The translations under genes were made by a program, and so were the position numbers. The notes under the pieces are model-generated. The model was given only the letters and a program-made list of their open reading frames with translations, was not told the DNA's origin and did no database searches. Source: an uncultured Planktomarina sp. (GTDB lineage Bacteria > Pseudomonadota > Alphaproteobacteria > Rhodobacterales > Rhodobacteraceae). From it: a stretch of DNA of 64,000 nt. Positions 1 through 64,000 of this stretch are shown here, one piece after another. How positions within the stretch are numbered: position 1 is the first letter of the stretch; every line of letters starts with the position of its first letter. The stretch spans positions 496,001-560,000 of the forward strand of contig CAJIZA010000003.1 in NCBI GenBank assembly GCA_905181815.1, written 5' to 3'.

Positions 1-1
1 A

Positions 2-478
2 GAGCGTCCAAAGGGATCTAAGGTGCGATATTCCGGCCACTGGCTGCGCAGTTTGGCAAAGCCAACTGGCGGCAAGCAATGGGCTTGTTTGGCGGAGGCT
101 ATTTATTTTGAAGCCCGCGGAGAATCGGTCGAAGGGCAATTTGCGGTGGCGGAAGTGATTCTCAATCGCGTCGACAGCCCAAAGTTTCCAAACAGCATTT
201 GTAAAGTGGTGCGCCAAGGCGTGGGGCGCAAACATGCTTGCCAATTTAGTTATAATTGTGATGGTAAGTTGGAATATATTGCCAATGGGTCAGCCTATGA
301 TAAAGTCAAACGCGTTGCGCGGGTCGCGATGGACCGCAAGACACGGCCTTTGACAAAAGGAGCCACCTATTATCACGCCACCTTCGTTTCCCCGTCCTGG
401 GCGCGAAGTTTTCAGCATGTGACCACAATCGGGGTACACAAATTTTATAAACCCGTTAGACGCGTTGCTGAGAAATAA
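2..478 (+). CDS. Cell wall hydrolase, SleB-like (Hydrolase_2), 5' partial
   Basis: The product resembles the SleB/CwlJ-type cell wall hydrolases, which cut peptidoglycan. The core WACLAEAIYFEARGE near the start carries the conserved glutamates of this family, and it is followed by the NRV and QFSY segments typical of it. The reading frame is open to the left edge with no stop, so the GTG at 23 is only the first start inside the window; the true start and any signal peptide probably lie upstream. The catalytic domain runs almost to the C-terminus. The folB gene follows on the same strand about 50 bases later. The family call is good; a specific role such as wall remodelling is inferred. Confidence 0.8.
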   Translation, partial: ERPKGSKVRYSGHWLRSLAKPTGGKQWACLAEAIYFEARGESVEGQFAVAEVILNRVDSPKFPNSICKVVRQGVGRKHACQFSYNCDGKLEYIANGSAYDKVKRVARVAMDRKTRPLTKGATYYHATFVSPSWARSFQHVTTIGVHKFYKPVRRVAEK

Positions 479-526
479 TGTTTGCGCTACGCCGAGCGTG
501 GCTATCAAACAGGGCAAGAGGCCAAT

Positions 527-1450
527 ATGACCGATGATCTAAAACATGCTTTTGCTCATCCCAGCGCGCGGTCAAAGGCGACAGCTGAGGCCCCTTTTGA
601 TAGAATTTCTGTGCGTGACCATATTCTCGCCGTTGAAATTGGAGCGTTTCAAGCTGAACGCGGCACCACGCAACGCATTCGTTTTGATGTGGTGGTGGAA
701 GTCCAGCCTTTGAGCGATGAGATCGACGATGATGTGGATCGCATTCTGTCTTATGATCGGGTCACAGAGGCCATAGAAGCGGCCCTGTCCGAAGAGCGGC
801 TCAATTTGCTGGAAACTTTGGCGGAACGTGTTGCAGAACGCATATTGCTCGCGCCGCAAGCGCAGCGGGTCTTCGTGCGGATTGAGAAGCTGGATCGCGG
901 GCCGGGCAATTTGGGTGTTGAGATTGTACGTTCAAAGTCACGCGTCGTTGAAACGGACCTTCGAGGGTTGGAAGAGACGCTGCATCCGATTGTTCTGTTT
1001 TTGGCAAATAGTGTGATCGACGAGGGGCATTTGGATGCCTGGCTCTCTGCGGCTGAACACAACACCCGCCCGGTCATTATATGCGTCGGCATGCCCGAGG
1101 CGGGAGCGCCACAGGTGGCGGCGCATCGAATGGTGCAGCGCCGTATTGATCTCTTGGCAATTGAACAAAATGCTTGGATTTTTGCCAGTCACGATCCGCG
1201 CTGTGTGGTTGTGGGTACGAAGACAGAATTGGATTGGAGTATGCGCCACGATCAGATCAGCCTCTGGGCGCCGTCAAAGATTGTTTTGGACGCAGTCGAT
1301 GGTCCGCCAACAGATATGGTCGATATTTCTGCTCTGGTCGAATGGTTTGCCCAAGAAATGCAGGCTGCCCAGCTGGTGTTTGTCGGCGCAACTCCGACAG
1401 GGAATTTGCCTGTTGCCTGCCAGGCTCAGGCAGATCTGGCATTGTTATGA
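527..1450 (+). CDS. folB: Dihydroneopterin aldolase with C-terminal extension
   Basis: FolB converts 7,8-dihydroneopterin to 6-hydroxymethyl-dihydropterin in cytosolic folate synthesis. The N-terminal 120-130 residues match the FolB fold: ISVRDHILAVEIGAFQAER, then a LSYDRVTEAIE segment, a LNLLETLAERVAERIL helix and VRIEKLDRGP near the end of the domain. About 160 further residues of no recognised domain follow, making the protein (307 aa) much longer than the roughly 120 aa of stand-alone FolB. I chose the ATG at 527 because AAGAGG lies 5-10 bases upstream; an in-frame TTG at 482 is weaker. The stop overlaps the folP start as ATGA, so the two folate genes are translationally coupled. Confidence 0.85.
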   Translation: MTDDLKHAFAHPSARSKATAEAPFDRISVRDHILAVEIGAFQAERGTTQRIRFDVVVEVQPLSDEIDDDVDRILSYDRVTEAIEAALSEERLNLLETLAERVAERILLAPQAQRVFVRIEKLDRGPGNLGVEIVRSKSRVVETDLRGLEETLHPIVLFLANSVIDEGHLDAWLSAAEHNTRPVIICVGMPEAGAPQVAAHRMVQRRIDLLAIEQNAWIFASHDPRCVVVGTKTELDWSMRHDQISLWAPSKIVLDAVDGPPTDMVDISALVEWFAQEMQAAQLVFVGATPTGNLPVACQAQADLALL

Positions 1451-2463
1451 CACTTTATTATCGGCCCTTGGTCGAAGAGCAGGGCACGCACGCGCTTGCG
1501 GGGGGGTGGTGCCGTTTTTCCAAGGTTGAAGTTTTGTCGCGGCACGGGCGGGCTGAGGTCATATCAGCCAATGAGGTGCCGCAAGAAATCTTGAATCGGC
1601 TCACCTCTGCGCGTTCTGATTTGGGCACAAGCGGAAGCGCGCGTCCGCAGGTCATGGGTATTTTAAATACCACGCCAGATAGTTTTTCTGATGGTGGGCA
1701 ATTTGGCAGCCGTGCGAGCGTGCGTGCCCACGCATTAAGCTTGATTCAAGAGGGTGCAGATATCATTGATATTGGCGGTGAAAGCACTCGCCCCGGCGCC
1801 GATGAAGTTGCTCTGGAGGAAGAGATTTTGCGGACTAAGCCCGCCATTCTTGATGTGCGGCAGCTGTCGTCTGTGCCATTGTCAATTGACACGCGCAAAG
1901 CGCCTGTTGCGGCTGCTGCGTTGGATGCGGGTGTTGACTGGATCAATGATGTCTCCGCTTTGAGTTTTGACAGTGAGATGGCGCAAGTGGCGACCCGCAG
2001 CGGCGCGCCATTGTGCCTGATGCACGCACCCAGCGACCCCAAAACGATGCAGCAAAACGCGCAATACGAAGATGTTCTGCTCGATGTGTATGATTATTTA
2101 GCTGCACGGATGGATTTTGCGCTGTCACAGGGCGTATTGCGGCAAAATATTATTGTCGATCCCGGCATAGGGTTCGGAAAAACCTTGGAGCATAATTTGG
2201 CACTTTTGCACGGTCTTGCGGTGTTTCACGGCTTGGGGTGTCCCGTTCTGTTGGGCGCGTCCCGTAAGGGCTTTATTGGGACGATTTCTGGCGCTGAGAA
2301 GGCGCAGGACCGCATGGCTGGCTCCGTTGCTGTGGCCTTGGCTGCCGCTGGGCAAGGCGCACAGATCTTTCGGGTGCATGATGTGCGCGAAACGGTTCAG
2401 GCGCTCAAACTTTGGGCGGCTGTCCGCGGAAAAAAATGCGGCGCAAGACACCCGCTTGAATGA
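1447..2463 (+). CDS. folP: Dihydropteroate synthase
   Basis: FolP condenses 6-hydroxymethyl-dihydropterin diphosphate with p-aminobenzoate and is the sulfonamide target. Diagnostic motifs are MGILNTTPDSFSDGG after a roughly 65-residue N-terminal extension, the pterin-site DIIDIGGESTRPGA, SIDTRK, VDWINDVSAL, DPGIGFGKT and LLGASRKGFIG, all in order. The protein is 338 aa, slightly long because of the N-terminal part. The ATG at 1447 overlaps the folB stop (ATGA). The 3' end runs 59 bases into the convergent transporter gene that follows. Identity is secure. Confidence 0.93.
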   Translation: MTLYYRPLVEEQGTHALAGGWCRFSKVEVLSRHGRAEVISANEVPQEILNRLTSARSDLGTSGSARPQVMGILNTTPDSFSDGGQFGSRASVRAHALSLIQEGADIIDIGGESTRPGADEVALEEEILRTKPAILDVRQLSSVPLSIDTRKAPVAAAALDAGVDWINDVSALSFDSEMAQVATRSGAPLCLMHAPSDPKTMQQNAQYEDVLLDVYDYLAARMDFALSQGVLRQNIIVDPGIGFGKTLEHNLALLHGLAVFHGLGCPVLLGASRKGFIGTISGAEKAQDRMAGSVAVALAAAGQGAQIFRVHDVRETVQALKLWAAVRGKKCGARHPLE

Positions 2464-3328
2464 TTGCCACGCCCAATAAGATTAAGGCCAAAGCGACAAA
2501 GAGTGTGGCTGGCAGGGTTTCCCCCAGAAAGAAGCTGCCAGCGAGCATGGACCAGACGGGCACTTGGTAATTTGTGAGTGTCATGAACGACGGACCTGCG
2601 CTGCGGATCACGGCAACTCTGATGATGAAGGCCAATGCGGTGGGAATTAGGCCGAGATACCCAATGGCCAGTAGACCCGTGAGGCTGGGCAGGTTGGGCA
2701 GGCCTTCGACAAGCAGCGCGACTGGCAGCAAGAACATAGCGGCCAAAATGAGCGAGCTGGTGGAGAGTGCCAGCTCATTAATGGGTGGGCATTGTCGCGT
2801 GACGATGGAACCGCAGGCATAGCAAAAAGCTGCGCCCACGCAGGCGAAACGCGCCAGAGTCTCCACCGGGCCTTGTGCCACGCCAAGTCCGCTTGTGCCG
2901 ATCAGTAACATTGCGCCCAAAAAGCCAACCCCAAAGCCGATGAGTTTGCGTAAAAAAATACGCTCACCCGGTACAAAAAAATGTGCCAGCGGCAAAACAA
3001 AAATCGGCAACGCCGCCATGGTCATGCCGGCGAAGGCGGAGGGCACATGTTGTTGGCCCCAACTGAGCAGCGCGAAGGGGATTGCACTGGACAGCAGCCC
3101 AACCAAAAGAACAAAGCGCCAGAGGGCGATATCTTTGAAGCTGGGCACGGCAATGCTGCGCCAACGCATCAGACAAAAGAGCGCGATGGCGCCGATGGTG
3201 ATCCGCCCGGCCGCAAGGGTCAGCGGTTCAAAATCACGCAGTGCTATGCGCACCACCACAAAGGCGCCGCCCCAAATCATTGCTATGAAGGCAATGCGAA
3301 GCCAGTTCATCACTCCGGGAGATGTCAT
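2405..3328 (-). CDS. EamA/DMT-superfamily permease
   Basis: This is an inner-membrane transporter of the drug/metabolite (DMT) type with about ten hydrophobic helices in two EamA repeats. The first begins NWLRIAFIAMIWGGAFVVVR and the second starts around the segment RFACVGAAFCYACGSIV. About 307 aa from the ATG at 3328 fits the family. Upstream in-frame codons exist, but the residues before this start are not membrane-like. Substrates of such exporters cannot be predicted; metabolites or amino acids are usual. The last 59 bases overlap the end of folP on the other strand. Confidence 0.8.
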   Translation of the reverse strand: MTSPGVMNWLRIAFIAMIWGGAFVVVRIALRDFEPLTLAAGRITIGAIALFCLMRWRSIAVPSFKDIALWRFVLLVGLLSSAIPFALLSWGQQHVPSAFAGMTMAALPIFVLPLAHFFVPGERIFLRKLIGFGVGFLGAMLLIGTSGLGVAQGPVETLARFACVGAAFCYACGSIVTRQCPPINELALSTSSLILAAMFLLPVALLVEGLPNLPSLTGLLAIGYLGLIPTALAFIIRVAVIRSAGPSFMTLTNYQVPVWSMLAGSFFLGETLPATLFVALALILLGVAIIQAGVLRRIFFRGQPPKV

Positions 3329-3417
3329 GGACGTGCTTTCAGAGAGGCAAAAGAAATGGACCCGGCCAGTTGTGCCGAGCCCACAAAGTCTAATATGAGC
3401 CATAGCTCACCACACGA

Positions 3418-4452
<1,035 letters not shown>

Positions 4453-4574
4453 TCATAGTTGGGTGTTCTAGAGCGTATCTATCAGTTTGAACCGCAAGAG
4501 TAAGGATGTATTTTACTAAACTGAAAGGCATTATAGGTGTTTTAATTTGTTTTATTTCAATATATGAAAATTCT

Positions 4575-5030
4575 ATGCTTGATAGCCTTGATCGACGCAT
4601 TTTGCGGTTTTTACAATCTGACCCTACAGCGCTGCTATCGGAGCTGGCGGAACGCTGCCAGTCACAGCCGGCCACGGTGGCGCGCCGGTTGGATCGGTTG
4701 AAGGGCGAGGGCGTGATGCGCGGTTTGCACGCGGTGATTGATTGGGCGGCTTTGGGTTATGGGGTTGAGGTCAGCCTGCGCTTTACTTTGGATAAAACCA
4801 ATTCGAAGGCCTTTGATGAGTTTCTGGCCGCAGCACGTCAGATCAAACAGGTGATTGCCATACAAACCTTCTCGGGCCGCGTGGATGTGCGTCTTTCGGT
4901 GATTGCGAAAGACATGCCAGATTATCAAAAACTTTATCGTAGTGAGATTCTCAATTTGCCACATATCGCGGAGCTTGAAGCTTTGATGCATGTGGCGACA
5001 CTGAAAACTGTGGAAGCTCTGCCCCTATGA
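4575..5030 (+). CDS. Lrp/AsnC-family transcriptional regulator (first of a pair)
   Basis: This is a DNA-binding regulator with an N-terminal helix-turn-helix (LDSLDRRILRFLQSDP, then LAERCQSQPATVARRLDRLKGEG) and a C-terminal RAM/AsnC ligand domain, 151 aa. I start at the ATG at 4575; upstream in-frame residues from 4506 are AT-rich and unlike the family. Its stop overlaps the start of a second Lrp-type gene by four bases, so the two are probably made together and could form heteromers. The pair lies between ilvC (divergent) and a class V aminotransferase, so control of amino-acid metabolism is a reasonable inference; the ligand is unknown. Confidence 0.87.
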   Translation: MLDSLDRRILRFLQSDPTALLSELAERCQSQPATVARRLDRLKGEGVMRGLHAVIDWAALGYGVEVSLRFTLDKTNSKAFDEFLAAARQIKQVIAIQTFSGRVDVRLSVIAKDMPDYQKLYRSEILNLPHIAELEALMHVATLKTVEALPL

Positions 5031-5482
5031 GTGCATGGGATGACAAGGATTTTGCGCTTCTGCGGGCTTTGTCGCGGGATGCCACCCAATCGGCAGGTGC
5101 CTTGGGCCGTCAATTGGGATTGAGCCAGCCGGCCACCTGGCGGCGCATTAAGCGTTTGCAGGCTGCGGGGGTTCTGGCTGGTCGTCGGGTGGATCTCAAT
5201 GTCGAGGCATTAGGATTTGGGGTCACGGTTTTTTTGGGCGTAAAACTGGCCACGCGCGGGCAGGTTAGCCTTGAGGATTTTGAACGTGCCGTGACTGCCA
5301 TCCCGGAGGTTCAAACCGTTCAGCATGTGCTTGGGCGTTATGATTACCGCTTGCGGGTCGTGGCGCGGGATATTGCGGACTTTGAGCGGGTCCTCCGTCA
5401 TCGCATCATGACCGTACGCGGTATCGGCGATGTAGAGGCCAATGTGCTTTTAAGTGAAGAGCGTCTGCCTGGCCCGCTTTAG
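5027..5482 (+). CDS. Lrp/AsnC-family transcriptional regulator (second of a pair)
   Basis: This 151-aa regulator has the same layout as its neighbour: an HTH with LGRQLGLSQPATWRRIKRLQ and an AsnC-type C-terminal domain containing VQHVLGRYDYRLRVVARD. The ATG at 5027 overlaps the previous stop (ATGA). About 75 bases separate it from the downstream aminotransferase, so the latter may have its own promoter and be the target. The two proteins share architecture but are clearly diverged, suggesting an old duplication or the joining of two family members. Confidence 0.87.
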   Translation: MSAWDDKDFALLRALSRDATQSAGALGRQLGLSQPATWRRIKRLQAAGVLAGRRVDLNVEALGFGVTVFLGVKLATRGQVSLEDFERAVTAIPEVQTVQHVLGRYDYRLRVVARDIADFERVLRHRIMTVRGIGDVEANVLLSEERLPGPL

Positions 5483-5555
5483 TTGCATACCAAAATAGAC
5501 CGTGCATCCTGTGGTTAAGGTTTTATAATGTTAAAAATTCATAGGAGAAACTCAC

Positions 5556-6689
5556 ATGACTGCTTTGCTTGACACCGTAGATCCAGACGGCCTGCTTGAA
5601 TATTCTGTTGTGTTTACAGATCGCTCGCTCAATCACATGAGCGCGAAATTCCAGGGCGTGATGTGTGATATCTCATCCATTCTGAAAGAGGTCTATTCTG
5701 CCGATGGCGTCGCTGTGATTCCCGGCGGCGGTACCTATGGCATGGAGGCGGTGGCGCGGCAGATTGCTGTGGACAAAAATGTTATGGTGTTGCGCAATGG
5801 ATGGTTCTCCTATCGCTGGAGCCAAATTTTTGAAGCTGGTTCAATTCCTGCCAGTGAAACAGTTATGAAGGCCCGTCGGGTGGGTAACGGCGTTCAAGCG
5901 GCATTTGCCCCGGTGCCAATCGATGAAGTCGTAGCCAAAATTTTGTCGGATCAGCCGGACGTCGTTTTCGCGCCGCATGTCGAGACTTCAGCGGGTTTGA
6001 TCTTGCCAGATGACTACCTGAAAGCGGTTTCTGATGCGGTGCATAGTTATGGCGGCTTGTTTGTTCTGGATTGCATTGCCTCAGGCTGTGCTTGGGTGGA
6101 TATGCGTGCTGCAGGTGTTGATTTCCTGATTTCTGCGCCTCAAAAAGGTTGGTCAGCCTCCCCATCTGCGGGATTGGTCATGTTGTCTGAAGCAGGAATT
6201 GCAGCGGTAAAAGCCAGCCAATCGAACAGCTTTACCGTAGACCTGGGCAAGTGGTTGTCCATTATGGAGACCTATGAAGCCGGTGGCCATGCCTATCACG
6301 CAACAATGCCAACCGATGCTTTGACTGGGTTTCGCGATACAATGCTTGAAACCAAAGACTATGGTTTTGGCAAATTGGCCGATGCACAATGGGAGCAAGG
6401 CAACCGCGTGCGCGCAGCCCTGGCCGAGCGCGGTATCGCATCCGTCGCCGCCGATGGATTTGGGGCCCCCGGTGTCGTCGTGAGTTTTGCAAACAGCCCA
6501 GAGATGCAATCTGGCAAACCTTTTGCCGCGCTTGGTATGCAAATCGCAGCCGGGGTTCCGCTGCAATGCGACGAGGGCCCTGAATATCGCAGTTTCCGTC
6601 TTGGCTTGTTTGGCCTTGATAAGCTCTATGATGTGGACGCCAGCGTGGCGCGTTTAGAGCGGGCTTTGGATCAAGTACTCGCCGCTTAA
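5556..6689 (+). CDS. Class V PLP-dependent aminotransferase (alanine/serine-glyoxylate type)
   Basis: The 377-aa protein belongs to the class V fold-type I aminotransferases that include alanine-glyoxylate and serine-glyoxylate aminotransferases. Visible features are PGGGTYGMEAVARQ near residue 57 (phosphate-binding loop), Asp172 in LDCIAS (pyridine nitrogen) and the PLP-binding Lys197 in SAPQKGWS. A strong ribosome site (AGGAGA, 8 bases before ATG) fixes the start. The substrate cannot be read from the sequence. The two Lrp-type regulators immediately upstream suggest amino-acid-responsive control. Confidence 0.85.
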   Translation: MTALLDTVDPDGLLEYSVVFTDRSLNHMSAKFQGVMCDISSILKEVYSADGVAVIPGGGTYGMEAVARQIAVDKNVMVLRNGWFSYRWSQIFEAGSIPASETVMKARRVGNGVQAAFAPVPIDEVVAKILSDQPDVVFAPHVETSAGLILPDDYLKAVSDAVHSYGGLFVLDCIASGCAWVDMRAAGVDFLISAPQKGWSASPSAGLVMLSEAGIAAVKASQSNSFTVDLGKWLSIMETYEAGGHAYHATMPTDALTGFRDTMLETKDYGFGKLADAQWEQGNRVRAALAERGIASVAADGFGAPGVVVSFANSPEMQSGKPFAALGMQIAAGVPLQCDEGPEYRSFRLGLFGLDKLYDVDASVARLERALDQVLAA

Positions 6690-6697
6690 CAACCGCC

Positions 6698-7885
6698 CTA
6701 GCGGATGCCCAGCCCTAATTGCATGAGCTGGCGGCGTAGGGGCGTGATCCGGTGGATCGCGTCCAGCCCCAAGGCCCTGGCCCGGGCGGCGATGGGGCCC
6801 TCGGCCTTGGAGGCGCGGTTCAGCGCCCCGACGCCGAGCACCCGTGATTGAGCAATCGGCCGGCGGGCTTGATTGTAACTTTTGAGCATTTCAGCCTCAC
6901 CAATCTGCGCCGGTGCGGCCGTTGCAAGATCGAGCAGCGCCTCAATATCTCCCAAGCTTAGGTTCAAGCCTTGGGCGCCAATCGGTGGCACCACATGCGC
7001 AGCCTCTGCTATGAAGGCGGTGCGCTCGGCAAAGAATTGATCAGACAATTGGCTAATGATTGGCCAAGCGGAGCGCGCTGTGATCACCTCCAGCTGCCCC
7101 AAGACGCCGGCGGAACGCTTTGTAATGGCAGCGTTGAAGGCCTCTGTGGGTAGGGACTGCATCTCTTTTATCGCGTTGACGCGGTCCATCCACACCACGG
7201 CAGACGAGGGTTTTCCATTGAAATCGGGCAGGGGCACTAAGGTGAAAGGCCCACCCGCTTTATGGACCTCGGTCGAGATATTCTCATGCGGGGTGTCGTG
7301 GCTTACCGCAAAACTTAAAGCCAATTGACCAAAATCTGTGCGTTTCGTACGGATTTTGGCCGCGCGCCGAATGGGGCTGTCGCGGCCGTCAGCAGCTATG
7401 AGCATTTTACAAGAGACACGTTCTCCAGAACTCAGGTTGACGCGCGCTTCAGTGCTGCGCGTCTGACTGCTGGTTGTAGAAACGCCGGGCTGAAAGTTTA
7501 CATTCGGCAGGGTGTCCAGCCGTGTCAAAAGCCTCTCGCGCATATCCCAATTGCCCAGGTTCCAGCCAAACGGCGTGTCAGAAATGTCGGCCGCGTTGAA
7601 ATCCTTACGGACCAATACCTCCCCGGCCGCATCCACTATGCGCATGATCTGAAGTGGTGCACTGCGGTCTGCCAGCAAAGGCCAAAGGCCAATTTTCTGC
7701 AAAAAAGCTTGTGCGGGTTGCAAGTAGGCGGTGGTGCGCAGATCTGCGCCTTGGTTGGTGCGGTCGGTGACGGGTGCCGTGGGGTCGACGCAAAGCACCT
7801 CAAACCCGGCCGCGCCAAAGGCAACAGCGGTGGACAGCCCGGCAATGCCGCCACCAGAGATGATAATGTCTTTATAATTACCCAT
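6698..7885 (-). CDS. UbiH/UbiF/Coq6-family FAD monooxygenase
   Basis: This is a flavoprotein hydroxylase of the ubiquinone-ring family (395 aa). The FAD dinucleotide motif ISGGGIAGLS is at the N-terminus, the middle DG motif is AADGRDSPIRR, and the C-terminal GD-type motif is GAQGLNLSLGDIEALLDL. The start ATG at 7885 overlaps the end of the upstream nucleotidase gene in the string ATGGGTAA, so the two are coupled. A role in ubiquinone synthesis is likely for this family. Which ring position it hydroxylates cannot be decided here. Confidence 0.85.
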   Translation of the reverse strand: MGNYKDIIISGGGIAGLSTAVAFGAAGFEVLCVDPTAPVTDRTNQGADLRTTAYLQPAQAFLQKIGLWPLLADRSAPLQIMRIVDAAGEVLVRKDFNAADISDTPFGWNLGNWDMRERLLTRLDTLPNVNFQPGVSTTSSQTRSTEARVNLSSGERVSCKMLIAADGRDSPIRRAAKIRTKRTDFGQLALSFAVSHDTPHENISTEVHKAGGPFTLVPLPDFNGKPSSAVVWMDRVNAIKEMQSLPTEAFNAAITKRSAGVLGQLEVITARSAWPIISQLSDQFFAERTAFIAEAAHVVPPIGAQGLNLSLGDIEALLDLATAAPAQIGEAEMLKSYNQARRPIAQSRVLGVGALNRASKAEGPIAARARALGLDAIHRITPLRRQLMQLGLGIR

Positions 7886-8570
7886 TATTTTTACGTAATC
7901 CGCCGCTTGGCTTTGAAAAGCAAGCTGCGACCAATTGTGACAAAAACGCCTCCAAATTCTGATGCATGGCGTCGACGTAATCAGGCGAGGCCGTGTCTGG
8001 AGAGATGTAGACAGTCCGCATCCCAAGGCTTGCGGGCACCTGTAAATTGCGGGAGTCGTCCTCAAACATAGCTGCGGAATGCGGGGTCACTGCCGCGCGC
8101 TCAAAGACCTCTGCGAAGGCCTCAGCATGGGGTTTGGGTCGATAACTTGCGTGCTCGATTCCGTAGACCGCTTCAAAATTTTCCTCCAAACCACGGGCTT
8201 GTAATACTCGGCGTGCATAAGGTTCCGTGCCATTGGTATAGACGATTTTCCGACCTGGCAGGGCAGAGATCAGCGATGAAAGCTCTGCCGAATGCGGCAA
8301 TAGTGAAAAATCTATGTCGTGGACAAAGTGCAAAAATGCCTCGGGTGGCATGGCATGTTGGTCCATCATCCCCGCTAGAGTTGTTCCGTGACTGCGCCAA
8401 TACTGCGCGCGGAAAACATCCGCCTCACCAAGGCTAACATTCAGAAAATCAGATACAAAAACGCGCATTTTCTCTTCAATCTGATCGAAAAGTCGTACCT
8501 TGGGCGGGTAAAGCGTATTGTCGAGATCAAAGATCCAAGTATCGATATGGGAAAACTGGTCAAAATCCAT
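7878..8570 (-). CDS. HAD-family pyrimidine 5'-nucleotidase-like hydrolase
   Basis: The protein has haloacid dehalogenase motifs: motif I WIFDLDNTLYP (nucleophile Asp in DLD), motif II VYTNGTEPYA, motif III Lys in YRPKPHAEAF, and motif IV MFEDDSRNL. Sequence and length (230 aa from ATG 8570) resemble the SDT1/PHM8-like pyrimidine 5'-nucleotidases, which dephosphorylate UMP or CMP. An in-frame ATG at 8642 would add 24 residues; neither start has a clear ribosome site. It is divergent from the GntR gene and overlaps the downstream hydroxylase. The substrate is inferred. Confidence 0.8.
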   Translation of the reverse strand: MDFDQFSHIDTWIFDLDNTLYPPKVRLFDQIEEKMRVFVSDFLNVSLGEADVFRAQYWRSHGTTLAGMMDQHAMPPEAFLHFVHDIDFSLLPHSAELSSLISALPGRKIVYTNGTEPYARRVLQARGLEENFEAVYGIEHASYRPKPHAEAFAEVFERAAVTPHSAAMFEDDSRNLQVPASLGMRTVYISPDTASPDYVDAMHQNLEAFLSQLVAACFSKPSGGLRKNNG

Positions 8571-8673
8571 GGGGTAATTGGTACCAAATAGCGCAGCATG
8601 TTCAATGCCGAAACGCTTGCGAGGCGCGGCCAGCTCGCCCATAGTTGACGCAAGGATCGATAAGGAGCCTATT

Positions 8674-9330
8674 ATGTTGGAAACATCTGCATCCCGACCC
8701 GTTCAAGGGGACGCCTATGCATTGATTTTGGAGGCGATTGACGTGGGCATTTACAAGCCCGGCAGTCGCTTGGTGGAAAGTGAGTTGGCCGAGCGTTTTG
8801 GCGTGTCACGCACGCCGATCCGCGAGGCGCTGCAAAGGCTGGAGACTCAGAGCCTTTTGACCCGTGATGGCCGTAGTTTGATTGTCGCCTCTCTTGATCA
8901 CAATCAAATGGCTGAGCTCTATGTGGTGCGCACAGAACTTGAGGGGCTGGCGGCACGTTTGGCCGCGCAACATGCGTCAGTTGAAGAGATCAATGTGCTC
9001 CAACAAATGATTGATGCGGACCGCGAGCGGGTGTCGGATGCCCCAGCTTTGGCACGCTCTAATAAAAGATTTCACAAGCAATTGCATTTAGCGTCTCACA
9101 ATCGCTTTTTGGTGCAACAGTTGGATTTGGTTTACCGGTCGATGGCGCTTCTGGCGACGACCTCCCTTGCAGTAGAGGGGCGGGGACCGGTAGCCTTAGA
9201 CGAGCATCAAGCGATTGTTTCGGCAATTTCGGATCGTGATGGGCCGGCGGCCTATGAGGCGGTGAAACGGCATTTGAGCGAGGCCTTTGTCACCCGCCTG
9301 AAACATGATGCTGGTGCTCAGGCCTGGTAA
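8674..9330 (+). CDS. GntR-family regulator, FadR/FCD subfamily
   Basis: The winged-helix N-terminus shows PGSRLVESELAERFGVSRTP and IREALQRLETQ, followed by an all-helical FCD ligand domain (residues about 85-210) with a metal-site style VVRTELEGLAARLA helix. AAGGAG sits 7 bases before the ATG at 8674, which fixes the start; an in-frame start at 8578 lies inside the divergent gene. Length 218 aa is typical. Effectors of this subfamily are usually small organic acids. No catabolic operon is next to it, so the target is unknown. Confidence 0.87.
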   Translation: MLETSASRPVQGDAYALILEAIDVGIYKPGSRLVESELAERFGVSRTPIREALQRLETQSLLTRDGRSLIVASLDHNQMAELYVVRTELEGLAARLAAQHASVEEINVLQQMIDADRERVSDAPALARSNKRFHKQLHLASHNRFLVQQLDLVYRSMALLATTSLAVEGRGPVALDEHQAIVSAISDRDGPAAYEAVKRHLSEAFVTRLKHDAGAQAW

Positions 9331-9579
9331 GGGGCTTGGCCGGAGCATTGGCAAACGATATCCTATGGGCGGTTTTGCAATTGCAGGTAGGCTGTGGGGG
9401 CAGCAGGTTCGCTTCAGTCTGGAACTCCGGCAGATCCGGTGATTCCCAATCTACCATGTGGGGCGCTTGCAGGGCGTCAGTGGGGGACGAAGGCATGTTG
9501 TGATCCAAAGTGACCTGCCCTCAAATTTGGGTTGATTGCGACAGTTTGAGGGTAGGATGTTAAGTTAAGGTTTAAGATC

Positions 9580-10743
9580 TCAGGCCGCGCGAGATTTTTC
9601 CATTTCTGCTGCGAAGTTTTTAAACAGATAAAAACTGTCCTGGGGCCCCGGGCTGGCTTCAGGGTGATATTGTACCGAGAAGACCGGACGATTCGCCATG
9701 CGGATGCCGCAATTGGAGCCATCAAATAGGGATACGTGGGTTTCGACAACGCCCTTGGGCAGAGATTGGCTGTCCACGGTAAACCCATGGTTCATAGAGG
9801 TAATCTCGACTTTATTGCTTTGTACATCCTTTACAGGATGGTTCGCGCCATGATGTCCATGGTTCATCTTGATGGTTTTTGCACCCAGTGCCAAAGCCAG
9901 CATTTGATGACCTAGGCAAATCCCAAACACGGGGATTGTGCTCTGTGCCAACACCGCCTGGATCATCGGCACAGCATAGCTTCCGGTGGCGGCGGGATCG
10001 CCTGGTCCATTGGATAGGAAAAGCCCATCGGGCTGGTGAGCCAAAACGTCCTCCGCGGTGGCAGATGCGGGCAGCACAGTGACATCGCAGCCCACCGAGG
10101 CCAAGCAGCGCAAGATATTGCGCTTTGCGCCATAATCAATGGCAACAACCTTATATTTAGGCGCCTCTTCGGCAACATAGCCTTCCGGCCAAGCCCAGCG
10201 TTTCTCATTCCATTTGTAAGACTGTTTGCAGCTGACATCTTTGGCTAGGTCTAAACCTTCGAGACCGGCGAATCCTTTGGCCTGCGCCAGAAGGTCCTCG
10301 AGATCGAACACGCCGTCTGGACTGTGGCACAGGGCCACGTGCGGCGCACCCTGTTGTCGGATGGTGCGGGTGAGGCGGCGGGAGTCAATGCCACCTATGG
10401 CGATGCGCCCGCGCGCGGCAAGCCAAGGGGTGAGCTCTTCGCGTGCGCGCCAGTTTGATGGCTCGGTTGGATCCCATTTCACCACCATGCCGGCGGCAAA
10501 AGGATCTGTGGTTTCATCATCTTCTGATGTGATCCCAGTGTTGCCAATGTGTGGAAAGGTGAAGGTTACGATTTGGCCGGCATAGGAAGGGTCTGTCATG
10601 ATCTCTTGATAGCCGGTCATGGCGGTGTTGAAACAGAGTTCGGCAACAGTGGTTCCTGTGGCTCCAAAGCCGTGGCCGTAAAAAATAGACCCGTCCGCAA
10701 GCACAAGGCAAGCAGTCGGTTTTTGGTTCGATGACATTGTCAT
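9580..10743 (-). CDS. carA: Carbamoyl-phosphate synthase small subunit
   Basis: CarA is the glutamine-hydrolysing subunit that feeds ammonia to CarB for carbamoyl phosphate (arginine and pyrimidine synthesis). The N-terminal domain contains LADGSIFYGHGFGA and FNTAMTGYQEIMTDPSYAGQ. The class I amidotransferase domain has LSNGPGDP, nucleophile Cys276 in GICLGHQ, and His360/Glu362 in QYHPEASPGP. All catalytic residues are present and 387 aa is normal. carB is not adjacent in the window. The gene is divergent from the YqeY gene. Confidence 0.95.
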   Translation of the reverse strand: MTMSSNQKPTACLVLADGSIFYGHGFGATGTTVAELCFNTAMTGYQEIMTDPSYAGQIVTFTFPHIGNTGITSEDDETTDPFAAGMVVKWDPTEPSNWRAREELTPWLAARGRIAIGGIDSRRLTRTIRQQGAPHVALCHSPDGVFDLEDLLAQAKGFAGLEGLDLAKDVSCKQSYKWNEKRWAWPEGYVAEEAPKYKVVAIDYGAKRNILRCLASVGCDVTVLPASATAEDVLAHQPDGLFLSNGPGDPAATGSYAVPMIQAVLAQSTIPVFGICLGHQMLALALGAKTIKMNHGHHGANHPVKDVQSNKVEITSMNHGFTVDSQSLPKGVVETHVSLFDGSNCGIRMANRPVFSVQYHPEASPGPQDSFYLFKNFAAEMEKSRAA

Positions 10744-10882
10744 GAAGATACCCCAGGCAGATTGCGGAGGTGTTAGTCGTTGACGCGCTGGGGGTCAAGG
10801 GTCTGGCGGGGCCATCGGCGTTGTAAAACGATTATTCAGCGGTTATAGACTGTGACCTTAACAGGTCGAGGATGATTGGATC

Positions 10883-11341
10883 ATGAGTTTGCGGGATCGT
10901 TTGAGCATATCGCTGAAAGAAGCGATGAAGGCCAAGGATGCAACGCGATTGATGACACTGCGTCTCATCAATGCGGCGATTAAAGATCGTGACATTGATG
11001 CGCGGTCAGAGGGAACCGATGCGGGGGTCTCTGATGACGATTTATTGGCTATTTTGAGCAAAATGGTCAAACAACGCCAAGAAAGTGTGCGGGCCTATGA
11101 AGAGGGCGGGCGGCTTGAATTGGCGGAAAAAGAACGAGCTGAGATTGTCATTGTTGAAGAATTCTTGCCGCGGCAATTGAGCGAGCAAGAGGTCGAACAG
11201 GCGATTGCGGCTGCCATAACCGCATCCGGGGCGAATTCGATTCGTGATATGGGCAAGGTCATGGGTGTTTTGAAATCCAAATACACAGGCCAGCTTGATT
11301 TTGGAAAAGTTGGCGGCATGGTGAAAGCGCAACTGAGCTGA
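10883..11341 (+). CDS. GatB/YqeY domain protein
   Basis: This 152-aa protein matches the YqeY family, which resembles the C-terminal tRNA-binding part of the GatB amidotransferase subunit. It starts SLRDRLSISLKEAMKAKD, has the conserved IVEEFLPRQLSE segment, and ends with MGKVMGVLKSKYTGQLDF. The function of stand-alone YqeY proteins is not settled. It is divergent from carA with about 140 bases between the two starts. Confidence 0.88.
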   Translation: MSLRDRLSISLKEAMKAKDATRLMTLRLINAAIKDRDIDARSEGTDAGVSDDDLLAILSKMVKQRQESVRAYEEGGRLELAEKERAEIVIVEEFLPRQLSEQEVEQAIAAAITASGANSIRDMGKVMGVLKSKYTGQLDFGKVGGMVKAQLS

Positions 11342-11381
11342 TCGACCCGCAGCTCCCGCACGGGCCTATTGAGCCTCTGGG

Positions 11382-11909
11382 TCAGCATTGCCGTGTGGCA
11401 TTGAGAAAGGCCAATTTCAAATCTGTTGCCAAAAGTTGCCGCTCGTCCTGCGATAAAAATGCGCCAATTTCCACCACACGCCCGCCACCGCGTAGGGTGA
11501 GATATTCCGGCACGGGCCCATCATCTTTGCTGATTTGCACCTCCACCCAATAGGGGTTGGCGCGCCATTCTTGCAACTGACCACTGGGGTTGATGCGGCG
11601 CAAAATGGCTAAATCACTCCAAAGTTCAAACTCTTCACGCACTTGACCGTGCCGCCAACTGGCTTTGAGGGCTAGCCAAATAGCGCAGAGGGCGCTCCCA
11701 AGTGCTGCGGCGATGACCCAAAGCACCGTGTGGCCTAAAAAGGCCAATAGCGGTACAGCCATGAGGGCTGCGGTGGCGCCAATGAAACCTGCAAACCCTT
11801 CACGGGTGAGCGCATTATGTGCGCTGAGGGACAGCCGAAGACCGGGCTGGTGACTGGACTTTGCGCTGAGCTGCGCGTGTTCTAGAGGGCTGGACCATTT
11901 ATACGGCAT
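11382..11909 (-). CDS. DUF2244 integral membrane protein
   Basis: A 175-aa protein (from the ATG at 11909) with two adjacent hydrophobic segments around residues 40-80 and a soluble C-terminal part containing FELWSDLAILRRI and NPYWVEVQI, as in the DUF2244 family of alphaproteobacteria. DUF2244 genes are often found near cytochrome oxidase genes, and ctaD lies just upstream on the same strand. The biochemical role is unknown. The upstream extension to 12005 is not like the family and is probably not translated. Confidence 0.75.
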   Translation of the reverse strand: MPYKWSSPLEHAQLSAKSSHQPGLRLSLSAHNALTREGFAGFIGATAALMAVPLLAFLGHTVLWVIAAALGSALCAIWLALKASWRHGQVREEFELWSDLAILRRINPSGQLQEWRANPYWVEVQISKDDGPVPEYLTLRGGGRVVEIGAFLSQDERQLLATDLKLAFLNATRQC

Positions 11910-12059
11910 CACGCAGAAGTAAACTGAAAATCTCTGAGGTCCACTGCGCCATAATGTCATAAGAAGCAGAAAATCTGTGCAGATATCTATGGCGGGCGGC
12001 AACACCGGGCAGCGCCTGCCTGCCCTCGGCTTGCGCCTGGGCGCAGCAAATGAGGCATG

Positions 12060-12105
12060 ACATGAAAAAGGCCTCGAAAATCCAAGGCCTTTTCTATTTT
12101 TTCAA
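12060..12105 (-). terminator. Intrinsic terminator after ctaD
   Basis: A perfect 9-bp hairpin (AAAAGGCCT at 12066-12074 with AGGCCTTTT at 12085-12093) lies just past the ctaD stop. On the minus strand it is followed by a short run of T. The plus-strand side is also T-rich, so it may work in both directions. Confidence 0.7.
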
Positions 12106-12116
12106 ACATATCGCTA

Positions 12117-13790
12117 TTAATGTGCGGAGTTTTTGTCCCAATCTTCCTGTTTTGGAAGAATTTCGAATGTGTGCTCAGGTGGTGGTGATGGGATGGTCCA
12201 TTCCAACGTATCGGCCCATTCGTTCCATGGATTGTTCGCGGTGACCCGGCGTCCTGCAAAAACCGCATAGGCGATGATGCCGATGAACAACAAGAAGGAG
12301 GCGAAGGAGAGGAAGGCGCCCCAGCTTGACCAGTAGTTCCAATAGGCAAAAGCCTCAGGATAATCGATGTAGCGGCGTGGCATACCTTGGCGCCCGAGGA
12401 AGTGCTGCGGGAAGAAGGTGATGTTTGTGCCGATGAAGAACATCCAGAAGTGAACCTTGCCAAATGCTTCATTGTACCAACGGCCAGCCATTTTTGGAAG
12501 ATAGAAGTAGACCCCTGCAAAAATACCAAAGGCTGCTGCAATCGCCATTACATAGTGGAAGTGTGCAACCACATAGTAGGTGTCGTGATAGGCCCGATCG
12601 ACCGCTGCTTGCGACAGAACGATGCCGGTCACGCCGCCTACAGTGAACATGAACACAAAACCTGTTGCAAAGAGCATCGGTGTTTTAAATTCAATTGAGC
12701 CGCCCCACATAGTGGCGATCCAAGAGAAGATCTTCACCCCAGTTGGAACCGCGATGACCATTGTGGCCAACATGAAGTACGATTGCTGCGTCAGTGACAT
12801 GCCCACGGTGTACATGTGGTGTGCCCAAACAACGAAGCCCAGAGCGCCAATCGCGATAAGCGCCCAGACCATTGGCAGATAGCCGAAGACAGGTTTTTTC
12901 GAGAAAGTTGCAATAACATGGGATACGATGCCGAAAGCAGGCAGGATCACGATGTAAACCTCTGGGTGCCCAAAGAACCACAGAATGTGTTGGTAAAGAA
13001 TGGGATCCCCACCGCCGGCAGGATCAAAGAAAGCCGTGCCAAAATTGCGGTCAGTCAGCAACATGGTGATCGCGCCGGCCAGAACAGGCAGAGCCAAAAG
13101 AATCAGCCAAGAGGTCACAAAGATCGACCAAGAGAACAGTGGGACTTTGAACAGGGTCATGCCCGGTGTGCGCATGTTCAGGAAAGTCGTGATCATGTTG
13201 ATCGCGCCCAGAATAGAAGAGGCACCCGAGAGGTGAACTGCAAAAATGGCAAAGTCCATAGACATGCCGCCTTCGTTTACCGAAAGCGGCGGATAGAGCA
13301 CCCAGCCCACGCCGGAACCTGCTTGGCCATTACCACCTGGGGTGATGACAGACAGCACCGCCATCGTGGTCCCAGCAACATACATCCAGTAGGAAAGGTT
13401 GTTCATGCGTGGGAAGGCCATATCGGGTGCACCGATTTGCAAGGGCATAAAATAGTTACCAAATCCGCCAAATAGCGCTGGAATCACCACGAAAAACATC
13501 ATCAAGATCCCGTGACCGGTGATCAAGACATTCCACAGATGACCGTTAGGCGTACAATCGCCTACAGCTGCGGCGGTGAGCCGCGCGCCCTCCAAGCACA
13601 TATACTGCACGCCTGGCTCCATAAGCTCCATCCGCATGTAAACGGTGAAAGCGACAGAAATAAAACCGGCCAAACCGCCGGTCAAAAGGTAAAGGATACC
13701 AATATCTTTGTGATTGGTGGACATGAACCAACGTGTGAAGAAACCGCGGTTATCTTCGTGGTCGTGTCCGTGTACGGCTGCATCGGCCAT
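12117..13790 (-). CDS. ctaD: Cytochrome c oxidase subunit I, aa3 type
   Basis: CtaD is the haem-copper catalytic subunit of the terminal oxidase in the inner membrane. About twelve helices are visible. Diagnostic segments are [25 protein letters not shown] (CuB histidine, cross-linked Tyr and the D-channel Glu), AHHMYTVG, and [13 protein letters not shown] (haem a3 and haem a ligands). The start ATG at 13790 is preceded by GGAG 6 bases upstream; an in-frame codon at 13817 is less likely. At 557 aa it is full length. Subunits II and III are not beside it, as is common in this group. Confidence 0.95.
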
Positions 13791-13802
13791 CAGGCTCTCC
13801 CG

Positions 13803-13834
13803 TTTAATGACTACCAAATTTAATGACTACCAAA
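13803..13834. repeat. Perfect tandem 16-bp repeat in the ctaD leader
   Basis: Two exact copies of a 16-bp unit (TTTAATGACTACCAAA) lie head to tail at 13803-13818 and 13819-13834, directly upstream of ctaD. They could be a regulatory half-site pair or a recent slippage duplication; the sequence does not decide. Confidence 0.6.
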
Positions 13835-13999
13835 ACAGAACAACCGACTCCAAGCTGTACCGTCTCTTTCTGCCATAGTCTCTACATTCCGCAGGCCGAC
13901 AGCGCAACGCGGTGATGGAGGTTTTCCATGGGTTAAAATGGCGCAGGGGGCACGCCTTTATCGCTTGATACGTTTACGCCAAATTTTAAGGGCCGTTTT

Positions 14000-14671
14000 C
14001 TATGGGTACAACGTCTCGGCTTGCTCTGAAAATACCGCAACAAAGCTGCGGCGCAGGGCGAGATCAACATCAGCAAGAGTGACCGGCAGGCCAAGATCCA
14101 CAAGGGACGTCACACCGTGCTCTGCGATGCCACAGGGAACAATGCCGGAAAAATGCTCCAGATTGGGTTCAACATTGATGGAAATTCCATGAAAGCTGAT
14201 CCATTTGCGCAGGCGGATACCGATGGCCGCAATTTTATCCTCTGCCAAAGCGCCGCCGGCGTGCAGGGGCTTGTCGGGCCGTGTGACCCATACGCCGACC
14301 CGGCCGGGGCGAACCTCACCTGTGACGTTGAACTCAGCGAGGGTTTGGATGACCCAATCTTCCATTTGCCGTACAAACTTGCGTACGTCCCGCCCGCGTT
14401 TGCCAACATCAAGCAGCACATAGATCACCCTCTGGCCAGGTCCATGATAGGTGTATTGCCCGCCCCGCTGCGCTTGAAATACATCAAACCGATCCGGATC
14501 TGTAAGATCTTTGGCATTGGCGCTGGTGCCTGCGGTATAAAGCGGAGGGTGCTCTAAAAGCCAAATCGCCTCAGATGCGCGGCCGGCTAAAATATCCGCA
14601 ACCCGCGCTTCCATCCAGCGCACAGCCTCTTCATATCTCACCGGATTTTCAGAGGTGATCCATTCGACCAT
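14000..14671 (-). CDS. lipB: Octanoyl-[ACP]:protein octanoyltransferase
   Basis: LipB moves octanoyl groups from acyl carrier protein to lipoyl domains. Motifs in order are [16 protein letters not shown], the [12 protein letters not shown] loop, GVWV, the catalytic Lys in [21 protein letters not shown], and [17 protein letters not shown] with the active-site Cys. Length is 223 aa from the ATG at 14671. This start overlaps the stop of the decayed LytTR gene upstream (TGATG), so lipB was probably once coupled to it. Confidence 0.93.
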
Positions 14672-15268
14672 CAAACAATGCCCTTCGCACACAAACTCGG
14701 CATGTAGCTCCGGCTGACCGGGACATATGCGCCATCCGATAAGATTAGGCGAGCACCGTCCCCTCGGCGCTCGCCTTTGTCAATGGCATCAAAGCTGACC
14801 CAATGGGAACGGTGCACTTGCAACCTGGGGTCGGTACCACCTCGTGTAGCGCGTCAGAGAACCGCAACAGCACATGGCTGCTGCCTTGGGATGTTGTGAT
14901 CCGGGTGGAATGATCCTCGGCAGCCAGATGTTGAATGGCGCCGCGCATGTCTAATGGCAGCCGATTGAGCAGCGCTGGAGACACCGGGGTCTGTAGTGAC
15001 TGTGGCGACATACAGCCGCGCAGGCGGCGCTGATCAGAAAGCCAAGTGGAAATGTCACGGCGATCACCAACGGTCAGTAAATCAGGCCGAGACCTATCGG
15101 ACCTAGAACACGATACCCGAAGGATTGGGTCATCGTGACCAGGGCCGCGGCCAAGCCGAAGCCTCCGAAAGTTCTTGGTCTTCCCAACACCCGCCGGATG
15201 TCGCGCATTGCTTGTTGCGTTGAGCTGTTGTTGCCGAATGCCTCCGAGTGGTTCACGACATTTGACAA
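14671..15268 (-). pseudogene. Decayed membrane-anchored LytTR DNA-binding regulator
   Basis: Three reading-frame pieces together make one LytTR-type regulator. The N-terminal piece (15268 to about 15077) begins with a short soluble part and enters a hydrophobic segment, then meets an in-frame TGA. Reading past it continues hydrophobically, ending PLGFLISAACAAV. A second frame holds the start of the LytTR domain, with RLPLDMRGAIQHLAAEDH and a following TRITTSQGSSHVLLRF. Near 14820 the frame shifts again and a third frame continues [16 protein letters not shown], then [15 protein letters not shown], stopping at TGA 14673-14671 over the lipB start. One nonsense codon and at least two frameshifts indicate loss of function unless the sequence is wrong. 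Confidence 0.8.
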
Positions 15269-15323
15269 GGGTATTTATGCGGACGTCTAATGGACTTTAA
15301 TATTTAAAAACAGGAGAGAAAAG

Positions 15324-15842
15324 ATGAAATTTCAACAAATTTCTAACGCTGATCCCGTGACAGTGGTGCATATCATCTGTGGCGTCTGCGCCCTCATAAT
15401 CGGTCCCGTCGCGCTCTACAGCAAAGCGCGGCGTGCGCTGCACAGGGCGGCGGGCTACCTTTGGGTTTTCTAGATGATCTTATTGGCTGGAACGTCTTTT
15501 TTCATCGAAGGCCTGGAGGTTTTTGGACGCTTTGGGCCAATTCATTTGCTGTCAGCCTTGACTCGTTAGTTAATTTTTGAGGCGATGCGGCAGATCTATC
15601 GGGGCAATATGATCCCGCACCGGCGCATCATGGTTAATCTCTATTGGTATGGGCTGGTGGTCGTGGGACTGTTTAATCGTCTGCCGGGGTGCGTGATCAA
15701 TCGCGTTGTGTTGGGCGATGCCCGCGCTGACCTGGGTTATGCCGTGATCATATTTGGTTTGGTCGGCCTAGTGGGATGGCACCTGAATGATCACCATAAA
15801 TTTCTGGGGAGTGCTGCGGTAGCTGGAAGGCGTAAGTTTTGA
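15324..15842 (+). pseudogene. DUF2306-like membrane protein with two in-frame TAG codons
   Basis: From the ATG at 15324 (AGGAGA 7 bases upstream) one continuous frame of 173 codons reads as a DUF2306-type membrane protein. It has an N-terminal VHIICGVCALIIGPVAL helix, HRAAGYLWVF, HLLSALTR, GNMIPHRRIMVNLYWYGLVV, and NRLPGCVINRVVLG. Two amber codons, at 15471-15473 and 15567-15569, interrupt it, but the frame is otherwise kept. It is most simply a young pseudogene. The divergent neighbour, a LytTR regulator, is also broken, so the two probably formed a unit that was lost together. Confidence 0.75.
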
Positions 15843-15902
15843 GGTGGCGCAATTTTCCCTCTTGAGCCTCCGGCAGCCCTCGACTATGCAGCTGCAAACC
15901 AC

Positions 15903-15989
15903 GCGGTCGTGGCGGAATTGGTAGACGCGCAGCGTTGAGGTCGCTGTGAGGTAACACTCGTGGGGGTTCGAGTCCCCCCGACCGCACCA
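15903..15989 (+). tRNA. tRNA-Leu (anticodon GAG)
   Basis: An 87-nt class II tRNA: acceptor stem GCGGTCG (15903-15909) pairs with CGACCGC (15979-15985), the anticodon stem is CAGCG/CGCTG, the loop is TTGAGGT with anticodon GAG at 15937-15939, there is a long variable arm, the T arm is GGGGGTTCGAGTCCCCC, and CCA is encoded. It is intact although an island is integrated in its 3' part. Confidence 0.95.
15930..15989 (+). repeat. attL: 3' part of tRNA-Leu
   Basis: The left copy of the 60-bp direct repeat bounding the island runs from the anticodon stem to the CCA end and forms part of the working tRNA. The first 31 bases are identical to the right copy. Confidence 0.85.
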
Positions 15990-16045
15990 GTACTTCAGAA
16001 ATACTTATTGAAATTCCTTGGGTTATTCTATCGAGGAGGTTCATC

Positions 16046-17185
16046 GTGTCACACATCCCGTATACAATTTGCCGTTCTGGCACCTATTACTACAATCGAC
16101 GTGTGCCAATACATGCAGTTAATTCTTGTGGTCATTTCATCAGGCAGGTACTGTCGAAAGATCCACTGAAAGCTGAAGTACTCTCAAAACGTCTGAGTGA
16201 TGTACTGGAGGGTGCCTGGAGTAGTACGACAGATGCGCCACCAGTAAATATCTTTACCATTATTGAAGGCTTTCAGCCAAGACGTGTGGCTCTGTCAGAG
16301 ATAGCTGCCGAGTATCTGGCGTTGAAACAGATAGACCAAACACCACCTCGTGTAGCTTTGAGCACCTTCATATCTCTAGCTGGTGATCGAGATGTCAGCG
16401 AGTACACACGGCAAGATGCCAAGCTGTTTGTTCACCACTTGGAAATGAAGGGCAACAAGACAGCTACTATCAGGCGTAGGATCAATAGCCTCTCGGCTAT
16501 TATCAATTATGCCTATTCAGAATTGGAATTGGACAAACGTAATCCTTTCACCAGACTGTTTATCCAAAATGAAGGAGCTGATGTCTTTAAAAGGAGGACT
16601 TTCACCAATGATCAACTCAAGTGGGGCTATGACAAGGCTCTGTCATCAGGCAGCACCATCAAACTCTTCATGCCACTTCTTGGTGAGACTGGCTGCAGAC
16701 TGGCAGAGATTGTGGGGCTGAGATTGGAGGATATAAATTTGGATAATGACCTCATACATATCAGGCCTAACTCGGCTAGGAGGCTGAAGAATAAGACTAG
16801 TGAAAGAGTGGTGCCACTGGTTGGGTATGCAAAGCTGGCAATAGAACAGGCCCTTACACAGGCTGACGATGAGTGGCTGTTTCCACAATATCTCAAGGTA
16901 GGGCATTGTTATGCCACACACGCCTCTAATGCGGTTAACAAGTGGCTGAAGAAGGACTTTGGTGGACTAACGGCACATTGTCTGAGACATACCTTTAGAG
17001 ACCGCCTACGAGCTATTGAGTGCCCTACTGATATGATAGACCAGATAGGTGGCTGGAGGTTAGCTAGTAGTATTGGAACTAACTATGGGCATGGGTACTC
17101 GAGATTGCAGGTTGGGCGATGGTTGCGGTTAGTTTTAATTCCGCTAGCCTCCAGTGATGGTACCTACACCCTAGACCCTTTCTAG
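16046..17185 (+). CDS. int: Tyrosine recombinase / phage-type integrase
   Basis: The 379-aa integrase has an N-terminal arm and SAM-like domain (residues about 80-165) and a catalytic domain with Arg218 in ETGCRLAEIVGLRLED, the HxxR pair His311/Arg314 in AHCLRHTF, Trp337 in QIGGW, and the nucleophile Tyr in NYGHGYS (Tyr347 or Tyr351). It starts at GTG 16046 behind a strong GAGGAGG site, 57 bases after tRNA-Leu. It should recombine the attachment site inside that tRNA. No excisionase is recognised nearby. All catalytic residues are present, so it may be active. Confidence 0.93.
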   Translation: MSHIPYTICRSGTYYYNRRVPIHAVNSCGHFIRQVLSKDPLKAEVLSKRLSDVLEGAWSSTTDAPPVNIFTIIEGFQPRRVALSEIAAEYLALKQIDQTPPRVALSTFISLAGDRDVSEYTRQDAKLFVHHLEMKGNKTATIRRRINSLSAIINYAYSELELDKRNPFTRLFIQNEGADVFKRRTFTNDQLKWGYDKALSSGSTIKLFMPLLGETGCRLAEIVGLRLEDINLDNDLIHIRPNSARRLKNKTSERVVPLVGYAKLAIEQALTQADDEWLFPQYLKVGHCYATHASNAVNKWLKKDFGGLTAHCLRHTFRDRLRAIECPTDMIDQIGGWRLASSIGTNYGHGYSRLQVGRWLRLVLIPLASSDGTYTLDPF

Positions 17186-17310
17186 AAGATTTTTTTATTA
17201 TATGTTGATAGCCAAAAAGTATCATAAAGTTACTAACTGGTGGGCGTTTTGGTCTAGAGCTTATGTTTTCACTCTAGATCGTTTTAACTAGGCGGGCTAA
17301 GAAATGGGAC

Positions 17311-19107
17311 GTGATGATAGAGAAGCACTTGCAGAGAAAAAACATCCTTGTTCGGTCAAGTACTAGGGCAAAAATTGCCTTTTCAGCATCCCCACTCGGA
17401 TTTTTGCTCGCAGCCTGCGGTGGAGGGGGTGGCGGTGAGGCTAGTACAAATTCTACTTCGACAAACACTTCAAATAATTTTGTACACAATTCGAATGAAC
17501 TAAATTCATTTGTGGCAGAATTGGCAAGTGATTTTACCGGCATATATAGTGCTTCTGATCAGCTTTCTTCGCCGGCTTTGGATCAATCAAAATCAGAAAA
17601 TTATTTATCAGGTTATGACAACAAAACTGCGCTTACAGCGCTATCTGGCCAAAACGAAATCGATAGTCTGCTTTACACCAGCTATCAAGATTCTTCTAAA
17701 ACTGAATATTGGCAAGGCACAGATGCTGGAAATAAAATCTCCTTTAGCTTTTTTAATACTAATCTGTTGTTATTAGACGAGAATGCTTACATTGGTGGAG
17801 GCGGTAGTGGGGCTTATAATAATGGTTTTCATGAATTTAGCGATGCCCAAAAAGATGCAGTCAGAACAGCACTTCTTGAGTTTGAAAAAGTAATTAACGT
17901 AGAGTTCGTTGAAATCGCCGAAGAAAACGATCAAGTTGGTACGATTAGGTTTGGCATGAGCCAAGATGAGTTGGGAGACAACACTACGGCATTCGCCTGG
18001 GCGCCTGATGATTATTGGTCAACGGGCGGTGATGTTTGGCTTGATACCAATCATAATGGCGCAGATCTTGGAAAAGGCACGTTTGAATTTATGACCTTGA
18101 TCCATGAAATTGGGCATGCAATGGGACTGGCGCATCCACATGAAGGTGGTGCGCAAACTTTGCAATCTGAATTGGATTTCATAAACTACACCGTTATGAG
18201 TTATGAGATCCCGGATTGGGCATTTTTTGGCTCTGGATCCAATAGAGATCTTACGATTTCTGACAGTTTAATGGTCTATGATATTCAAGCTCTCCAGTCC
18301 ATGTATGGAGCAAATAATGACTATAATTCCGGAAACACCAAATATGAATTTGATCCAACAAAACCAAATTCGTTGACCATTTGGGATGGTGGAGGAGAAG
18401 ATTTACTAGATTTTTCAAATTTTAATTATCGGTGTGATATTGATCTCAATGACGGAGCATATTCCACGATCAGATATGCTGGCTGGAATCCAGATGATAA
18501 TTTTGGAATTGCATTTAACACCTTCATCGAAAATGTTTCAGGTTCTCAATCTAATGATACTATTATTGGAAACGAACTTGATAATGAAATTTCTGGTAAC
18601 AATGGAAATGACACACTCTTCGGTGGTGCCGGTAACGATGTTTTTAATTGGGCAACGGATAGTCGAGATGGCGTTGATACAATGCATGGCGGGACTGGAA
18701 ATGATACCTATGTGCTATCAAACGCCAGTGACATAGTCTTAGAATTAGCGGGAGAGGGGGTCGATACAGTATATACCCCGACTAGCTATTCTGCTCCTTC
18801 AAATGTAGAAAACGTTTTTGGGCTTGGAAATCGAGGGAGCCTTACAATTATAGGAAATAATCTTGATAATGTTCTTCGTGGCTCTGAACTAAATGACATC
18901 ATTGAAGGTGGCGGCGGTGCAGATGATTTCTTACTCTACGTTGGAATGGGAAATGATAAAGTAATAGACTTTAATTCTGATGAAGGAGACGAGGTATTAC
19001 TCGCCTATGGTCTATCAGGTTACCAATTTGCGAATACGTCTACAGGAGCCATGTACAGCTTAGAAGACGGTTCTTCTTTGGAGTTAGTGTATGAGTTTAT
19101 TGCCTAG
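17311..19107 (+). CDS. Secreted M10 (serralysin-type) zinc metalloprotease with RTX repeats
   Basis: A 598-aa extracellular protease. The zinc motif HEIGHAMGLAH (His265, Glu266, His269, His275) and the Met-turn TVMSYE (Met296) define an M10B/serralysin catalytic domain. From about residue 415, calcium-binding RTX motifs follow (for example GNNGNDTLFGGAGNDVF), and a hydrophobic C-terminus is typical of type I secretion. Unusually, the N-terminus has a hydrophobic stretch ending LLAAC followed by a run of glycines, like a lipobox at Cys36, so surface anchoring is possible. No type I secretion genes are adjacent. Codon and base use are AT-rich. Substrate unknown. Confidence 0.87.
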   Translation: MMIEKHLQRKNILVRSSTRAKIAFSASPLGFLLAACGGGGGGEASTNSTSTNTSNNFVHNSNELNSFVAELASDFTGIYSASDQLSSPALDQSKSENYLSGYDNKTALTALSGQNEIDSLLYTSYQDSSKTEYWQGTDAGNKISFSFFNTNLLLLDENAYIGGGGSGAYNNGFHEFSDAQKDAVRTALLEFEKVINVEFVEIAEENDQVGTIRFGMSQDELGDNTTAFAWAPDDYWSTGGDVWLDTNHNGADLGKGTFEFMTLIHEIGHAMGLAHPHEGGAQTLQSELDFINYTVMSYEIPDWAFFGSGSNRDLTISDSLMVYDIQALQSMYGANNDYNSGNTKYEFDPTKPNSLTIWDGGGEDLLDFSNFNYRCDIDLNDGAYSTIRYAGWNPDDNFGIAFNTFIENVSGSQSNDTIIGNELDNEISGNNGNDTLFGGAGNDVFNWATDSRDGVDTMHGGTGNDTYVLSNASDIVLELAGEGVDTVYTPTSYSAPSNVENVFGLGNRGSLTIIGNNLDNVLRGSELNDIIEGGGGADDFLLYVGMGNDKVIDFNSDEGDEVLLAYGLSGYQFANTSTGAMYSLEDGSSLELVYEFIA

Positions 19108-19116
19108 GCTCAGATC

Positions 19117-20589
19117 TCAATAAACCGCCGTCCAATCCGGCACCCAATCTTCCCATAACGGCTTGCCCTTAAATTTTCGAAACAATTCCAGCTCAGACAG
19201 ATGCCTCTGACTTGGTGGCCCGGCATAGTGATCGTGCTGAAGGTCCACAGGGTTATCAGGATGTGGCTCCTGCTCGATTACATCATAATACTCAGTGGTG
19301 TGTTCAACTACCGGGTGTTTCACTCCTGTAACCTTTTCGAAAGCAGCCTGCATTTCTTGATAAAGAAAATGATCATAGCCGAACGGCACGATATAACTGT
19401 CGTGGACCGTGAGAATTGGGCATTTATAGACGTAGGTGAATTTTTCAATCAGCTTCTCCGTGATTTGACTGTCAACATACATGAGATCAATCCCAGCTCC
19501 TGAAGCTAACTTGTGGGCAATTGGTTCGTGCTTTTGAGCAAGCTGCTGCAACATGGCTGATAGCTGTCCATCAGTCATTTTCTTTTCTGGACTGCCGGTT
19601 ACTGACTGAGACCTAAAGGCTTTGAAGGCTTTCTTTGTGTCATCTGAATTGATGGCTGTCAGCAGTAGAAGTTTGGCTGCAGCCCTAAGGTCAACATCAG
19701 GATCAATGTCATTGATGCCATGCAATTCGTAGGGATCTTCATTTACCTCAGCCCAATAGTTGATCCCCTCCTGCGCATACAAAATAACGATGTGTAGGCC
19801 CGAGAAATCTATCTCAGCTGTCATGATCCCATCGAATTGAATTTTCTTCCGGTAGTTTTTCGGACATCTTTGCCACCAACCACCATAGAACCTTCCGCCA
19901 TGATCCCATCTGGAGTTGTTAAAGATACGTCTGACCCTTTTATCCTGCTGGTTGATCTGAAGACGCATTTTCTTTTTGCCATCACCAATTGTCAGAACTG
20001 ATGTCTCAAGATCGTAAATGTCGATGTGGGTTTGCTCCAAAATTTTGATGTAATCGAGCAAGACGGATCTCATCCTCTTGGTCTCAGACGTGTCTGAGTA
20101 TTCTTGCGCATCTTTGGATTCATTCCGTAAGACGACCGGGTCCCAGTCTTCATGATGGGATATATAAAATTGATTGAACCTAGCTTTCTCAAAAAGATTT
20201 ACCAATTGATCTGAGGCCCATAGGCGAGACTGAAATCCAATACCACTTTCCCTGTCATTGAAACCTAATTGCTGACCGATCACCCCATTTGCGATCAATG
20301 CGTCAACAATACCAATGATCTTCTTACTGATGTGCAGCTCGTTATATCGAGATCTAGCTTTGTAGGCGTTATTGTCTCTGCTGAACATCAGCATCAATAC
20401 AGGGTCGGCACACCAGGCCACATAAAGATCAAGTAGGATCACCTTCACCAGCTTCTTGCTGATCCGAGAATTTCCATTAATAGATTGGAGATCAGTGAAG
20501 ACATGACCTACTAAGTCATTCACCTCAGGATATTCTGACCACCTGTGGACATCTAAAGGTCTGGCATTGGCATAGTCTATTTCTGTCAT
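19117..20589 (-). CDS. Family A / single-subunit RNA polymerase palm-like protein
   Basis: I recognise no named family, but the 490-aa protein carries polymerase palm motifs in the right order. HGGRFYGGWW (230-239) resembles the DxRGRxY element of T7-like RNA polymerases. Motif A is AEIDFSGLHIVILYA (Asp261), like DYSQIELR of Pol I. Motif B is LRAAAKLLLLTAIN with Arg302 and Lys306 spaced as in Pol I and T7 RNAP. GIDLMYVDSQ (366-375) recalls the T7 segment before motif C. Motif C is LTVHDSYIVPFG with His396-Asp397-Ser398. His266 replaces the Pol I steric-gate Glu, and Asn314 replaces the motif B Tyr. Residues 1-215 match nothing I know, and it is far shorter than T7 RNAP. The start lacks a good ribosome site. 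A replication or priming role for the island is inferred. Confidence 0.7.
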   Translation of the reverse strand: MTEIDYANARPLDVHRWSEYPEVNDLVGHVFTDLQSINGNSRISKKLVKVILLDLYVAWCADPVLMLMFSRDNNAYKARSRYNELHISKKIIGIVDALIANGVIGQQLGFNDRESGIGFQSRLWASDQLVNLFEKARFNQFYISHHEDWDPVVLRNESKDAQEYSDTSETKRMRSVLLDYIKILEQTHIDIYDLETSVLTIGDGKKKMRLQINQQDKRVRRIFNNSRWDHGGRFYGGWWQRCPKNYRKKIQFDGIMTAEIDFSGLHIVILYAQEGINYWAEVNEDPYELHGINDIDPDVDLRAAAKLLLLTAINSDDTKKAFKAFRSQSVTGSPEKKMTDGQLSAMLQQLAQKHEPIAHKLASGAGIDLMYVDSQITEKLIEKFTYVYKCPILTVHDSYIVPFGYDHFLYQEMQAAFEKVTGVKHPVVEHTTEYYDVIEQEPHPDNPVDLQHDHYAGPPSQRHLSELELFRKFKGKPLWEDWVPDWTAVY

Positions 20590-20791
20590 AATATCTCATA
20601 ATATTGTTTATTATTAATACCTTGAATAGATATAAGATATATAAATCAATAAAATAACCAGCATATTTCATACTACTATTACATTACTCAGACGTTTTTA
20701 TTCCTTGGGAGATTTTCAAAGGGCGAAATGTAGTTAACACCTTAAGTGCTGACTGCTCTGGCACTGGTCAAATATATATAACGGGTACGGG

Positions 20792-20907
20792 TGGGGTGGC
20801 CCATACGGGGTTGTGTTGAGATAGACAAAAAGTGGTTAGCGAAAAGTTTTTCTGAGCTGGGTATTCGGTGCTTGTTTGTCGCCACACATTGTGGTCCACA
20901 ATAGTGG
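20792..20907 (+). repeat. Island intergenic repeat, copy 1
   Basis: This stretch aligns along its whole length with 23903-24015 in the same orientation. Shared blocks include TGGGGTGG, AAAGTGGTTAGC, GTTTTT, CACACAT and TGGTCCACA with small gaps. It lies between the polymerase-like gene and the 48-aa membrane gene. A weaker partial relative of its left flank is near 22880-22930. Confidence 0.65.
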
Positions 20908-20916
20908 ATCACTATT
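20888..20916. promoter_or_regulatory. Two overlapping palindromes, possible operator
   Basis: ATTGTGGTCCACAAT (20888-20902, 7-bp arms around one T) overlaps by three bases with AATAGTGGATCACTATT (20900-20916, 7-bp arms around GAT). Two perfect dyads side by side at the edge of the repeat look like a protein-binding site. The binding protein is unknown. Confidence 0.45.
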
Positions 20917-20967
20917 GGGCTAAGTCATGCGGAGTTATGGCAAAGGGTTTAGTCAGAATCTAACGCT

Positions 20968-21114
20968 TTATTTGTTCAATTCATTTTCAAAAAAGTTGTA
21001 GGCGAGAAACAACAAAACGGCGCAGAGCATGATGATTGAACTGCCTGCCAAGGCTAGGGCAAGTTCCAGCAAGCCTAGGTTTAATTCGCTTCCAAATATG
21101 TACTTCCAACTCAT
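20968..21114 (-). CDS. Small single-pass membrane protein, 48 aa
   Basis: A short gene from the ATG at 21114 to the TAA at 20968 with an excellent ribosome site (AAGGAGA six bases before the start). The product begins MSWKYIFGSELN, has one hydrophobic helix over residues 13-39, and ends in a short charged tail FFENELNK. I recognise no family. It lies in the island, upstream of and on the same strand as the polymerase-like gene, but 378 bases apart. The strong ribosome site and the clean membrane segment argue that it is real. Confidence 0.6.
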   Translation of the reverse strand: MSWKYIFGSELNLGLLELALALAGSSIIMLCAVLLFLAYNFFENELNK

Positions 21115-21316
21115 TAAAACTCTCCTTGCTCTAGTCAGCCTAAAGCTGAACTTATAAAATCTTTACCGAGTAAGAATTAGATTTTTTTGATTAAGTCAAC
21201 GAATACATATGTATACCAGATGGACGCCAAATGCCTTGGAACGTATTTTGAGTGCAAGAATTCTTTACAATGCAGTGAATTAAAGTGATTATCTATAAAA
21301 TTCGGTGGGGGCAAAA

Positions 21317-21697
21317 ATGAGATTGATTTGTGTACTTTTTATTGTTTTTCTTTCGCCAAGTGCAAATGCACAAATTAAAGAAGTTCGTCTAAAAACGCTA
21401 TTATCCATTTGCGAGGCAGCTCAATCTACCAATGATCTTGGTACAATAAAAAATATTGCTAATCAGATCAAAGATGCGCCGTTACAATCAGATCAAATAT
21501 TGGCATCAAGAATGAGGATCTGTCTTTCAGCAGCGAATGGTGGTGAAACAATAAAAATTAATGCTGAAGCCCTACTTAAATCAATCTCAGAAAAAATGTC
21601 AGCAATTGAAAGCGATTGTAATGCACTTTTGGAAATTGCTCCTAATATAGCATTAGATAATAAGACATGCAGAACAATATTTATTTCAAACAACTAG
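21317..21697 (+). CDS. Small exported protein of unknown function
   Basis: From the ATG at 21317 (GGTGGGGG just upstream) the 126-aa product starts with a signal peptide, MRLICVLFIVFLSPSANAQ, with likely cleavage after ANA. The mature part is mostly helical, with four cysteines (SICEAA, RICLSA, DCNALL, KTCRTI) that could form two disulfides. The composition is AT-rich and it belongs to the island. I do not recognise a family. Confidence 0.6.
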   Translation: MRLICVLFIVFLSPSANAQIKEVRLKTLLSICEAAQSTNDLGTIKNIANQIKDAPLQSDQILASRMRICLSAANGGETIKINAEALLKSISEKMSAIESDCNALLEIAPNIALDNKTCRTIFISNN

Positions 21698-21904
21698 GCT
21701 CAAAGATCGAACTCTCCATTTTCTGACATCGAAAATTTGGCTGACCTTGGGCCGCCGTAAGCCACATTTGGGCCTGGAGGCAGCGAGAGGTACCGCTGTT
21801 GTCGTAGGATAAACCTGACCCACTATATGCTACTCATGAACCTGAAGGTTCCGATAGGTGGCTTGAGCCGGATCTCGGCAAAGCTTAAGCTTGCGGGCGT
21901 CACA

Positions 21905-22627
21905 CTAGTAATCACATTCTACAAAATTGGTTTCTAAGCACTTTATCGCCATACTATTAGCTAATGCAACTTCGTCTAGAGCCATTTCTGCAGCAAGTTC
22001 TTCTTGTTCTTTTAGTGCTAAGGCCATGCCATTCTCTGCTGATATTTGAAACCACATGTGTGCTTTGATTCTATCTTGTTGAACACCAAGGCCATTACTA
22101 TACATCGTCCCAATCATTTTTTGTGCGAAGGGATCGCCGCTTTGAGCTACTGTAGTGTACAAGTCCAAAGCTTTTTTGTAGTCTTGAGGTACTCCAGAGC
22201 CATGGTAATGTAGTATGGCTAAGCGCCACTGAGCTGGAATATAACCCTCATCTGCAGCTAGCATGTACCAATTTGCTGCTTCAACATCATCCTGATCAAA
22301 GCCTTGGCCTTGGCTGTGCATCAACCCAAGAAAAAATCTCGCAACGTTGTTGCCTTCTATTGCGAGTTCTTGCCATTGGTCAACAGCAACCTGATATTCG
22401 TTATTTTTGTACGCAGCCCATGCAATATTTAGTTTTTTCAGGACTTCTCGTTTTTCTTGTAAGGCGATCACCTTATTCATGCGCTCTTCAGAGTTTTCCA
22501 ATTTTTTAGAAGTCACTATTTTTTGCTCTGTCTCTGTTTTCTCTTCAGAGTGACTGTCAGCATGAACAACGGAAGAAAAAAATGCAAAAATGGCCGCTTG
22601 AATTATAAATTTTATCATCACTCGCAT
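21905..22627 (-). CDS. Exported Sel1-repeat (TPR-like) protein
   Basis: About 240 aa. A signal peptide (MRVMIKFIIQAAIFAFF, cleavage near VVHA) precedes a charged linker with a coiled-coil look (residues about 30-70). Sel1-like repeats follow: ARFFLGLMHSQGQGFDQDD, AQWRLAILHYHGSGVPQDY and AQKMIGTMYSNGLGVQQD, with AHMWFQISAENG in the last. Such repeats bind proteins. The partner is unknown. In the island it lies between the small exported protein and a two-domain barrel protein. An alternative TTG start at 22645 would add six residues. Confidence 0.78.
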   Translation of the reverse strand: MRVMIKFIIQAAIFAFFSSVVHADSHSEEKTETEQKIVTSKKLENSEERMNKVIALQEKREVLKKLNIAWAAYKNNEYQVAVDQWQELAIEGNNVARFFLGLMHSQGQGFDQDDVEAANWYMLAADEGYIPAQWRLAILHYHGSGVPQDYKKALDLYTTVAQSGDPFAQKMIGTMYSNGLGVQQDRIKAHMWFQISAENGMALALKEQEELAAEMALDEVALANSMAIKCLETNFVECDY

Positions 22628-23053
22628 CTTCCATTGCCTGTTCAAACCTAATGTCTGATAAGATGACCGATAGATAATACAATTTCAAAGCTAAAAATAC
22701 TCGCAAATCGATTTTAACTATTTCTAGTAAGGTTTCTGGTACCCGTTGTTTCGTATCTAGCGCATAGAGAGGTGTGATTAATCAGATCAATGCACAGTCA
22801 TCTATTAAAATATATTATCATAAAATGAATCAGGATGCTGCTGCTTACGACCAGAGGTGCCGCTAATGGTATCACTCTAATTAACACCCACTGAAATCAC
22901 CGCACCGTCATTGGTCAAACATAAATAACCAGTGTGGGTGGAGAGCCTATATGAGTTTGCTTTGACTATTTAATGTCTGCTCAATGTGTTCGCCATTATA
23001 AAAGCCAGACCGGTGAGGGGTTTTTAGCCGGTCCAGCAAAACTACATTACCGT
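22628..23053. other. Intergenic, about 430 bases, no gene seen
   Basis: AT-rich sequence with no supported gene on either strand. Around 22880-22930 a short stretch (TTAACACC, then TTGGTCAAA and ATAAATAACC) weakly resembles the left flank of the island repeat at 20735-20795. Confidence 0.4.
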
Positions 23054-23671
23054 TCACACAGCCGCTAGAATTCTGGAACTTGTCAGTCTGCCCAATTTGT
23101 GCCCAGCATCCACCAATGCCATGAAACGTTCATCAGTAATCATTTGGTCAGCTACTTCGCCCCAATGGTCCATGGAGTTAAACCGGTACACCAGACGCAC
23201 CATTTCATGGTCATTTTTGACCATGGGAACTCCAATTCCAACTTCAACATCAACTGTAGCCATCAGCTCGTCTACGGAGGGAGCAAGCTTCATAATCTCT
23301 GGAATGGCAGAACGAGGTGCGTGATAGTCCCTGTGCAAAATTACAGGCTTTATCCCTTTTGGTGCTCCGTGGATCATACGTCCAATCCAAGGGCCTTCGA
23401 TTTCGCCAGCGGGATCAGCACCTCTTTTCTGCATTAGTGCTTGATACGCTGGATCGCTACCATACGCTTGGAATGAAGCCACAGCTGATTTTAAAGTTGG
23501 GTACCAGTTTTGTAAATCAAAGCGTCCGGCGCCATCACCAGCTACCACTGAGTAAAGCCCAGATTTAGTCCCATGCTTTTCCATTACAGCCGATATTTCT
23601 TTCATGCGCTCTTTTACGACGTTTTCTTTCCCGGCATGTGGCGTAACTTCTCTGATACTTACAAACGACAT
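23054..23671 (-). CDS. Putative dimeric alpha-beta barrel protein, two domains
   Basis: The 205-aa product appears to contain two ferredoxin-like (dimeric alpha-beta barrel, NIPSNAP/ABM-like) units. The first starts MSFVSIREVTPHAGKE and includes NWYPTLKSAVASFQ with ALMQKRGADPAGEI. The second includes DVEVGIGVPMVKNDHEMV and RFNSMDHWGEVADQM. There is no signal peptide, so it is probably cytosolic. These folds act as small monooxygenases or degradation helpers, but no catalytic residue can be named. It is the last gene of the island before the right boundary. Confidence 0.55.
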   Translation of the reverse strand: MSFVSIREVTPHAGKENVVKERMKEISAVMEKHGTKSGLYSVVAGDGAGRFDLQNWYPTLKSAVASFQAYGSDPAYQALMQKRGADPAGEIEGPWIGRMIHGAPKGIKPVILHRDYHAPRSAIPEIMKLAPSVDELMATVDVEVGIGVPMVKNDHEMVRLVYRFNSMDHWGEVADQMITDERFMALVDAGHKLGRLTSSRILAAV

Positions 23672-23794
23672 GTTTTCCTCCTGCTCCGTTTAGTTGAACT
23701 CAAATATTTGGATTTAGTATTGGGGGTACTAGACGGGCATTCTAGTGCAAATCATAAAGTGGTTTTAGGTGAATGAATTTTTTTAATATTAATT

Positions 23795-23831
23795 AAAAAC
23801 GACGTATTTAATTCATGTCGTTTTTATTTTT
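23795..23831. terminator. Hairpin terminator in the island
   Basis: AAAAACGAC (23795-23803) pairs perfectly with GTCGTTTTT (23817-23825), followed on the plus strand by ATTTTTC. No plus-strand gene is seen just upstream, so it may insulate the island end or be a remnant. Confidence 0.55.
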
Positions 23832-23902
23832 CTTGCAAGTCTGGGTAACATCTGAGTCACTGAACTCAATGTAATTGAGCAAATAAACATAATCGGTTCT
23901 GT

Positions 23903-24015
23903 TGGGGTGGCGCATATGGGCAGCGTTGAGATTTATCCAAAGTGGTTAGCAAAGGTTTTTACTAAGCGGGGCATCCAGTGATTATTTGTTGTCACACATT
24001 TGGTCCACATCGTGG
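23903..24015 (+). repeat. Island intergenic repeat, copy 2
   Basis: The second copy of the repeat at 20792-20907, in the same orientation, ends about 110 bases before the right attachment site. The palindromes of copy 1 are only partly kept here. Confidence 0.65.
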
Positions 24016-24124
24016 CACACATCGGGATATATCGTGGTCAATTCCCGTATTGACGGGCAGTTATAATTGTGGACATCTTGGTAGATAAATTCTTTAAGTT
24101 ACTGAAAATATGTTTCTAACCGTT

Positions 24125-24184
24125 CAGCGTTGAGGTCGCTGTGAGGTAACACTCGGGAGGGTTCTAGCCCCCCCGACCCCACCA
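24125..24184 (+). repeat. attR: displaced 3' fragment of tRNA-Leu
   Basis: The right copy of the 60-bp direct repeat. It matches the tRNA at 55 of 60 positions: the first 31 are exact, and five changes lie in the variable/T-arm and acceptor part. The changes mean it is no longer usable as tRNA, as expected of the displaced half. Confidence 0.85.
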
Positions 24185-24451
24185 ATATTTTTCTTTTGTT
24201 TAGACCACCGATTGCGCGTATGGCGGCTGACGGGTCGGGCAAATCATAGCTCTTGTCAAATTGGGTGGTGGTTACGGCTCGGGTCAAACTCTGTAGTATT
24301 ATTTTATACTCTTCTATTCGATGCGCCACGAGGTATGTCGCAAAATGGCCGAATTTATTGAATGTCAGTGGGGCAATTCACATCTTAACTTGCCATAAAC
24401 CTTAAGCACTGACATATGTGAAAGAATAACACACTTATGAAAGGGAATAAT

Positions 24452-24580
24452 ATGTCTAAAATTGGATCCGTGCTTCTGGTTTGCGCGACCCTCGTTTTGT
24501 CCGCTTGCTCTGCATACAATGATGCTGGCAGCAGCGCAGTACGTACGGTTGCAGCTGAACCAACAATGAACAAAATGTAA
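24452..24580 (+). CDS. Small lipoprotein, 42 aa
   Basis: From the ATG at 24452, with AAAGGGAA 5 bases upstream, the product starts MSKIGSVLLVCATLVLSAC. This is a signal sequence with lipobox LSAC (Cys19), followed by a 23-residue mature tail. An in-frame ATG at 24437 is possible but would overlap the ribosome site. It is the first gene to the right of the island boundary. The function is unknown; short lipoproteins of this size include entericidin-like peptides, but the tail does not clearly match them. Confidence 0.6.
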   Translation: MSKIGSVLLVCATLVLSACSAYNDAGSSAVRTVAAEPTMNKM

Positions 24581-24856
24581 TAATCCAAAAGGCTAGCGCG
24601 CGCTTGCCTCTTTGGAATTACGCCTTTTAGCCCGTTTCGATGGGCTAAAATAACATTTCAAACAAAGCTCTCATCGGCGCCTTCCCCAAATTTCGCTGAG
24701 ATTGATACGTGTTTTTGACAGCCGTGACACCCAAAGATGCCCTAGTTTCCGGCCCTATGATTTAGTATCTTTTTGAACCGCCACGGGCGCACGGTGCTGC
24801 ACAAAGAAACCAACTGTTTTAGCCGATAGATTGGCTTTTCGACTGCTGATCCTTCG

Positions 24857-26515
24857 TCAACATTCGTCTGGCCGCGTCACGGTCTTGCCCTTTACAGTCC
24901 CGCGATATTTTGACAACAACTCGGCATCCACCTCGGCTCCGTCGGCCAAAAAGGGCAATATTCCGCGCCGAAGAGAGAGGCCGCGCATGGCCTTGATATC
25001 ATCATCTGATTTGGTCACCCTTTGGCTCATTCGCCGGCCCCATTTTGCGAGCTTGCCATAGAGCCGTTCAATCTCTGCTTGGTGCCCATCGCTCTTGGCC
25101 AGGTCGATAAACTCATCGGGATCGGTTTTTAGATCAAACAACATCGGGCGGAAGCCACCTTCCGCATGCATCAGTTTAAAGCGCCCGTCAAAGACCATAA
25201 ATAGGCGCGCATCGCGGGGCTCTAGACCCAGTTTCACCGCCTGCGGCGTGGCAGAATAGTCATATTCGCTGATCGCAAACGAGCGCCATTCAGGGCGTTC
25301 TCCGTGCAACCAGGGTATCAGGCTTCGGCCCTCAATGATATGATCTGGCACTTTCCCGCCAGCAGCATCGACAAATGTTGCTGCTAAATCGATGGATTCC
25401 ACCGGCGCGTCGCAGGTCGTTCCACGGGTTGGCTCTGCCGCGGAACGTGGGTCATAGATGATCATTGGAATTTTGGCAGATGCGTCGTGAAATAGGTCTT
25501 TCTCCCCAAGCCAATGGTCGCCTAAGTAATCCCCATGATCTGATGTCAACACGATCATGGTGTCTTCGAGGCTGCCGCTGTCTTCGAGATAGGTGAGCAG
25601 CCGGCCCAGCTGATCATCGCATTGCTTGATCAATCCCATATAGGCTGGGATCACCTTTTGGCGGACCTCTTCTTTTTGAAAGGCTTGAGCAATCTTATTG
25701 CCCTGATAGGCTCCAAATACTGGGTGGGGGTTTTCTTGTTCCGTCGCGTGGCGCTTGGCTGGAGGCACATGGCGGGCGTCATACATATTATGGTAGGGCG
25801 CAGGCACGATATAGGGCCAATGCGGCTTGATATAGCTGACATGGGCCATCCAAGGGGTCGCTTTGTCCCGTGTTTCCATAAATTCGATCGTCTTGCTGGT
25901 TAACCATGGCGTTTCGCTGTGCTCTTCAGCAATATTGGCTGGTTTATCGGCATTTCTGAAAATCCAACCGCTGGCAATCTCTTCGCCATCCACCCCGGCA
26001 TTGGCAAAATCCGCCCATGGGTTTTCTGATTGGTAGCCTTGGGATTTGAGATATTCATTATAGGGCGAGCGTTTTTCGTCATAAAACCCATCAGGACCAT
26101 AGGCCCAAAGCCCATCGTCCCTGATCCAAGTGTCAAAGCCGCATTCAGCCTGACGTGCTCCGATCACGCTGTCGGGACTCAACCCCAGCCGAGCCATGCC
26201 AGCAGCATCGGCTTTCATATGGGTTTTGCCGATCAGCCAGCAGTCCATGCCAGAATTGCGCAGGTGATCGCCCATGGTCATTTCGCCGACCCTTAGAGGG
26301 AAGCCGTTCCACTGTGCCCCATGGGACGAAGCGTAACGGCCGGTGTAAAAACACATGCGCGAGCCACCACAAATCGGCGACTGTACATAGGCATTGGTGA
26401 ACCTGACGCCCATGGCGGCCACGCGGTCAAAATTTGGTGTGTGCAAATGTGGGTGGCCGGCGCAGGACAGGTAGTCAAAGCGCAATTGGTCATACATGAT
26501 GAACAATATATTCAT
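24857..26515 (-). CDS. Sulfatase-family hydrolase, phosphonate monoester hydrolase-like
   Basis: The 552-aa protein is of the arylsulfatase/alkaline phosphatase superfamily and most like phosphonate monoester hydrolases: MNILFIMYDQLRFDYLSC with metal ligand Asp9, HPHLHTPNFD, and TSDHGDYLGDHWLGEKDLFHD with further metal and phosphate ligands. The nucleophile region is ICGGSRMCFYTGRY, with Cys49 at the formylglycine position. The usual CxPxR or CxAxR signature reads CGGSR here, so maturation to formylglycine by the standard enzyme is uncertain. No signal peptide is seen, consistent with a cytosolic hydrolase. Substrate unknown. Confidence 0.82.
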   Translation of the reverse strand: MNILFIMYDQLRFDYLSCAGHPHLHTPNFDRVAAMGVRFTNAYVQSPICGGSRMCFYTGRYASSHGAQWNGFPLRVGEMTMGDHLRNSGMDCWLIGKTHMKADAAGMARLGLSPDSVIGARQAECGFDTWIRDDGLWAYGPDGFYDEKRSPYNEYLKSQGYQSENPWADFANAGVDGEEIASGWIFRNADKPANIAEEHSETPWLTSKTIEFMETRDKATPWMAHVSYIKPHWPYIVPAPYHNMYDARHVPPAKRHATEQENPHPVFGAYQGNKIAQAFQKEEVRQKVIPAYMGLIKQCDDQLGRLLTYLEDSGSLEDTMIVLTSDHGDYLGDHWLGEKDLFHDASAKIPMIIYDPRSAAEPTRGTTCDAPVESIDLAATFVDAAGGKVPDHIIEGRSLIPWLHGERPEWRSFAISEYDYSATPQAVKLGLEPRDARLFMVFDGRFKLMHAEGGFRPMLFDLKTDPDEFIDLAKSDGHQAEIERLYGKLAKWGRRMSQRVTKSDDDIKAMRGLSLRRGILPFLADGAEVDAELLSKYRGTVKGKTVTRPDEC

Positions 26516-26814
26516 GGTGGATCTACGTCCTTTTGCGGCGATCTTAGTGCCCGCTGCCGATTCTTACATTAAGAGTGCCGATTTTCGGTCTCTAGTGCAA
26601 ACCTGCTGTTCAAACTCCTCTGCATAACCGGGCTATGCGGTCTGACCCTGTGCAGGCGCCGCTGTTCATTCTTTATCATAAGGGCTTTTGCAGAGGCCAT
26701 TGTGCATGGCGGGGAAATAACGATTTGCCATTTGTATCTTAATTTGCAAGCTGGTGGTAATGCCAATTTGTTCAATTGGGAGAGTTTAGTCCATGCAAAA
26801 GGGGCGTGATCCAC

Positions 26815-27945
26815 ATGGCCAGTCAGTTATTTTCATCCATTACTCTGGCCGGCATTGAGCTGCGCAATAGGATTATTGTTGCGCCCATGTGCCAATATAG
26901 TGCGGATGAGGGCGCCGCGACTGATTGGCATTTGATGCACCTGGGGCAATATGCGGTCTCTGGCGTTGGCTTGATCATTACTGAAGCGGTGGGCGTGGAA
27001 ATGGCGGGCCGGATTTCACCCGGCTGTTTGAGCCTTTGCTCTGATGCCCAAGAAGCGTGTCTGAAACGAGTAGTCGATTTTTGCCAAACATTTGGCAACA
27101 CCACGATGGGTATTCAGTTGAGCCATGCGGGCCGCAAGGGCTCGACGGATCTGCCTTGGCTCAGTGGTAAACCAATTGCAGCTGCCGACCCAAGAGGTTG
27201 GGCCACCGAAGCCCCGTCGGCCACGCCCTATGCACCTCTTGGCTGGGAGACTCCGGTGGCCCTAGACGAGGCCGGGCTTGCTCGGATCAAGGTGGCCTTT
27301 GTCAATGCGGCTGTTCGGGCAGATCGTATTGGGTTTGAGGTGGCTGAATTGCATGCGGCGCATGGGTATCTTTTGCATCAATTTCTCTCCCCCTTGAGCA
27401 ATCTGCGTACTGATAACTATGGCGGCACTTTGGAAAACAGAATGCGCTTCCCGCTTGAGGTTTTTGACGCTGTAGCCGCAGTTTGGCCCAAGCATAAAGC
27501 CCTTGGCGTGCGGTTTTCAGCGACAGATTGGGTGGCGCGTTCTAGTTGGGACATCGCAGAATCCACCCGATTCGCAGCTGAGTTGAAAACGCGTGGCTGT
27601 GACTTCATCGATGTCTCCAGCGCAGGCAATTCGCCCGAGCAAAATATTGAGGTTGGGCCCGGTTATCAGACGGGATTTGCCGCGGAGATTCGCCGCCACA
27701 CGCAAATGCCGACGATGGCTGTCGGGCAGATTACCGAGCCGCATCAGGCAGAGGCCATGATCCGTTCGGGGCAGGCGGATATGGTGGCTCTCGCGCGTGG
27801 CATGCTCAACAACCCGCGTTGGGCCTGGCATGCGGCAGAAGCATTGAATGCCGAGGCTGCTTACGCGCCGCAATATATGCGCTCCAACAAAGCCCTGCGC
27901 GGCCTGCCCATACCGGGCAACCCGCCTGTTGCGGTGAAAAAGTAA
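26815..27945 (+). CDS. NADH:flavin oxidoreductase, Old Yellow Enzyme YqjM type
   Basis: An FMN-dependent ene-reductase, 376 aa from the ATG at 26815. Cys26 in IVAPMCQYSA is at the position of the regulatory Cys26 of B. subtilis YqjM, followed by DWHLMHLGQYAVSGVGLI and GRISPGCL. The FMN and substrate site includes LSHAGRKGS and ELHAAHGYLLHQFLSP, and DNYGGTLENRMRFP is also typical. It reduces activated C=C bonds of enones in this family; the physiological substrate is unknown. The neighbouring idonate dehydrogenase is convergent. Confidence 0.88.
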   Translation: MASQLFSSITLAGIELRNRIIVAPMCQYSADEGAATDWHLMHLGQYAVSGVGLIITEAVGVEMAGRISPGCLSLCSDAQEACLKRVVDFCQTFGNTTMGIQLSHAGRKGSTDLPWLSGKPIAAADPRGWATEAPSATPYAPLGWETPVALDEAGLARIKVAFVNAAVRADRIGFEVAELHAAHGYLLHQFLSPLSNLRTDNYGGTLENRMRFPLEVFDAVAAVWPKHKALGVRFSATDWVARSSWDIAESTRFAAELKTRGCDFIDVSSAGNSPEQNIEVGPGYQTGFAAEIRRHTQMPTMAVGQITEPHQAEAMIRSGQADMVALARGMLNNPRWAWHAAEALNAEAAYAPQYMRSNKALRGLPIPGNPPVAVKK

Positions 27946-27971
27946 AAGCCGCGCGCAGGGTTTGGCGAGGC

Positions 27972-29012
27972 CTAAAACCTGACCTGTACTTTCATCGCAT
28001 GGCTGCGGTCGCTGGCGGTAGTGAAGGCTTGGATGGCTTCGCTGGCCGGGAAGCTATGGGTGATCAGGTGATCCACGGTGATCGCGCTAGATTGCATAAG
28101 CTTCACGGCGGTGAAGAATTCTTCATGAAAACGAAATGAGCCGCGCAGAGTGATTTCCTTGGCCGTAAGCGCCTGCATTGGTAAGGTCATGTCGCCACCG
28201 AGGCCCAGCTGGACCAAGATGCCGCGCGGGCGCAAACAGGCCACGCCCGCTGCCAAAGCCGCCGCCGCGCCAGAGCATTCTAAATGCACGTCGACCTGGC
28301 CTTTGTCTGCATGAAATTCTTCCAATGATTGTGGGTTTTCCGCGGTATTAAGCGGGGTATCCGCGCCACAAAGCTGGGCCATAGTGAGGGTGTAATCGGA
28401 TAGATCGGTTGCGATGATGCGCTCAGCGCCAGCGTGGCGGGCCGCCAAAATACACAGCGCACCGATTGGGCCGCAGCCGGTGATCAGCACCGTTTTTCCG
28501 CTCAAATCCCCAGCCTGCGCGACGGCGTGTAGGCAGACGGCAAGGGGTTCAGCCATGGCGGCCTGGGCCGCTGTCAGGCCTTCGGCTGGGGCGCACTGGG
28601 TCGCGCTGACGACGAGGTTTTCTTGAAAGGCACCTTGGATATGAGGAAAGGGCATGGCGCTGCCGTAAAAGCGCATGTTCAGGCAATGGTTGTGCTGCCC
28701 TTTCGCGCAAAAAACACAGGAATGACAGGGCCGGGAGGGGGATATGGCTACCAGCTGGCCGGTCTGCAGATCACCTGTATCTGTCCCGAGCGCGCGAATT
28801 ATGCCAGAGACTTCATGTCCCAATACCATCGGCTCGCGCAGTTTGATCGCTCCAATCCCACCATTATGATAATAGTGGAGATCGGAGCCGCAGATGCCGC
28901 CCGCCTGCATGTGGATTAATACCTCACCAGCGCCTGGGCCGGCAACCTTTTGTGATTCAATGCGCAAGTCACCCGCGGCATGGATGACGATTGATGAACT
29001 GCTCTGCAACAT
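27972..29012 (-). CDS. idnD: Zinc-dependent alcohol dehydrogenase, L-idonate 5-dehydrogenase type
   Basis: A medium-chain dehydrogenase, 346 aa from the ATG at 29012, with GGAG upstream. Catalytic zinc ligands are Cys41 in GGICGSDLHYYHNGG and His66/Glu67 in VLGHEVSG. The structural zinc loop is CHSCVFCAKGQHNHC. The NAD loop is GCGPIGALC. The sequence pattern is that of L-idonate 5-dehydrogenases, which oxidise idonate to 5-ketogluconate. A divergent gluconate 5-dehydrogenase-like SDR lies 70 bases away, which supports the call; related polyol dehydrogenase activity cannot be excluded. Confidence 0.78.
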   Translation of the reverse strand: MLQSSSSIVIHAAGDLRIESQKVAGPGAGEVLIHMQAGGICGSDLHYYHNGGIGAIKLREPMVLGHEVSGIIRALGTDTGDLQTGQLVAISPSRPCHSCVFCAKGQHNHCLNMRFYGSAMPFPHIQGAFQENLVVSATQCAPAEGLTAAQAAMAEPLAVCLHAVAQAGDLSGKTVLITGCGPIGALCILAARHAGAERIIATDLSDYTLTMAQLCGADTPLNTAENPQSLEEFHADKGQVDVHLECSGAAAALAAGVACLRPRGILVQLGLGGDMTLPMQALTAKEITLRGSFRFHEEFFTAVKLMQSSAITVDHLITHSFPASEAIQAFTTASDRSHAMKVQVRF

Positions 29013-29082
29013 TCGTGTTTCTCCAGATGATGTTTTCCCATAGACTAAAGCCAGAATGAGGAATGCACCAAAGGAAAATGCA

Positions 29083-29850
29083 ATGACGCTTGAAATGTTC
29101 AACTTATCCGGAAAACGCGCGCTGATCACCGGATCCAGCCAAGGCATTGGTTTTGCTTTGGCTCGGGGATTGGCCGGGGCGGGAGCGGAAATTATCCTCA
29201 ACGGACGCGATGAAACGAAGCTTGAGACCGCGCGGCAAGAGCTGGGCGATGATGTTGCCACAGTGCATTCCCTAATGTTTGATGCTACGGATCACGAAGC
29301 TGTGCGGCGCGCTGTGGATGGCTTTGAGGCGGAGGTCGGCACGATTGACATTTTAATCAACAACGCCGGCATGCAGCATCGCACCGAGTTGCATAATTTT
29401 CCACCTGATGCTTTCGAACGCCTGTTACAGACCAATATCGCCTCGGTCTTTCATGTGGGACAGGCCGTTGCCCGTCATATGATCGCGCGCAAAGGTGGCA
29501 AAATCATCAACATCGCCTCGGTGCAAACCGCGTTGGCACGCCCAGGGATTGCCCCCTATACAGCGACCAAAGGCGCCGTGGGAAATTTGACCAAGGGCAT
29601 GGCAACCGATTGGGCGCAATATGGCCTCAATTGCAACGCTATAGCGCCGGGTTATTTCGACACGCCTCTGAATGCTGCACTGGTGGCAGATCCAGATTTC
29701 AGCAAATGGCTCGCCAAACGTACCCCGGCCGGGCGCTGGGGCGCGGTTGAGGAGTTGGTCGGCGCGGCGGTGTTTTTGTCCTCCGATGCGGCGAGCTTCG
29801 TCAATGGGCATATCCTCTATGTGGATGGTGGCATTACCGCATCGCTCTAA
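29083..29850 (+). CDS. SDR oxidoreductase, gluconate 5-dehydrogenase type
   Basis: A classical short-chain dehydrogenase of 255 aa. The NAD(P) motif is TGSSQGIGFALARGLA, NNAG follows at about residue 90, and the catalytic Tyr/Lys pair is in YTATKGAVGNL. The end NGHILYVDGGITASL is typical of the gluconate 5-dehydrogenase group (IdnO/Gno), which interconverts 5-ketogluconate and gluconate. The start at 29083 has AAAGGAAA upstream. With the divergent idnD this would turn idonate into gluconate. The substrate is inferred from family and context. Confidence 0.8.
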   Translation: MTLEMFNLSGKRALITGSSQGIGFALARGLAGAGAEIILNGRDETKLETARQELGDDVATVHSLMFDATDHEAVRRAVDGFEAEVGTIDILINNAGMQHRTELHNFPPDAFERLLQTNIASVFHVGQAVARHMIARKGGKIINIASVQTALARPGIAPYTATKGAVGNLTKGMATDWAQYGLNCNAIAPGYFDTPLNAALVADPDFSKWLAKRTPAGRWGAVEELVGAAVFLSSDAASFVNGHILYVDGGITASL

Positions 29851-30048
29851 CGCGCTGGGCTTCCTGTAAAACACTTGCGAGAGTCCCAAAAATCAACTTA
29901 TCTGTGTGTACTTAACTGGGCAGCGGGGTGTCTTCCGGACCCGCCCGGCGCTGAGATACGCGCGTGAAATCCCCGTGAATTTGATGCGGTATGTATCGGT
30001 TTTGTCTGTAGGAGCCTCTGCGCCCCTGCATATTACGGGAGAAAAATT

Positions 30049-30951
30049 ATGAAGACTGTAGGAGTTGTCGGACTGGGTGATATGGGCAGCGGTTTGGCGA
30101 AGAATTTGTTGAAACACGGGTTTAAAGTGCAAGGGGCCGACCTTTTGCCCCACCGCCAAGACGCATTTCGCGCGATGGGTGGGCAGCTTGGTGATAGCCC
30201 TGCTGATGTGGGGCGCGGGGCCGATGTGGTCTTTGTGATGGTCATGACGGGAGAGCAGGTGAAATCTGTTATTTTTGCACCTGATGGTCTTCTTGCAACT
30301 TTGGCTGAAGGCAGTGCAATTGTGTTGTCAGCGACGGTCAAACCCCAGGAAGCGCGCGATATTGGCGCGCAAATGCAAGGCTCTGGAGTGCATTTGATCG
30401 ACAGCCCGGTCTCGGGTGGATTTCCCGGGGCGCAAGGGGGCAGCCTTACACTCATGGCCGCCGCGCCACATGATACTTTGGATCGCTTTCTATCCATTCT
30501 TGAAGCGGTCTCTGCCAATATTCACCGGGTTGGCCAGCGGCCGGGCGATGGACAGACGGTGAAAGCATGCCTGCAATCGCTGATCGGAGCGCAGTTTTCG
30601 GCAACATTCGAAGCCGCAGCTCTGGCGGCAAAGGCTGGCGTGTCGGGGCAAGTGCTGCTCGACGTGTTTTCCACCTCTTCGGCGGGCTGTGGGGTGGTAA
30701 ACAATGCGCTTGAAAAGATTATTGACCGGCAATTTGAGGGTACGGGCAGTCATATAAATACAATGCATAAGGATCTGACGATTGCTATGGCTCTGGGCGA
30801 GGCGCTGGGCGTGCCGCTCCACACGGCGGGGTCTGCGATGCAAATTTTCCACGCTGGGAAAAGCAAATACCCCAATGGTGATAACTGGGTCTGCACTAGG
30901 GTCATTGAGGAGATTGTTGGCGCCGAACTGCACCGTGAGGTGGCCCCATGA
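30049..30951 (+). CDS. NAD-binding beta-hydroxyacid dehydrogenase, L-threonate dehydrogenase-like
   Basis: A 300-aa member of the 3-hydroxyisobutyrate/6-phosphogluconate dehydrogenase superfamily. The Rossmann motif GLGDMGSGLA is at residues 8-17, the substrate loop is DSPVSGGFPGAQGGSLT, and the catalytic Lys lies in GQTVKACLQSL. The all-helical C-terminal domain is complete. It is closest in feel to LtnD-type L-threonate 2-dehydrogenases. The stop overlaps the next gene by four bases. That neighbour, an isomerase-like TIM barrel, fits a two-step sugar-acid route. Confidence 0.75.
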   Translation: MKTVGVVGLGDMGSGLAKNLLKHGFKVQGADLLPHRQDAFRAMGGQLGDSPADVGRGADVVFVMVMTGEQVKSVIFAPDGLLATLAEGSAIVLSATVKPQEARDIGAQMQGSGVHLIDSPVSGGFPGAQGGSLTLMAAAPHDTLDRFLSILEAVSANIHRVGQRPGDGQTVKACLQSLIGAQFSATFEAAALAAKAGVSGQVLLDVFSTSSAGCGVVNNALEKIIDRQFEGTGSHINTMHKDLTIAMALGEALGVPLHTAGSAMQIFHAGKSKYPNGDNWVCTRVIEEIVGAELHREVAP

Positions 30952-31811
30952 AGCTCGGGGTTATTTGCGACGGGATCAGCCGCGATTTGCGCCATGCGGT
31001 TGATGTGATGGATGAGTTTGATTTGGAGTATGCTGAGCTGCAACATGTCGGCGATACGGAAGTGGGGGATCACACCCCACAAGAAATTGCGGCGATAGAT
31101 CAGTTGTTGCGCGATCGTGGCAAGCCGGTGTCTTGCCTATCGCGGCACATATTTGCTGGCATGAGTGCCACAAATCGCCCCGGGGATGCTCTACATGTGT
31201 TACATATGGACGCGCTCAAGCGGGTGATTGAGATGGCGCATATTGTCGGATCGCCCTTGGTGCGGATCATGACCCAGCGCAAGGAACAAATATTGTGGGG
31301 CAAGAATGGGGCGGAGCGCTGGAACGTCGCTCATGGGGTATGGGACAGCATGCCGCCCCTGATCGCGCCAGCGGTTGAACTGGCCAAAGCCGAAGGGGTG
31401 GTATTGGTGGTGGAAACCGGCAATGGTACTTTGGTGAATTCCAATTATACGGCGTGTCGGTTGATTGACGAATTGGACGCCAAGGCGCACCTAAAGGTGC
31501 TATGGGATCCTGGTAATAATTGTTGGTGTCATGAATTGGCCTATCCAGATGGCTATCAGATACTGCGCGGCGGGTATCTTGGGCACATTCATATCAAGGA
31601 TGTAAAAGTCGACACACCGCGCGCCTTGCTAGAAGTGCGGCGTATGGGAGAGGGGCAATTGGCGGATTTATTCGCGCCCATTGCCGCGGCCTTGCGGGTG
31701 GATGGCTATGATGGCGTGGTGTCGTTGGAGAGTGTCTATCATCCGGGAAATGGCGATTTTGAAGCCGGTTTTCGCTTGTGCATTGATCATTTTAAAAGTT
31801 TGTTTTTATGA
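30948..31811 (+). CDS. Sugar phosphate isomerase/epimerase-like TIM barrel
   Basis: The 287-aa protein is of the AP-endonuclease-2/xylose-isomerase-like TIM-barrel family. Metal-binding positions are suggested by VVETGNGT, LWDPGNN, GHIHIKDVK and VSLESVYHPG at the ends of successive strands. Members include sugar isomerases, epimerases and keto-sugar-acid enzymes, so the exact reaction is open. Its start overlaps the upstream dehydrogenase stop (ATGA), which suggests they act in one pathway. Confidence 0.75.
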   Translation: MKLGVICDGISRDLRHAVDVMDEFDLEYAELQHVGDTEVGDHTPQEIAAIDQLLRDRGKPVSCLSRHIFAGMSATNRPGDALHVLHMDALKRVIEMAHIVGSPLVRIMTQRKEQILWGKNGAERWNVAHGVWDSMPPLIAPAVELAKAEGVVLVVETGNGTLVNSNYTACRLIDELDAKAHLKVLWDPGNNCWCHELAYPDGYQILRGGYLGHIHIKDVKVDTPRALLEVRRMGEGQLADLFAPIAAALRVDGYDGVVSLESVYHPGNGDFEAGFRLCIDHFKSLFL

Positions 31812-31813
31812 TG

Positions 31814-31849
31814 TGTATTGCGGCTTGAACAGGTGCAGGCCGCAATACA
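31814..31849. terminator. Hairpin between convergent genes
   Basis: TGTATTGCGGC (31814-31824) pairs exactly with GCCGCAATACA (31839-31849), filling the gap between two convergent stops. There is no clear T tract on either side, so it is a likely but not certain bidirectional terminator. Confidence 0.55.
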
Positions 31850-31850
31850 T

Positions 31851-32777
31851 CTAAAGATCCGCACATTCCGGCACGGGTGTAACCACGGTGCCGTCTTTGA
31901 GATGTTGGAGCAAATTATCGACCGTTAGCGCGCCCATGGCCGCCCGGGTTTCGACTGTGGCACTGCCTACGTGCGGCAAAAGCACAGTATTGGGCAGCTC
32001 GCGCAGCGCCTGAGGCACCACGGGTTCGGCATCAAAGACATCAAGCCCGGCCCAGCCCAGCTTGCCACTTCCAAGTGCTTCGATCAAAGCGGCTTCATCG
32101 ACGACAGATCCGCGGCTGACATTGATCAACGTACCATTTGGCCCCAAGGCCTCCAATACCTTGGCATTGACGATTTTGTGGGTGGAGGGGCCGCCTGGTG
32201 TGATGCAGATCAGCGCATCGCAGGCTTGGGCCATTTCGGTAAGATTGTCAAAGTAGCGATAAGGAACATCTTTTTTCGTGCGAGAGTGGTACACAATCGT
32301 TGCATCCCAGGGTGCGAGCTTGTTGGCAATGGCCTGACCAATGCGGCCAAGTCCCAAAATTCCGACGGTCTGTTTGTCCATCGAGCGGGTTAGGGGGGCG
32401 TTACCCTTGGCCTGCCAATCGCCAGAGCGGACGTAGGCGTCATCGCGCAGAAGTTCGCGGTAGCAGGCCAGCAAGAGCGAAAGCGCCGTGGTCGCGACCT
32501 CTTGGTTCAAAACATTTGGCGTATGGGCGACAAGGATATTGCGCCGCACCGCCTCCATGACATCAATTGCATCATAACCGACACCGTAACCGCTGATGAC
32601 TTTGAGATTGCTCAGCGAGGTCATGAGCTCGAGGTTCACCCCATCATGGCCATTTGTGATGACATGGGTGATGGCGATCGGGCTAAAATCGTCCAATTGG
32701 TGGATCGTGAATGCCGCTTCAAGCCGCTCTTGCATTTGTGGGGTGATGCCCCCGATTTGTAGAAGATGATGGGTCAT
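31851..32777 (-). CDS. D-2-hydroxyacid dehydrogenase (glyoxylate/hydroxypyruvate reductase type)
   Basis: A 308-aa NAD(P)-dependent enzyme of the D-isomer-specific 2-hydroxyacid dehydrogenase family. The cofactor motif is GILGLGRIGQAIA. Active-site Arg lies in NVSRGSVVDE, Glu in DVFDAEPVVP, and His in LLPHVGSAT. It reduces 2-keto acids such as glyoxylate or hydroxypyruvate in related proteins. It follows the GntR gene with a four-base overlap and may be under its control within the sugar-acid region. Confidence 0.87.
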   Translation of the reverse strand: MTHHLLQIGGITPQMQERLEAAFTIHQLDDFSPIAITHVITNGHDGVNLELMTSLSNLKVISGYGVGYDAIDVMEAVRRNILVAHTPNVLNQEVATTALSLLLACYRELLRDDAYVRSGDWQAKGNAPLTRSMDKQTVGILGLGRIGQAIANKLAPWDATIVYHSRTKKDVPYRYFDNLTEMAQACDALICITPGGPSTHKIVNAKVLEALGPNGTLINVSRGSVVDEAALIEALGSGKLGWAGLDVFDAEPVVPQALRELPNTVLLPHVGSATVETRAAMGALTVDNLLQHLKDGTVVTPVPECADL

Positions 32778-33445
32778 TCTGCGTCACTTTCTGAGGCTAA
32801 TGTGGCGGTTTGGCCGGTCAAATGTCGTGCCAAATGGTCATGAACCCGTTTGCGGGTCAAGGCTTCGTCCGCGGCTAGGGCGGCTTCTAATATGTCGTTG
32901 TGCTGCTTAATATTGTTGGAAATAAAATCAAATTTACGGTCTGCTTTCATTAATTGCTGCCGAAATTGTGCGTAAATGAGGCTGTGCATGTGCTTTAACG
33001 TGGATGAGCTACAAGCGGAAATTAAAGTTTGGTGGAACTCTTTTTCAGAGTTAAACCAAAGATCCACTAGCTCAGTGGGATCCTCACGCGCATGAATGCG
33101 CTTTTCCAGGTGACTTAATTTATGATGCGCCGCGGTCAGGCTGGCTTCCCAGCCGACGCCGCCTTGGCGAATGGACAAGACCGCGCCTTCGCTCTCGAGT
33201 AAAATCCGCATATGCGTCAATTCGATGAGCTTGGTGGGCGATAATTCTGGCACGCGGAAGCCTTTTTGGTCCAGGAAATGTACCAATCCATCGCTAGCCA
33301 AACGAAACAAGATCTCACGAACCGTGCTGGCCGAGCATTCAAATTCTTCACGCAACACTTCGGCGCGGAGTTTTTGTCCATGGTCGTAGGTATCAGTTGT
33401 TAGTCGTTTTTTCAGCTCTTGATAGATTTTATTTTCACTTTCCAT
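32774..33445 (-). CDS. GntR-family regulator, FCD subfamily
   Basis: A 223-aa regulator with a winged-helix N-terminus (EVLREEFECSASTVREILFRL) and a helical FCD effector domain containing ELTHMRILLESEGAVLSI. FCD regulators often bind uronates or related acids. It is divergent from the dctPQM-uxaA operon, with about 190 bases between, so it is the best candidate repressor of the sugar-acid cluster. Its stop overlaps the start of the downstream hydroxyacid dehydrogenase by four bases. Confidence 0.85.
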   Translation of the reverse strand: MESENKIYQELKKRLTTDTYDHGQKLRAEVLREEFECSASTVREILFRLASDGLVHFLDQKGFRVPELSPTKLIELTHMRILLESEGAVLSIRQGGVGWEASLTAAHHKLSHLEKRIHAREDPTELVDLWFNSEKEFHQTLISACSSSTLKHMHSLIYAQFRQQLMKADRKFDFISNNIKQHNDILEAALAADEALTRKRVHDHLARHLTGQTATLASESDAE

Positions 33446-33479
33446 GAGTGCAGTTTAGCACATGATTGGAAAATTACGA

Positions 33480-33489
33480 GAAATATTTC
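33480..33489. promoter_or_regulatory. Possible operator between gntR and dctP
   Basis: A perfect palindrome GAAATATTTC lies in the AT-rich divergent intergenic region, with related CGAGA and TCTCG arms flanking it within 35 bases. It could be the GntR-family operator; the match to any known site is not established. Confidence 0.3.
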
Positions 33490-33632
33490 GATATTATATT
33501 AAAATCTCGAAAATCTGAAAAATTCCATTTTTCTCTTGATGATCTCGATTCGTCATCCTAACCTAAGCACTCAATATCTGTTAGAACGTGATAAAGCGTT
33601 CAAAATAAACACTTAAGGTCTGGGAGGACATC

Positions 33633-34658
33633 ATGAATTTTATGAAAACTGCGGCGTCAGTTGCGATAATTGCGTCTATGGGCGCGTCAGCGGCATTTGC
33701 GGGTGGTCATGCGGAGACAAAATTGCGCATCCAAACCCATTACGCACCAGAAACCGTATCTGGAAAACTTGCAGCCCAATATATTGCGGATGTGCAAAGC
33801 ATGTCCGGTGGTGCGATTGAGATTGAAATGTTCTACTCCTCTTCGGTTGTGAAATCCGTAGAGACATTCGACGCGGCTGCAACAGGCATTTTGGACTGTG
33901 ACATGACTGGTGGTGGCTACCAAACTGGTAAAAACCCAGCGTTTCAATTTGTTGGCGACATCATGGGCGGCTATGCCACACCATATCAGCAGTTGAGCTG
34001 GTTATACTACGGCGGCGGTCTGGCAGATGCGCAGGCTCTGTACAACAAATATGATATGCAGCTTGTGGGTTGGTGGGTTTACGGCCAGGAAAGCCTTGCT
34101 TCGTCCAGGCCTTTGGATGGTCCTGGCGCTTTGAAAGATTTCAAATTTCGCTCGCCTCCTGGCATGGAAACAAAGATCTTTGAAAAGCTCGGTGCCAAGC
34201 CAATCGTGATGGATTTCACAGAGATCTTTACGGCGCTTGAAACTGGCATCATCGATGGTGCGGATGCATCTGGCCTGGCCAATAACGTGGGTCTGGGTCT
34301 GTATGATCTGGTAAAACACGCCAACTTCCCAGGCTTCCACTCCATGCCTTCCGATCACCTAGCTTGTAACAAAGCGGTTTGGGATGCGATGCCAGAAGCA
34401 CACCGCACTATCATGTCCGTGGCCATGGAAGCTCTGGCGCTTCGCACAGCGCTGACTTTCGAAAAAGCGAACGCGGCAGCGGCAGCGCAGCTGCGCACCG
34501 AAGGTGTGACTCTGTGGCAGTGGTCAGAAGAAGATCTACAAATGTTCCGCGATGCTGCTCAAGCCACGTGGCCTGAGTTTGCGACAACTCCAGAAGCCAA
34601 AGCGCTTGTGGCAAGTCACATTGGCTACCTCCAAGAACTTGGTTTGGTCTCCAACTAA
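33633..34658 (+). CDS. dctP: TRAP transporter solute-binding protein
   Basis: This is the periplasmic receptor of a TRAP transporter, 341 aa. The signal peptide ends near SAAFAGG (residues about 17-25). The fold-specific KFRSPPGMETKIFEKLGAKP segment includes the Arg that usually binds the substrate carboxylate, followed by FTEIFTALETGIIDGADASG. Sequence and permease sizes suggest the branch with large DctM partners. The GGGAGG ribosome site 6-7 bases before ATG is strong. Sugar-acid enzymes downstream make a hexuronate or aldonate the likely ligand, by inference. Confidence 0.9.
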   Translation: MNFMKTAASVAIIASMGASAAFAGGHAETKLRIQTHYAPETVSGKLAAQYIADVQSMSGGAIEIEMFYSSSVVKSVETFDAAATGILDCDMTGGGYQTGKNPAFQFVGDIMGGYATPYQQLSWLYYGGGLADAQALYNKYDMQLVGWWVYGQESLASSRPLDGPGALKDFKFRSPPGMETKIFEKLGAKPIVMDFTEIFTALETGIIDGADASGLANNVGLGLYDLVKHANFPGFHSMPSDHLACNKAVWDAMPEAHRTIMSVAMEALALRTALTFEKANAAAAAQLRTEGVTLWQWSEEDLQMFRDAAQATWPEFATTPEAKALVASHIGYLQELGLVSN

Positions 34659-34674
34659 AGATCCTACACTATAG

Positions 34675-34707
34675 CGACAGGCCCATTTTCTTTGGGCCTG
34701 TCGTTTT
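34675..34707 (+). terminator. Strong hairpin between dctP and dctQ
   Basis: CGACAGGCCCA (34675-34685) pairs exactly with TGGGCCTGTCG (34693-34703), followed by TTTT. In the middle of a transporter operon it probably acts as a partial terminator or mRNA stabiliser, giving more binding protein than permease. Confidence 0.75.
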
Positions 34708-34741
34708 CTATGTTTTTACATTTTTTTTAGGAAGTGTCTTT

Positions 34742-35530
34742 ATGCGAGCCTCACCTCATAGCATCATTCAATGGATACTACCTTTAGCGTTTATCGCCTG
34801 TGCCGCTTGGGTTGTTTGGAGTGGTGCAACTTATATCATGGCATTTGGTGGATATACGGATGCTCTGGCCGCCCGCTACCGGCAGATTATGATACTAGAC
34901 TATGTAATCCTTTTCGCGCTACCCCTCACTGCTCTCGCTGGTATTTGGAGTGTCCATGGCGCGCCCATGGAAATCGATGACCCCGGTCCATTAGATGGTG
35001 TGGCGATGTTTGTGGGTCGGGTCACTATGATGCTGATTGCCCTGCTTGTGGCGGTTATGATGTATGAAGTTATTTCGCGCTACGTATTCGAGCGACCAAC
35101 CTTATGGGCCAACGAGTTGTCGTTATGGCTGGCTGGGTTTATATTTATACTTGCTGGCTTGTACGCCATGCAGCAACGCAGCCATATTCGTATCTATCTT
35201 CTCTATGACATGATGCCACGCGGCTTTCAAAAAGCCTGTGACATCATATCAACGGCTTTGATCGTCGTTTTCGCTTTTTTCCTTGTTTATGGTGGTTATG
35301 GAGAGGCTAAAGCCAAACTCTTGCGCTGGGAAACTTTTGGCACTGTCTTTGACCCCCCAATCCCTGCGACCATCAAGCCGTTAGTTTTAGCCGTGGTGAC
35401 TATGGTTGCAATTCAGGCAATTTTAAATCTGATAAAAGACTGGAACCTAGAGCCAGTGATTCATACGGCCGCGGATGATATCGACCAAGATGAAATAGAA
35501 CGGCTTAAAAAATCCGTGGGAGACGTATGA
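34742..35530 (+). CDS. dctQ: TRAP transporter small permease
   Basis: A 262-aa inner-membrane protein, longer than the usual 160-200 aa because of an extra N-terminal pair of helices (residues about 10-75). The DctQ core begins near VAMFVGRVTMMLIALLVAVM and contains RYVFERPTLWANELSLWL, the typical motif after the first core helix. It bridges the binding protein and the large permease. The stop overlaps dctM by four bases. Confidence 0.87.
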   Translation: MRASPHSIIQWILPLAFIACAAWVVWSGATYIMAFGGYTDALAARYRQIMILDYVILFALPLTALAGIWSVHGAPMEIDDPGPLDGVAMFVGRVTMMLIALLVAVMMYEVISRYVFERPTLWANELSLWLAGFIFILAGLYAMQQRSHIRIYLLYDMMPRGFQKACDIISTALIVVFAFFLVYGGYGEAKAKLLRWETFGTVFDPPIPATIKPLVLAVVTMVAIQAILNLIKDWNLEPVIHTAADDIDQDEIERLKKSVGDV

Positions 35531-37155
35531 TGGATATTGGTACAATTTCACTCATCTTACTCGTTGGGTTGTTGGTTCTTCTGGCCATTGGCATGCCTCT
35601 GGGGCTTGCTTCAGCGGTGATGGCAGTTGCGGTTTTGGTCATGAAGTTCGAGCCCGCTTTGATTGCAGACCCTTTGAGCTTTGGCGATGGGCTGCTGACG
35701 CGAAAATTTGGCACAGGGCCGCTTAATATCCTTGCCCAGAAAATTTACGGGCTTCTTACGGATTACGTCTTGATATCAATTCCGCTTTTCATTTTTATGG
35801 CGGCGTTGCTGGAACGCTCGGGCATTGCTAAGAGCATGTATGCTTCCTTGAATGTCTGGCTCTCAGGTGTGCGTGGCGGAATTGCAATTGTCACGTCTGT
35901 GATGGCGGTGATTATGGCAGCCATGTCTGGGATAATTGGCGGCGAAGTCGTTTTGTTGGGCTTGATTGCTTTGCCGCAGATGCTTCGTTTGGGCTATAAT
36001 CAAAACCTCGCAATTGGGACTATTTGTGCTTCGGGCTCACTGGGAACTATGATTCCACCGTCTATCGTTTTGATCATCTATGGTTTGATCACAGAAACGT
36101 CGATCAAGGCTCTGTTCACCGGCGCATTCGTACCGGGATTCATGCTTGCTATGATGTTCATACTTTATATCATCATCCGTACGCAAATGAATCCTGAGCA
36201 AGCACCCTTGCCAGAGCCGAAACCTGGCGACCCTCAGGGTGCGGAAAAGTGGGCGCTTTTCGGCGCTTTCCTATCGATCGTAACAGCAGGATTTTCCTTT
36301 GCTTTATTCTTGCGCGTAGCGTTTTTCACTTTGGCAGGCCAGAATGTTTATGAAGAGGGCGTAGATGCAATTACCTATGGCACGCCCGATTACATCCCTT
36401 GGTTTGCTGGTCTGACAGCCATTTGTCTTGGATTGATCTTCTTTGTGTTTGGTTCTGAGCGTGCGCGTGTAGGTTGGAGCATGGGCAAAGGCCTTGTCGC
36501 ACCTATTATCGTAATTGGCGTGGTGCTGGGTTCTATTTATGGTGGGATTTCCGGCATTACCGAAGCTGCGGGTATGGGCGTGGTAGCCGTACTCATCATC
36601 TCTGTTTTTCGCGGTGAGGCCAGCTTTGAACTCGTTTGGGAAAGCTTAATGCGGACACTCAAATCCACGGGCACAATCATCTGGGTGACCATTGGCGCTG
36701 CGGCTCTGGCGGGAGCTTATACCATTGCAGGCGGTCCGCAATATGTTGCCGACCTCATTGTTGGGCTTGATATGCCAACCATGGGCATCCTGCTTATGAT
36801 GATGCTGATCTTACTTTTCATGGGTGCTTTTATGGATTGGGTTGGGATAGTTCTTTTGATCATTCCAGTGTTCTTGCCGATTGTGCAGCGCTTGCCGATT
36901 GAAGAGATTGGCCTGATCGGTCAATTGGAACCACGTTACCTTTCTGTTTGGTTTGGGGTACTCTTCTGCATGAATATGCAAGTGAGTTTTCTATCACCGC
37001 CCTTTGGACCTGCGGCGTTCTATCTCAAATCAGTTGCGCCGGCTCACATCTCTTTGACTGATATTTTTAAAGGCTTTTTACCTTTTATATGCGTGCAGCT
37101 TTTGGCACTTGCAGTCATGTTGATTTGGCCGAATATCGTCACGCTTCTGCTGTAG
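35527..37155 (+). CDS. dctM: TRAP transporter large permease
   Basis: The 542-aa ion-coupled permease has more than twelve helices and DctM signatures such as SIPLFIFMAALLERSGIA, SGIIGGEVVLLGLIALP, GTICASGSLGTMIPPSI, and FMGAFMDWVGIVLLIIPVF. It is larger than the common 425-aa DctM because of an inserted stretch around residues 220-320. The start overlaps dctQ (ATGA). It should import the carboxylated substrate delivered by DctP using a sodium or proton gradient. Confidence 0.9.
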   Translation: MMDIGTISLILLVGLLVLLAIGMPLGLASAVMAVAVLVMKFEPALIADPLSFGDGLLTRKFGTGPLNILAQKIYGLLTDYVLISIPLFIFMAALLERSGIAKSMYASLNVWLSGVRGGIAIVTSVMAVIMAAMSGIIGGEVVLLGLIALPQMLRLGYNQNLAIGTICASGSLGTMIPPSIVLIIYGLITETSIKALFTGAFVPGFMLAMMFILYIIIRTQMNPEQAPLPEPKPGDPQGAEKWALFGAFLSIVTAGFSFALFLRVAFFTLAGQNVYEEGVDAITYGTPDYIPWFAGLTAICLGLIFFVFGSERARVGWSMGKGLVAPIIVIGVVLGSIYGGISGITEAAGMGVVAVLIISVFRGEASFELVWESLMRTLKSTGTIIWVTIGAAALAGAYTIAGGPQYVADLIVGLDMPTMGILLMMMLILLFMGAFMDWVGIVLLIIPVFLPIVQRLPIEEIGLIGQLEPRYLSVWFGVLFCMNMQVSFLSPPFGPAAFYLKSVAPAHISLTDIFKGFLPFICVQLLALAVMLIWPNIVTLLL

Positions 37156-37245
37156 CCCTCAGGCGTCAGATGTGTCGGCAAATTCTGCAGTTTCAGCATG
37201 TCCGCAGACCACAGGTACAACTAGGTTGTAAGTGTAAGGATTGAG

Positions 37246-38748
37246 ATGGATTTTGTACGATTGGACCGAGCCGATACAGTAGTGACGGCGACCCGCAGTT
37301 TACCTTCAGGCAGTGAAATTGAGCGGATTGCCATCCGTTCAGAGATACCCTCAGGCCATAAGGTCGCAACGCAAGCGATGGCAGCAGGGGATCCTGTGCG
37401 CAAATATGCCCAAATCATCGGCTATGCTTCATGCGAAATCTTGCCAGGTGATCACGTGCATACCCACAACGTGGCCTTTCGTAACACCGATACAGACTAT
37501 GAGTTCTCCACAGATTTGAGATCGGTGGCACCGGCTGCAATCCAAGATCATTTCATGGGGTATAGACGCATAAACGGTGCGGTCGGTACACGTAATTACA
37601 TTGCTATCGTCACCTCGGTCAATTGCTCAGCCACTGCCGCGCGCATGATTGCGGATCATTTTACGGCTGATGTTTTGGCGGAGTATCCAAATGTGGACGG
37701 TGTTGCCGCTTTTGTGCATGGCACGGGATGTGGCATGGCCGATTCTGGAGATGGGTTTGAAGCTCTACAGCGAGTGATGTGGGGCTATGCCAAACATCCC
37801 AACCATGCAGGGGTTCTCATGGTGGGTTTGGGCTGTGAGATGAACCAAATTGATTGGTTGCTTGAGGCCTATGGGCTGAAGCAAAGCGAGATCTTTCAAA
37901 CCATGAATATTCAAAAAGTTGCAGGCCTGCGGCTGACAGTTGAGCTAGGTATCGCCAAAATCAAAGCCATGCTGCCGATTGCCAATCAAGCACGCCGTGA
38001 AAAATGCCCCGCCTCTGACTTGATGGTCGCGCTGCAATGCGGTGGCTCGGATGCTTGGTCAGGTGTGACCGCCAATCCGGCGCTTGGTTATGCTTGCGAT
38101 CTGTTGACGGCCCAAGGTGCTACGGGCGTTTTGGCCGAAACCCCCGAAATCTATGGCGCCGAGCATCTGCTGACCCGCCGCGCAGTTACTCCCGCGGTAG
38201 GCGAACGCTTGGTTAGTCTGATCAAATGGTGGGAAGATTACACCGCGCGCAACAATGGCTCCATGGATAACAACCCAAGTCCTGGCAATAAGGCCGGCGG
38301 TTTGACGACGATTTTGGAGAAATCACTTGGAGCTGCTGCGAAAGGCGGAACTTCACCTCTGACTGGGGTGTATAAATACGCCGAACCCGTGCGCAGCCGT
38401 GGGTTCACATTTATGGATAGCCCGGGCTATGACCCGGCCTCTGTCACAGGTCAGATCGCCGGTGGCTGCAATCTGGTGTGTTTCACCACGGGGCGTGGCT
38501 CTGCGTTTGGATCCAAACCCGCACCCACGATTAAGGTGGCCACCAACAGTGAAATGGCCAAGCGCATGTCTGAAGATATGGACATTGATGCAGGTGAAAT
38601 TCTCTCCAAAGGGTTCAGCGTTGAGGAAAAGGGCCGCGAAATTTACGAGATGTTTTTGCGCGTGGCCTCCGGTGAGGTTACCAAATCTGAGGCGCAGGGG
38701 CTCGGTGATTATGAATTTGTTCCATGGCAAATAGGAGCAGTCATGTGA
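37246..38748 (+). CDS. UxaA/GarD-family sugar-acid dehydratase
   Basis: The 500-aa protein combines an N-terminal SAF-type domain (residues 1-100, with ILPGDHVHTHNVAF) and a C-terminal UxaA/GarD catalytic domain (TRNYIAIVTSVNCSA, HGTGCGM, ALQCGGSDAWSG, ETPEIYGAEHLL). Family members dehydrate altronate or galactarate using iron. A single fused protein of this kind is common in alphaproteobacteria. Given the cluster, altronate (from galacturonate) or a related aldonate is plausible. The GTG start of the next gene overlaps its stop. Confidence 0.83.
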   Translation: MDFVRLDRADTVVTATRSLPSGSEIERIAIRSEIPSGHKVATQAMAAGDPVRKYAQIIGYASCEILPGDHVHTHNVAFRNTDTDYEFSTDLRSVAPAAIQDHFMGYRRINGAVGTRNYIAIVTSVNCSATAARMIADHFTADVLAEYPNVDGVAAFVHGTGCGMADSGDGFEALQRVMWGYAKHPNHAGVLMVGLGCEMNQIDWLLEAYGLKQSEIFQTMNIQKVAGLRLTVELGIAKIKAMLPIANQARREKCPASDLMVALQCGGSDAWSGVTANPALGYACDLLTAQGATGVLAETPEIYGAEHLLTRRAVTPAVGERLVSLIKWWEDYTARNNGSMDNNPSPGNKAGGLTTILEKSLGAAAKGGTSPLTGVYKYAEPVRSRGFTFMDSPGYDPASVTGQIAGGCNLVCFTTGRGSAFGSKPAPTIKVATNSEMAKRMSEDMDIDAGEILSKGFSVEEKGREIYEMFLRVASGEVTKSEAQGLGDYEFVPWQIGAVM

Positions 38749-39749
38749 AACAGATTTTGGTGGTTGGTGGCGGATTGATTGGTATCCGCCACTTGGAGGC
38801 GGTCAAAGCCCATCCCAAGTGCAGCCTTGTCGGATTGGCCGATCCGGAGATGTCGCTGGAAATTGATGCCCCGCGCTTTGCCTCTATGGCGGAGGTCACC
38901 GCGTCGGTGGATGGGGTGATTATCGCCACCCCGACCCATTTGCATGCAGCTCATGGCATGGAAGCGGCTGCGCGGGGCTGGCCGATGTTGATCGAAAAAC
39001 CTGTGGCCGGAAGTCTCCAGCAAGCGCGCGAGCTGGCCAAGGTCTTACAGGACCACAAGATTGCGTCGCTTGTGGGCCATCACCGCCGCTATCATCGGGT
39101 GGTTCAGCAGTTAAAGTCGTGTTTGGATTCTGGGCAGATTGGCGATGTGGTTACTGTACAGGTGATATGGGCCATGCGGAAGCCTGATGCATATTTTCAG
39201 GGCAATTGGCGGACCCAAGATGGTAGCCCGGTCATGATAAATCTGGTGCATGACATCGATATACTGCGGTTTGTGATTGGCGAAATTGTCCAAAGCACGG
39301 CGCTGCGGGGCCGGTCGCAACGCGGCGCGGCGCGGATCGAGACGGGTGCGATTGCACTTGGGTTCGAAACGGGTGTGGTCGGAACGGTTACCTTTTCCGA
39401 CGTAACACCAAGCCCTTGGGGCTTTGAGGCCGGTACAGGCGAAAATCCCAATATCGGCGCGACCCATCAAGATATGATGTGGATCACGGGCACCAAAGGG
39501 GCTTTGAGCTTTCCCTCTATGACCCTATGGCAGGGTGAGGATTGGGGGCAAGCGGCGACCAAAATTTCCGCATCTGCTGAGAAAAATGTCAAAGTGCCGT
39601 TGGACGCGCAGTTGGATCATTTCTTAGAGGTTATCGATGGGGCAGAGCCAATGATTGATGTGGTGGATGCCACGAAAACCCTCGAGGTTGCTGTTAGTTT
39701 AGAAGCTGAATTGGCCGGGCAATCCGAAATGGGTAGTGTGCAGTCTTAA
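38745..39749 (+). CDS. Gfo/Idh/MocA-family oxidoreductase (1 of 4)
   Basis: A 334-aa NAD(P)-dependent sugar or cyclitol dehydrogenase. It has the N-terminal Rossmann motif VVGGGLIGIRHLEA, the conserved LIEKPVAGSL (EKP motif, catalytic Lys), GHHRRYHR, and the C-terminal LVHDIDILRFVIG with the family His/Asp. I place the start at GTG 38745, which overlaps the previous stop (GTGA) and has AGGAG 7 bases upstream. The substrate is not predictable from sequence. Confidence 0.85.
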   Translation: MKQILVVGGGLIGIRHLEAVKAHPKCSLVGLADPEMSLEIDAPRFASMAEVTASVDGVIIATPTHLHAAHGMEAAARGWPMLIEKPVAGSLQQARELAKVLQDHKIASLVGHHRRYHRVVQQLKSCLDSGQIGDVVTVQVIWAMRKPDAYFQGNWRTQDGSPVMINLVHDIDILRFVIGEIVQSTALRGRSQRGAARIETGAIALGFETGVVGTVTFSDVTPSPWGFEAGTGENPNIGATHQDMMWITGTKGALSFPSMTLWQGEDWGQAATKISASAEKNVKVPLDAQLDHFLEVIDGAEPMIDVVDATKTLEVAVSLEAELAGQSEMGSVQS

Positions 39750-39785
39750 CTCTCTAGTGGAGAAGAATTGTAGAAAGGGAGGACT

Positions 39786-40673
39786 ATGATTAAGGCAAAA
39801 ATTGGATTCATTGGATTGGGTCTCATGGGGGGCGCAATGGTGGGTCGGCTGCAAGATCTTGGCTATGCGTTGACTGTTTTGGGCAACAAAGACCGCCGTC
39901 AGTTGGACATCGCCATCTCCCGGGGTGCGCAAGAGGCCAGTACCGCGAAGGCTGTGGCCGAGGCCAGCGATATCGTCATGTTATGCATGGGAACATCTGA
40001 ACATGTTGAAAGCCGGATGCGCGGAGTGGATGGGGTGATTGCTGGGCTGCACCCGGGGGCTATTGTGGTGGATTTTGGCACCTCTTTGCCGGGCAGCAGC
40101 CGCGCTCTCGCTCTTGAGGTTGCCGCGACTGGGGGGCATTTCCTCGATGCGCCATTGGGCCGTACGCCGGCCCATGCCAAAGATGGGCTACTAAATATCA
40201 TGGCTTCTGGTGATAAAGCCGCCTTTGATGTGGTTGCGCCAGTTTTGCAAGATCAAGGCGAAAATGTGTTTTACTTAGGCGCCGTCGGATCTGGCCATAC
40301 GATCAAATTGATCAATAACTTTTTCGGCATGACGATTGCCAATGCTATGGCAGAGGCCTTTGCCATGGCGGACGTGGCTGGGGTGGATCGGGCACAGCTC
40401 TATGATGTGATGGCTGCAGGCCCGCTAAATTCCGGCATGATGGGATTTGTCAAAGCCTATGGGGTGGATGGTGATCCGTCACAATTGGCTTTTGCAATCA
40501 AAAATGCCGCCAAGGATGTTGGATATTACGCACGTATGGCTGAAGAGGCCGGTATCGACAGCCTTATGTCCAAAGGGCCACTGGCCGCGCTCAATGAAGC
40601 TTGTGACACCGGTCAAGCCGATGATATGGTTAGTCAAATGATTGATTTTTACGTTAAGCGGTTTCAAGCGTAA
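39786..40673 (+). CDS. 3-hydroxyisobutyrate-dehydrogenase-like oxidoreductase
   Basis: A 295-aa beta-hydroxyacid dehydrogenase. The cofactor motif is FIGLGLMGGAMVGRL, the substrate loop is DAPLGRTPAHAKDGLLNIMASG, and the catalytic Lys is in SGHTIKLINNFFG. It is a second member of this superfamily in the cluster (the other begins at 30049) and is clearly diverged from it. Likely substrates are short hydroxy acids made from sugar acids. Confidence 0.8.
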   Translation: MIKAKIGFIGLGLMGGAMVGRLQDLGYALTVLGNKDRRQLDIAISRGAQEASTAKAVAEASDIVMLCMGTSEHVESRMRGVDGVIAGLHPGAIVVDFGTSLPGSSRALALEVAATGGHFLDAPLGRTPAHAKDGLLNIMASGDKAAFDVVAPVLQDQGENVFYLGAVGSGHTIKLINNFFGMTIANAMAEAFAMADVAGVDRAQLYDVMAAGPLNSGMMGFVKAYGVDGDPSQLAFAIKNAAKDVGYYARMAEEAGIDSLMSKGPLAALNEACDTGQADDMVSQMIDFYVKRFQA

Positions 40674-40675
40674 CT

Positions 40676-41557
40676 ATGGCGGTCATCGCAAAATCCATGG
40701 TGGACCTGCCGCGCCTTGGCATTCTTTTGATGCTGGCAGCATGGCTGCTATTTTCTTGGGTGGATACAGGTGCAAAATGGTTGGCAATGGCAGGGTTTTC
40801 GGCCTTTCAGTTGGCCTTCATGCGTTATGCGGGGCATTTAGTGATATCCATTGGTTTGATTGCCAAAGACGGATTTATGCTTGAGCGGTTTCAGACAGGG
40901 CATGTCTGGCAAGTAATCAGCCGAGCCGTGCTCTTAGTTTCTGCCACTCTGTCAAATTTTTACGCCTTGCAATTTTTGCCACTGACCGTGGTCTCGGCCA
41001 TAATGTTCTCCAGCCCGGTGGTGGTGTGTTTTCTGTCGGTATCAGTTCTGCGCGAGCGGGTGGAGCCTTGGCGTTGGGGTGTAATTTTCTTGGGATTTAT
41101 CGGCGTGTTGATCGTCGTGCGCCCCTTTGGGACAGCCTTTCACCCGGCTATGCTGATGATAATGTACAATGCGATTGCGCTGGCGCTCTATTCGATCATG
41201 ACGCGCCGATTGTCTGGAATTGTTGCTGTGGAGACTATGCAGTTCTACATGGGGTTTATTGGCACAGCGCTGATGGCACCCTTTGCAATTTGGACTTGGA
41301 CACAGCCTGAAACGTTTTGGGGCATGATTGTGTTGGTCAGCCTTGGTGTCCTGGGCTGGGGCGGTCACCAACTTTTGACAAATGCGCACCGCTTTGGCAC
41401 GGCCAATCAGCTGATGCCATTTACCTATTCCTTTTTGGTCTTCGTCGCGATTTGGGGCTATCTTTTGTTCGGTACCGTTCCAGATGTGGGCACAATTTTG
41501 GGGGCGATGGTGATCATGAGCGCTGGATTGATTATTTGGCGCAAGGAGCAAAAATGA
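40676..41557 (+). CDS. EamA/DMT-superfamily permease
   Basis: A 293-aa inner-membrane protein with ten predicted helices in two EamA repeats (MLAAWLLFSWVDTGAKWLAM near the N-terminus; the second half starts near PAMLMIMYNAIALALYSIM). It lies two bases after a dehydrogenase gene and overlaps kdgK by four bases, so it belongs to the sugar-acid operon. It may export an intermediate or import a neutral compound; the sequence does not say. Confidence 0.82.
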   Translation: MAVIAKSMVDLPRLGILLMLAAWLLFSWVDTGAKWLAMAGFSAFQLAFMRYAGHLVISIGLIAKDGFMLERFQTGHVWQVISRAVLLVSATLSNFYALQFLPLTVVSAIMFSSPVVVCFLSVSVLRERVEPWRWGVIFLGFIGVLIVVRPFGTAFHPAMLMIMYNAIALALYSIMTRRLSGIVAVETMQFYMGFIGTALMAPFAIWTWTQPETFWGMIVLVSLGVLGWGGHQLLTNAHRFGTANQLMPFTYSFLVFVAIWGYLLFGTVPDVGTILGAMVIMSAGLIIWRKEQK

Positions 41558-42417
41558 AGCGTATTGCTTGCATAGGCGAAGCCATGATCGAATTGTCGAC
41601 GGAAGGTGATCAGGCGCATCTGGCTGTAGCTGGCGATACGCTTAATACGGCAATCTATCTCAAACGCAGCTTGCCAGACATAACCGTTGATTATGTGACT
41701 TGCCTTGGGCACGATATGTTTTCAAACCGCATTGTGGAATTTATCGCTGCCAATGATCTGGGTCATGCAAATATTCAGCGCATCGCACATAAATCACCGG
41801 GGCTTTATGCCATTAACACCGCGCCGGATGGGGAACGCAGTTTCACCTATTGGCGAAGTGACTCCGCTGCCCGTCAGATGTTTTCAGATGCAAATTTTCA
41901 CTTTTTGGAGCAATTTGACGGCCTGTATTTATCTGGCATCACGCTTGCAATTTTACCGCAAAATTTAAGGTTGGCCCTTTTGGAGTGGCTGCATGCGGCG
42001 CCGGTTAAAGTTATTTTTGACAGCAATTATAGGCCGCATCTTTGGGAGGATCGCGCTACAGCTCAAAAAATCATAGCTGCTTTTTGGCAGCGGGCTGATA
42101 TCTCTTTGCCATCGATTGATGACGAAATGGATGTGTTTGGCGAGACAGAGGTACAGGTTGTGCAGCGGTTTTTGACACAAGCCAAATCTGGGGCGCTGAA
42201 ACGCAGTGCACGCGGACCTTTATCCCTCGGGGTGCCTGTTGTCGCGCAGTATGAACCGGCGACAGAAGTTTTGGACACGACCGCTGCGGGCGACAGTTTC
42301 AACGGCGGCTATTTGGGCGCTCTATTGTCTGGCAAGGATCAGGCCGCGGCTCTGCAAGCGGGGCATGCGCTGGCTGCGCAGGTGGTGCAATATCGTGGTG
42401 CGATTATTCCAAAATGA
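41554..42417 (+). CDS. kdgK: 2-keto-3-deoxygluconate kinase (PfkB family)
   Basis: KdgK phosphorylates KDG to KDPG, the last step before the Entner-Doudoroff aldolase. The 287-aa protein starts MKRIACIGEAMIELS, has the sugar-site AVAGDTLNTAIYLKR segment, FDSNYRPHLW, and the PfkB signature DTTAAGDSFNGGYLGAL with the catalytic Asp of AAGD. The ATG at 41554 overlaps the transporter stop, with AAGGAG upstream. The end overlaps the convergent uxuB by 14 bases. Family and context agree. Confidence 0.87.
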   Translation: MKRIACIGEAMIELSTEGDQAHLAVAGDTLNTAIYLKRSLPDITVDYVTCLGHDMFSNRIVEFIAANDLGHANIQRIAHKSPGLYAINTAPDGERSFTYWRSDSAARQMFSDANFHFLEQFDGLYLSGITLAILPQNLRLALLEWLHAAPVKVIFDSNYRPHLWEDRATAQKIIAAFWQRADISLPSIDDEMDVFGETEVQVVQRFLTQAKSGALKRSARGPLSLGVPVVAQYEPATEVLDTTAAGDSFNGGYLGALLSGKDQAAALQAGHALAAQVVQYRGAIIPK

Positions 42418-43603
42418 GCTGCGCTAAATCCTCCGCGCCAATCAGCTGTAACAACATGCGCTCTGGCTGAGTGGAGTTTGCTGCTTTTGCGATATCCTCT
42501 GCCAAAGGATCATTAAGCTTTTCTCCTTGGGCGGTTTGGGTAATGCAATAGGACATCCAAGCGCGCACGGCCGAGATCAAAACGGGTGCAGCGCGTGCGC
42601 GTAGGGTCTCCAAAATTCGGTAGGGAAGTTTTTGACTGCCATCCATTGCGATTTGATCCAAGCGATGGGCCAGTTCAGTATTGTCAAACCGGAGGAGAAG
42701 CGCTTGTGCATAGGCAGGCACTTGGTCTTGAATTTCTAGGGGCAAGGTAGCGCCAGCTTCCATCATCAACGACAGGGCTTGGCTGCGCAATTGGGGGTCT
42801 AAAATGGCTTCATGAACATAGTCATACCCTTGCGCAAGACCGGTATAGGCTAGAAAAGAATGCGCACCGTTGAGCATGCGTAATTTGCGCAGCTCATGGG
42901 GCCGCACGTCTTGGACAAATTGCACATCGGGCCAATCGGGGCGTTGTCCGGCAAAATAATCTTCAATCACCCATTCACGAAACGCTTCGGTGGGGACAGC
43001 CATTGGATCTTTGCATTTTTGGCGAATTCGATCTGTAGTTGCCGGCGTGATTCGGTCAACCATGGCGTTGGGAAACCGTGCCAGGCTCCAATCAATACTC
43101 AATTGCGCTGCTTGCGCAAATTTATGGACGGCTTGACGCAAGGTGTCCCCATTGCCCACTCGATTGTCACAGCTCAAGATTGTGACAGGCCGATCCCTTC
43201 TGGCAAGGTTATGGGCGATGAAACCTATGAGGCTGCGCAGAGGCGGGCCGGTGAGCTCTGCGGCAATCACGGGGTCTTGCAAGTCAAGCTGGCTATTCTG
43301 ATCCAGATGGTAGCCTTTTTCGGTGACGGTTACGGAGATGATATCGGCATTTGCCATTGCCTCTAAAATGGGCTGTTGGCCCTCTGAGGCCAAAAGAATG
43401 GTTTTTATGATTGTGATCGGTTTGACCCCAGTGCCTTGCACGTCCAGCGTGTAAGTATAGTCTTGTGCAGCCAGACCGTCGCGGGTGGCGCTGGAGCGCA
43501 GATTAACACCGATGACCTGCCAGCTGCCGCCAGCATCGGTAGTGTAATCCAAAACATGGGCTCGGGCAAAATTACCAAGGCCGAAGTGAACAATCTGCCC
43601 CAT
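42404..43603 (-). CDS. uxuB: Mannitol-dehydrogenase-family fructuronate reductase
   Basis: A 399-aa NAD-dependent polyol/uronate dehydrogenase. The N-terminal motif is FGLGNFARAHVLDY, the central segment is VTEKGYHLD, and the catalytic lysine region is RKLRMLNGAHSFLAY. It directly follows uxaC (its ATG begins right after the uxaC TAA), which supports reduction of D-fructuronate to D-mannonate. It is somewhat shorter than E. coli UxuB. Tagaturonate or another keto-acid as substrate is an alternative. Confidence 0.83.
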   Translation of the reverse strand: MGQIVHFGLGNFARAHVLDYTTDAGGSWQVIGVNLRSSATRDGLAAQDYTYTLDVQGTGVKPITIIKTILLASEGQQPILEAMANADIISVTVTEKGYHLDQNSQLDLQDPVIAAELTGPPLRSLIGFIAHNLARRDRPVTILSCDNRVGNGDTLRQAVHKFAQAAQLSIDWSLARFPNAMVDRITPATTDRIRQKCKDPMAVPTEAFREWVIEDYFAGQRPDWPDVQFVQDVRPHELRKLRMLNGAHSFLAYTGLAQGYDYVHEAILDPQLRSQALSLMMEAGATLPLEIQDQVPAYAQALLLRFDNTELAHRLDQIAMDGSQKLPYRILETLRARAAPVLISAVRAWMSYCITQTAQGEKLNDPLAEDIAKAANSTQPERMLLQLIGAEDLAQLILE

Positions 43604-44974
43604 TTACACCTCGATCCTGTAAGCTTGCCGTGCCAGATCAACCGCCAGAAGGGGCGCGAGATCCTCGGCGTCGGTAAGGCCAAAAGCACCGCGTTCGATT
43701 TGATGGCTCAAATGCAGTGCCACCCCGCGTCGCCAGAGGTCATGGCGGGCCGGTATGGAGAGGAAAGCGCGGGTGTCATCGTTAAACCCTGCAAGGTTGA
43801 AATAGCCTGCCGTCTCAACCACTTGATCAAAATAGCGTGCAATCCCATTTGCGCTGTCGTGAAACCACCATGGCGGCCCAATCCGTAGACAGGGCCAATG
43901 GCCCGCCATAGGCGCCAAAGTGCGCGCATAGGTGGTTTCATCAAGAGTGAAAAGAATGAGGCGCAGCTCGGCAGAATTGCCAACCCGGTTGAGTAATGCG
44001 TCCAAACCACCCACCCAATCGGTGGTGATGGGGATATCGGCGCCCATGTCGCGGCCAAAATTGTCTAAAACTACGCGGTTGGTATTGCGGCGACTGCCAG
44101 CGTGGAGCTGCATGACCAGCCCATCTTCGATAGACATCTGAGCCATTTCAATCAGCATGTGCCCATAGAAGCGCCGGGCTTGCTCTTGGGTCGCTGTGCC
44201 CTTTGTGACGCTGAGATAGAGCGGGCCCGGATCTGAGAGCCATTCGGTGTGCAAGACATCAATGGCATGATCGGTGGCGGTTGCGCCACATTGTATGAAG
44301 TCCGCACGGCGCATGCGCAAGGCAGCCAGATAGCTGTCAAAATTGTCGAGGCTGTGATCGGTGATTTTTGCCAATTGTGCAAGGTTATCGGTAAAATTTG
44401 GATCGAGCGGATCGAGCACCCCATCGGGGCGAAAGGTTGGGATCACCCGCCCGGGCCAATGTCCGGCGCGAAGGCTCTTGTGGTGGGCCAGATCATCCAA
44501 GGCTGTGTCGGTGGTGGCGAGGGTTTCAATGTTAAAGCGCTCAAACAGTGCACGGGGCAAAAAGGCCCCTTGTTCCAAACGCTCCGAGATGTCGTCGTAG
44601 ATCGTATCTGCGGTCTGCGCCGTGAGGGGCTGCGAGATCTGCAATGTTTCACGTAGCACATAGTCCATCCACAGCCGGGTTGGCGTGCCGAAAAACAAGT
44701 GCCAATGCGCGGCGAAGAGGCGAAATACCTCTCTTGGATCTGCCTGAGCGCCGGGCGTGCCAATCCCGAGATCTGCCATTGGGATACCTTGAGCATAGAG
44801 CATACGAAACACATAGTGATCTGGCGTGACCAAAAGCGCTGCGGGATTGGCGAAAGGTCGGTTTTGCGCAAACCAGCTGGGATCGCAATGTCCATGGGGG
44901 GACACAATCGGCAGGTCTTTCATGCTGAGATACAGTCGCTTAGCGGTTGTGCTTAGAGTGCCTGTCATTTCCAT
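43604..44974 (-). CDS. uxaC: Uronate (glucuronate/galacturonate) isomerase
   Basis: UxaC isomerises D-glucuronate to D-fructuronate and D-galacturonate to D-tagaturonate. The 456-aa protein has the metal-binding HGHCDP motif (His27, His29) of the amidohydrolase fold, TTDTALDDLAHH, GGLDALLN and a C-terminal DDTRAFLSIPARHDLWRR. It is divergent from the three-oxidoreductase operon and forms a two-gene operon with uxuB. An ATG six bases downstream is an equal start choice. Confidence 0.92.
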   Translation of the reverse strand: MEMTGTLSTTAKRLYLSMKDLPIVSPHGHCDPSWFAQNRPFANPAALLVTPDHYVFRMLYAQGIPMADLGIGTPGAQADPREVFRLFAAHWHLFFGTPTRLWMDYVLRETLQISQPLTAQTADTIYDDISERLEQGAFLPRALFERFNIETLATTDTALDDLAHHKSLRAGHWPGRVIPTFRPDGVLDPLDPNFTDNLAQLAKITDHSLDNFDSYLAALRMRRADFIQCGATATDHAIDVLHTEWLSDPGPLYLSVTKGTATQEQARRFYGHMLIEMAQMSIEDGLVMQLHAGSRRNTNRVVLDNFGRDMGADIPITTDWVGGLDALLNRVGNSAELRLILFTLDETTYARTLAPMAGHWPCLRIGPPWWFHDSANGIARYFDQVVETAGYFNLAGFNDDTRAFLSIPARHDLWRRGVALHLSHQIERGAFGLTDAEDLAPLLAVDLARQAYRIEV

Positions 44975-45068
44975 CCCCCGAGCGGCGATATTTGCCTTTG
45001 GAATTTATATTGCAGCTTGCATCTTTGCAGCGCAATGGGTCAAAATTAAAGCAAGACAAGGGGGGGCG

Positions 45069-46088
45069 ATGAAAATTGCATTGATAGGTTTGGGGATGGT
45101 TGCCGCCACGCATGTTCACGCGGTTAAAAGCGCACCAAAGCTGCATTTGAGCGGTGTTTGGGGCCGCGATTCAGCTAAAACTGCCGATTTTGCCGCCCGC
45201 CATGCAACGCGCGCTTTTAGCTCGGTGCACGAGATTGCGCAAGATCCGGCGATTGATTTTGTTATTCTGGCCACGCCCCCCAATGCCCGGCGCGATATTG
45301 TGCAAGTGCTTGCGGCTGCGGGCAAACCGATCTTGATGGAAAAACCGATTGAACGTGATGTTCAAGCCGCCTCCGATCTTGTGCGCATCTGCGCGCAGGC
45401 GGGCGTTCCGCTCGCGATTATGTTGCAACACCGCGCCAGAGAGGCCAGCCAAGCCCTGAAGACGGCCCTAGAAGCTGGGGACTTGGGTGAAATTTGCTCG
45501 GTTGATCTGCGCGTGCCGTGGTGGCGGGCGCAAAGCTATTACGACGCACCAGGCCGCGGCACCTATGAGCGCGATGGCGGTGGCGTGATGATTTCGCAGG
45601 CTATCCATACGCTCGATTTGGCCATTTGGTTGCTGGGCCCCGTCCTTTCGGTGCAAGCCATGATGCGGCAAACTGCGCTTCACCACTTAGAGGCGGAGGA
45701 TTGGGCCGGCGCGCTATTTGACATGCAATGTGGGGCTTTTGGCACGCTTCTGGCGACGACGGCTGCCTATCCGGGCGGGGCGGAGACGATTGCGTTGCAG
45801 GGAACAAAAGCCGTGGCGCATCTTGGCTCTGGTGTGCTTGAGATATCTTATCTCGACGGCGGCAAAACGCGGGTTGGAGCAGAGGGCACCACCGGCGGTG
45901 GTGCTGATCCGATGGCCTTTACCCATGAGTGGCACCAAAGCGTGATCGAGGACTTTGCCAAGGCTCTGCGCAGCGGAGGCCAGCCCTTGGCTTCTGGTGA
46001 AAGTGCGCTGGAGGCTCAAGCGGTCATTGACGCGATGCAACGGGCCAGTGAGAGTGGCCAGAAACAACAGGTGCAGCAATGGGGTTAA
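45069..46088 (+). CDS. Gfo/Idh/MocA-family oxidoreductase (2 of 4)
   Basis: A 339-aa protein, first of three consecutive genes of the family. It has ALIGLGMVAATHVHAV at the N-terminus, LMEKPIERDV with the catalytic Lys, AIMLQHRAREAS, and MISQAIHTLDLAIWLLGP. The start at ATG 45069 follows a G-rich ribosome site; the frame is open further upstream but runs into the divergent uxaC. The end overlaps the next gene by ten bases. Confidence 0.85.
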   Translation: MKIALIGLGMVAATHVHAVKSAPKLHLSGVWGRDSAKTADFAARHATRAFSSVHEIAQDPAIDFVILATPPNARRDIVQVLAAAGKPILMEKPIERDVQAASDLVRICAQAGVPLAIMLQHRAREASQALKTALEAGDLGEICSVDLRVPWWRAQSYYDAPGRGTYERDGGGVMISQAIHTLDLAIWLLGPVLSVQAMMRQTALHHLEAEDWAGALFDMQCGAFGTLLATTAAYPGGAETIALQGTKAVAHLGSGVLEISYLDGGKTRVGAEGTTGGGADPMAFTHEWHQSVIEDFAKALRSGGQPLASGESALEAQAVIDAMQRASESGQKQQVQQWG

Positions 46089-47080
46089 AATGCGTCGCTC
46101 TGGGACTGGATCATCGTCACATCTATGGTATGACAGAGAACATGGCCAAAGCCGGGATCACGTGCCTGGGATATTGGACTGAAGGTGATCCTGAAACCTT
46201 GCCTGGGTTTCGCAAGAGATTTCCGCATTTGCATCGATTTGAGAGCCTGCAAGCAGCGCTGGGATGTGGCGCTGATTTGGCCTTGATCTCCGCCATCCCA
46301 TCTGACCGCGCGCATCTCACGATCAAGGCGATGCAGCAGGGCATGGATGTGATGAGTGACAAGCCTGGGTGTACGACGCTCGCGCAATTGGAGCAGATCA
46401 AAGCCTGCGTGGCTAAGACTGGACGGATTTGGTCTGTGAATTTTTCTGAGCGCTTTGAGACCCCCGCCAGCACCCTCGCTTCGCAATTGGTGGCCGAAGG
46501 TGCGATTGGAAAGGTGGTGCAAACCGTTGGGCTTGGCCCGCATCGGCTCAATCGTGCCACACGTCCCGATTGGTTTTTTCGCAAGGCCTGTTTTGGTGGC
46601 ATTTTGACCGATATCGCCTCGCATCAGATTGACCAATTTTTGCATTATACCGCTTCAGATACGGCCGAAGTGACCCATGCGTTCACCGCCAATTACGCAA
46701 ACCCCGATGATCCTGAGGTGCAAGATTTTGGGGAGATTAATCTGCGCAGTGACAGGGGTACGGGCTATATCCGTGTGGATTGGTTCACGCCTGATGCCTT
46801 GCCAAATTGGGGTGACGGGCGGCTGACCATTCTGGGCACGCAGGGCTATATAGAGCTGCGCAAATATGTCGATGTGGGCGGGCAAAAAGGCACTGATCAT
46901 GTGATCTTGGTCAATGGGGACAGGTGTGAAAAAATAGATGCCTCAGGTGCGGGCCTGCCATATTTTGCGCTTTTGGCCCATGACATTGAGCACCGCAGTG
47001 AGACGGCGATGCGTCAAGGCCATTGTTTCACCGTCATGGAACTGGCGCTGCGCGCGCAACAGATGGCGGATAAGATATGA
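46079..47080 (+). CDS. Gfo/Idh/MocA-family oxidoreductase (3 of 4), atypical
   Basis: A 333-aa protein whose N-terminus CVALGLDHRHIYGMTEN lacks the usual GxGxxG cofactor loop, and whose EKP motif reads MSDKPGCTTL. The rest, with NFSERFETPAS, TDIASHQIDQFLHY and VDWFTPD, follows the family. Members with a DHxH start occur and may differ in cofactor use. It overlaps both neighbours, so all three genes are made together and may act in sequence on one substrate. Confidence 0.78.
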   Translation: MGLKCVALGLDHRHIYGMTENMAKAGITCLGYWTEGDPETLPGFRKRFPHLHRFESLQAALGCGADLALISAIPSDRAHLTIKAMQQGMDVMSDKPGCTTLAQLEQIKACVAKTGRIWSVNFSERFETPASTLASQLVAEGAIGKVVQTVGLGPHRLNRATRPDWFFRKACFGGILTDIASHQIDQFLHYTASDTAEVTHAFTANYANPDDPEVQDFGEINLRSDRGTGYIRVDWFTPDALPNWGDGRLTILGTQGYIELRKYVDVGGQKGTDHVILVNGDRCEKIDASGAGLPYFALLAHDIEHRSETAMRQGHCFTVMELALRAQQMADKI

Positions 47081-48132
47081 TTTATGTGGCCATCTTGGGC
47101 GCGGGCATTGGCCGTGAGCATTTGGCCGCCTTTCGTGCTTTGAAAGACAGATTCACTGTCAGGGCTATTGTGGATCAAGACCTAGCGCGGGTGGAGGACA
47201 TCCGCCAAGCCGGTGACAGTTTTCTGGCACTGAAGGAAATTGATCAAGCTTTGGCTGATCCACAGGTACAAGTCATCGACATTTGCCTGCCCCCGTATTT
47301 GCACGCGTCGGTGACACAGCGCGCTTTAGCGGCAGGCAAGCATGTCATTTGTGAAAAACCCCTTGCCACGTCTTTGGTCGATGTGGATGAGATCCGGCAG
47401 GCCGCCCTGAATGCAGATCGCAAGGTCTATCCGGTATTTCAATATCGCTGGGGCCCCTCGCTGGCACAGTTGCGCCACCTTATGGGCTGCGGCCTGACTG
47501 GACAGCTGCAGGTGGCTGCGCTTGAAACCCATTGGTCGCGGGGCGCGGACTACTATGCGGTGCCTTGGCGCGGGACCTGGGCAGGCGAATGCGGTGGGGC
47601 GGTTTTGGGACATGCCATTCACAATCACGATCTCTTGACCCATATCGCGGGTGATATTGCCTGCCTTTCGGCTCTAACCATCACGCGTGTCAATGAGATC
47701 GAGACCGAAGATTGCGCCAGCATTAGTTTTGCAATGACCTCAGGTGCACTGGCCACGAGCAGCATCACGCTTGGTGCGGCCACAGATGAAACACGGCTGC
47801 GATTTGTCTTTGAGCATCTCACTGCCACCTCTGGCACCACCCCCTATGCGCCGGGTGCCGAGCCCTGGACCTTTACGGCCCGCGGGCCACAGACACAGGA
47901 GCAATTGGACGCGGCTTTGAGCAAAACACCGCGTGAGCCGATTGGCTTTGAGGGTTTTTTTGCGCAGATTGCTTTAGATTTGGCTGGCCGTGAAAACCAG
48001 GCGGTGACACTTGAAGACGGGGCGACCTCTGTTGCGCTGGTCACTGCGATCTACCACAGTGCCCGCTCCGGCCGTCGGGTGGAGTTGCCATTTGATCCCA
48101 GCCATGAGCTCTACAAAGGATGGTTGCCATGA
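47077..48132 (+). CDS. Gfo/Idh/MocA-family oxidoreductase (4 of 4)
   Basis: A 351-aa protein with AILGAGIGREHLAAFRAL, VICEKPLATSL (catalytic Lys), PVFQYRWGPSL, and GHAIHNHDLLTHIAGD. Four-base overlaps with the previous and next genes (ATGA in both cases) place it in the same operon as mannonate dehydratase. Together with its two neighbours it may oxidise and reduce a sugar through a keto intermediate. Confidence 0.85.
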   Translation: MIYVAILGAGIGREHLAAFRALKDRFTVRAIVDQDLARVEDIRQAGDSFLALKEIDQALADPQVQVIDICLPPYLHASVTQRALAAGKHVICEKPLATSLVDVDEIRQAALNADRKVYPVFQYRWGPSLAQLRHLMGCGLTGQLQVAALETHWSRGADYYAVPWRGTWAGECGGAVLGHAIHNHDLLTHIAGDIACLSALTITRVNEIETEDCASISFAMTSGALATSSITLGAATDETRLRFVFEHLTATSGTTPYAPGAEPWTFTARGPQTQEQLDAALSKTPREPIGFEGFFAQIALDLAGRENQAVTLEDGATSVALVTAIYHSARSGRRVELPFDPSHELYKGWLP

Positions 48133-49328
48133 AGCAATGTTGGCGTTGGTTTGGGCCTGGGGATCAAATTCCCTTGGACGATCTGCATCAAGTGGGTGTT
48201 GAAGGGATTGTCACCGCGCTGCATAAGCTGCCGCCAGGAACGGTCTGGAGCGCGGCTCAGATTTCCGAGCGCCAAGCGGTTTTGCGGGCTGCGGGCTATG
48301 AATGGGATGTCGTGGAGAGCCTGCCGGTCTCTGAAGCCATTAAAACTCAAGGGCCTCAGATGCGGGCGCATATCACGGCCTATAAGGCCAGTCTGGAAGC
48401 TCTCGCGGCCGCAAATGTCACAACCATCTGCTATAATTTCATGCCAATCTTAGATTGGACCCGGACCAATCTGCGTGCTGAGCAACCCCATGGCGGCGCT
48501 GCGATGCGATTTGATTTGATTGATTTTGCCGTATTTGACTTACACATTCTTCAGCGTGCAGAGGGAGCTGAAAGCTATAATGAGGCTCAGAGAGCTACGG
48601 CCGCGGAGCGCTTCAACGCCCTCAGTGATGAAGGAAAAAAACTGCTGCAGCGCAATATTATAGCGGGGTTGCCGGGTGCCAATGATAGCTGGAGCTTGGG
48701 CGATGTGCGTGCATTATTGCACAGCTACAAGGGCCTAACCCGGGCGCAGCTCAGATCTCATTTGATTGATTTTCTGTCCGAAGTCGCCCCCTGTGCTGAG
48801 GCGCTGGGTCTGCGCCTGTGTTGTCACCCTGATGACCCGCCGTTTTCTCTTTTGGGCCTGCCGCGGGTGATGTCCTCTTCTGCCGATTATAGTGTGGTAT
48901 TGAACGCGGTGGATTTGTCCGCCAATGGCGCGACGCTTTGCACAGGATCCTTAGGCGTCGCGGAAGATTTTGATGGGCCCGCTTTTGTCAAAACCCATGG
49001 GCCGCGTATCCATTTCGCCCATTTGCGCAATACGCGACGCATTGCCGGATCAGATGCTGCGCGGCCAGATTTTTTTGAGGCGCCCCATCTAGAGGGTGAT
49101 ACGGATATGGTTGGTACAGTTCGGGCCTTGATGGCCGAACAAACACGCCGCCGTGCCGAGGGACGTACGGACTGGAAAATTCCAATGCGACCAGATCATG
49201 GGCAAGAGTTGCTTAGTGATCTTGGCGGCCATAGCACGCCGGGCTATCCGCTGATTGGGCGCATGCGCGGCTTGGCCGAGCTGCGCGGTCTGATGGCCAG
49301 TTTCGGCGCCCATGAATTGGAGTTGTAA
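48129..49328 (+). CDS. uxuA: Mannonate dehydratase
   Basis: UxuA dehydrates D-mannonate to 2-keto-3-deoxygluconate using Mn or Fe. The 399-aa protein starts MKQCWRWFGPGDQIPLDD and has YNFMPILDWTRT, LCCHPDDPP (metal-site Cys/His region), HFAHLRNTRR and MRPDHGQELL, all typical. The ATG at 48129 overlaps the previous stop and has AAAGGA 8 bases upstream. With UxaC, UxuB and KdgK it completes the glucuronate-to-KDPG route. Confidence 0.93.
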   Translation: MKQCWRWFGPGDQIPLDDLHQVGVEGIVTALHKLPPGTVWSAAQISERQAVLRAAGYEWDVVESLPVSEAIKTQGPQMRAHITAYKASLEALAAANVTTICYNFMPILDWTRTNLRAEQPHGGAAMRFDLIDFAVFDLHILQRAEGAESYNEAQRATAAERFNALSDEGKKLLQRNIIAGLPGANDSWSLGDVRALLHSYKGLTRAQLRSHLIDFLSEVAPCAEALGLRLCCHPDDPPFSLLGLPRVMSSSADYSVVLNAVDLSANGATLCTGSLGVAEDFDGPAFVKTHGPRIHFAHLRNTRRIAGSDAARPDFFEAPHLEGDTDMVGTVRALMAEQTRRRAEGRTDWKIPMRPDHGQELLSDLGGHSTPGYPLIGRMRGLAELRGLMASFGAHELEL

Positions 49329-49373
49329 GATGCAACACTTCCTAAAGGTGATACTTCTTCAGGAAATCCACCC

Positions 49374-50912
49374 ATGAACCCTGCGCAATGGCTTGTCCGT
49401 ACGGCCTCGCTGACGCCACAAGCGCCGGCCTTGTTCAAAGGTGCGCAGTCTGAGGCCGATTATGCGGAATTTTTGGATAGGGTGGCTGCCTTAGCCGGCG
49501 GGTTGCGGGCGCAATATGGGGTCAGCAAGGGCGACAGGGTTGCGGTGTTCATGAACAATTGCACCGAATATCTTGAAGCGCTCTATGCGATTTGGTTCAT
49601 CGGCGCAGTGGCTGTGCCTATCAATGCAAAATTACACGCCAAGGAGGCCGCTTGGATCATCGCAGATGCGCAGGTGGAGCTAGCTTTTGTCAGCAGCAAT
49701 ACAGGTGCCGGGTTGCAAGAGGTCGCACCGTCCTGCCTGAAAAATCTGCTGGATGTGCAGGGCCCCAGATTTGCCCAGCTGCGCCTACAGATTCCACAGT
49801 CTGCACCAGAGGTGATTGGCGCTGATGAGCTGCTTTGGCTGTTTTATACTTCGGGCACAACGGGACGGCCTAAGGGGGTGATGATCACCGCTGGCAATAT
49901 CACCGCGATGTCTCTTGCTTATTTCAGTGACGTCGATGAGGTACAGGCACAGGATGCCATCCTATATGCCGCGCCGATGTCGCATGGGGCTGGGATTTAT
50001 AATTTCATGCATGTGATCAAAGGCGCGCGGCATGTGGTGCCCAAGAGCCAAGGCTTTGACGCTGAAGAAATTTTGCAATTGGCCCCGCGCATTGGTCACA
50101 TCTCGATGTTTGCGGCCCCCACGATGGTCAAGCGTTTGGTGGCGCAGGCCCGTGCCTCTGGTGGCCTGGGTGAGGGGATCAAGACCATCACCTACGCTGG
50201 TGGTCCTATGTATGTGGCTGATATTATGGAGGCGGTCGAAGTCTTGGGCGATAAATTTGTGCAAGTCTATGGCCAAGGGGAGTGCCCCATGGGCATCACC
50301 GCCCTGCGCCGTGAGTTTGTCAGTGACCGGAGCCATGACAATTGGAAGTCGCGGTTGGGGTCGGTGGGTGTTGCACAGAGCCCGGTATTGGTGCGTATCG
50401 CCGATGCGGCGGGCGCAACGCTGCCCGCTGGGGAAATTGGCGAAATTTTGGTGTCTGGAAGCATCGTGATGCGTGGGTATTGGCAAAACCCGCAGGCCAC
50501 CGCCAAGACGATCCGGGAGAGTTGGCTTTGGACCGGCGACATGGGAGCGATGGATGAGGATGGATTTGTCACCCTGCATGACCGCTCGAAAGATATGATC
50601 ATTTCTGGTGGCTCGAATATTTATCCTCGTGAGGTCGAAGAGGTCCTGCTGGAGCATGACCATGTGGCAGAGGTGGCCGTGGTTGGACGCCAAGAGGCGG
50701 ATTGGGGCGAGGTGGTGGTGGCCTTCGTTGTGCCGGTCGCCGGGCAAGCGGTGACCCGCGCAGAGCTTGATGCGCATTGCATTGCGCGTATTGCAAGGTT
50801 CAAGCGGCCCAAGGACTACCGGTTTGTGGCAGAGCTGCCCAAGAACAATTATGGAAAAATCTTGAAAACAAAACTTCGGACTTTACTGGAAAATGGAGAA
50901 GGTGATGAATAA
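49374..50912 (+). CDS. AMP-dependent acyl-CoA synthetase/ligase
   Basis: A 512-aa adenylate-forming enzyme. The P-loop-like motif is LFYTSGTTGRPKGVM, then YGQGECPMGIT, TGDMGAMDEDGFVTLHDR with the Asp for ATP, SGGSNIYPREVEE at the hinge, and the catalytic Lys in NNYGKILKTKLR. It activates a carboxylic acid with CoA; chain length is not predictable. Its place after uxuA and coupling to an SDR by an eight-base overlap is odd for pure uronate breakdown and suggests an acid side product or a joined operon. Confidence 0.87.
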   Translation: MNPAQWLVRTASLTPQAPALFKGAQSEADYAEFLDRVAALAGGLRAQYGVSKGDRVAVFMNNCTEYLEALYAIWFIGAVAVPINAKLHAKEAAWIIADAQVELAFVSSNTGAGLQEVAPSCLKNLLDVQGPRFAQLRLQIPQSAPEVIGADELLWLFYTSGTTGRPKGVMITAGNITAMSLAYFSDVDEVQAQDAILYAAPMSHGAGIYNFMHVIKGARHVVPKSQGFDAEEILQLAPRIGHISMFAAPTMVKRLVAQARASGGLGEGIKTITYAGGPMYVADIMEAVEVLGDKFVQVYGQGECPMGITALRREFVSDRSHDNWKSRLGSVGVAQSPVLVRIADAAGATLPAGEIGEILVSGSIVMRGYWQNPQATAKTIRESWLWTGDMGAMDEDGFVTLHDRSKDMIISGGSNIYPREVEEVLLEHDHVAEVAVVGRQEADWGEVVVAFVVPVAGQAVTRAELDAHCIARIARFKRPKDYRFVAELPKNNYGKILKTKLRTLLENGEGDE

Positions 50913-51711
50913 CGATCTTACAGGACGGGTTGCGCTGGTCACAGGCTCCGTTCAGGGCATTGGGCTGGCCGTTGCGACCGCTTTGGCCCAGCAAGGCGCG
51001 CGGATTGCGCTTCATGGGCTCGCTGATGCGGATCAGATCGCCGCGGCCAGTCGGATCATCCGCGCGGCTGGCGCAGGTGACGTGCGCTTTTTTGAGGGTG
51101 ATATGCGCGATCCTGATGCCATCGAAACTTTGGTATCCGATGTTGAGGATTGGGGCCCCTTGGATATATTGATCAATAACGCAGGTATTCAACGTACCGT
51201 CAGCTTGGAAAATTTGACCCGCGAGACCTGGGACGCGATTATTGCGGTTAACCTCTCAGGTGCCCTGCATACGATGCGGCACGCTTTGCCGAATATGGCG
51301 CGGCGTGGCTATGGTCGGGTGATTAATATTGCATCCGTACATGGTTTGGTGGCCTCCAAAGAAAAAGCGCCCTATGTGGCTGCGAAATTTGGCTTGGTGG
51401 GCCTGTCGAAAGTGGCCGCATTAGAATATGCGGCTGTGGGCAGTGCTGAGACCGGTGGGGTGACGGTGAATTGCATTTGCCCGGGGTGGACTGATACACC
51501 TTTGATTGAACCGCAGATCATGGCGCGGGCTGAGAAATATGGTGGCGACCGGGCCGCAGGAAAGGCGGAATTAGTGGCGGAAAAGCAACCGTCTTCGCGC
51601 ACCGCAGATCCTTCGGAGATTGGCGCCTTGGCGGTTTGGCTCTGCGCACCGATTGCCCATAATGTTACCGGTACAAGCATTCCCATTGATGGAGGATGGA
51701 CCGCGCAATAG
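50905..51711 (+). CDS. SDR-family oxidoreductase, 3-hydroxybutyrate dehydrogenase-like
   Basis: A classical SDR of 268 aa from the ATG at 50905. The cofactor motif is VTGSVQGIGLAVATALA, NNAG follows at about residue 90, the catalytic region is INIASVHGLVASKEKAPYVAAK with Tyr and Lys (YVAAK), then NCICPGWTDTPL, and it ends SIPIDGGWTAQ. The layout and the insertion before the end are like D-3-hydroxybutyrate dehydrogenases. Its start overlaps the synthetase gene end, so the two are coupled. The real substrate may be another hydroxy acid or sugar. Confidence 0.8.
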   Translation: MNNDLTGRVALVTGSVQGIGLAVATALAQQGARIALHGLADADQIAAASRIIRAAGAGDVRFFEGDMRDPDAIETLVSDVEDWGPLDILINNAGIQRTVSLENLTRETWDAIIAVNLSGALHTMRHALPNMARRGYGRVINIASVHGLVASKEKAPYVAAKFGLVGLSKVAALEYAAVGSAETGGVTVNCICPGWTDTPLIEPQIMARAEKYGGDRAAGKAELVAEKQPSSRTADPSEIGALAVWLCAPIAHNVTGTSIPIDGGWTAQ

Positions 51712-51749
51712 CGCATACCTGTTTTTTCTAGGTGGCGTGTAGGTTTCGC

Positions 51750-51780
51750 TTGACCCTCTAGTGGGTGGAGGCTTTAGGAG
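51750..51780 (+). promoter_or_regulatory. Candidate MerR/CueR-type copA promoter
   Basis: TTGACC (51750-51755) and a weak -10-like TAGGAG (51775-51780) are separated by 19 bp containing ACCCTC and GTGGAGG half-sites. Long-spaced promoters with a dyad are the hallmark of CueR control, and a cueR-like gene lies downstream of copA. The leader would be very short. Confidence 0.4.
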
Positions 51781-51801
51781 GGGTGGAGCTAGGAGAGATT
51801 T

Positions 51802-54054
51802 ATGCCCCCCCCAGATACATTTGTGATGTCTGTGAGTAACATGAGCTGCGCGTCCTGCGCCGGGCGGGTGGACAAGGCCTTGCGGCAATTGCCCGGCGTT
51901 TTGGCGGTAGATGTGAACCTTGCTACGGAGACGGCACAGGTGACCTATGCACCAGATCAGGCTAGTCGCGCCGATTTTCTTGGCGCGTCCACTGTGGCGG
52001 GCTATGCGGCGCAAGAGCATTCCGAAGACAGCCATGGGCAAGTGCAGGCGCGCAAACAACAGCTCGCCGAAGCTTATGGTCGGCGCAGCCGGTTCGCCGC
52101 GTTTCTAGCGGCACCGGTGATTATACTCGGTATGGGTGGGCATGTCCTTCCGGGCTTTGAGACGTTGATTGCGACTGTGATCGGCCAAAAGGCCAATTGG
52201 ATCATTCAAGGCATCTTTGCAACCGCTGTGCTCTTTGGGCCTGGGTTGGATTTTTATCGCCGCGGATTTCCAGCGCTTTGGCGCGGGGCGCCTAATATGA
52301 ACTCCCTAGTGGCACTGGGCACGGGTGCGGCCTATGCTTTTTCACTCATCACCACCTTTCTGCCGCAGGTTTTGCCCGAAGGGGTTTCAGGCGTTTATTA
52401 TGAACCTGCGAGCCTGATTGTGGTCTTGATCCTTCTTGGCCGCGATCTCGAAAATCGCGCCAAAGGGCGCACAGGAAAGGCCATTCAAAGTCTTTTAGGC
52501 CTGCGCGTGAAAACTGCACAGGTGCGCAGGGCGGGAGAATTTGTGGACTGTCCCATTGAAGAGATTGTTGTCGGGGATGTGTTGAGCCTGCGCCCCGGTG
52601 AGCGCGTGGCGGTGGATAGCGTGGTGCATGAGGGTTTAAGCTATATAGATGAAAGCATGATTACGGGCGAGCCGCGACCGGTGGAGAAGTCCGTTGGTGC
52701 CGCACTCACCGCTGGCACAGTCAACGGCATGGGACATATTATCTATGAGGCGCGCCGCGTCGGTCAAGACACAACGCTATCGCAGATCATCCAGTTGGTG
52801 GAGCAGGCGCAGGGCGCGAAATTGCCCATCAAGGCTTTGGTCGACCGTCTGACCCTGTGGTTCGTGCCCATGGTTTTGACGTTGGCTTTTGTGACCGTCA
52901 CGGTTTGGATGATTTGGGGACCCGCACCGGCGCTGCCCTATGCGCTGGTGGCGGGGGTTTGCGTTCTAATCATCGCCTGTCCCTGTGCTATGGGGTTGGC
53001 AACACCGACTTCAATCATGGTGGGCACAGGCCGCGCGGCTGAAATGGGGGTCTTGTTTCGCAAAGGGGATGCTTTGCAGCTTTTGGCAGATGCTGACGTG
53101 ATCGCTTTTGACAAAACGGGCACATTAACCCGCGGCCAACCTGTGTTGACAGATCTCGATGTGGCAGATGGCGTTGAGCGCAGCGCAGCCTTGCAGGTGA
53201 TGGCCAGTTTGGAGCAGGGATCAGGTCACCCCATCGCGCGGGCAATCGTGATGGCCGCGGCTGAAGAGGGCCTTGATTTACTCCCAATCCAGGATGGGCA
53301 AACCTATGCGGGTCTCGGCCTAACGGCCCATGTTGCCGGTGAGGAGGTGATCCTCGGCGCGGAGCGCTTCATGCTGGAGCGCGGGATTGATGTGAGGGGA
53401 TATCATGCGTCGGCAGAGGCTTTGGCCAGCCAGGGCAAATCGGTGATTTTCGCCGCGCGCGCGGGGCAGGTGATTGCGCTTGCGGGCGTGTCCGACGCTC
53501 TGAAACCTTCGACACAGAGGGCGATCGCGCGCCTCAAAGCGGCTGGTATCAAGGTGGTCATGTTGACCGGTGACCGCTGGGACGCCGCGCAGCAGATCGC
53601 GGCAGATCTGGGCATGGATCAGGTTCACGCAGAATTGCTTCCTGCTGACAAAAGCCGCGTCTTGGTGGAGCTGAAAACGAAGGCCCGCCAATTGGCTTTC
53701 GTGGGTGATGGCATCAATGATGCACCGGCGCTGGCGGCGGCAGACATTGGCATTGCGCTGGGCACGGGTACAGATGTGGCGGTTGAGAGCGCCGATATTG
53801 TCTTAATGTCGGGCGATCTTTTGGGTGTGGTCAACGCAATTGAGATGTCTCGGCTGACCCTGCGCAATATCAAGCAAAATCTATTCTGGGCCTTTGGATA
53901 TAATGTGGCGCTGATCCCAGTGGCGGCCGGTGCACTATATCCGGCCTTTGGCATGCTCCTCTCGCCCATCCTTGCAGCAGCGGCCATGGCGCTGTCGTCT
54001 ATCTTTGTTTTGGCCAATGCGCTGCGGTTGCGCTATGTTCGAGCGGCCAGGTGA
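51802..54054 (+). CDS. copA: Copper-exporting P1B-type ATPase
   Basis: CopA pumps Cu(I) out of the cytosol. The 750-aa protein has one N-terminal heavy-metal domain with the CASC site (Cys16, Cys19), eight membrane helices, the intramembrane CPC motif (393-395), the phosphorylation site DKTGT (Asp437) and the hinge GDGINDAPAL from residue 635. The TGE motif of the actuator domain (MITGEPRPVEK) is also present. The start has AGGAGA upstream. The downstream MerR-type gene is the likely copper-responsive activator. Confidence 0.95.
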   Translation: MPPPDTFVMSVSNMSCASCAGRVDKALRQLPGVLAVDVNLATETAQVTYAPDQASRADFLGASTVAGYAAQEHSEDSHGQVQARKQQLAEAYGRRSRFAAFLAAPVIILGMGGHVLPGFETLIATVIGQKANWIIQGIFATAVLFGPGLDFYRRGFPALWRGAPNMNSLVALGTGAAYAFSLITTFLPQVLPEGVSGVYYEPASLIVVLILLGRDLENRAKGRTGKAIQSLLGLRVKTAQVRRAGEFVDCPIEEIVVGDVLSLRPGERVAVDSVVHEGLSYIDESMITGEPRPVEKSVGAALTAGTVNGMGHIIYEARRVGQDTTLSQIIQLVEQAQGAKLPIKALVDRLTLWFVPMVLTLAFVTVTVWMIWGPAPALPYALVAGVCVLIIACPCAMGLATPTSIMVGTGRAAEMGVLFRKGDALQLLADADVIAFDKTGTLTRGQPVLTDLDVADGVERSAALQVMASLEQGSGHPIARAIVMAAAEEGLDLLPIQDGQTYAGLGLTAHVAGEEVILGAERFMLERGIDVRGYHASAEALASQGKSVIFAARAGQVIALAGVSDALKPSTQRAIARLKAAGIKVVMLTGDRWDAAQQIAADLGMDQVHAELLPADKSRVLVELKTKARQLAFVGDGINDAPALAAADIGIALGTGTDVAVESADIVLMSGDLLGVVNAIEMSRLTLRNIKQNLFWAFGYNVALIPVAAGALYPAFGMLLSPILAAAAMALSSIFVLANALRLRYVRAAR

Positions 54055-54081
54055 GGTATTGTTAAGACGGAGGGTCGCGAT

Positions 54082-54471
54082 TTGAATATTGGTGAAGTGG
54101 CAAAAATGGTGGAATTGCCGATCAAAACCATTCGCTACTATGAAGAAATTGGCTTCATTCAGCCCAGGCGCAGCGCCAATGGATATCGCAGCTTTCGCGA
54201 CAGCGATGTGCATAAATTGGCATTTCTTGGCCGGGCGCGGTCTTTGGGTTTCTCTATCGAAGACTGCCGGATTTTGCTGCAATTATACGAAAATGACACG
54301 CGGGCGAGCGCTGATGTGAAACAAATTGCCCAGGAACACTTGATCCGCATCGATGCCAAGGTCAAAGAACTGCAGGCCATGCGGAACACTCTATCGCATC
54401 TGATCGAAGCATGCGCCGGGGATGACCGTCCCGCTTGCCCAATCCTGTTGGATCTTGCGATGTTGAATTAA
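54082..54471 (+). CDS. cueR: MerR-family copper-responsive regulator, CueR-like
   Basis: A 129-aa activator starting at TTG 54082 behind a GGAGGG site. The winged HTH is IGEVAKMVELPIKTIRYYEE and GFIQPRRSANGYRSF. The dimerisation helix is followed by the metal loop CAGDDRPACPI, with two cysteines spaced as in CueR (C-x7-C), which bind Cu(I), Ag or Au. It lies 27 bases after copA and should control it. Confidence 0.88.
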   Translation: MNIGEVAKMVELPIKTIRYYEEIGFIQPRRSANGYRSFRDSDVHKLAFLGRARSLGFSIEDCRILLQLYENDTRASADVKQIAQEHLIRIDAKVKELQAMRNTLSHLIEACAGDDRPACPILLDLAMLN

Positions 54472-54535
54472 CGGATCGCCTTTGAGGCCTGGACTCGGGG
54501 TCTGTTCGCCGTGCAGCAGGTACGTCAAGCTATGT

Positions 54536-54775
54536 TCAGCCGCCACCGACGAAACGGTCGGTTGGGCGATAGAAGGTTTTTTGGTTCCACAATCGTCCGA
54601 GTAAATCGCGTAGCTCGGTGATCTCAGACTTAATCTCGTCAGGAAAAGAAGCGTCTGGAGACCTTGTGGCTTCGATCATACGCTGGGACCGGCGCGAAAC
54701 TTTTGCGCCAAGTGCGTCTTCGATGATCTCCAAGTCGCGGACCGACAGAGTGAAGGTTTCATTTGGTTTTGTCAT
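54536..54775 (-). CDS. Small hypothetical protein, 79 aa
   Basis: From the ATG at 54775 (AGAGGAC upstream) the product begins MTKPNETFTLSVRDLEIIED and contains LGAKVSRRSQRMIEAT and ITELRDLLGRLWNQK, mostly helical and charged. It has no signal or membrane segment. I do not recognise a family. The in-frame extension to 54871 has an unlike composition and is probably not translated. Confidence 0.55.
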   Translation of the reverse strand: MTKPNETFTLSVRDLEIIEDALGAKVSRRSQRMIEATRSPDASFPDEIKSEITELRDLLGRLWNQKTFYRPTDRFVGGG

Positions 54776-54815
54776 TTGCTGTCCTCTCACGGGGTCGTAT
54801 CTAAATCGGGCGACG

Positions 54816-55016
54816 TTACAGGGCCACCTGCTTGTGCGCGTCAAGCTTTCCAAGGAGCACACTGATCTCACAGACCTCAGAATTAATGCGTTTCAGCGTC
54901 GAGGCTTTGTCTAAATTTCGACTTTTGTGTGTTAGCAGTTTCAAGCGGTCATGCATAACCGCAGCGATGTGGTCGATTTCAGTGTTGTCGAGGCGATGCG
55001 CGTTCTGAACTGCCAT
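54816..55016 (-). CDS. Small hypothetical protein, 66 aa
   Basis: An ATG at 55016 with AAAGGT about 8 bases upstream opens a 66-aa charged, helical product (TEIDHIAAVMHDRLKLLTHK, ISVLLGKLDAHKQVAL at the end). It ends 40 bases before the neighbouring small gene on the same strand, so the two may be a unit. No family is recognised and the evidence is modest. Confidence 0.45.
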   Translation of the reverse strand: MAVQNAHRLDNTEIDHIAAVMHDRLKLLTHKSRNLDKASTLKRINSEVCEISVLLGKLDAHKQVAL

Positions 55017-55200
55017 TTTAATACCTTTTCTCTACTTTCGATAATCGGTAAAGTAGAGGCGAGTCTTAAAAAGTAAAGGAATACAATGGAATACTTTAAA
55101 ATCCTTGTGGTTTCATAGGCTTCGCTCGATGTGAAAATCTTCAAGTCTTTTGCGCTTGGGCTTTTCTTTCGCCGAATGCATCTTAGTTAGAATCGATCTG

Positions 55201-55443
55201 GTGAAGTACGAGGATAGAAACACTGTGGGCGCCCCATCCAAGCTTTTGAGTGAAAAGGACATCAGCGAGGTCATTGAAATGGCTCTGTCTGATCACGTGT
55301 CTTTTTCTGATATCCAAAACCTACATGGTCTGCGCGAGGCAGAAGTTAAGCTTTTGATGCGCAAGACCTTAAAAGTCGGCAGCTACCGCGCCTGGCGCAA
55401 AAGGGTGCATGATTTTGGCAGCCGGCGCGCGCATTACAAATGA
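55201..55443 (+). CDS. DUF2805 (TIGR03643-type) protein
   Basis: A small basic protein of about 80 aa with the DUF2805 pattern: SEVIEMALSDHVSFSDIQ, HGLREAEVKLLMRKTL, and KVGSYRAWRKRVHDF. The start is unclear; I use GTG 55201, while GTG 55225 and an upstream TTG are alternatives. Its stop overlaps a DUF2256 gene start by four bases, a pairing seen in other proteobacteria. It may bind nucleic acid, but no function is established. Confidence 0.72.
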   Translation: MKYEDRNTVGAPSKLLSEKDISEVIEMALSDHVSFSDIQNLHGLREAEVKLLMRKTLKVGSYRAWRKRVHDFGSRRAHYK

Positions 55444-55658
55444 AAATGCGAAAGAAATCTGATCTGCCCTCTAAGATCTGCCGAACCTGTGGGCGGCCCT
55501 ATGTGTGGCGCAAAAAATGGGCGAAGACTTGGGATGAGGTGCAATATTGTTCGCAGAAGTGCCGCATGATGCGACAGCCGGCCTCTGTCGTGACTGACGG
55601 TGACGTGAAAATTGAGGGTGCACCGAGCGGGCCCCATGCCCCGCTCGATGTTCTTTGA
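55440..55658 (+). CDS. DUF2256 small zinc-ribbon-like protein
   Basis: A 72-aa protein with KICRTCGRPYVWRKKWAK and EVQYCSQKCRMM, a C-x2-C plus C-x3-C set that probably binds one zinc, as in DUF2256. The C-terminal 25 residues are unrelated and encode part of a hairpin that may end transcription for this gene and the convergent icd. The start overlaps the DUF2805 stop (ATGA). Function unknown. Confidence 0.82.
   Translation: MKMRKKSDLPSKICRTCGRPYVWRKKWAKTWDEVQYCSQKCRMMRQPASVVTDGDVKIEGAPSGPHAPLDVL
55624..55647. terminator. GC-rich hairpin at the DUF2256/icd junction
   Basis: CGAGCGGG (55624-55631) pairs with CCCGCTCG (55640-55647), inside the last codons of the DUF2256 gene and just beyond the convergent icd stop. 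The plus side is followed by ATGTTCTTTG. It is a plausible shared terminator. Confidence 0.5.
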
Positions 55659-55662
55659 CTGT

Positions 55663-57852
55663 TTAGTTGATAATGGCGTTCAAAGTGGCAGAAGGGCGCA
55701 TCACCGCAGCGGTTTTATCGGCATCTGTCTGATAATATCCGCCAAGATCCGCCGCCGTGCCTTGAACCGCTGCAAGTTCTGCCAAAATAGCATCCTCTCC
55801 GATAGTCAGAGCTTTCGCGATGGGCGCAAAATGGGCTGCGAGCTCAGCATCACTGTTTTGCGTCGCAAGCGCGTTAGCCCAATAGCGCGCGAACCAATAA
55901 TGGCTGTTGCGGTTGTCAGGCTCACCAACCTTGCGGGACGGCGAGCGGCTTTCGTCCAAAATGGACTGGGTCGCCGCATCAACAGCTTGCCCCAAAACGC
56001 GGGCCTTGCTATTGTTTTTTGCCTTAGCAAGGAAGGTCAAGCTTTCGCCCAAGGCGCAAAATTCACCCAGGCTGTCCCAGCGTAGATGGTTTTCTTCGTT
56101 GAGCTGTTGAACGTGTTTGGGAGCAGAGCCGCCCGCGCCGGTTTCAAACAATCCGCCACCATTCATCAGTTTTACAACTGATAACATTTTCGCCGATGTG
56201 GCCAATTCCAAAATTGGGAACAGATCCGTGAGATAATCACGCAAAACATTGCCTGTTATGGCAATAGAGTTTTTACCCTTCGTGATGATTTCAAGTGAGG
56301 TCCTGGTGGCGTCGCGCGGCGTCATGATGTCAAATTTATCTCCCACGCCCTTGGCGTTCAAGAGTGGTTTGACATAGGCAATCAATTCCGCATCATGGGC
56401 ACGGTCGGGGTCAAGCCAGAAAATAGCATTACAATTCTCGGCTTTTTGCCGCGAAATCGCGAGATTTACCCAATCTTCAATAGGTGCTTTCTTAGTTGAG
56501 GCAGAGCGCCAAATGTCATCGGCTTCGACGGCATGTTCGTGCAATACGGTTCCATCGGCCAGGATCATTTTGACCGTGCCAGCCTCTGGGATTTCAAAGG
56601 TTGTGGGGTGTGAGCCGTATTCTTCGGCTTTCTGAGCCATTAGGCCGACGTTTTGCACCGTGCCAGCGGTAGCTGGGTTCAACTTACCGTTCTGTTTAAA
56701 GAATTTGATGGTTTCGTCGTACACTGGGGCATAGGAATTGTCAGGGATGACGCAATTGGTGTCTGACTCCTGACCATTTGGGCCCCAGCCTTTGCCGCCT
56801 GCTCGGATAAGCGCGGGCATGGAGGCGTCGATGATGACATCGGAGGAAACATGCAGATTGCTGATGCCCTTGTCGCTGTCTACCATATACATGGGGGGGC
56901 GTGCGGCGATACAGCTGTTGATATCGGCGAGAATTTCCGCAGTGTTTTTGACGCGCTCGAGCAAGTCACCCAAACCGAAATTGGGGTTCACGCCAAGCTC
57001 TGCAAGCGCGGCGCCATGGGCTTCGAAGACAGGGGCGAGGAAGGTTTTGACCGCATGACCGAAAATGATTGGGTCAGAGACCTTCATCATCGTCGATTTC
57101 ATATGCAACGAGAACAAAGTGCCCTCGGATCTCGTGCTTTCAATTTCTGCAGCTAAAAATTCTTTGAGAGCCGTGGCACTCATGAAGGTGGCATCAACCA
57201 CAGTTCCAGCGGTGTAGCGGATATCGTCCTTCAGGATGATTTCGCCATCGGCGGTTTCCAACACGATTTTTGCAGTGGTATCGGCCGGAAGGGTGGCAGA
57301 CTTTTCATTGGAAAAGAAATCGTTGCCCTGCATGGAGGACACGCGCGTCTTGCTGTCGGCGGACCAATCACCCATGCGGTGCGGATTGTTTTGTGCAAAA
57401 TTCTTTACGGCTTTGGCAGCACGGCGATCAGAATTGCCTTCGCGTAGAACTGGGTTCACTGCGGAACCTTTGAGGGCATCATATTTGGCGCGTACGGCTT
57501 TTTCGGCGTCTGTTTGCGGCGCTTCAGGATAGTCAGGCAGGGCATAGCCTTTGGTTTGCAATTCCTTCACAGTGGCAACCAGCTGCGGCACGGAAGCGGA
57601 GATATTTGGCAGTTTGATTACATTGGCATCGGCCGTCTTCACCAAGCGGCCCAGCTCGGCCAGATCATCAGGCTGGCGTTGATCTTCGCTCAGATAGTCT
57701 GGAAAGGCAGCAAGGATTCGCCCAGCTAAGCTGATGTCTTTGGTGCCGATGGTCACGCCCGCTGCTGCAGAAAATTTTTGGAGAATCGGGAGGAAGGATG
57801 CTGAGGCCAGCTCCGGCGCTTCGTCAACTTTTGTGTAAATAATATCAGTCAT
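55663..57852 (-). CDS. icd: NADP-dependent isocitrate dehydrogenase, monomeric type
   Basis: A 729-aa monomeric IDH of the TCA cycle, converting isocitrate to 2-oxoglutarate with NADPH formation. Characteristic segments are [90 protein letters not shown] and the C-terminal [18 protein letters not shown]. The length and lack of similarity to the short dimeric form identify the class. Complete start and stop are present. Confidence 0.95.
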
Positions 57853-57967
57853 TATGCATTCCTTGCGGCTAGATTTGCCCTCTCATAGCGAATAAGAATA
57901 CAAAGGTCGATGGTATACCGTGGTATGCGAAACATTTTTTTAATTCGAGATTACGCTTTAGAATTGC

Positions 57968-58876
57968 CTATAGAAGCGACTGTGCGCGGTTGCGGTTGCG
58001 GCCCAAACGCTGCTCGCGCCAGAGGATCACCACGCCGGAGGCGATAATGACCAAGGCGCCGGTTATGGTCCAAGCGGTTGGAATCTCGCCAAACCAAAAA
58101 TAGGCCAAGGCCAAGGCTAGCAGCATCGAGGTATAATCAAAAGGGGCCACCACTGAGGCAGGGGCGTTGCGATAGGCAGCGGTAAGGCAAATCTGCCCAA
58201 TCCCGCCGATTATACCGGCGGTGATCAGCATAGTAGTTGCTTCAAAGGACGGTTTCACCCAACCAAGAGGTAGGGTGAACAATGACAATACAGTGATGAG
58301 CAGCGAGAAATAAAAGACAATCTGCGCAGTCCCCTCTGTTGCCACCATCCGCCGCACGAAAATTTGCGCCAAGGCCGCCAAAGCGGCTGATCCTAAGATT
58401 GCAGTGGCACCAATGACTTCTAATGTGCTGCGCGCGCCGTCCATATTTATGGTGGGCCAAAGGACGATAAGCACACCAATGAAGCCCATGGCCACCGTCG
58501 TCATGCGGAAGGCCCGCACGGTTTCTCCTAAGATCAACGCGGCTAAAACAGTAAGGATCAAAGGTGTGGTAAAGCCCAGGGCGGCAACCTCTGGAAAGCT
58601 CAGCACTCCGAGAGCGAAAAATCGCAGAGACATCGAGGCCGCGCCTGCCAGACCGCGCCATGTGTGGTCCAAAATATTGGAAGTGCGCAGTGCCTTTGGA
58701 AAATCCCCGCGTATCGAGAGCCAGCCAATCACCACCAAAAGCGTGAAGAACGCCCGAAAGAATACCTGTTGCCCGGTCGGCACCTCTTGCGACGTGGCTT
58801 TGATCAGTGCCATCATAAAAGTGAATATCGAAACCGCTGTTACTTTTAGCGCGATGCCACGGATGTTATCGGTCAT
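57968..58876 (-). CDS. EamA/DMT-superfamily permease
   Basis: A 302-aa inner-membrane protein with two EamA repeats and ten helices: FTFMMALIKATSQEV early, a central VAMGFIGVLIVLWP, and a second repeat with LGSAALAALAQIFVRRM and PFDYTSMLLALALAYFWFGE. It stands alone between icd and the OsmC remnant. Function and substrate are open. Confidence 0.83.
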   Translation of the reverse strand: MTDNIRGIALKVTAVSIFTFMMALIKATSQEVPTGQQVFFRAFFTLLVVIGWLSIRGDFPKALRTSNILDHTWRGLAGAASMSLRFFALGVLSFPEVAALGFTTPLILTVLAALILGETVRAFRMTTVAMGFIGVLIVLWPTINMDGARSTLEVIGATAILGSAALAALAQIFVRRMVATEGTAQIVFYFSLLITVLSLFTLPLGWVKPSFEATTMLITAGIIGGIGQICLTAAYRNAPASVVAPFDYTSMLLALALAYFWFGEIPTAWTITGALVIIASGVVILWREQRLGRNRNRAQSLL

Positions 58877-59040
58877 CTCTGTCCAATCTGGCCCGTTGGA
58901 TTACGGCCTATGAGGGTTTACTCCAGCTTAGGAAGGTGCAAAACGCGGCGATTGACAAGCCCTGTACATTTTACAAGGGAGGATGTGGTTCTTCAATCAA
59001 AGAGCACAGTCTTCACAATAACACATTCACAGATTAGAAT

Positions 59041-59379
59041 TTATGATTGCATTATTGTTTTGTTTTCTGTGTACTTGTAAAAAAGGGAGAATGGGTCCTG
59101 CATCTTTGCCAATTTCTCATCCGCCGCCGCAAAACCAGTATCAAAGTGCACAACGGGATTTAAATTAACGCGCGTGACGGACATCTGACAACCGGACAGG
59201 GTAGAGGCCAAAGCTTGCTCGGGATTGGCATGCGCCGGATCGCCGCCCCAATCTGGAGCTGAATCCACGTCAATTTCATGCAATTGATTCATTTGCACGA
59301 TGTGAGAATTGGAATAGGTTCCTGTGGCGAATACAGGGGCTGCGCGCTGCCAATGAATCTTGATGGAAAGATCAGACAT
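59041..59379 (-). pseudogene. OsmC-family protein with internal deletion
   Basis: The frame gives 112 residues. The first 66 match the OsmC/Ohr N-terminal half (PDWGGDPAHANPEQALASTLSGCQM, redox Cys64). Directly after it comes a piece like the C-terminal half (SVTRVNLNPVVHFDTGF, then DEKLAKMQ). The roughly 45 residues between are missing, as is the later CFIANS-type segment with the second redox Cys; the tail is unlike the family. The usual length is about 140-150 aa. It is most likely a remnant of an organic-peroxide or related stress enzyme. Confidence 0.65.
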
Positions 59380-59453
59380 AGGGCTATCCAGTTATAAGAA
59401 GGAAAGACGGGAGGCCTGCAGTTCTCATATAAGGGCATGCCGCTGGTGGTATA

Positions 59454-60596
59454 TTACGCGGCTGCGATCTGCTTTTGGGGATCATAGAATGGGCGCTGAA
59501 CCATAGTAGCTTTGACCCCTCCAGTGTCGGTCAAAACCTCCACTTCGGCTCCTAAAATGGCTGCATCAGTGGCAACCATTGCCAATGCAATGTTTTGCTT
59601 CAAGCGTGGGGAATAGACTGCGGACGTCACTTTTCCAATTGTGGCGCCATCTTGTTGGATGACCCAGAAGGTGGTGTTTGGTCTGGTTATTGGGGCGCAG
59701 TCGAGGACTAGCCCGACCTGGTTGCGTGTCGGGCCTTCTTGCTTAATCCGGCGCAGCGCATCCTTGCCGATGAACTCTGCATCCATGTCGAGGTTTACCA
59801 GACGATCAAACCCCAGCTCGAACGGATTTGTGTCAATATCTGCATCCGCATGGTATGAGAGCATCCCGCCTTCAATCCGCCTGATCGAAGAGGTGTGACC
59901 GGGTTTCAGCCCATGTGGTGCGCCTGCGGCCATGATCAATTCCCAAAGCTGATCGCCTTTTGACCCATCTCGCAGATAAAGCTCATAGCCCAATTCGCTG
60001 GACCAGCCTGTGCGTGAAACCACAAGGGGGATCCCCTCCAATTCCACTTCGCGCAGCCAGTAGTACTTCAGAGCTGTAATGCTGTCGCCAAAGAGCGCTT
60101 GCATAATGAGGCCTGAGTTCGGACCCTGCAGTTGCAGCGGTGAAACATCAGGCTCTGTGATATGTACATTGAGGCCGGAATGCACCGCCACACCCTGTGC
60201 CCAGAGTAAAATATCGCTGTCTGCTAGGGAAATCCAAAAATGATTTTCCGCTAAACGTAGCAGTATCGGGTCGTTCAAAATACCACCATCAGCATTGGTG
60301 ATCAGGATATATTTGCACTGGCCAACGGCCATCTTGGACAAATCGCGGCAAGTCAGCATCTGTGTGAATTTTGCAGCGTCCGGTCCTGTAATTTCAACCT
60401 GACGCTCTACGGCAACGTCACAGAGGATCGCCTGATCTACAAGGTTCCAGAAGTTTTGTTCAGGGTCCCCAAAATCGCGCGGGATATACATGTGGTTATA
60501 TACCGAAAAAGCCTGTGCACCCCATCGGACGGTAGCTTTAAAATAAGGGGATTTGCGGATCTGAGTGCCAAAGCCAAAAGCATCTGCCTGTGTCAT
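59454..60596 (-). CDS. GcvT-family aminomethyltransferase, DMSP demethylase (DmdA)-like
   Basis: The 380-aa folate-binding protein of the GcvT fold resembles DmdA, which moves a methyl group from dimethylsulfoniopropionate to tetrahydrofolate. Shared features are YNHMYIPRDF, CDVAVERQVEITGPDA, GGILNDPILLRLAENHFWIS, ITEPDVSPLQLQGPNSG, RTGWSSELGYELYL and RRIEGGMLSYHAD. Paralogues that act on other methylated compounds exist, so the substrate is not certain. An Lrp-type regulator is upstream on the same strand. Confidence 0.7.
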   Translation of the reverse strand: MTQADAFGFGTQIRKSPYFKATVRWGAQAFSVYNHMYIPRDFGDPEQNFWNLVDQAILCDVAVERQVEITGPDAAKFTQMLTCRDLSKMAVGQCKYILITNADGGILNDPILLRLAENHFWISLADSDILLWAQGVAVHSGLNVHITEPDVSPLQLQGPNSGLIMQALFGDSITALKYYWLREVELEGIPLVVSRTGWSSELGYELYLRDGSKGDQLWELIMAAGAPHGLKPGHTSSIRRIEGGMLSYHADADIDTNPFELGFDRLVNLDMDAEFIGKDALRRIKQEGPTRNQVGLVLDCAPITRPNTTFWVIQQDGATIGKVTSAVYSPRLKQNIALAMVATDAAILGAEVEVLTDTGGVKATMVQRPFYDPQKQIAAA

Positions 60597-60736
60597 CTTG
60601 CGCCCTCTTAGCAGCAGGCCAAACCGGCCAAGGAAAAGTGAATTCTGCTTAAGGTTTAATTTGATATTATCGCAATTTTGGTCCGATAATCAGCAAGAAT
60701 GAGGCAAGTTAGGCCGATTTACTGGCCAGGCTTAGA

Positions 60737-61246
60737 CTATTTGGTCTTTTGCCCTGGATTTAAAGATGTGGTGATGAGTTTTGCGAGTTTAGGATGACTG
60801 CTTTTGACCTGGCGAGTCGCGATGTAAGTTATATAGCGCTCAATCGGGAGATCGGCTGACAGCATCTCTTCCATGAGGCGTTGAAACGCGGCCAAAGTGG
60901 GCGTGATCACCGTCATCACATAGTCCATTCCGCCGCCGGTCGCGATGCAATGGGTCACTTCATCTAAGTTTCGAATGTGCAGCTCAAAGCGTTCAAATTC
61001 GATTTTGCGGTGCGAGCTCATGGCGACGGTAACCACAACCTGGGTGAAATCTATGATGCGCTCCAGGGCGAGATCTGCGTGATAGCCACGAATAATACCC
61101 GCGGACTTCAAGCGATCAAGCCGCGCCCAGCTCGGGGTTGGCGAGAGATTAACGAGCTCTGCGAGACGCGTCTTGCTCAGGTGTCCATGCTGTTGAACTG
61201 CACTTAATATGCGAATATCCGTAGCATCAAGCCCCAATTTTTTCAT
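60737..61246 (-). CDS. Lrp/AsnC-family transcriptional regulator
   Basis: A 169-aa regulator from the ATG at 61246. The HTH is ATDIRILSAVQQHGHLSKT and LAELVNLSPTPSWARLDRLK; the RAM domain includes CIATGGGMDYVMTVITP. The 40 residues coded upstream are not like the family. It lies 140 bases before the DmdA-like gene on the same strand and could sense its substrate or product; this is inferred from position. Confidence 0.87.
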   Translation of the reverse strand: MKKLGLDATDIRILSAVQQHGHLSKTRLAELVNLSPTPSWARLDRLKSAGIIRGYHADLALERIIDFTQVVVTVAMSSHRKIEFERFELHIRNLDEVTHCIATGGGMDYVMTVITPTLAAFQRLMEEMLSADLPIERYITYIATRQVKSSHPKLAKLITTSLNPGQKTK

Positions 61247-61488
61247 ATGGATTTGTCTTTCATGAAACCGTGTACGCACATGTTGCCAAGAATATGCTAG
61301 AGTTTTTTCTGCCCGGATCATAGACATATAATTTTCGGCAAGCGCATCCGCATAGGTCAACAGCACGTCTATTTGAGCATGGGTACATTCGGCGCTCTAA
61401 TCAAACCAAAGTAGGAAAATCCGAAAAGTCCCCAGAGAATTTCCCAAGAAAAGTTTTCGAAAATGCCTACATTGGCTGGGGGTTAGAG

Positions 61489-61674
61489 GTGGATTACTGG
61501 TTGGATACCGTGCCATTGCATTCCGCTGGCAGTGCGGTGCTGGTAGACGTTCCCATCAATGTACGGCTAAAGCAGTACAATAAAACCTGCTCTCACCAAG
61601 CCCTGAACATAAAACCGCCAGGTCTGGAAACTCTATTGAAAATTAGTACGAAAATTGTGACTCGGACACCATGA
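61489..61674 (+). pseudogene. Transposase C-terminal remnant
   Basis: A 61-aa frame contains INVRLKQYNKTCSHQALNIK and PPGLETL, which resembles the end of the integrase domain of IS3/IS481-type transposases (YN..R.H..L....P). No N-terminal part, DDE residues or inverted repeats were seen nearby, so at most it is a scrap of an insertion sequence. Confidence 0.35.
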
Positions 61675-61684
61675 AGAGTAAATA

Positions 61685-62608
61685 TCAAGCGCCTTTTCTT
61701 TTGTCCTGTGAGCGTTCGCGCCAAACTATCAACAAACCTCCTGCAACAATTAGTATTCCACCAGGAAATAAAGTCGACCACGGTGCTTCATTGAAGAAAA
61801 GCCAACCCAGAACAAATGAAAGAGGAATACCAAAATAGCTGAATGGTGCCAGATTAGATTGTTCCGTCATCCGATAACTGATGACCAATAATAGCACTGC
61901 TGTACCGCCAAGTACTCCCATTAAGACAATCCATGCCATATCGCTCGCAGATGTTATCTTATGGAAACCAGTCCAAAAATAAGTAATTAAAACGGCTCCA
62001 ATTATTGATGAAAAAGAGGAATATAAGTTTACCACTGTACTTGGCACATCGTCATCGAATAAGCGGGCTGTTACCCCTACAAGTGCATAAAAAACTGCCG
62101 CGGCTAAAGGAAACAGTGCGTACGAAGAAAAGCCTTCAGCGCCTGGTTGAATAACCATTATGACTCCAAGAAAGCCAATTAAAACTGCACTCCAGCGTAT
62201 CCAGCCTACACGCTCTCCTAAAATTGGAATTGCAAACGCGGTGGTAAATAATGCGGTTGAGTAGCTAATGGTAGACGCCGTGGCAAAAGCCATTACTCCC
62301 AACGAAATATAGAAGCTAAGCTGAGCAAACGTCACAATAGCACCACGTAAAAGAGCTAGCTTCCATTGGCGTATTTTTAATGTCGTACCACTTGTACGCC
62401 ACGTCCTAGATGACCACAGTGCTATCAGCGTTGGAAATAGCCCAAACAGGTTTCGCCAAACAGCAAGCTCGGTGGCGGAGTAATCTTTTGAGAGATGCTT
62501 GATAATCAGCCCCATCCCATCAAAGAGTGTCAATGCGATGAGACTTAAAATGATAGCTAAGCCAGTTCGATCTTGAGAGTGCATAAGGCTCCATGGAAAT
62601 ACTTTCAA
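61685..62608 (-). CDS. EamA/DMT-superfamily permease
   Basis: A 307-aa inner-membrane protein with ten helices in two EamA repeats (LSLIALTLFDGMGLIIKHLS first, the second half near SYALFPLAAAVFYALVGV). Base composition is more AT-rich than the other DMT genes in the window, perhaps a sign of transfer together with the transposase scrap beside it. It is the fourth DMT-type transporter in the window. Substrate unknown. Confidence 0.83.
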   Translation of the reverse strand: MKVFPWSLMHSQDRTGLAIILSLIALTLFDGMGLIIKHLSKDYSATELAVWRNLFGLFPTLIALWSSRTWRTSGTTLKIRQWKLALLRGAIVTFAQLSFYISLGVMAFATASTISYSTALFTTAFAIPILGERVGWIRWSAVLIGFLGVIMVIQPGAEGFSSYALFPLAAAVFYALVGVTARLFDDDVPSTVVNLYSSFSSIIGAVLITYFWTGFHKITSASDMAWIVLMGVLGGTAVLLLVISYRMTEQSNLAPFSYFGIPLSFVLGWLFFNEAPWSTLFPGGILIVAGGLLIVWRERSQDKRKGA

Positions 62609-63077
62609 TTTTTTAACTCTAGAAGAAATTGCTAATTAAAGATGTCAAAAAACGACTAAGAAATACTTTTTTTAAGTCTTAAACGCTCTTGAGTAAGAAG
62701 CCATGCGGTATGTAAATTAGCAAATGCGATAGTAGTAGTTTTAGCAGGGCTGAGCCTGTCAGCTGCAGTTTTATCAACGGTTACACTGTAGCTAGGATTT
62801 TATTGAAGACGCTTCCTTTAAGCCTGGCGCCTGCGCGCGCCGGAGTCGTCAGTGTTTGATCTGGCGGTACGTAAAGTGCCAGTCAGTGTGATCATTCTGC
62901 CAATTTTATTTTTGAACTCAACAGTGATGAATGGGTCAGGTATTATAAATAGGCGTACCCTGAAATAATCTTGCATAGTGGGGGGGGGTGCAAGAGATAA
63001 AAGGTGATTATTTAGGTGGATAAAGTTTGTTCATAAATTATTCAGTTTATTTTTATCAAATATTTGTTTGATTTATG
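62609..63077. other. Intergenic, about 470 bases, no gene seen
   Basis: No coding region is supported on either strand. A run of eight or more G occurs near 62982-62991. The left part probably contains the promoter of the permease gene. Nothing else stands out. Confidence 0.45.
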
Positions 63078-63152
63078 TGGTGCCCGGGGGCGGATTTGAA
63101 CCACCGACACGAGGATTTTCAGTCCACTGCTCTACCCCTGAGCTACCCGGGC
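63078..63152 (-). tRNA. tRNA-Phe (anticodon GAA)
   Basis: A 75-nt tRNA read on the minus strand: acceptor GCCCGGG pairs with CCCGGGC, the D arm is AGCTCAGGGGTAGAGC, the anticodon loop is CTGAAAA, the T arm is GGTGGTTCAAATCCGCC-like, and CCA is encoded. The anticodon stem has one T-T mismatch. It follows yacG as in other Rhodobacteraceae. Confidence 0.93.
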
Positions 63153-63308
63153 ATGGGTGAGGGTCTTCCTCGAGGCTGAGGCGTATTTAGGCGACCCGCT
63201 TGCGACTGTCCAGCTGATTCCGTGGATTTTCTCTGCAAAAAGGTCGAAAATAAAATTTGCAGGATTTGAAACGTTCAGCCGTCTGTCTAGGCGGGCTATG
63301 CTGTGGGG

Positions 63309-63482
63309 CTAGGCCTCCGCGTCGCTGGCTTCACTTTCAACTTCAGAGCTATCGCTTTCATCATCATTTGCAATCACATAGCCGCCAATCAACCATTTGC
63401 TGAGGTCAATGTCTTTGCACCGAGCAGAGCAAAAGGGGCGATGCTCTGGTTCGGTTGGTTTTTTGCAGATGGGGCAACTCAT
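63309..63482 (-). CDS. yacG: DNA gyrase inhibitor / zinc-binding protein YacG
   Basis: A 57-aa protein with a C-x2-C (MSCPICKKP) and C-x3-C ([15 protein letters not shown]) zinc site, which matches YacG exactly in layout, followed by IGGYVIAND and an acidic tail. YacG binds GyrB and inhibits gyrase in E. coli. The ATG at 63482 overlaps the RNase gene stop (ATGA). Confidence 0.9.
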
Positions 63483-64000
63483 GTCAGGACATCTTGCACC
63501 AAAGGGCGCTCGCGTTTGCGTTTCAGCTCGCCATGGCCCAGTGGGGTCCAGCCGATAAATTCAGTGGCCACAGGGCAGCTGCGCAACGCGGCGCGCAGGG
63601 CCACTTCGATCGGTTTGCGATCTCGTTTGCTCATCGGCGCAAAATCAATTGCGATTTGCCCAGAAAACCCCCGCAGACGCAATTGGCGGGGCAGATCTTT
63701 TGCTGCAGCTAGGTTCACCTTAAGCGCTGCTGCGGGTGAGAGGTCATTGCCGGTGTTGATATCTACGGTGATCATGGCGCGTGTGCGCTCAATGAACATG
63801 CCGCCACTGCCCAGCGGCACCCAAGCCTCCTGTGCAGCCTCGATTTGATCTAAAGCTCCGCTGCCTTCGAGATCATCATTGGCGGTAAGCACATCTGTCA
63901 CATCAGACCATTCGCGCCAGGCCTGCACATGCGGATCATCGCCTTCGAGTAGAACCTCGGGGTCTTGCCCAGTTTCCGCGGCGATGGCCTCAGCGGTGGC
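63479..64000 (-). CDS. Ribonuclease E/G family protein, 5' part outside the window
   Basis: The frame is open to the right edge, so only the C-terminal 173 residues are visible. [19 protein letters not shown] and [19 protein letters not shown] match the catalytic core of RNase E/G, with the Asp residues (VDIN, IDFA) that bind Mg. It processes rRNA and mRNA in the cytosol. The coupling to yacG by ATGA overlap and the downstream tRNA-Phe fit the conserved alphaproteobacterial order, which suggests the short Rng-like form. Confidence 0.83.

What the first reader, a model, noticed from the sequence alone, without database searches (positions are those of the whole stretch)
19117..20589. Palm-polymerase-like gene in a tRNA-integrated island
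Seen: HGGRFYGGWW, then AEIDFSGLHIVILYA (Asp261), LRAAAKLLLLTAIN (Arg302, Lys306), GIDLMYVDSQ and LTVHDSYIVPFG (Asp397), in the order and roughly the spacing of motifs A, B and C of family A DNA polymerases and T7-type RNA polymerases. Known: this fold in a 490-aa stand-alone protein without exonuclease or promoter-binding domains is unusual. Inference: a diverged single-subunit polymerase or primase-polymerase that copies or primes the island, with the first 215 residues as an unknown domain.
Basis: partly seen in the sequence, partly recalled or inferred. Interest (0 to 1): 0.88.

Follow-up and report, generated by a model that had tools for sequence, protein, structure and literature searches.

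The report
Small polymerase of a tRNA island
The gene encodes a small DNA- or RNA-copying enzyme of a known but little-studied family that rides on mobile DNA inserted into tRNA genes of marine bacteria; relatives of this island carry an odd back-to-front copy of their own insertion site that may help them multiply.

Summary
ORF 19117-20589(-), 490 aa, carries family-A palm motifs A, B and C. Asp261 and Asp397 are conserved in 77 of 77 aligned sequences, the AlphaFold model is confident (pLDDT 90.7), and Foldseek's best matches are family-A DNA polymerases (E 5e-5). The gene sits in an 8.2-kb island with a tyrosine integrase at tRNA-Leu(GAG), with a 66-nt att repeat and an empty site in a same-genus genome. 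It is not a new kind of enzyme: it fits the TV-Pol family (2008, PMC2579912) and is homologous to the phage protein modelled as divPolA2 (PMC11348598). Most likely it primes or copies the excised island. dNTP or rNTP use is open: the Pol I sugar-gate Glu and fingers Tyr are replaced by His266 (73/77) and Asn314 (77/77). A by-product looks new in the searches run. In related islands (6 of 30 regions not picked for it, all at tRNA-Gln) both ends recur inside as an inverted attP copy that splits the element into a polymerase half and an integrase half, as in the yeast 2-micron plasmid. The window's island lacks this.

The parts
15903..15989 (+). tRNA-Leu (GAG), integration target
   Evidence: ARAGORN
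15930..15995 (+). left att repeat (tRNA 3' half)
   Evidence: 66-nt direct repeat with 24125-24190, 89%
16046..17185 (+). tyrosine integrase, 379 aa
   Evidence: Pfam Phage_integrase 3.5e-18; PHROG integrase 1.2e-37
17311..19107 (+). cargo: serralysin-like RTX metalloprotease
   Evidence: Peptidase_M10, Peptidase_M10_C, HemolysinCabind; NCBIfam Zn_serralysin 1.3e-48, below its cut-off
19117..20589 (-). TV-Pol / divPolA2-type family-A polymerase, 490 aa
19948..20589 (-). N-terminal domain, residues 1-214, no confident structural relative
   Evidence: AF2 pLDDT 88.9; Foldseek best E 0.047
19885..19899 (-). GGRFY (residues 231-235)
   Evidence: G232 77/77, R233 74/77, Y235 74/77
19807..19809 (-). 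Asp261, motif A
   Evidence: 77/77; in strand 255-262 of the model
19672..19686 (-). motif B, Arg302 to Lys306
   Evidence: R302 75/77, K306 77/77; helix 301-314
19399..19401 (-). Asp397, motif C
   Evidence: 77/77; between strands 393-395 and 398-402
20726..20929 (.). direct repeat of about 205 bp, copy upstream of the polymerase gene
   Evidence: 70% to 23837-24036
21305..21697 (+). 130-aa ORF of unknown function
   Evidence: no Pfam family at E <= 0.01
21905..22645 (-). Sel1-repeat protein
   Evidence: Pfam Sel1 9.9e-25
22878..22965 (.). partial third copy of the repeat, upstream of the Sel1 gene
   Evidence: 67% over 89 bp
23054..23671 (-). 205-aa ORF of unknown function
   Evidence: no Pfam family at E <= 0.01
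23837..24036 (.). repeat copy near the right end, upstream of the 205-aa ORF
24125..24190 (+). right att repeat
   Evidence: in the empty site L231 the two flanks meet at this sequence

Best explanation
It is a TV-Pol / divPolA2-type polymerase of an integrative element in tRNA-Leu. Shown here: family membership by homology, an intact set of family-A catalytic residues, a family-A fold in prediction, a low dN/dS against one close relative, and residence in a precisely bounded island that encodes a tyrosine integrase. Inferred: the integrase excises the island as a circle; the N-terminal domain holds single-stranded or origin template; the palm joins the first nucleotides and makes a primer or short strand; the host replisome finishes the copy. 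This would keep or multiply the island while it is excised. Which nucleotides it uses is not decided.
For: All catalytic motifs are conserved. Model and fold match. Homology to AUR84708, the phage protein modelled as divPolA2 (one search hit H63, 24.7% over residues 218-422, E 7e-5; accession seen; paper section). Integrase by profile within the locus in 31 of 37 relatives with at least 7 kb on both sides, 48 of 80 overall, a few of these being fragments, against 9 integrase matches in 2.54 Mb of the own genome. In the tRNA-Gln islands the slot held by the polymerase is held in G231 by a DUF5906 protein (Pfam 1.1e-20); DUF5906 as a D5-like, primase-associated helicase domain is recalled. Iyer 2008 used the same kind of displacement to predict primase-polymerase activity. 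CcPol-MP, placed in the TV-Pol group by that paper, is a proven primase (PMC7581432 passages). In PICMI satellites deleting the primase lowers the number of circular copies (PMC10803314 passages).
Against: No activity was tested. No helicase or SSB family was found among five neighbouring genes of the island. The motif-A Glu and fingers Tyr of Pol I are not conserved. A profile of the 77 sequences finds no solved polymerase by sequence, and hhalign to two-sequence Pol I and T7-type RNAP alignments is not significant, though the motifs fall in register (E 0.36 and 0.07). Foldseek TM-scores are low (0.19-0.35 by query length in the 50 rows shown), only part of the model being matched in most. 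The integrase profile was built from these same loci, so the 31 of 37 leans high. The paralogues in phages that have their own DNA polymerase need not be replicative.
Confidence: 0.62

Rival explanations
1. It is a single-subunit RNA polymerase that transcribes the island: the N-terminal domain recognises a repeated promoter-like region and the palm makes RNA.
For: 6 of 77 sequences match Pfam RNA_pol weakly (best E 0.0013); yeast mitochondrial RNAP is among the Foldseek hits (rank 47, E 9e-3); the Pol I sugar-gate Glu is absent; three copies of one upstream region lie before the three minus-strand genes of the island. The divPolA2 authors leave this open.
Against: No T7-type N-terminal domain was recognised; Tyr639 of T7 RNAP (numbering recalled) has no counterpart, Asn314 instead; the best structural hits are DNA polymerases; the repeat could be an integrase arm or an operator.
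Confidence: 0.17
2. It is a repair or defence polymerase carried as cargo, not needed for replication of the element.
For: Phages that carry relatives also encode regular DNA polymerases, sometimes with 2-3 paralogues (several phage records list 2-3 places); related islands carry defence-like genes.
Against: No PADLOC family matches; the gene recurs in islands whose other genes differ; in G231 a DUF5906 protein takes its place.
Confidence: 0.13
3. It is a decaying remnant without function.
For: One relative (L031) has a shifted frame near its start, and partial copies are found in several relatives.
Against: The window copy is intact, with dN/dS 0.125 against L030 and all catalytic residues.
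Confidence: 0.04

Closest known systems
TV-Pol family (Iyer, Abhiman and Aravind 2008, PMC2579912; whole main text read)
   Same: 400-600 aa family-A core, two Asp, RxxxK and a conserved fingers Asp, no nuclease domain, linked to integrases in mobile elements; the species listed include Rhodobacterales, Paracoccus denitrificans, Roseovarius and Sulfitobacter.
   Different: Their N-terminal domain is predicted all-helical; the model here has helices and strands. No D5-like helicase found in the window's island.
divPolA2 of large phages (Virol J 2024, PMC11348598; passages and one section read)
   Same: Homologous by tblastn to AUR84708, the protein modelled there; palm plus a unique N-terminal domain, no exonuclease.
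   Different: Only about 21-30% identity to phage relatives in the rows listed; on tailed-phage genomes, not in tRNA islands.
PolA-SSB primases, CcPol-MP of SCC elements (PMC10061031 sections; PMC7581432 passages)
   Same: Family-A catalytic domain on an integrative element; CcPol lacks exonuclease domains.
   Different: No SSB partner or helicase operon seen here; CcPol keeps the E710 and F762 counterparts, this family has His266 and Leu310.
PICMI satellites (PMC10803314; passages read)
   Same: Small marine integrative element with integrase and a primase-type gene.
   Different: Another integration site (beside fis); no relation of the genes shown; no helper phage known here.
Pipolins (PMC7385651; search listing only)
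   Same: Integrative element with its own polymerase.
   Different: Family-B polymerase.
Yeast 2-micron plasmid (recalled; one sentence on FLP and FRT seen in PMC5495485)
   Same: For the related tRNA-Gln islands: inverted copies of a tyrosine-recombinase site split the element in two.
   Different: Bacterial, integrative; amplification not shown; absent in the window's island.
Integrase of archaeal plasmid pTN3 (PMC5495485; passages read)
   Same: A tRNA-targeting tyrosine recombinase shown to invert DNA between inverted att sites.
   Different: Chromosomal inversions between tRNA genes in archaea; no internal attP copy in the element was mentioned in the passages seen.

Membership tests
TV-Pol | protein of 400-600 aa without nuclease domain | tested here: met
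   490 aa; no Pfam family at E <= 1
TV-Pol | two metal-binding aspartates of the palm | tested here: met
   D261 and D397, 77 of 77 each
TV-Pol | fingers with conserved Asp and RxxxK | tested here: met
   D285 74/77, R302 75/77, K306 77/77
TV-Pol | beta-hairpin before the palm with a conserved Arg | tested here: inconclusive
   strands 219-223 and 231-236 with R221 and R233 74/77 each; contact with template not testable
TV-Pol | thumb of two antiparallel helices | tested here: inconclusive
   one long helix 168-185 before the palm in the model; geometry not measured
TV-Pol | linked to D5-like helicase or to resolvase, integrase or transposase | tested here: met
   integrase in the island and in 31 of 37 well-flanked relatives; no helicase family among five neighbouring genes
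TV-Pol | direct homology to a sequence named in the 2008 paper | not tested
   gi numbers could not be looked up; a Rhodobacteraceae HTCC2150 locus was found (L095)
divPolA2 | homology to the modelled representative AUR84708 | tested here: met
   tblastn E 7e-5 over residues 218-422; accession; paper
divPolA2 | palm plus N-terminal domain unlike known domains, no exonuclease | tested here: met
PolA-SSB primase (CcPol-MP) | OB-fold SSB partner and helicase in one operon | tested here: not met
   no SSB or helicase family in five neighbouring genes; an unrecognised OB fold in the two unknown ORFs was not tested by structure
PolA-SSB primase (CcPol-MP) | Glu and Phe that exclude ribonucleotides | tested here: not met
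   H266 73/77, L310 69/77 at the positions counted from motifs A and B
T7-type RNA polymerase | match to the RNA_pol family over its cut-off | tested here: not met
   0 in the window protein; 6 of 77 sequences, best E 0.0013
T7-type RNA polymerase | RNA synthesis from promoters | not testable with these tools
   needs an assay
known anti-phage defence system | match to a PADLOC family | tested here: not met
   0 at E <= 1

The most novel reading that the evidence does not exclude
Islands of this polymerase's wider group are bacterial counterparts of the yeast 2-micron plasmid. They carry an inverted full copy of their own attP inside, so the integrase can flip one half against the other during polymerase-primed replication and turn a single initiation into many tandem copies, which would suit packaging by a phage. 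All four combinations of polymerase and integrase orientation occur among the islands compared.
Probability: 0.2. Interest if true: 0.85.

Novelty: new member of a known kind. Interest (0 to 1): 0.5.

Why it matters
In the papers read I saw no measured activity for a TV-Pol with this kind of N-terminal domain, and the 2024 phage paper leaves open whether the family makes DNA or RNA. The 8.2-kb island, with one polymerase and one integrase, is a compact system for settling that. If the inverted-attP islands do amplify by inversion, a replication trick known from yeast would also exist in bacterial integrative elements.

Tried and rejected
Pfam, NCBIfam and PADLOC gave nothing for the window protein, nor did a sequence search of solved structures beyond one ribosomal-protein chance match. 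Profile-profile comparison to two-sequence Pol I and T7-type RNAP alignments was in register but not significant. A tRNA-primer-binding-site reading of the inverted tRNA 3' ends was considered and dropped when they proved to be long inverted copies of both element ends. An inverted att copy was sought in the window's island and not found: weak short pairs only among the 25 of 40 shown, two tRNA 3'-end matches, both on the plus strand, and no inverted repeat of 60 bp or more. That the polymerase itself makes the inverted repeats is disfavoured: an island without it (G231) has them too. N-terminal domain fold search: no match under E 0.001. Ten literature searches (open-licence PMC papers only) listed no paper that I recognised as describing inverted attP copies in such islands. 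For most hits only the listing was seen; two with near phrases were opened by passages: PMC5495485 (archaeal integrase inverting DNA between tRNA att sites) and PMC2297512 (tandem, not inverted, SGI1 arrays).

Full report
WHAT IS THERE. No Pfam, NCBIfam or PADLOC family matches it at E <= 1; in PHROGs it matches phrog_4756, unknown function, E 6e-50 over residues 38-425.

RELATIVES. tblastn finds 54 phage records at E <= 1 (Vibrio 36, Aeromonas 9, Pseudoalteromonas 5, Klebsiella 2, Shewanella 1, Pseudaeromonas 1) and 4 plasmid records at E <= 1. With a phage relative as query, 290 phage records match at E <= 1e-3, among them 115 Rheinheimera phages and ICP1. In bacteria, 14 of 100 genomes of the same family, own genome included, match the single sequence, and 59 of 390 genomes of the order, own included, match the profile at E <= 1e-20. 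A scan of one genome per species gave 186 related stretches, of which the best 80 were kept (L030-L109), mostly Alphaproteobacteria by their titles; 7 viral contigs were found.

POLYMERASE. In a 16-sequence alignment with three phage proteins the invariant residues include D261, R302, K306, H396 and D397. In 77 sequences, window included, D261, D397, K306, E259, R247, G232, Y287 and N314 are 77 of 77, R302 and H396 75, D285 74. AlphaFold gives pLDDT 90.7, pTM 0.89. Foldseek against solved structures ranks apicoplast DNA polymerase first (E 5.4e-5, probability 1.00), then Pol I of Bacillus, Mycobacterium, Aquifex and Taq, with yeast mitochondrial RNAP at rank 47; TM-scores are low. Against viral models the best hits are phage relatives (E 7e-22), one named DNA polymerase. 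Asp261 lies in strand 255-262 and Asp397 between strands 393-395 and 398-402, as in family A (recalled); I could not measure their distance. By counting from motifs A and B, the Pol I residues Glu710, Phe762 and Tyr766 (numbering recalled) correspond to His266 (73/77), Leu310 (69/77) and Asn314 (77/77), so sugar choice cannot be read from the sequence.

N-TERMINAL DOMAIN. Residues 1-214, modelled alone from an alignment of 69 sequences, give pLDDT 88.9. No fold match reaches E 0.001 (0 of 174); the top of the list (best E 0.047) holds winged-helix regulators, ribosomal chains and others. I regard a winged-helix-like DNA-binding role as a guess.

ISLAND. tRNA-Leu(GAG) lies at 15903-15989; its 3' half recurs at 24125-24190, 89%. 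In same-genus genome G045 the left flank (window 14017-15007 and 15002-15996, in two pieces 205 bp apart there) and the right flank (24125-25702) lie side by side with a 67-bp overlap at L231 2127-2193. So 8.2 kb was inserted at the tRNA gene. The island holds the integrase, an RTX metalloprotease, the polymerase, a Sel1 protein and two unknown ORFs. GC falls from about 0.55 to 0.40 across it. A sequence of about 205 bp occurs at 20726-20929 and 23837-24036 (70%) and partly at 22878-22965 (67%), the copies lying 137, 166 and 233 bp upstream of the starts of the polymerase, the 205-aa ORF and the Sel1 gene.

RELATED ISLANDS. Integrases occur in 48 of 80 loci and 31 of 37 with at least 7 kb on both sides, a few being fragments. 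That profile was built from these loci, so the figure leans high, but the own genome has only 9 integrase matches in 2.54 Mb. tRNA genes whose 3' end recurs in such loci include Leu, Val, Gln, Gly, Arg, Thr, Glu, Asn, Ser and Met; tRNA-Cys stands beside the integrase in other genomes.

INVERTED ATTP. In the 80 loci plus the window, 25 of 81 have inverted repeats of at least 70 bp (not all are att-related). I then took 20-39 kb around 30 polymerase matches, chosen by score and contig length, not by repeats (some cut by contig ends, and other good matches, several near contig ends, were not taken). Of these, G036, G132 and G138 are the same stretches as L077, L071 and L073, where repeats had already been seen. 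In 6 of 30 the left end (tRNA core plus arm) and the right end (arm plus core) both recur, inverted and abutting, inside the element (the criterion was widened after G263 had been missed): G036 447 bp at 100% plus 153 at 100%; G132 245 at 100% plus 353 at 96.9%; G138 464 at 98.3% plus 375 at 85%; G202 329 at 95.7% plus 317 at 92%; G244 358 at 86.9% plus 219 at 99%; G263 706 at 93.5% plus 334 at 92%. All six are at tRNA-Gln(TTG). Eleven of the 30 have tRNA-Gln by the polymerase; of the other five, G246, G073 and G113 show incomplete sets, G432 none, and G376 is cut by its contig end. A second set of 10 (8 chosen because repeats had been seen, 2 as controls without this polymerase) gave 5 more: G460 at tRNA-Arg, G468 and G469 at tRNA-Gln, G470 at tRNA-Ser (705 bp and 160 bp, both 100%) and control G231. 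Several lie on contigs of megabases, and L098, the locus behind G470, on a chromosome titled complete, so assembly artefact is unlikely there. In nine elements the tRNA-side arms agree within an element at 87-100% over 245-706 bp, while the best matches to other elements, among the four printed per arm, span at most 95 bp. So the copies are homogenised. Polymerase orientation relative to the tRNA is + in 6 and - in 5 of 11 elements (three of which show one repeat pair only), with at least 4 changes on the tree; integrase orientation is - in 7 and + in 2 of 9, with at least 2 changes (quick tree, orientations entered by hand). Control G231 has no match to the polymerase profile in its 37 kb; its slot holds a DUF5906 protein. 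Control G339 has inverted repeats but no complete set, with an adenylate-cyclase-like ORF (named by eye) in the slot. The architecture therefore follows the integrase lineage rather than the polymerase. The likeness to the 2-micron plasmid is mostly recalled, and amplification is inference. That a tRNA-targeting tyrosine recombinase can invert DNA between att sites has been shown for archaeal pTN3 (PMC5495485 passages).

LITERATURE. Iyer 2008 (PMC2579912, whole main text) described TV-Pols as family-A cores of mobile elements, listed Rhodobacterales among the hosts, and predicted primase plus polymerase activity. PMC11348598 (passages and one section) described divPolA2 and left repair or RNA synthesis open; its modelled protein AUR84708 is a homologue of the window protein. 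PMC10061031 (abstract, introduction, part 1 of the results, discussion) and PMC7581432 (passages) describe the CcPol-MP primases.

VERDICT. A sound observation and a well-argued reading of a gene whose family was already known. The new element lies next door, in the inverted-attP islands of its relatives.

Noticed in passing
G470 region: L228 15314-16018 with L229 348-1052; L229 1033-1192 with 2408-2567 (also L098): Internal inverted copy of the element's own attP, 705 bp and 160 bp at 100%, at tRNA-Ser.
   Followed up: yes
L210 15196-16755 (-): In an island with the same kind of tRNA-Gln integrase and inverted att sites, a DUF5906 protein sits where the polymerase sits in its relatives.
   Followed up: partly
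window 20726-20929, 22878-22965, 23837-24036: Dispersed repeat upstream of the three minus-strand genes of the island: shared promoter, operator or old end sequence.
   Followed up: partly
L053 14369-14800, L104 2627-3214, L021 5031-5633, L019 1462-1701: N-terminal-only copies of the polymerase in several relatives; in L053 explained by the inverted repeat reaching into the gene, elsewhere unexplained.
   Followed up: partly
L160 12459-13700, L163 71-1738, L165 4355-6454, L226 15163-16761: Cargo of related islands resembles defence genes: AIPR/AbiU, a DNA methylase, a ZorB-like protein, a Cas4-like/DUF2779 protein.
   Followed up: partly
L031 8001-9462: The copy in strain IMCC1909 has a shifted frame near its start.
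   Followed up: no
window 17311-19107: A serralysin-like RTX metalloprotease gene ends 9 bp from the convergent polymerase gene, as island cargo; the closest relative of the island is in a Planktomarina MAG (L030).
   Followed up: no
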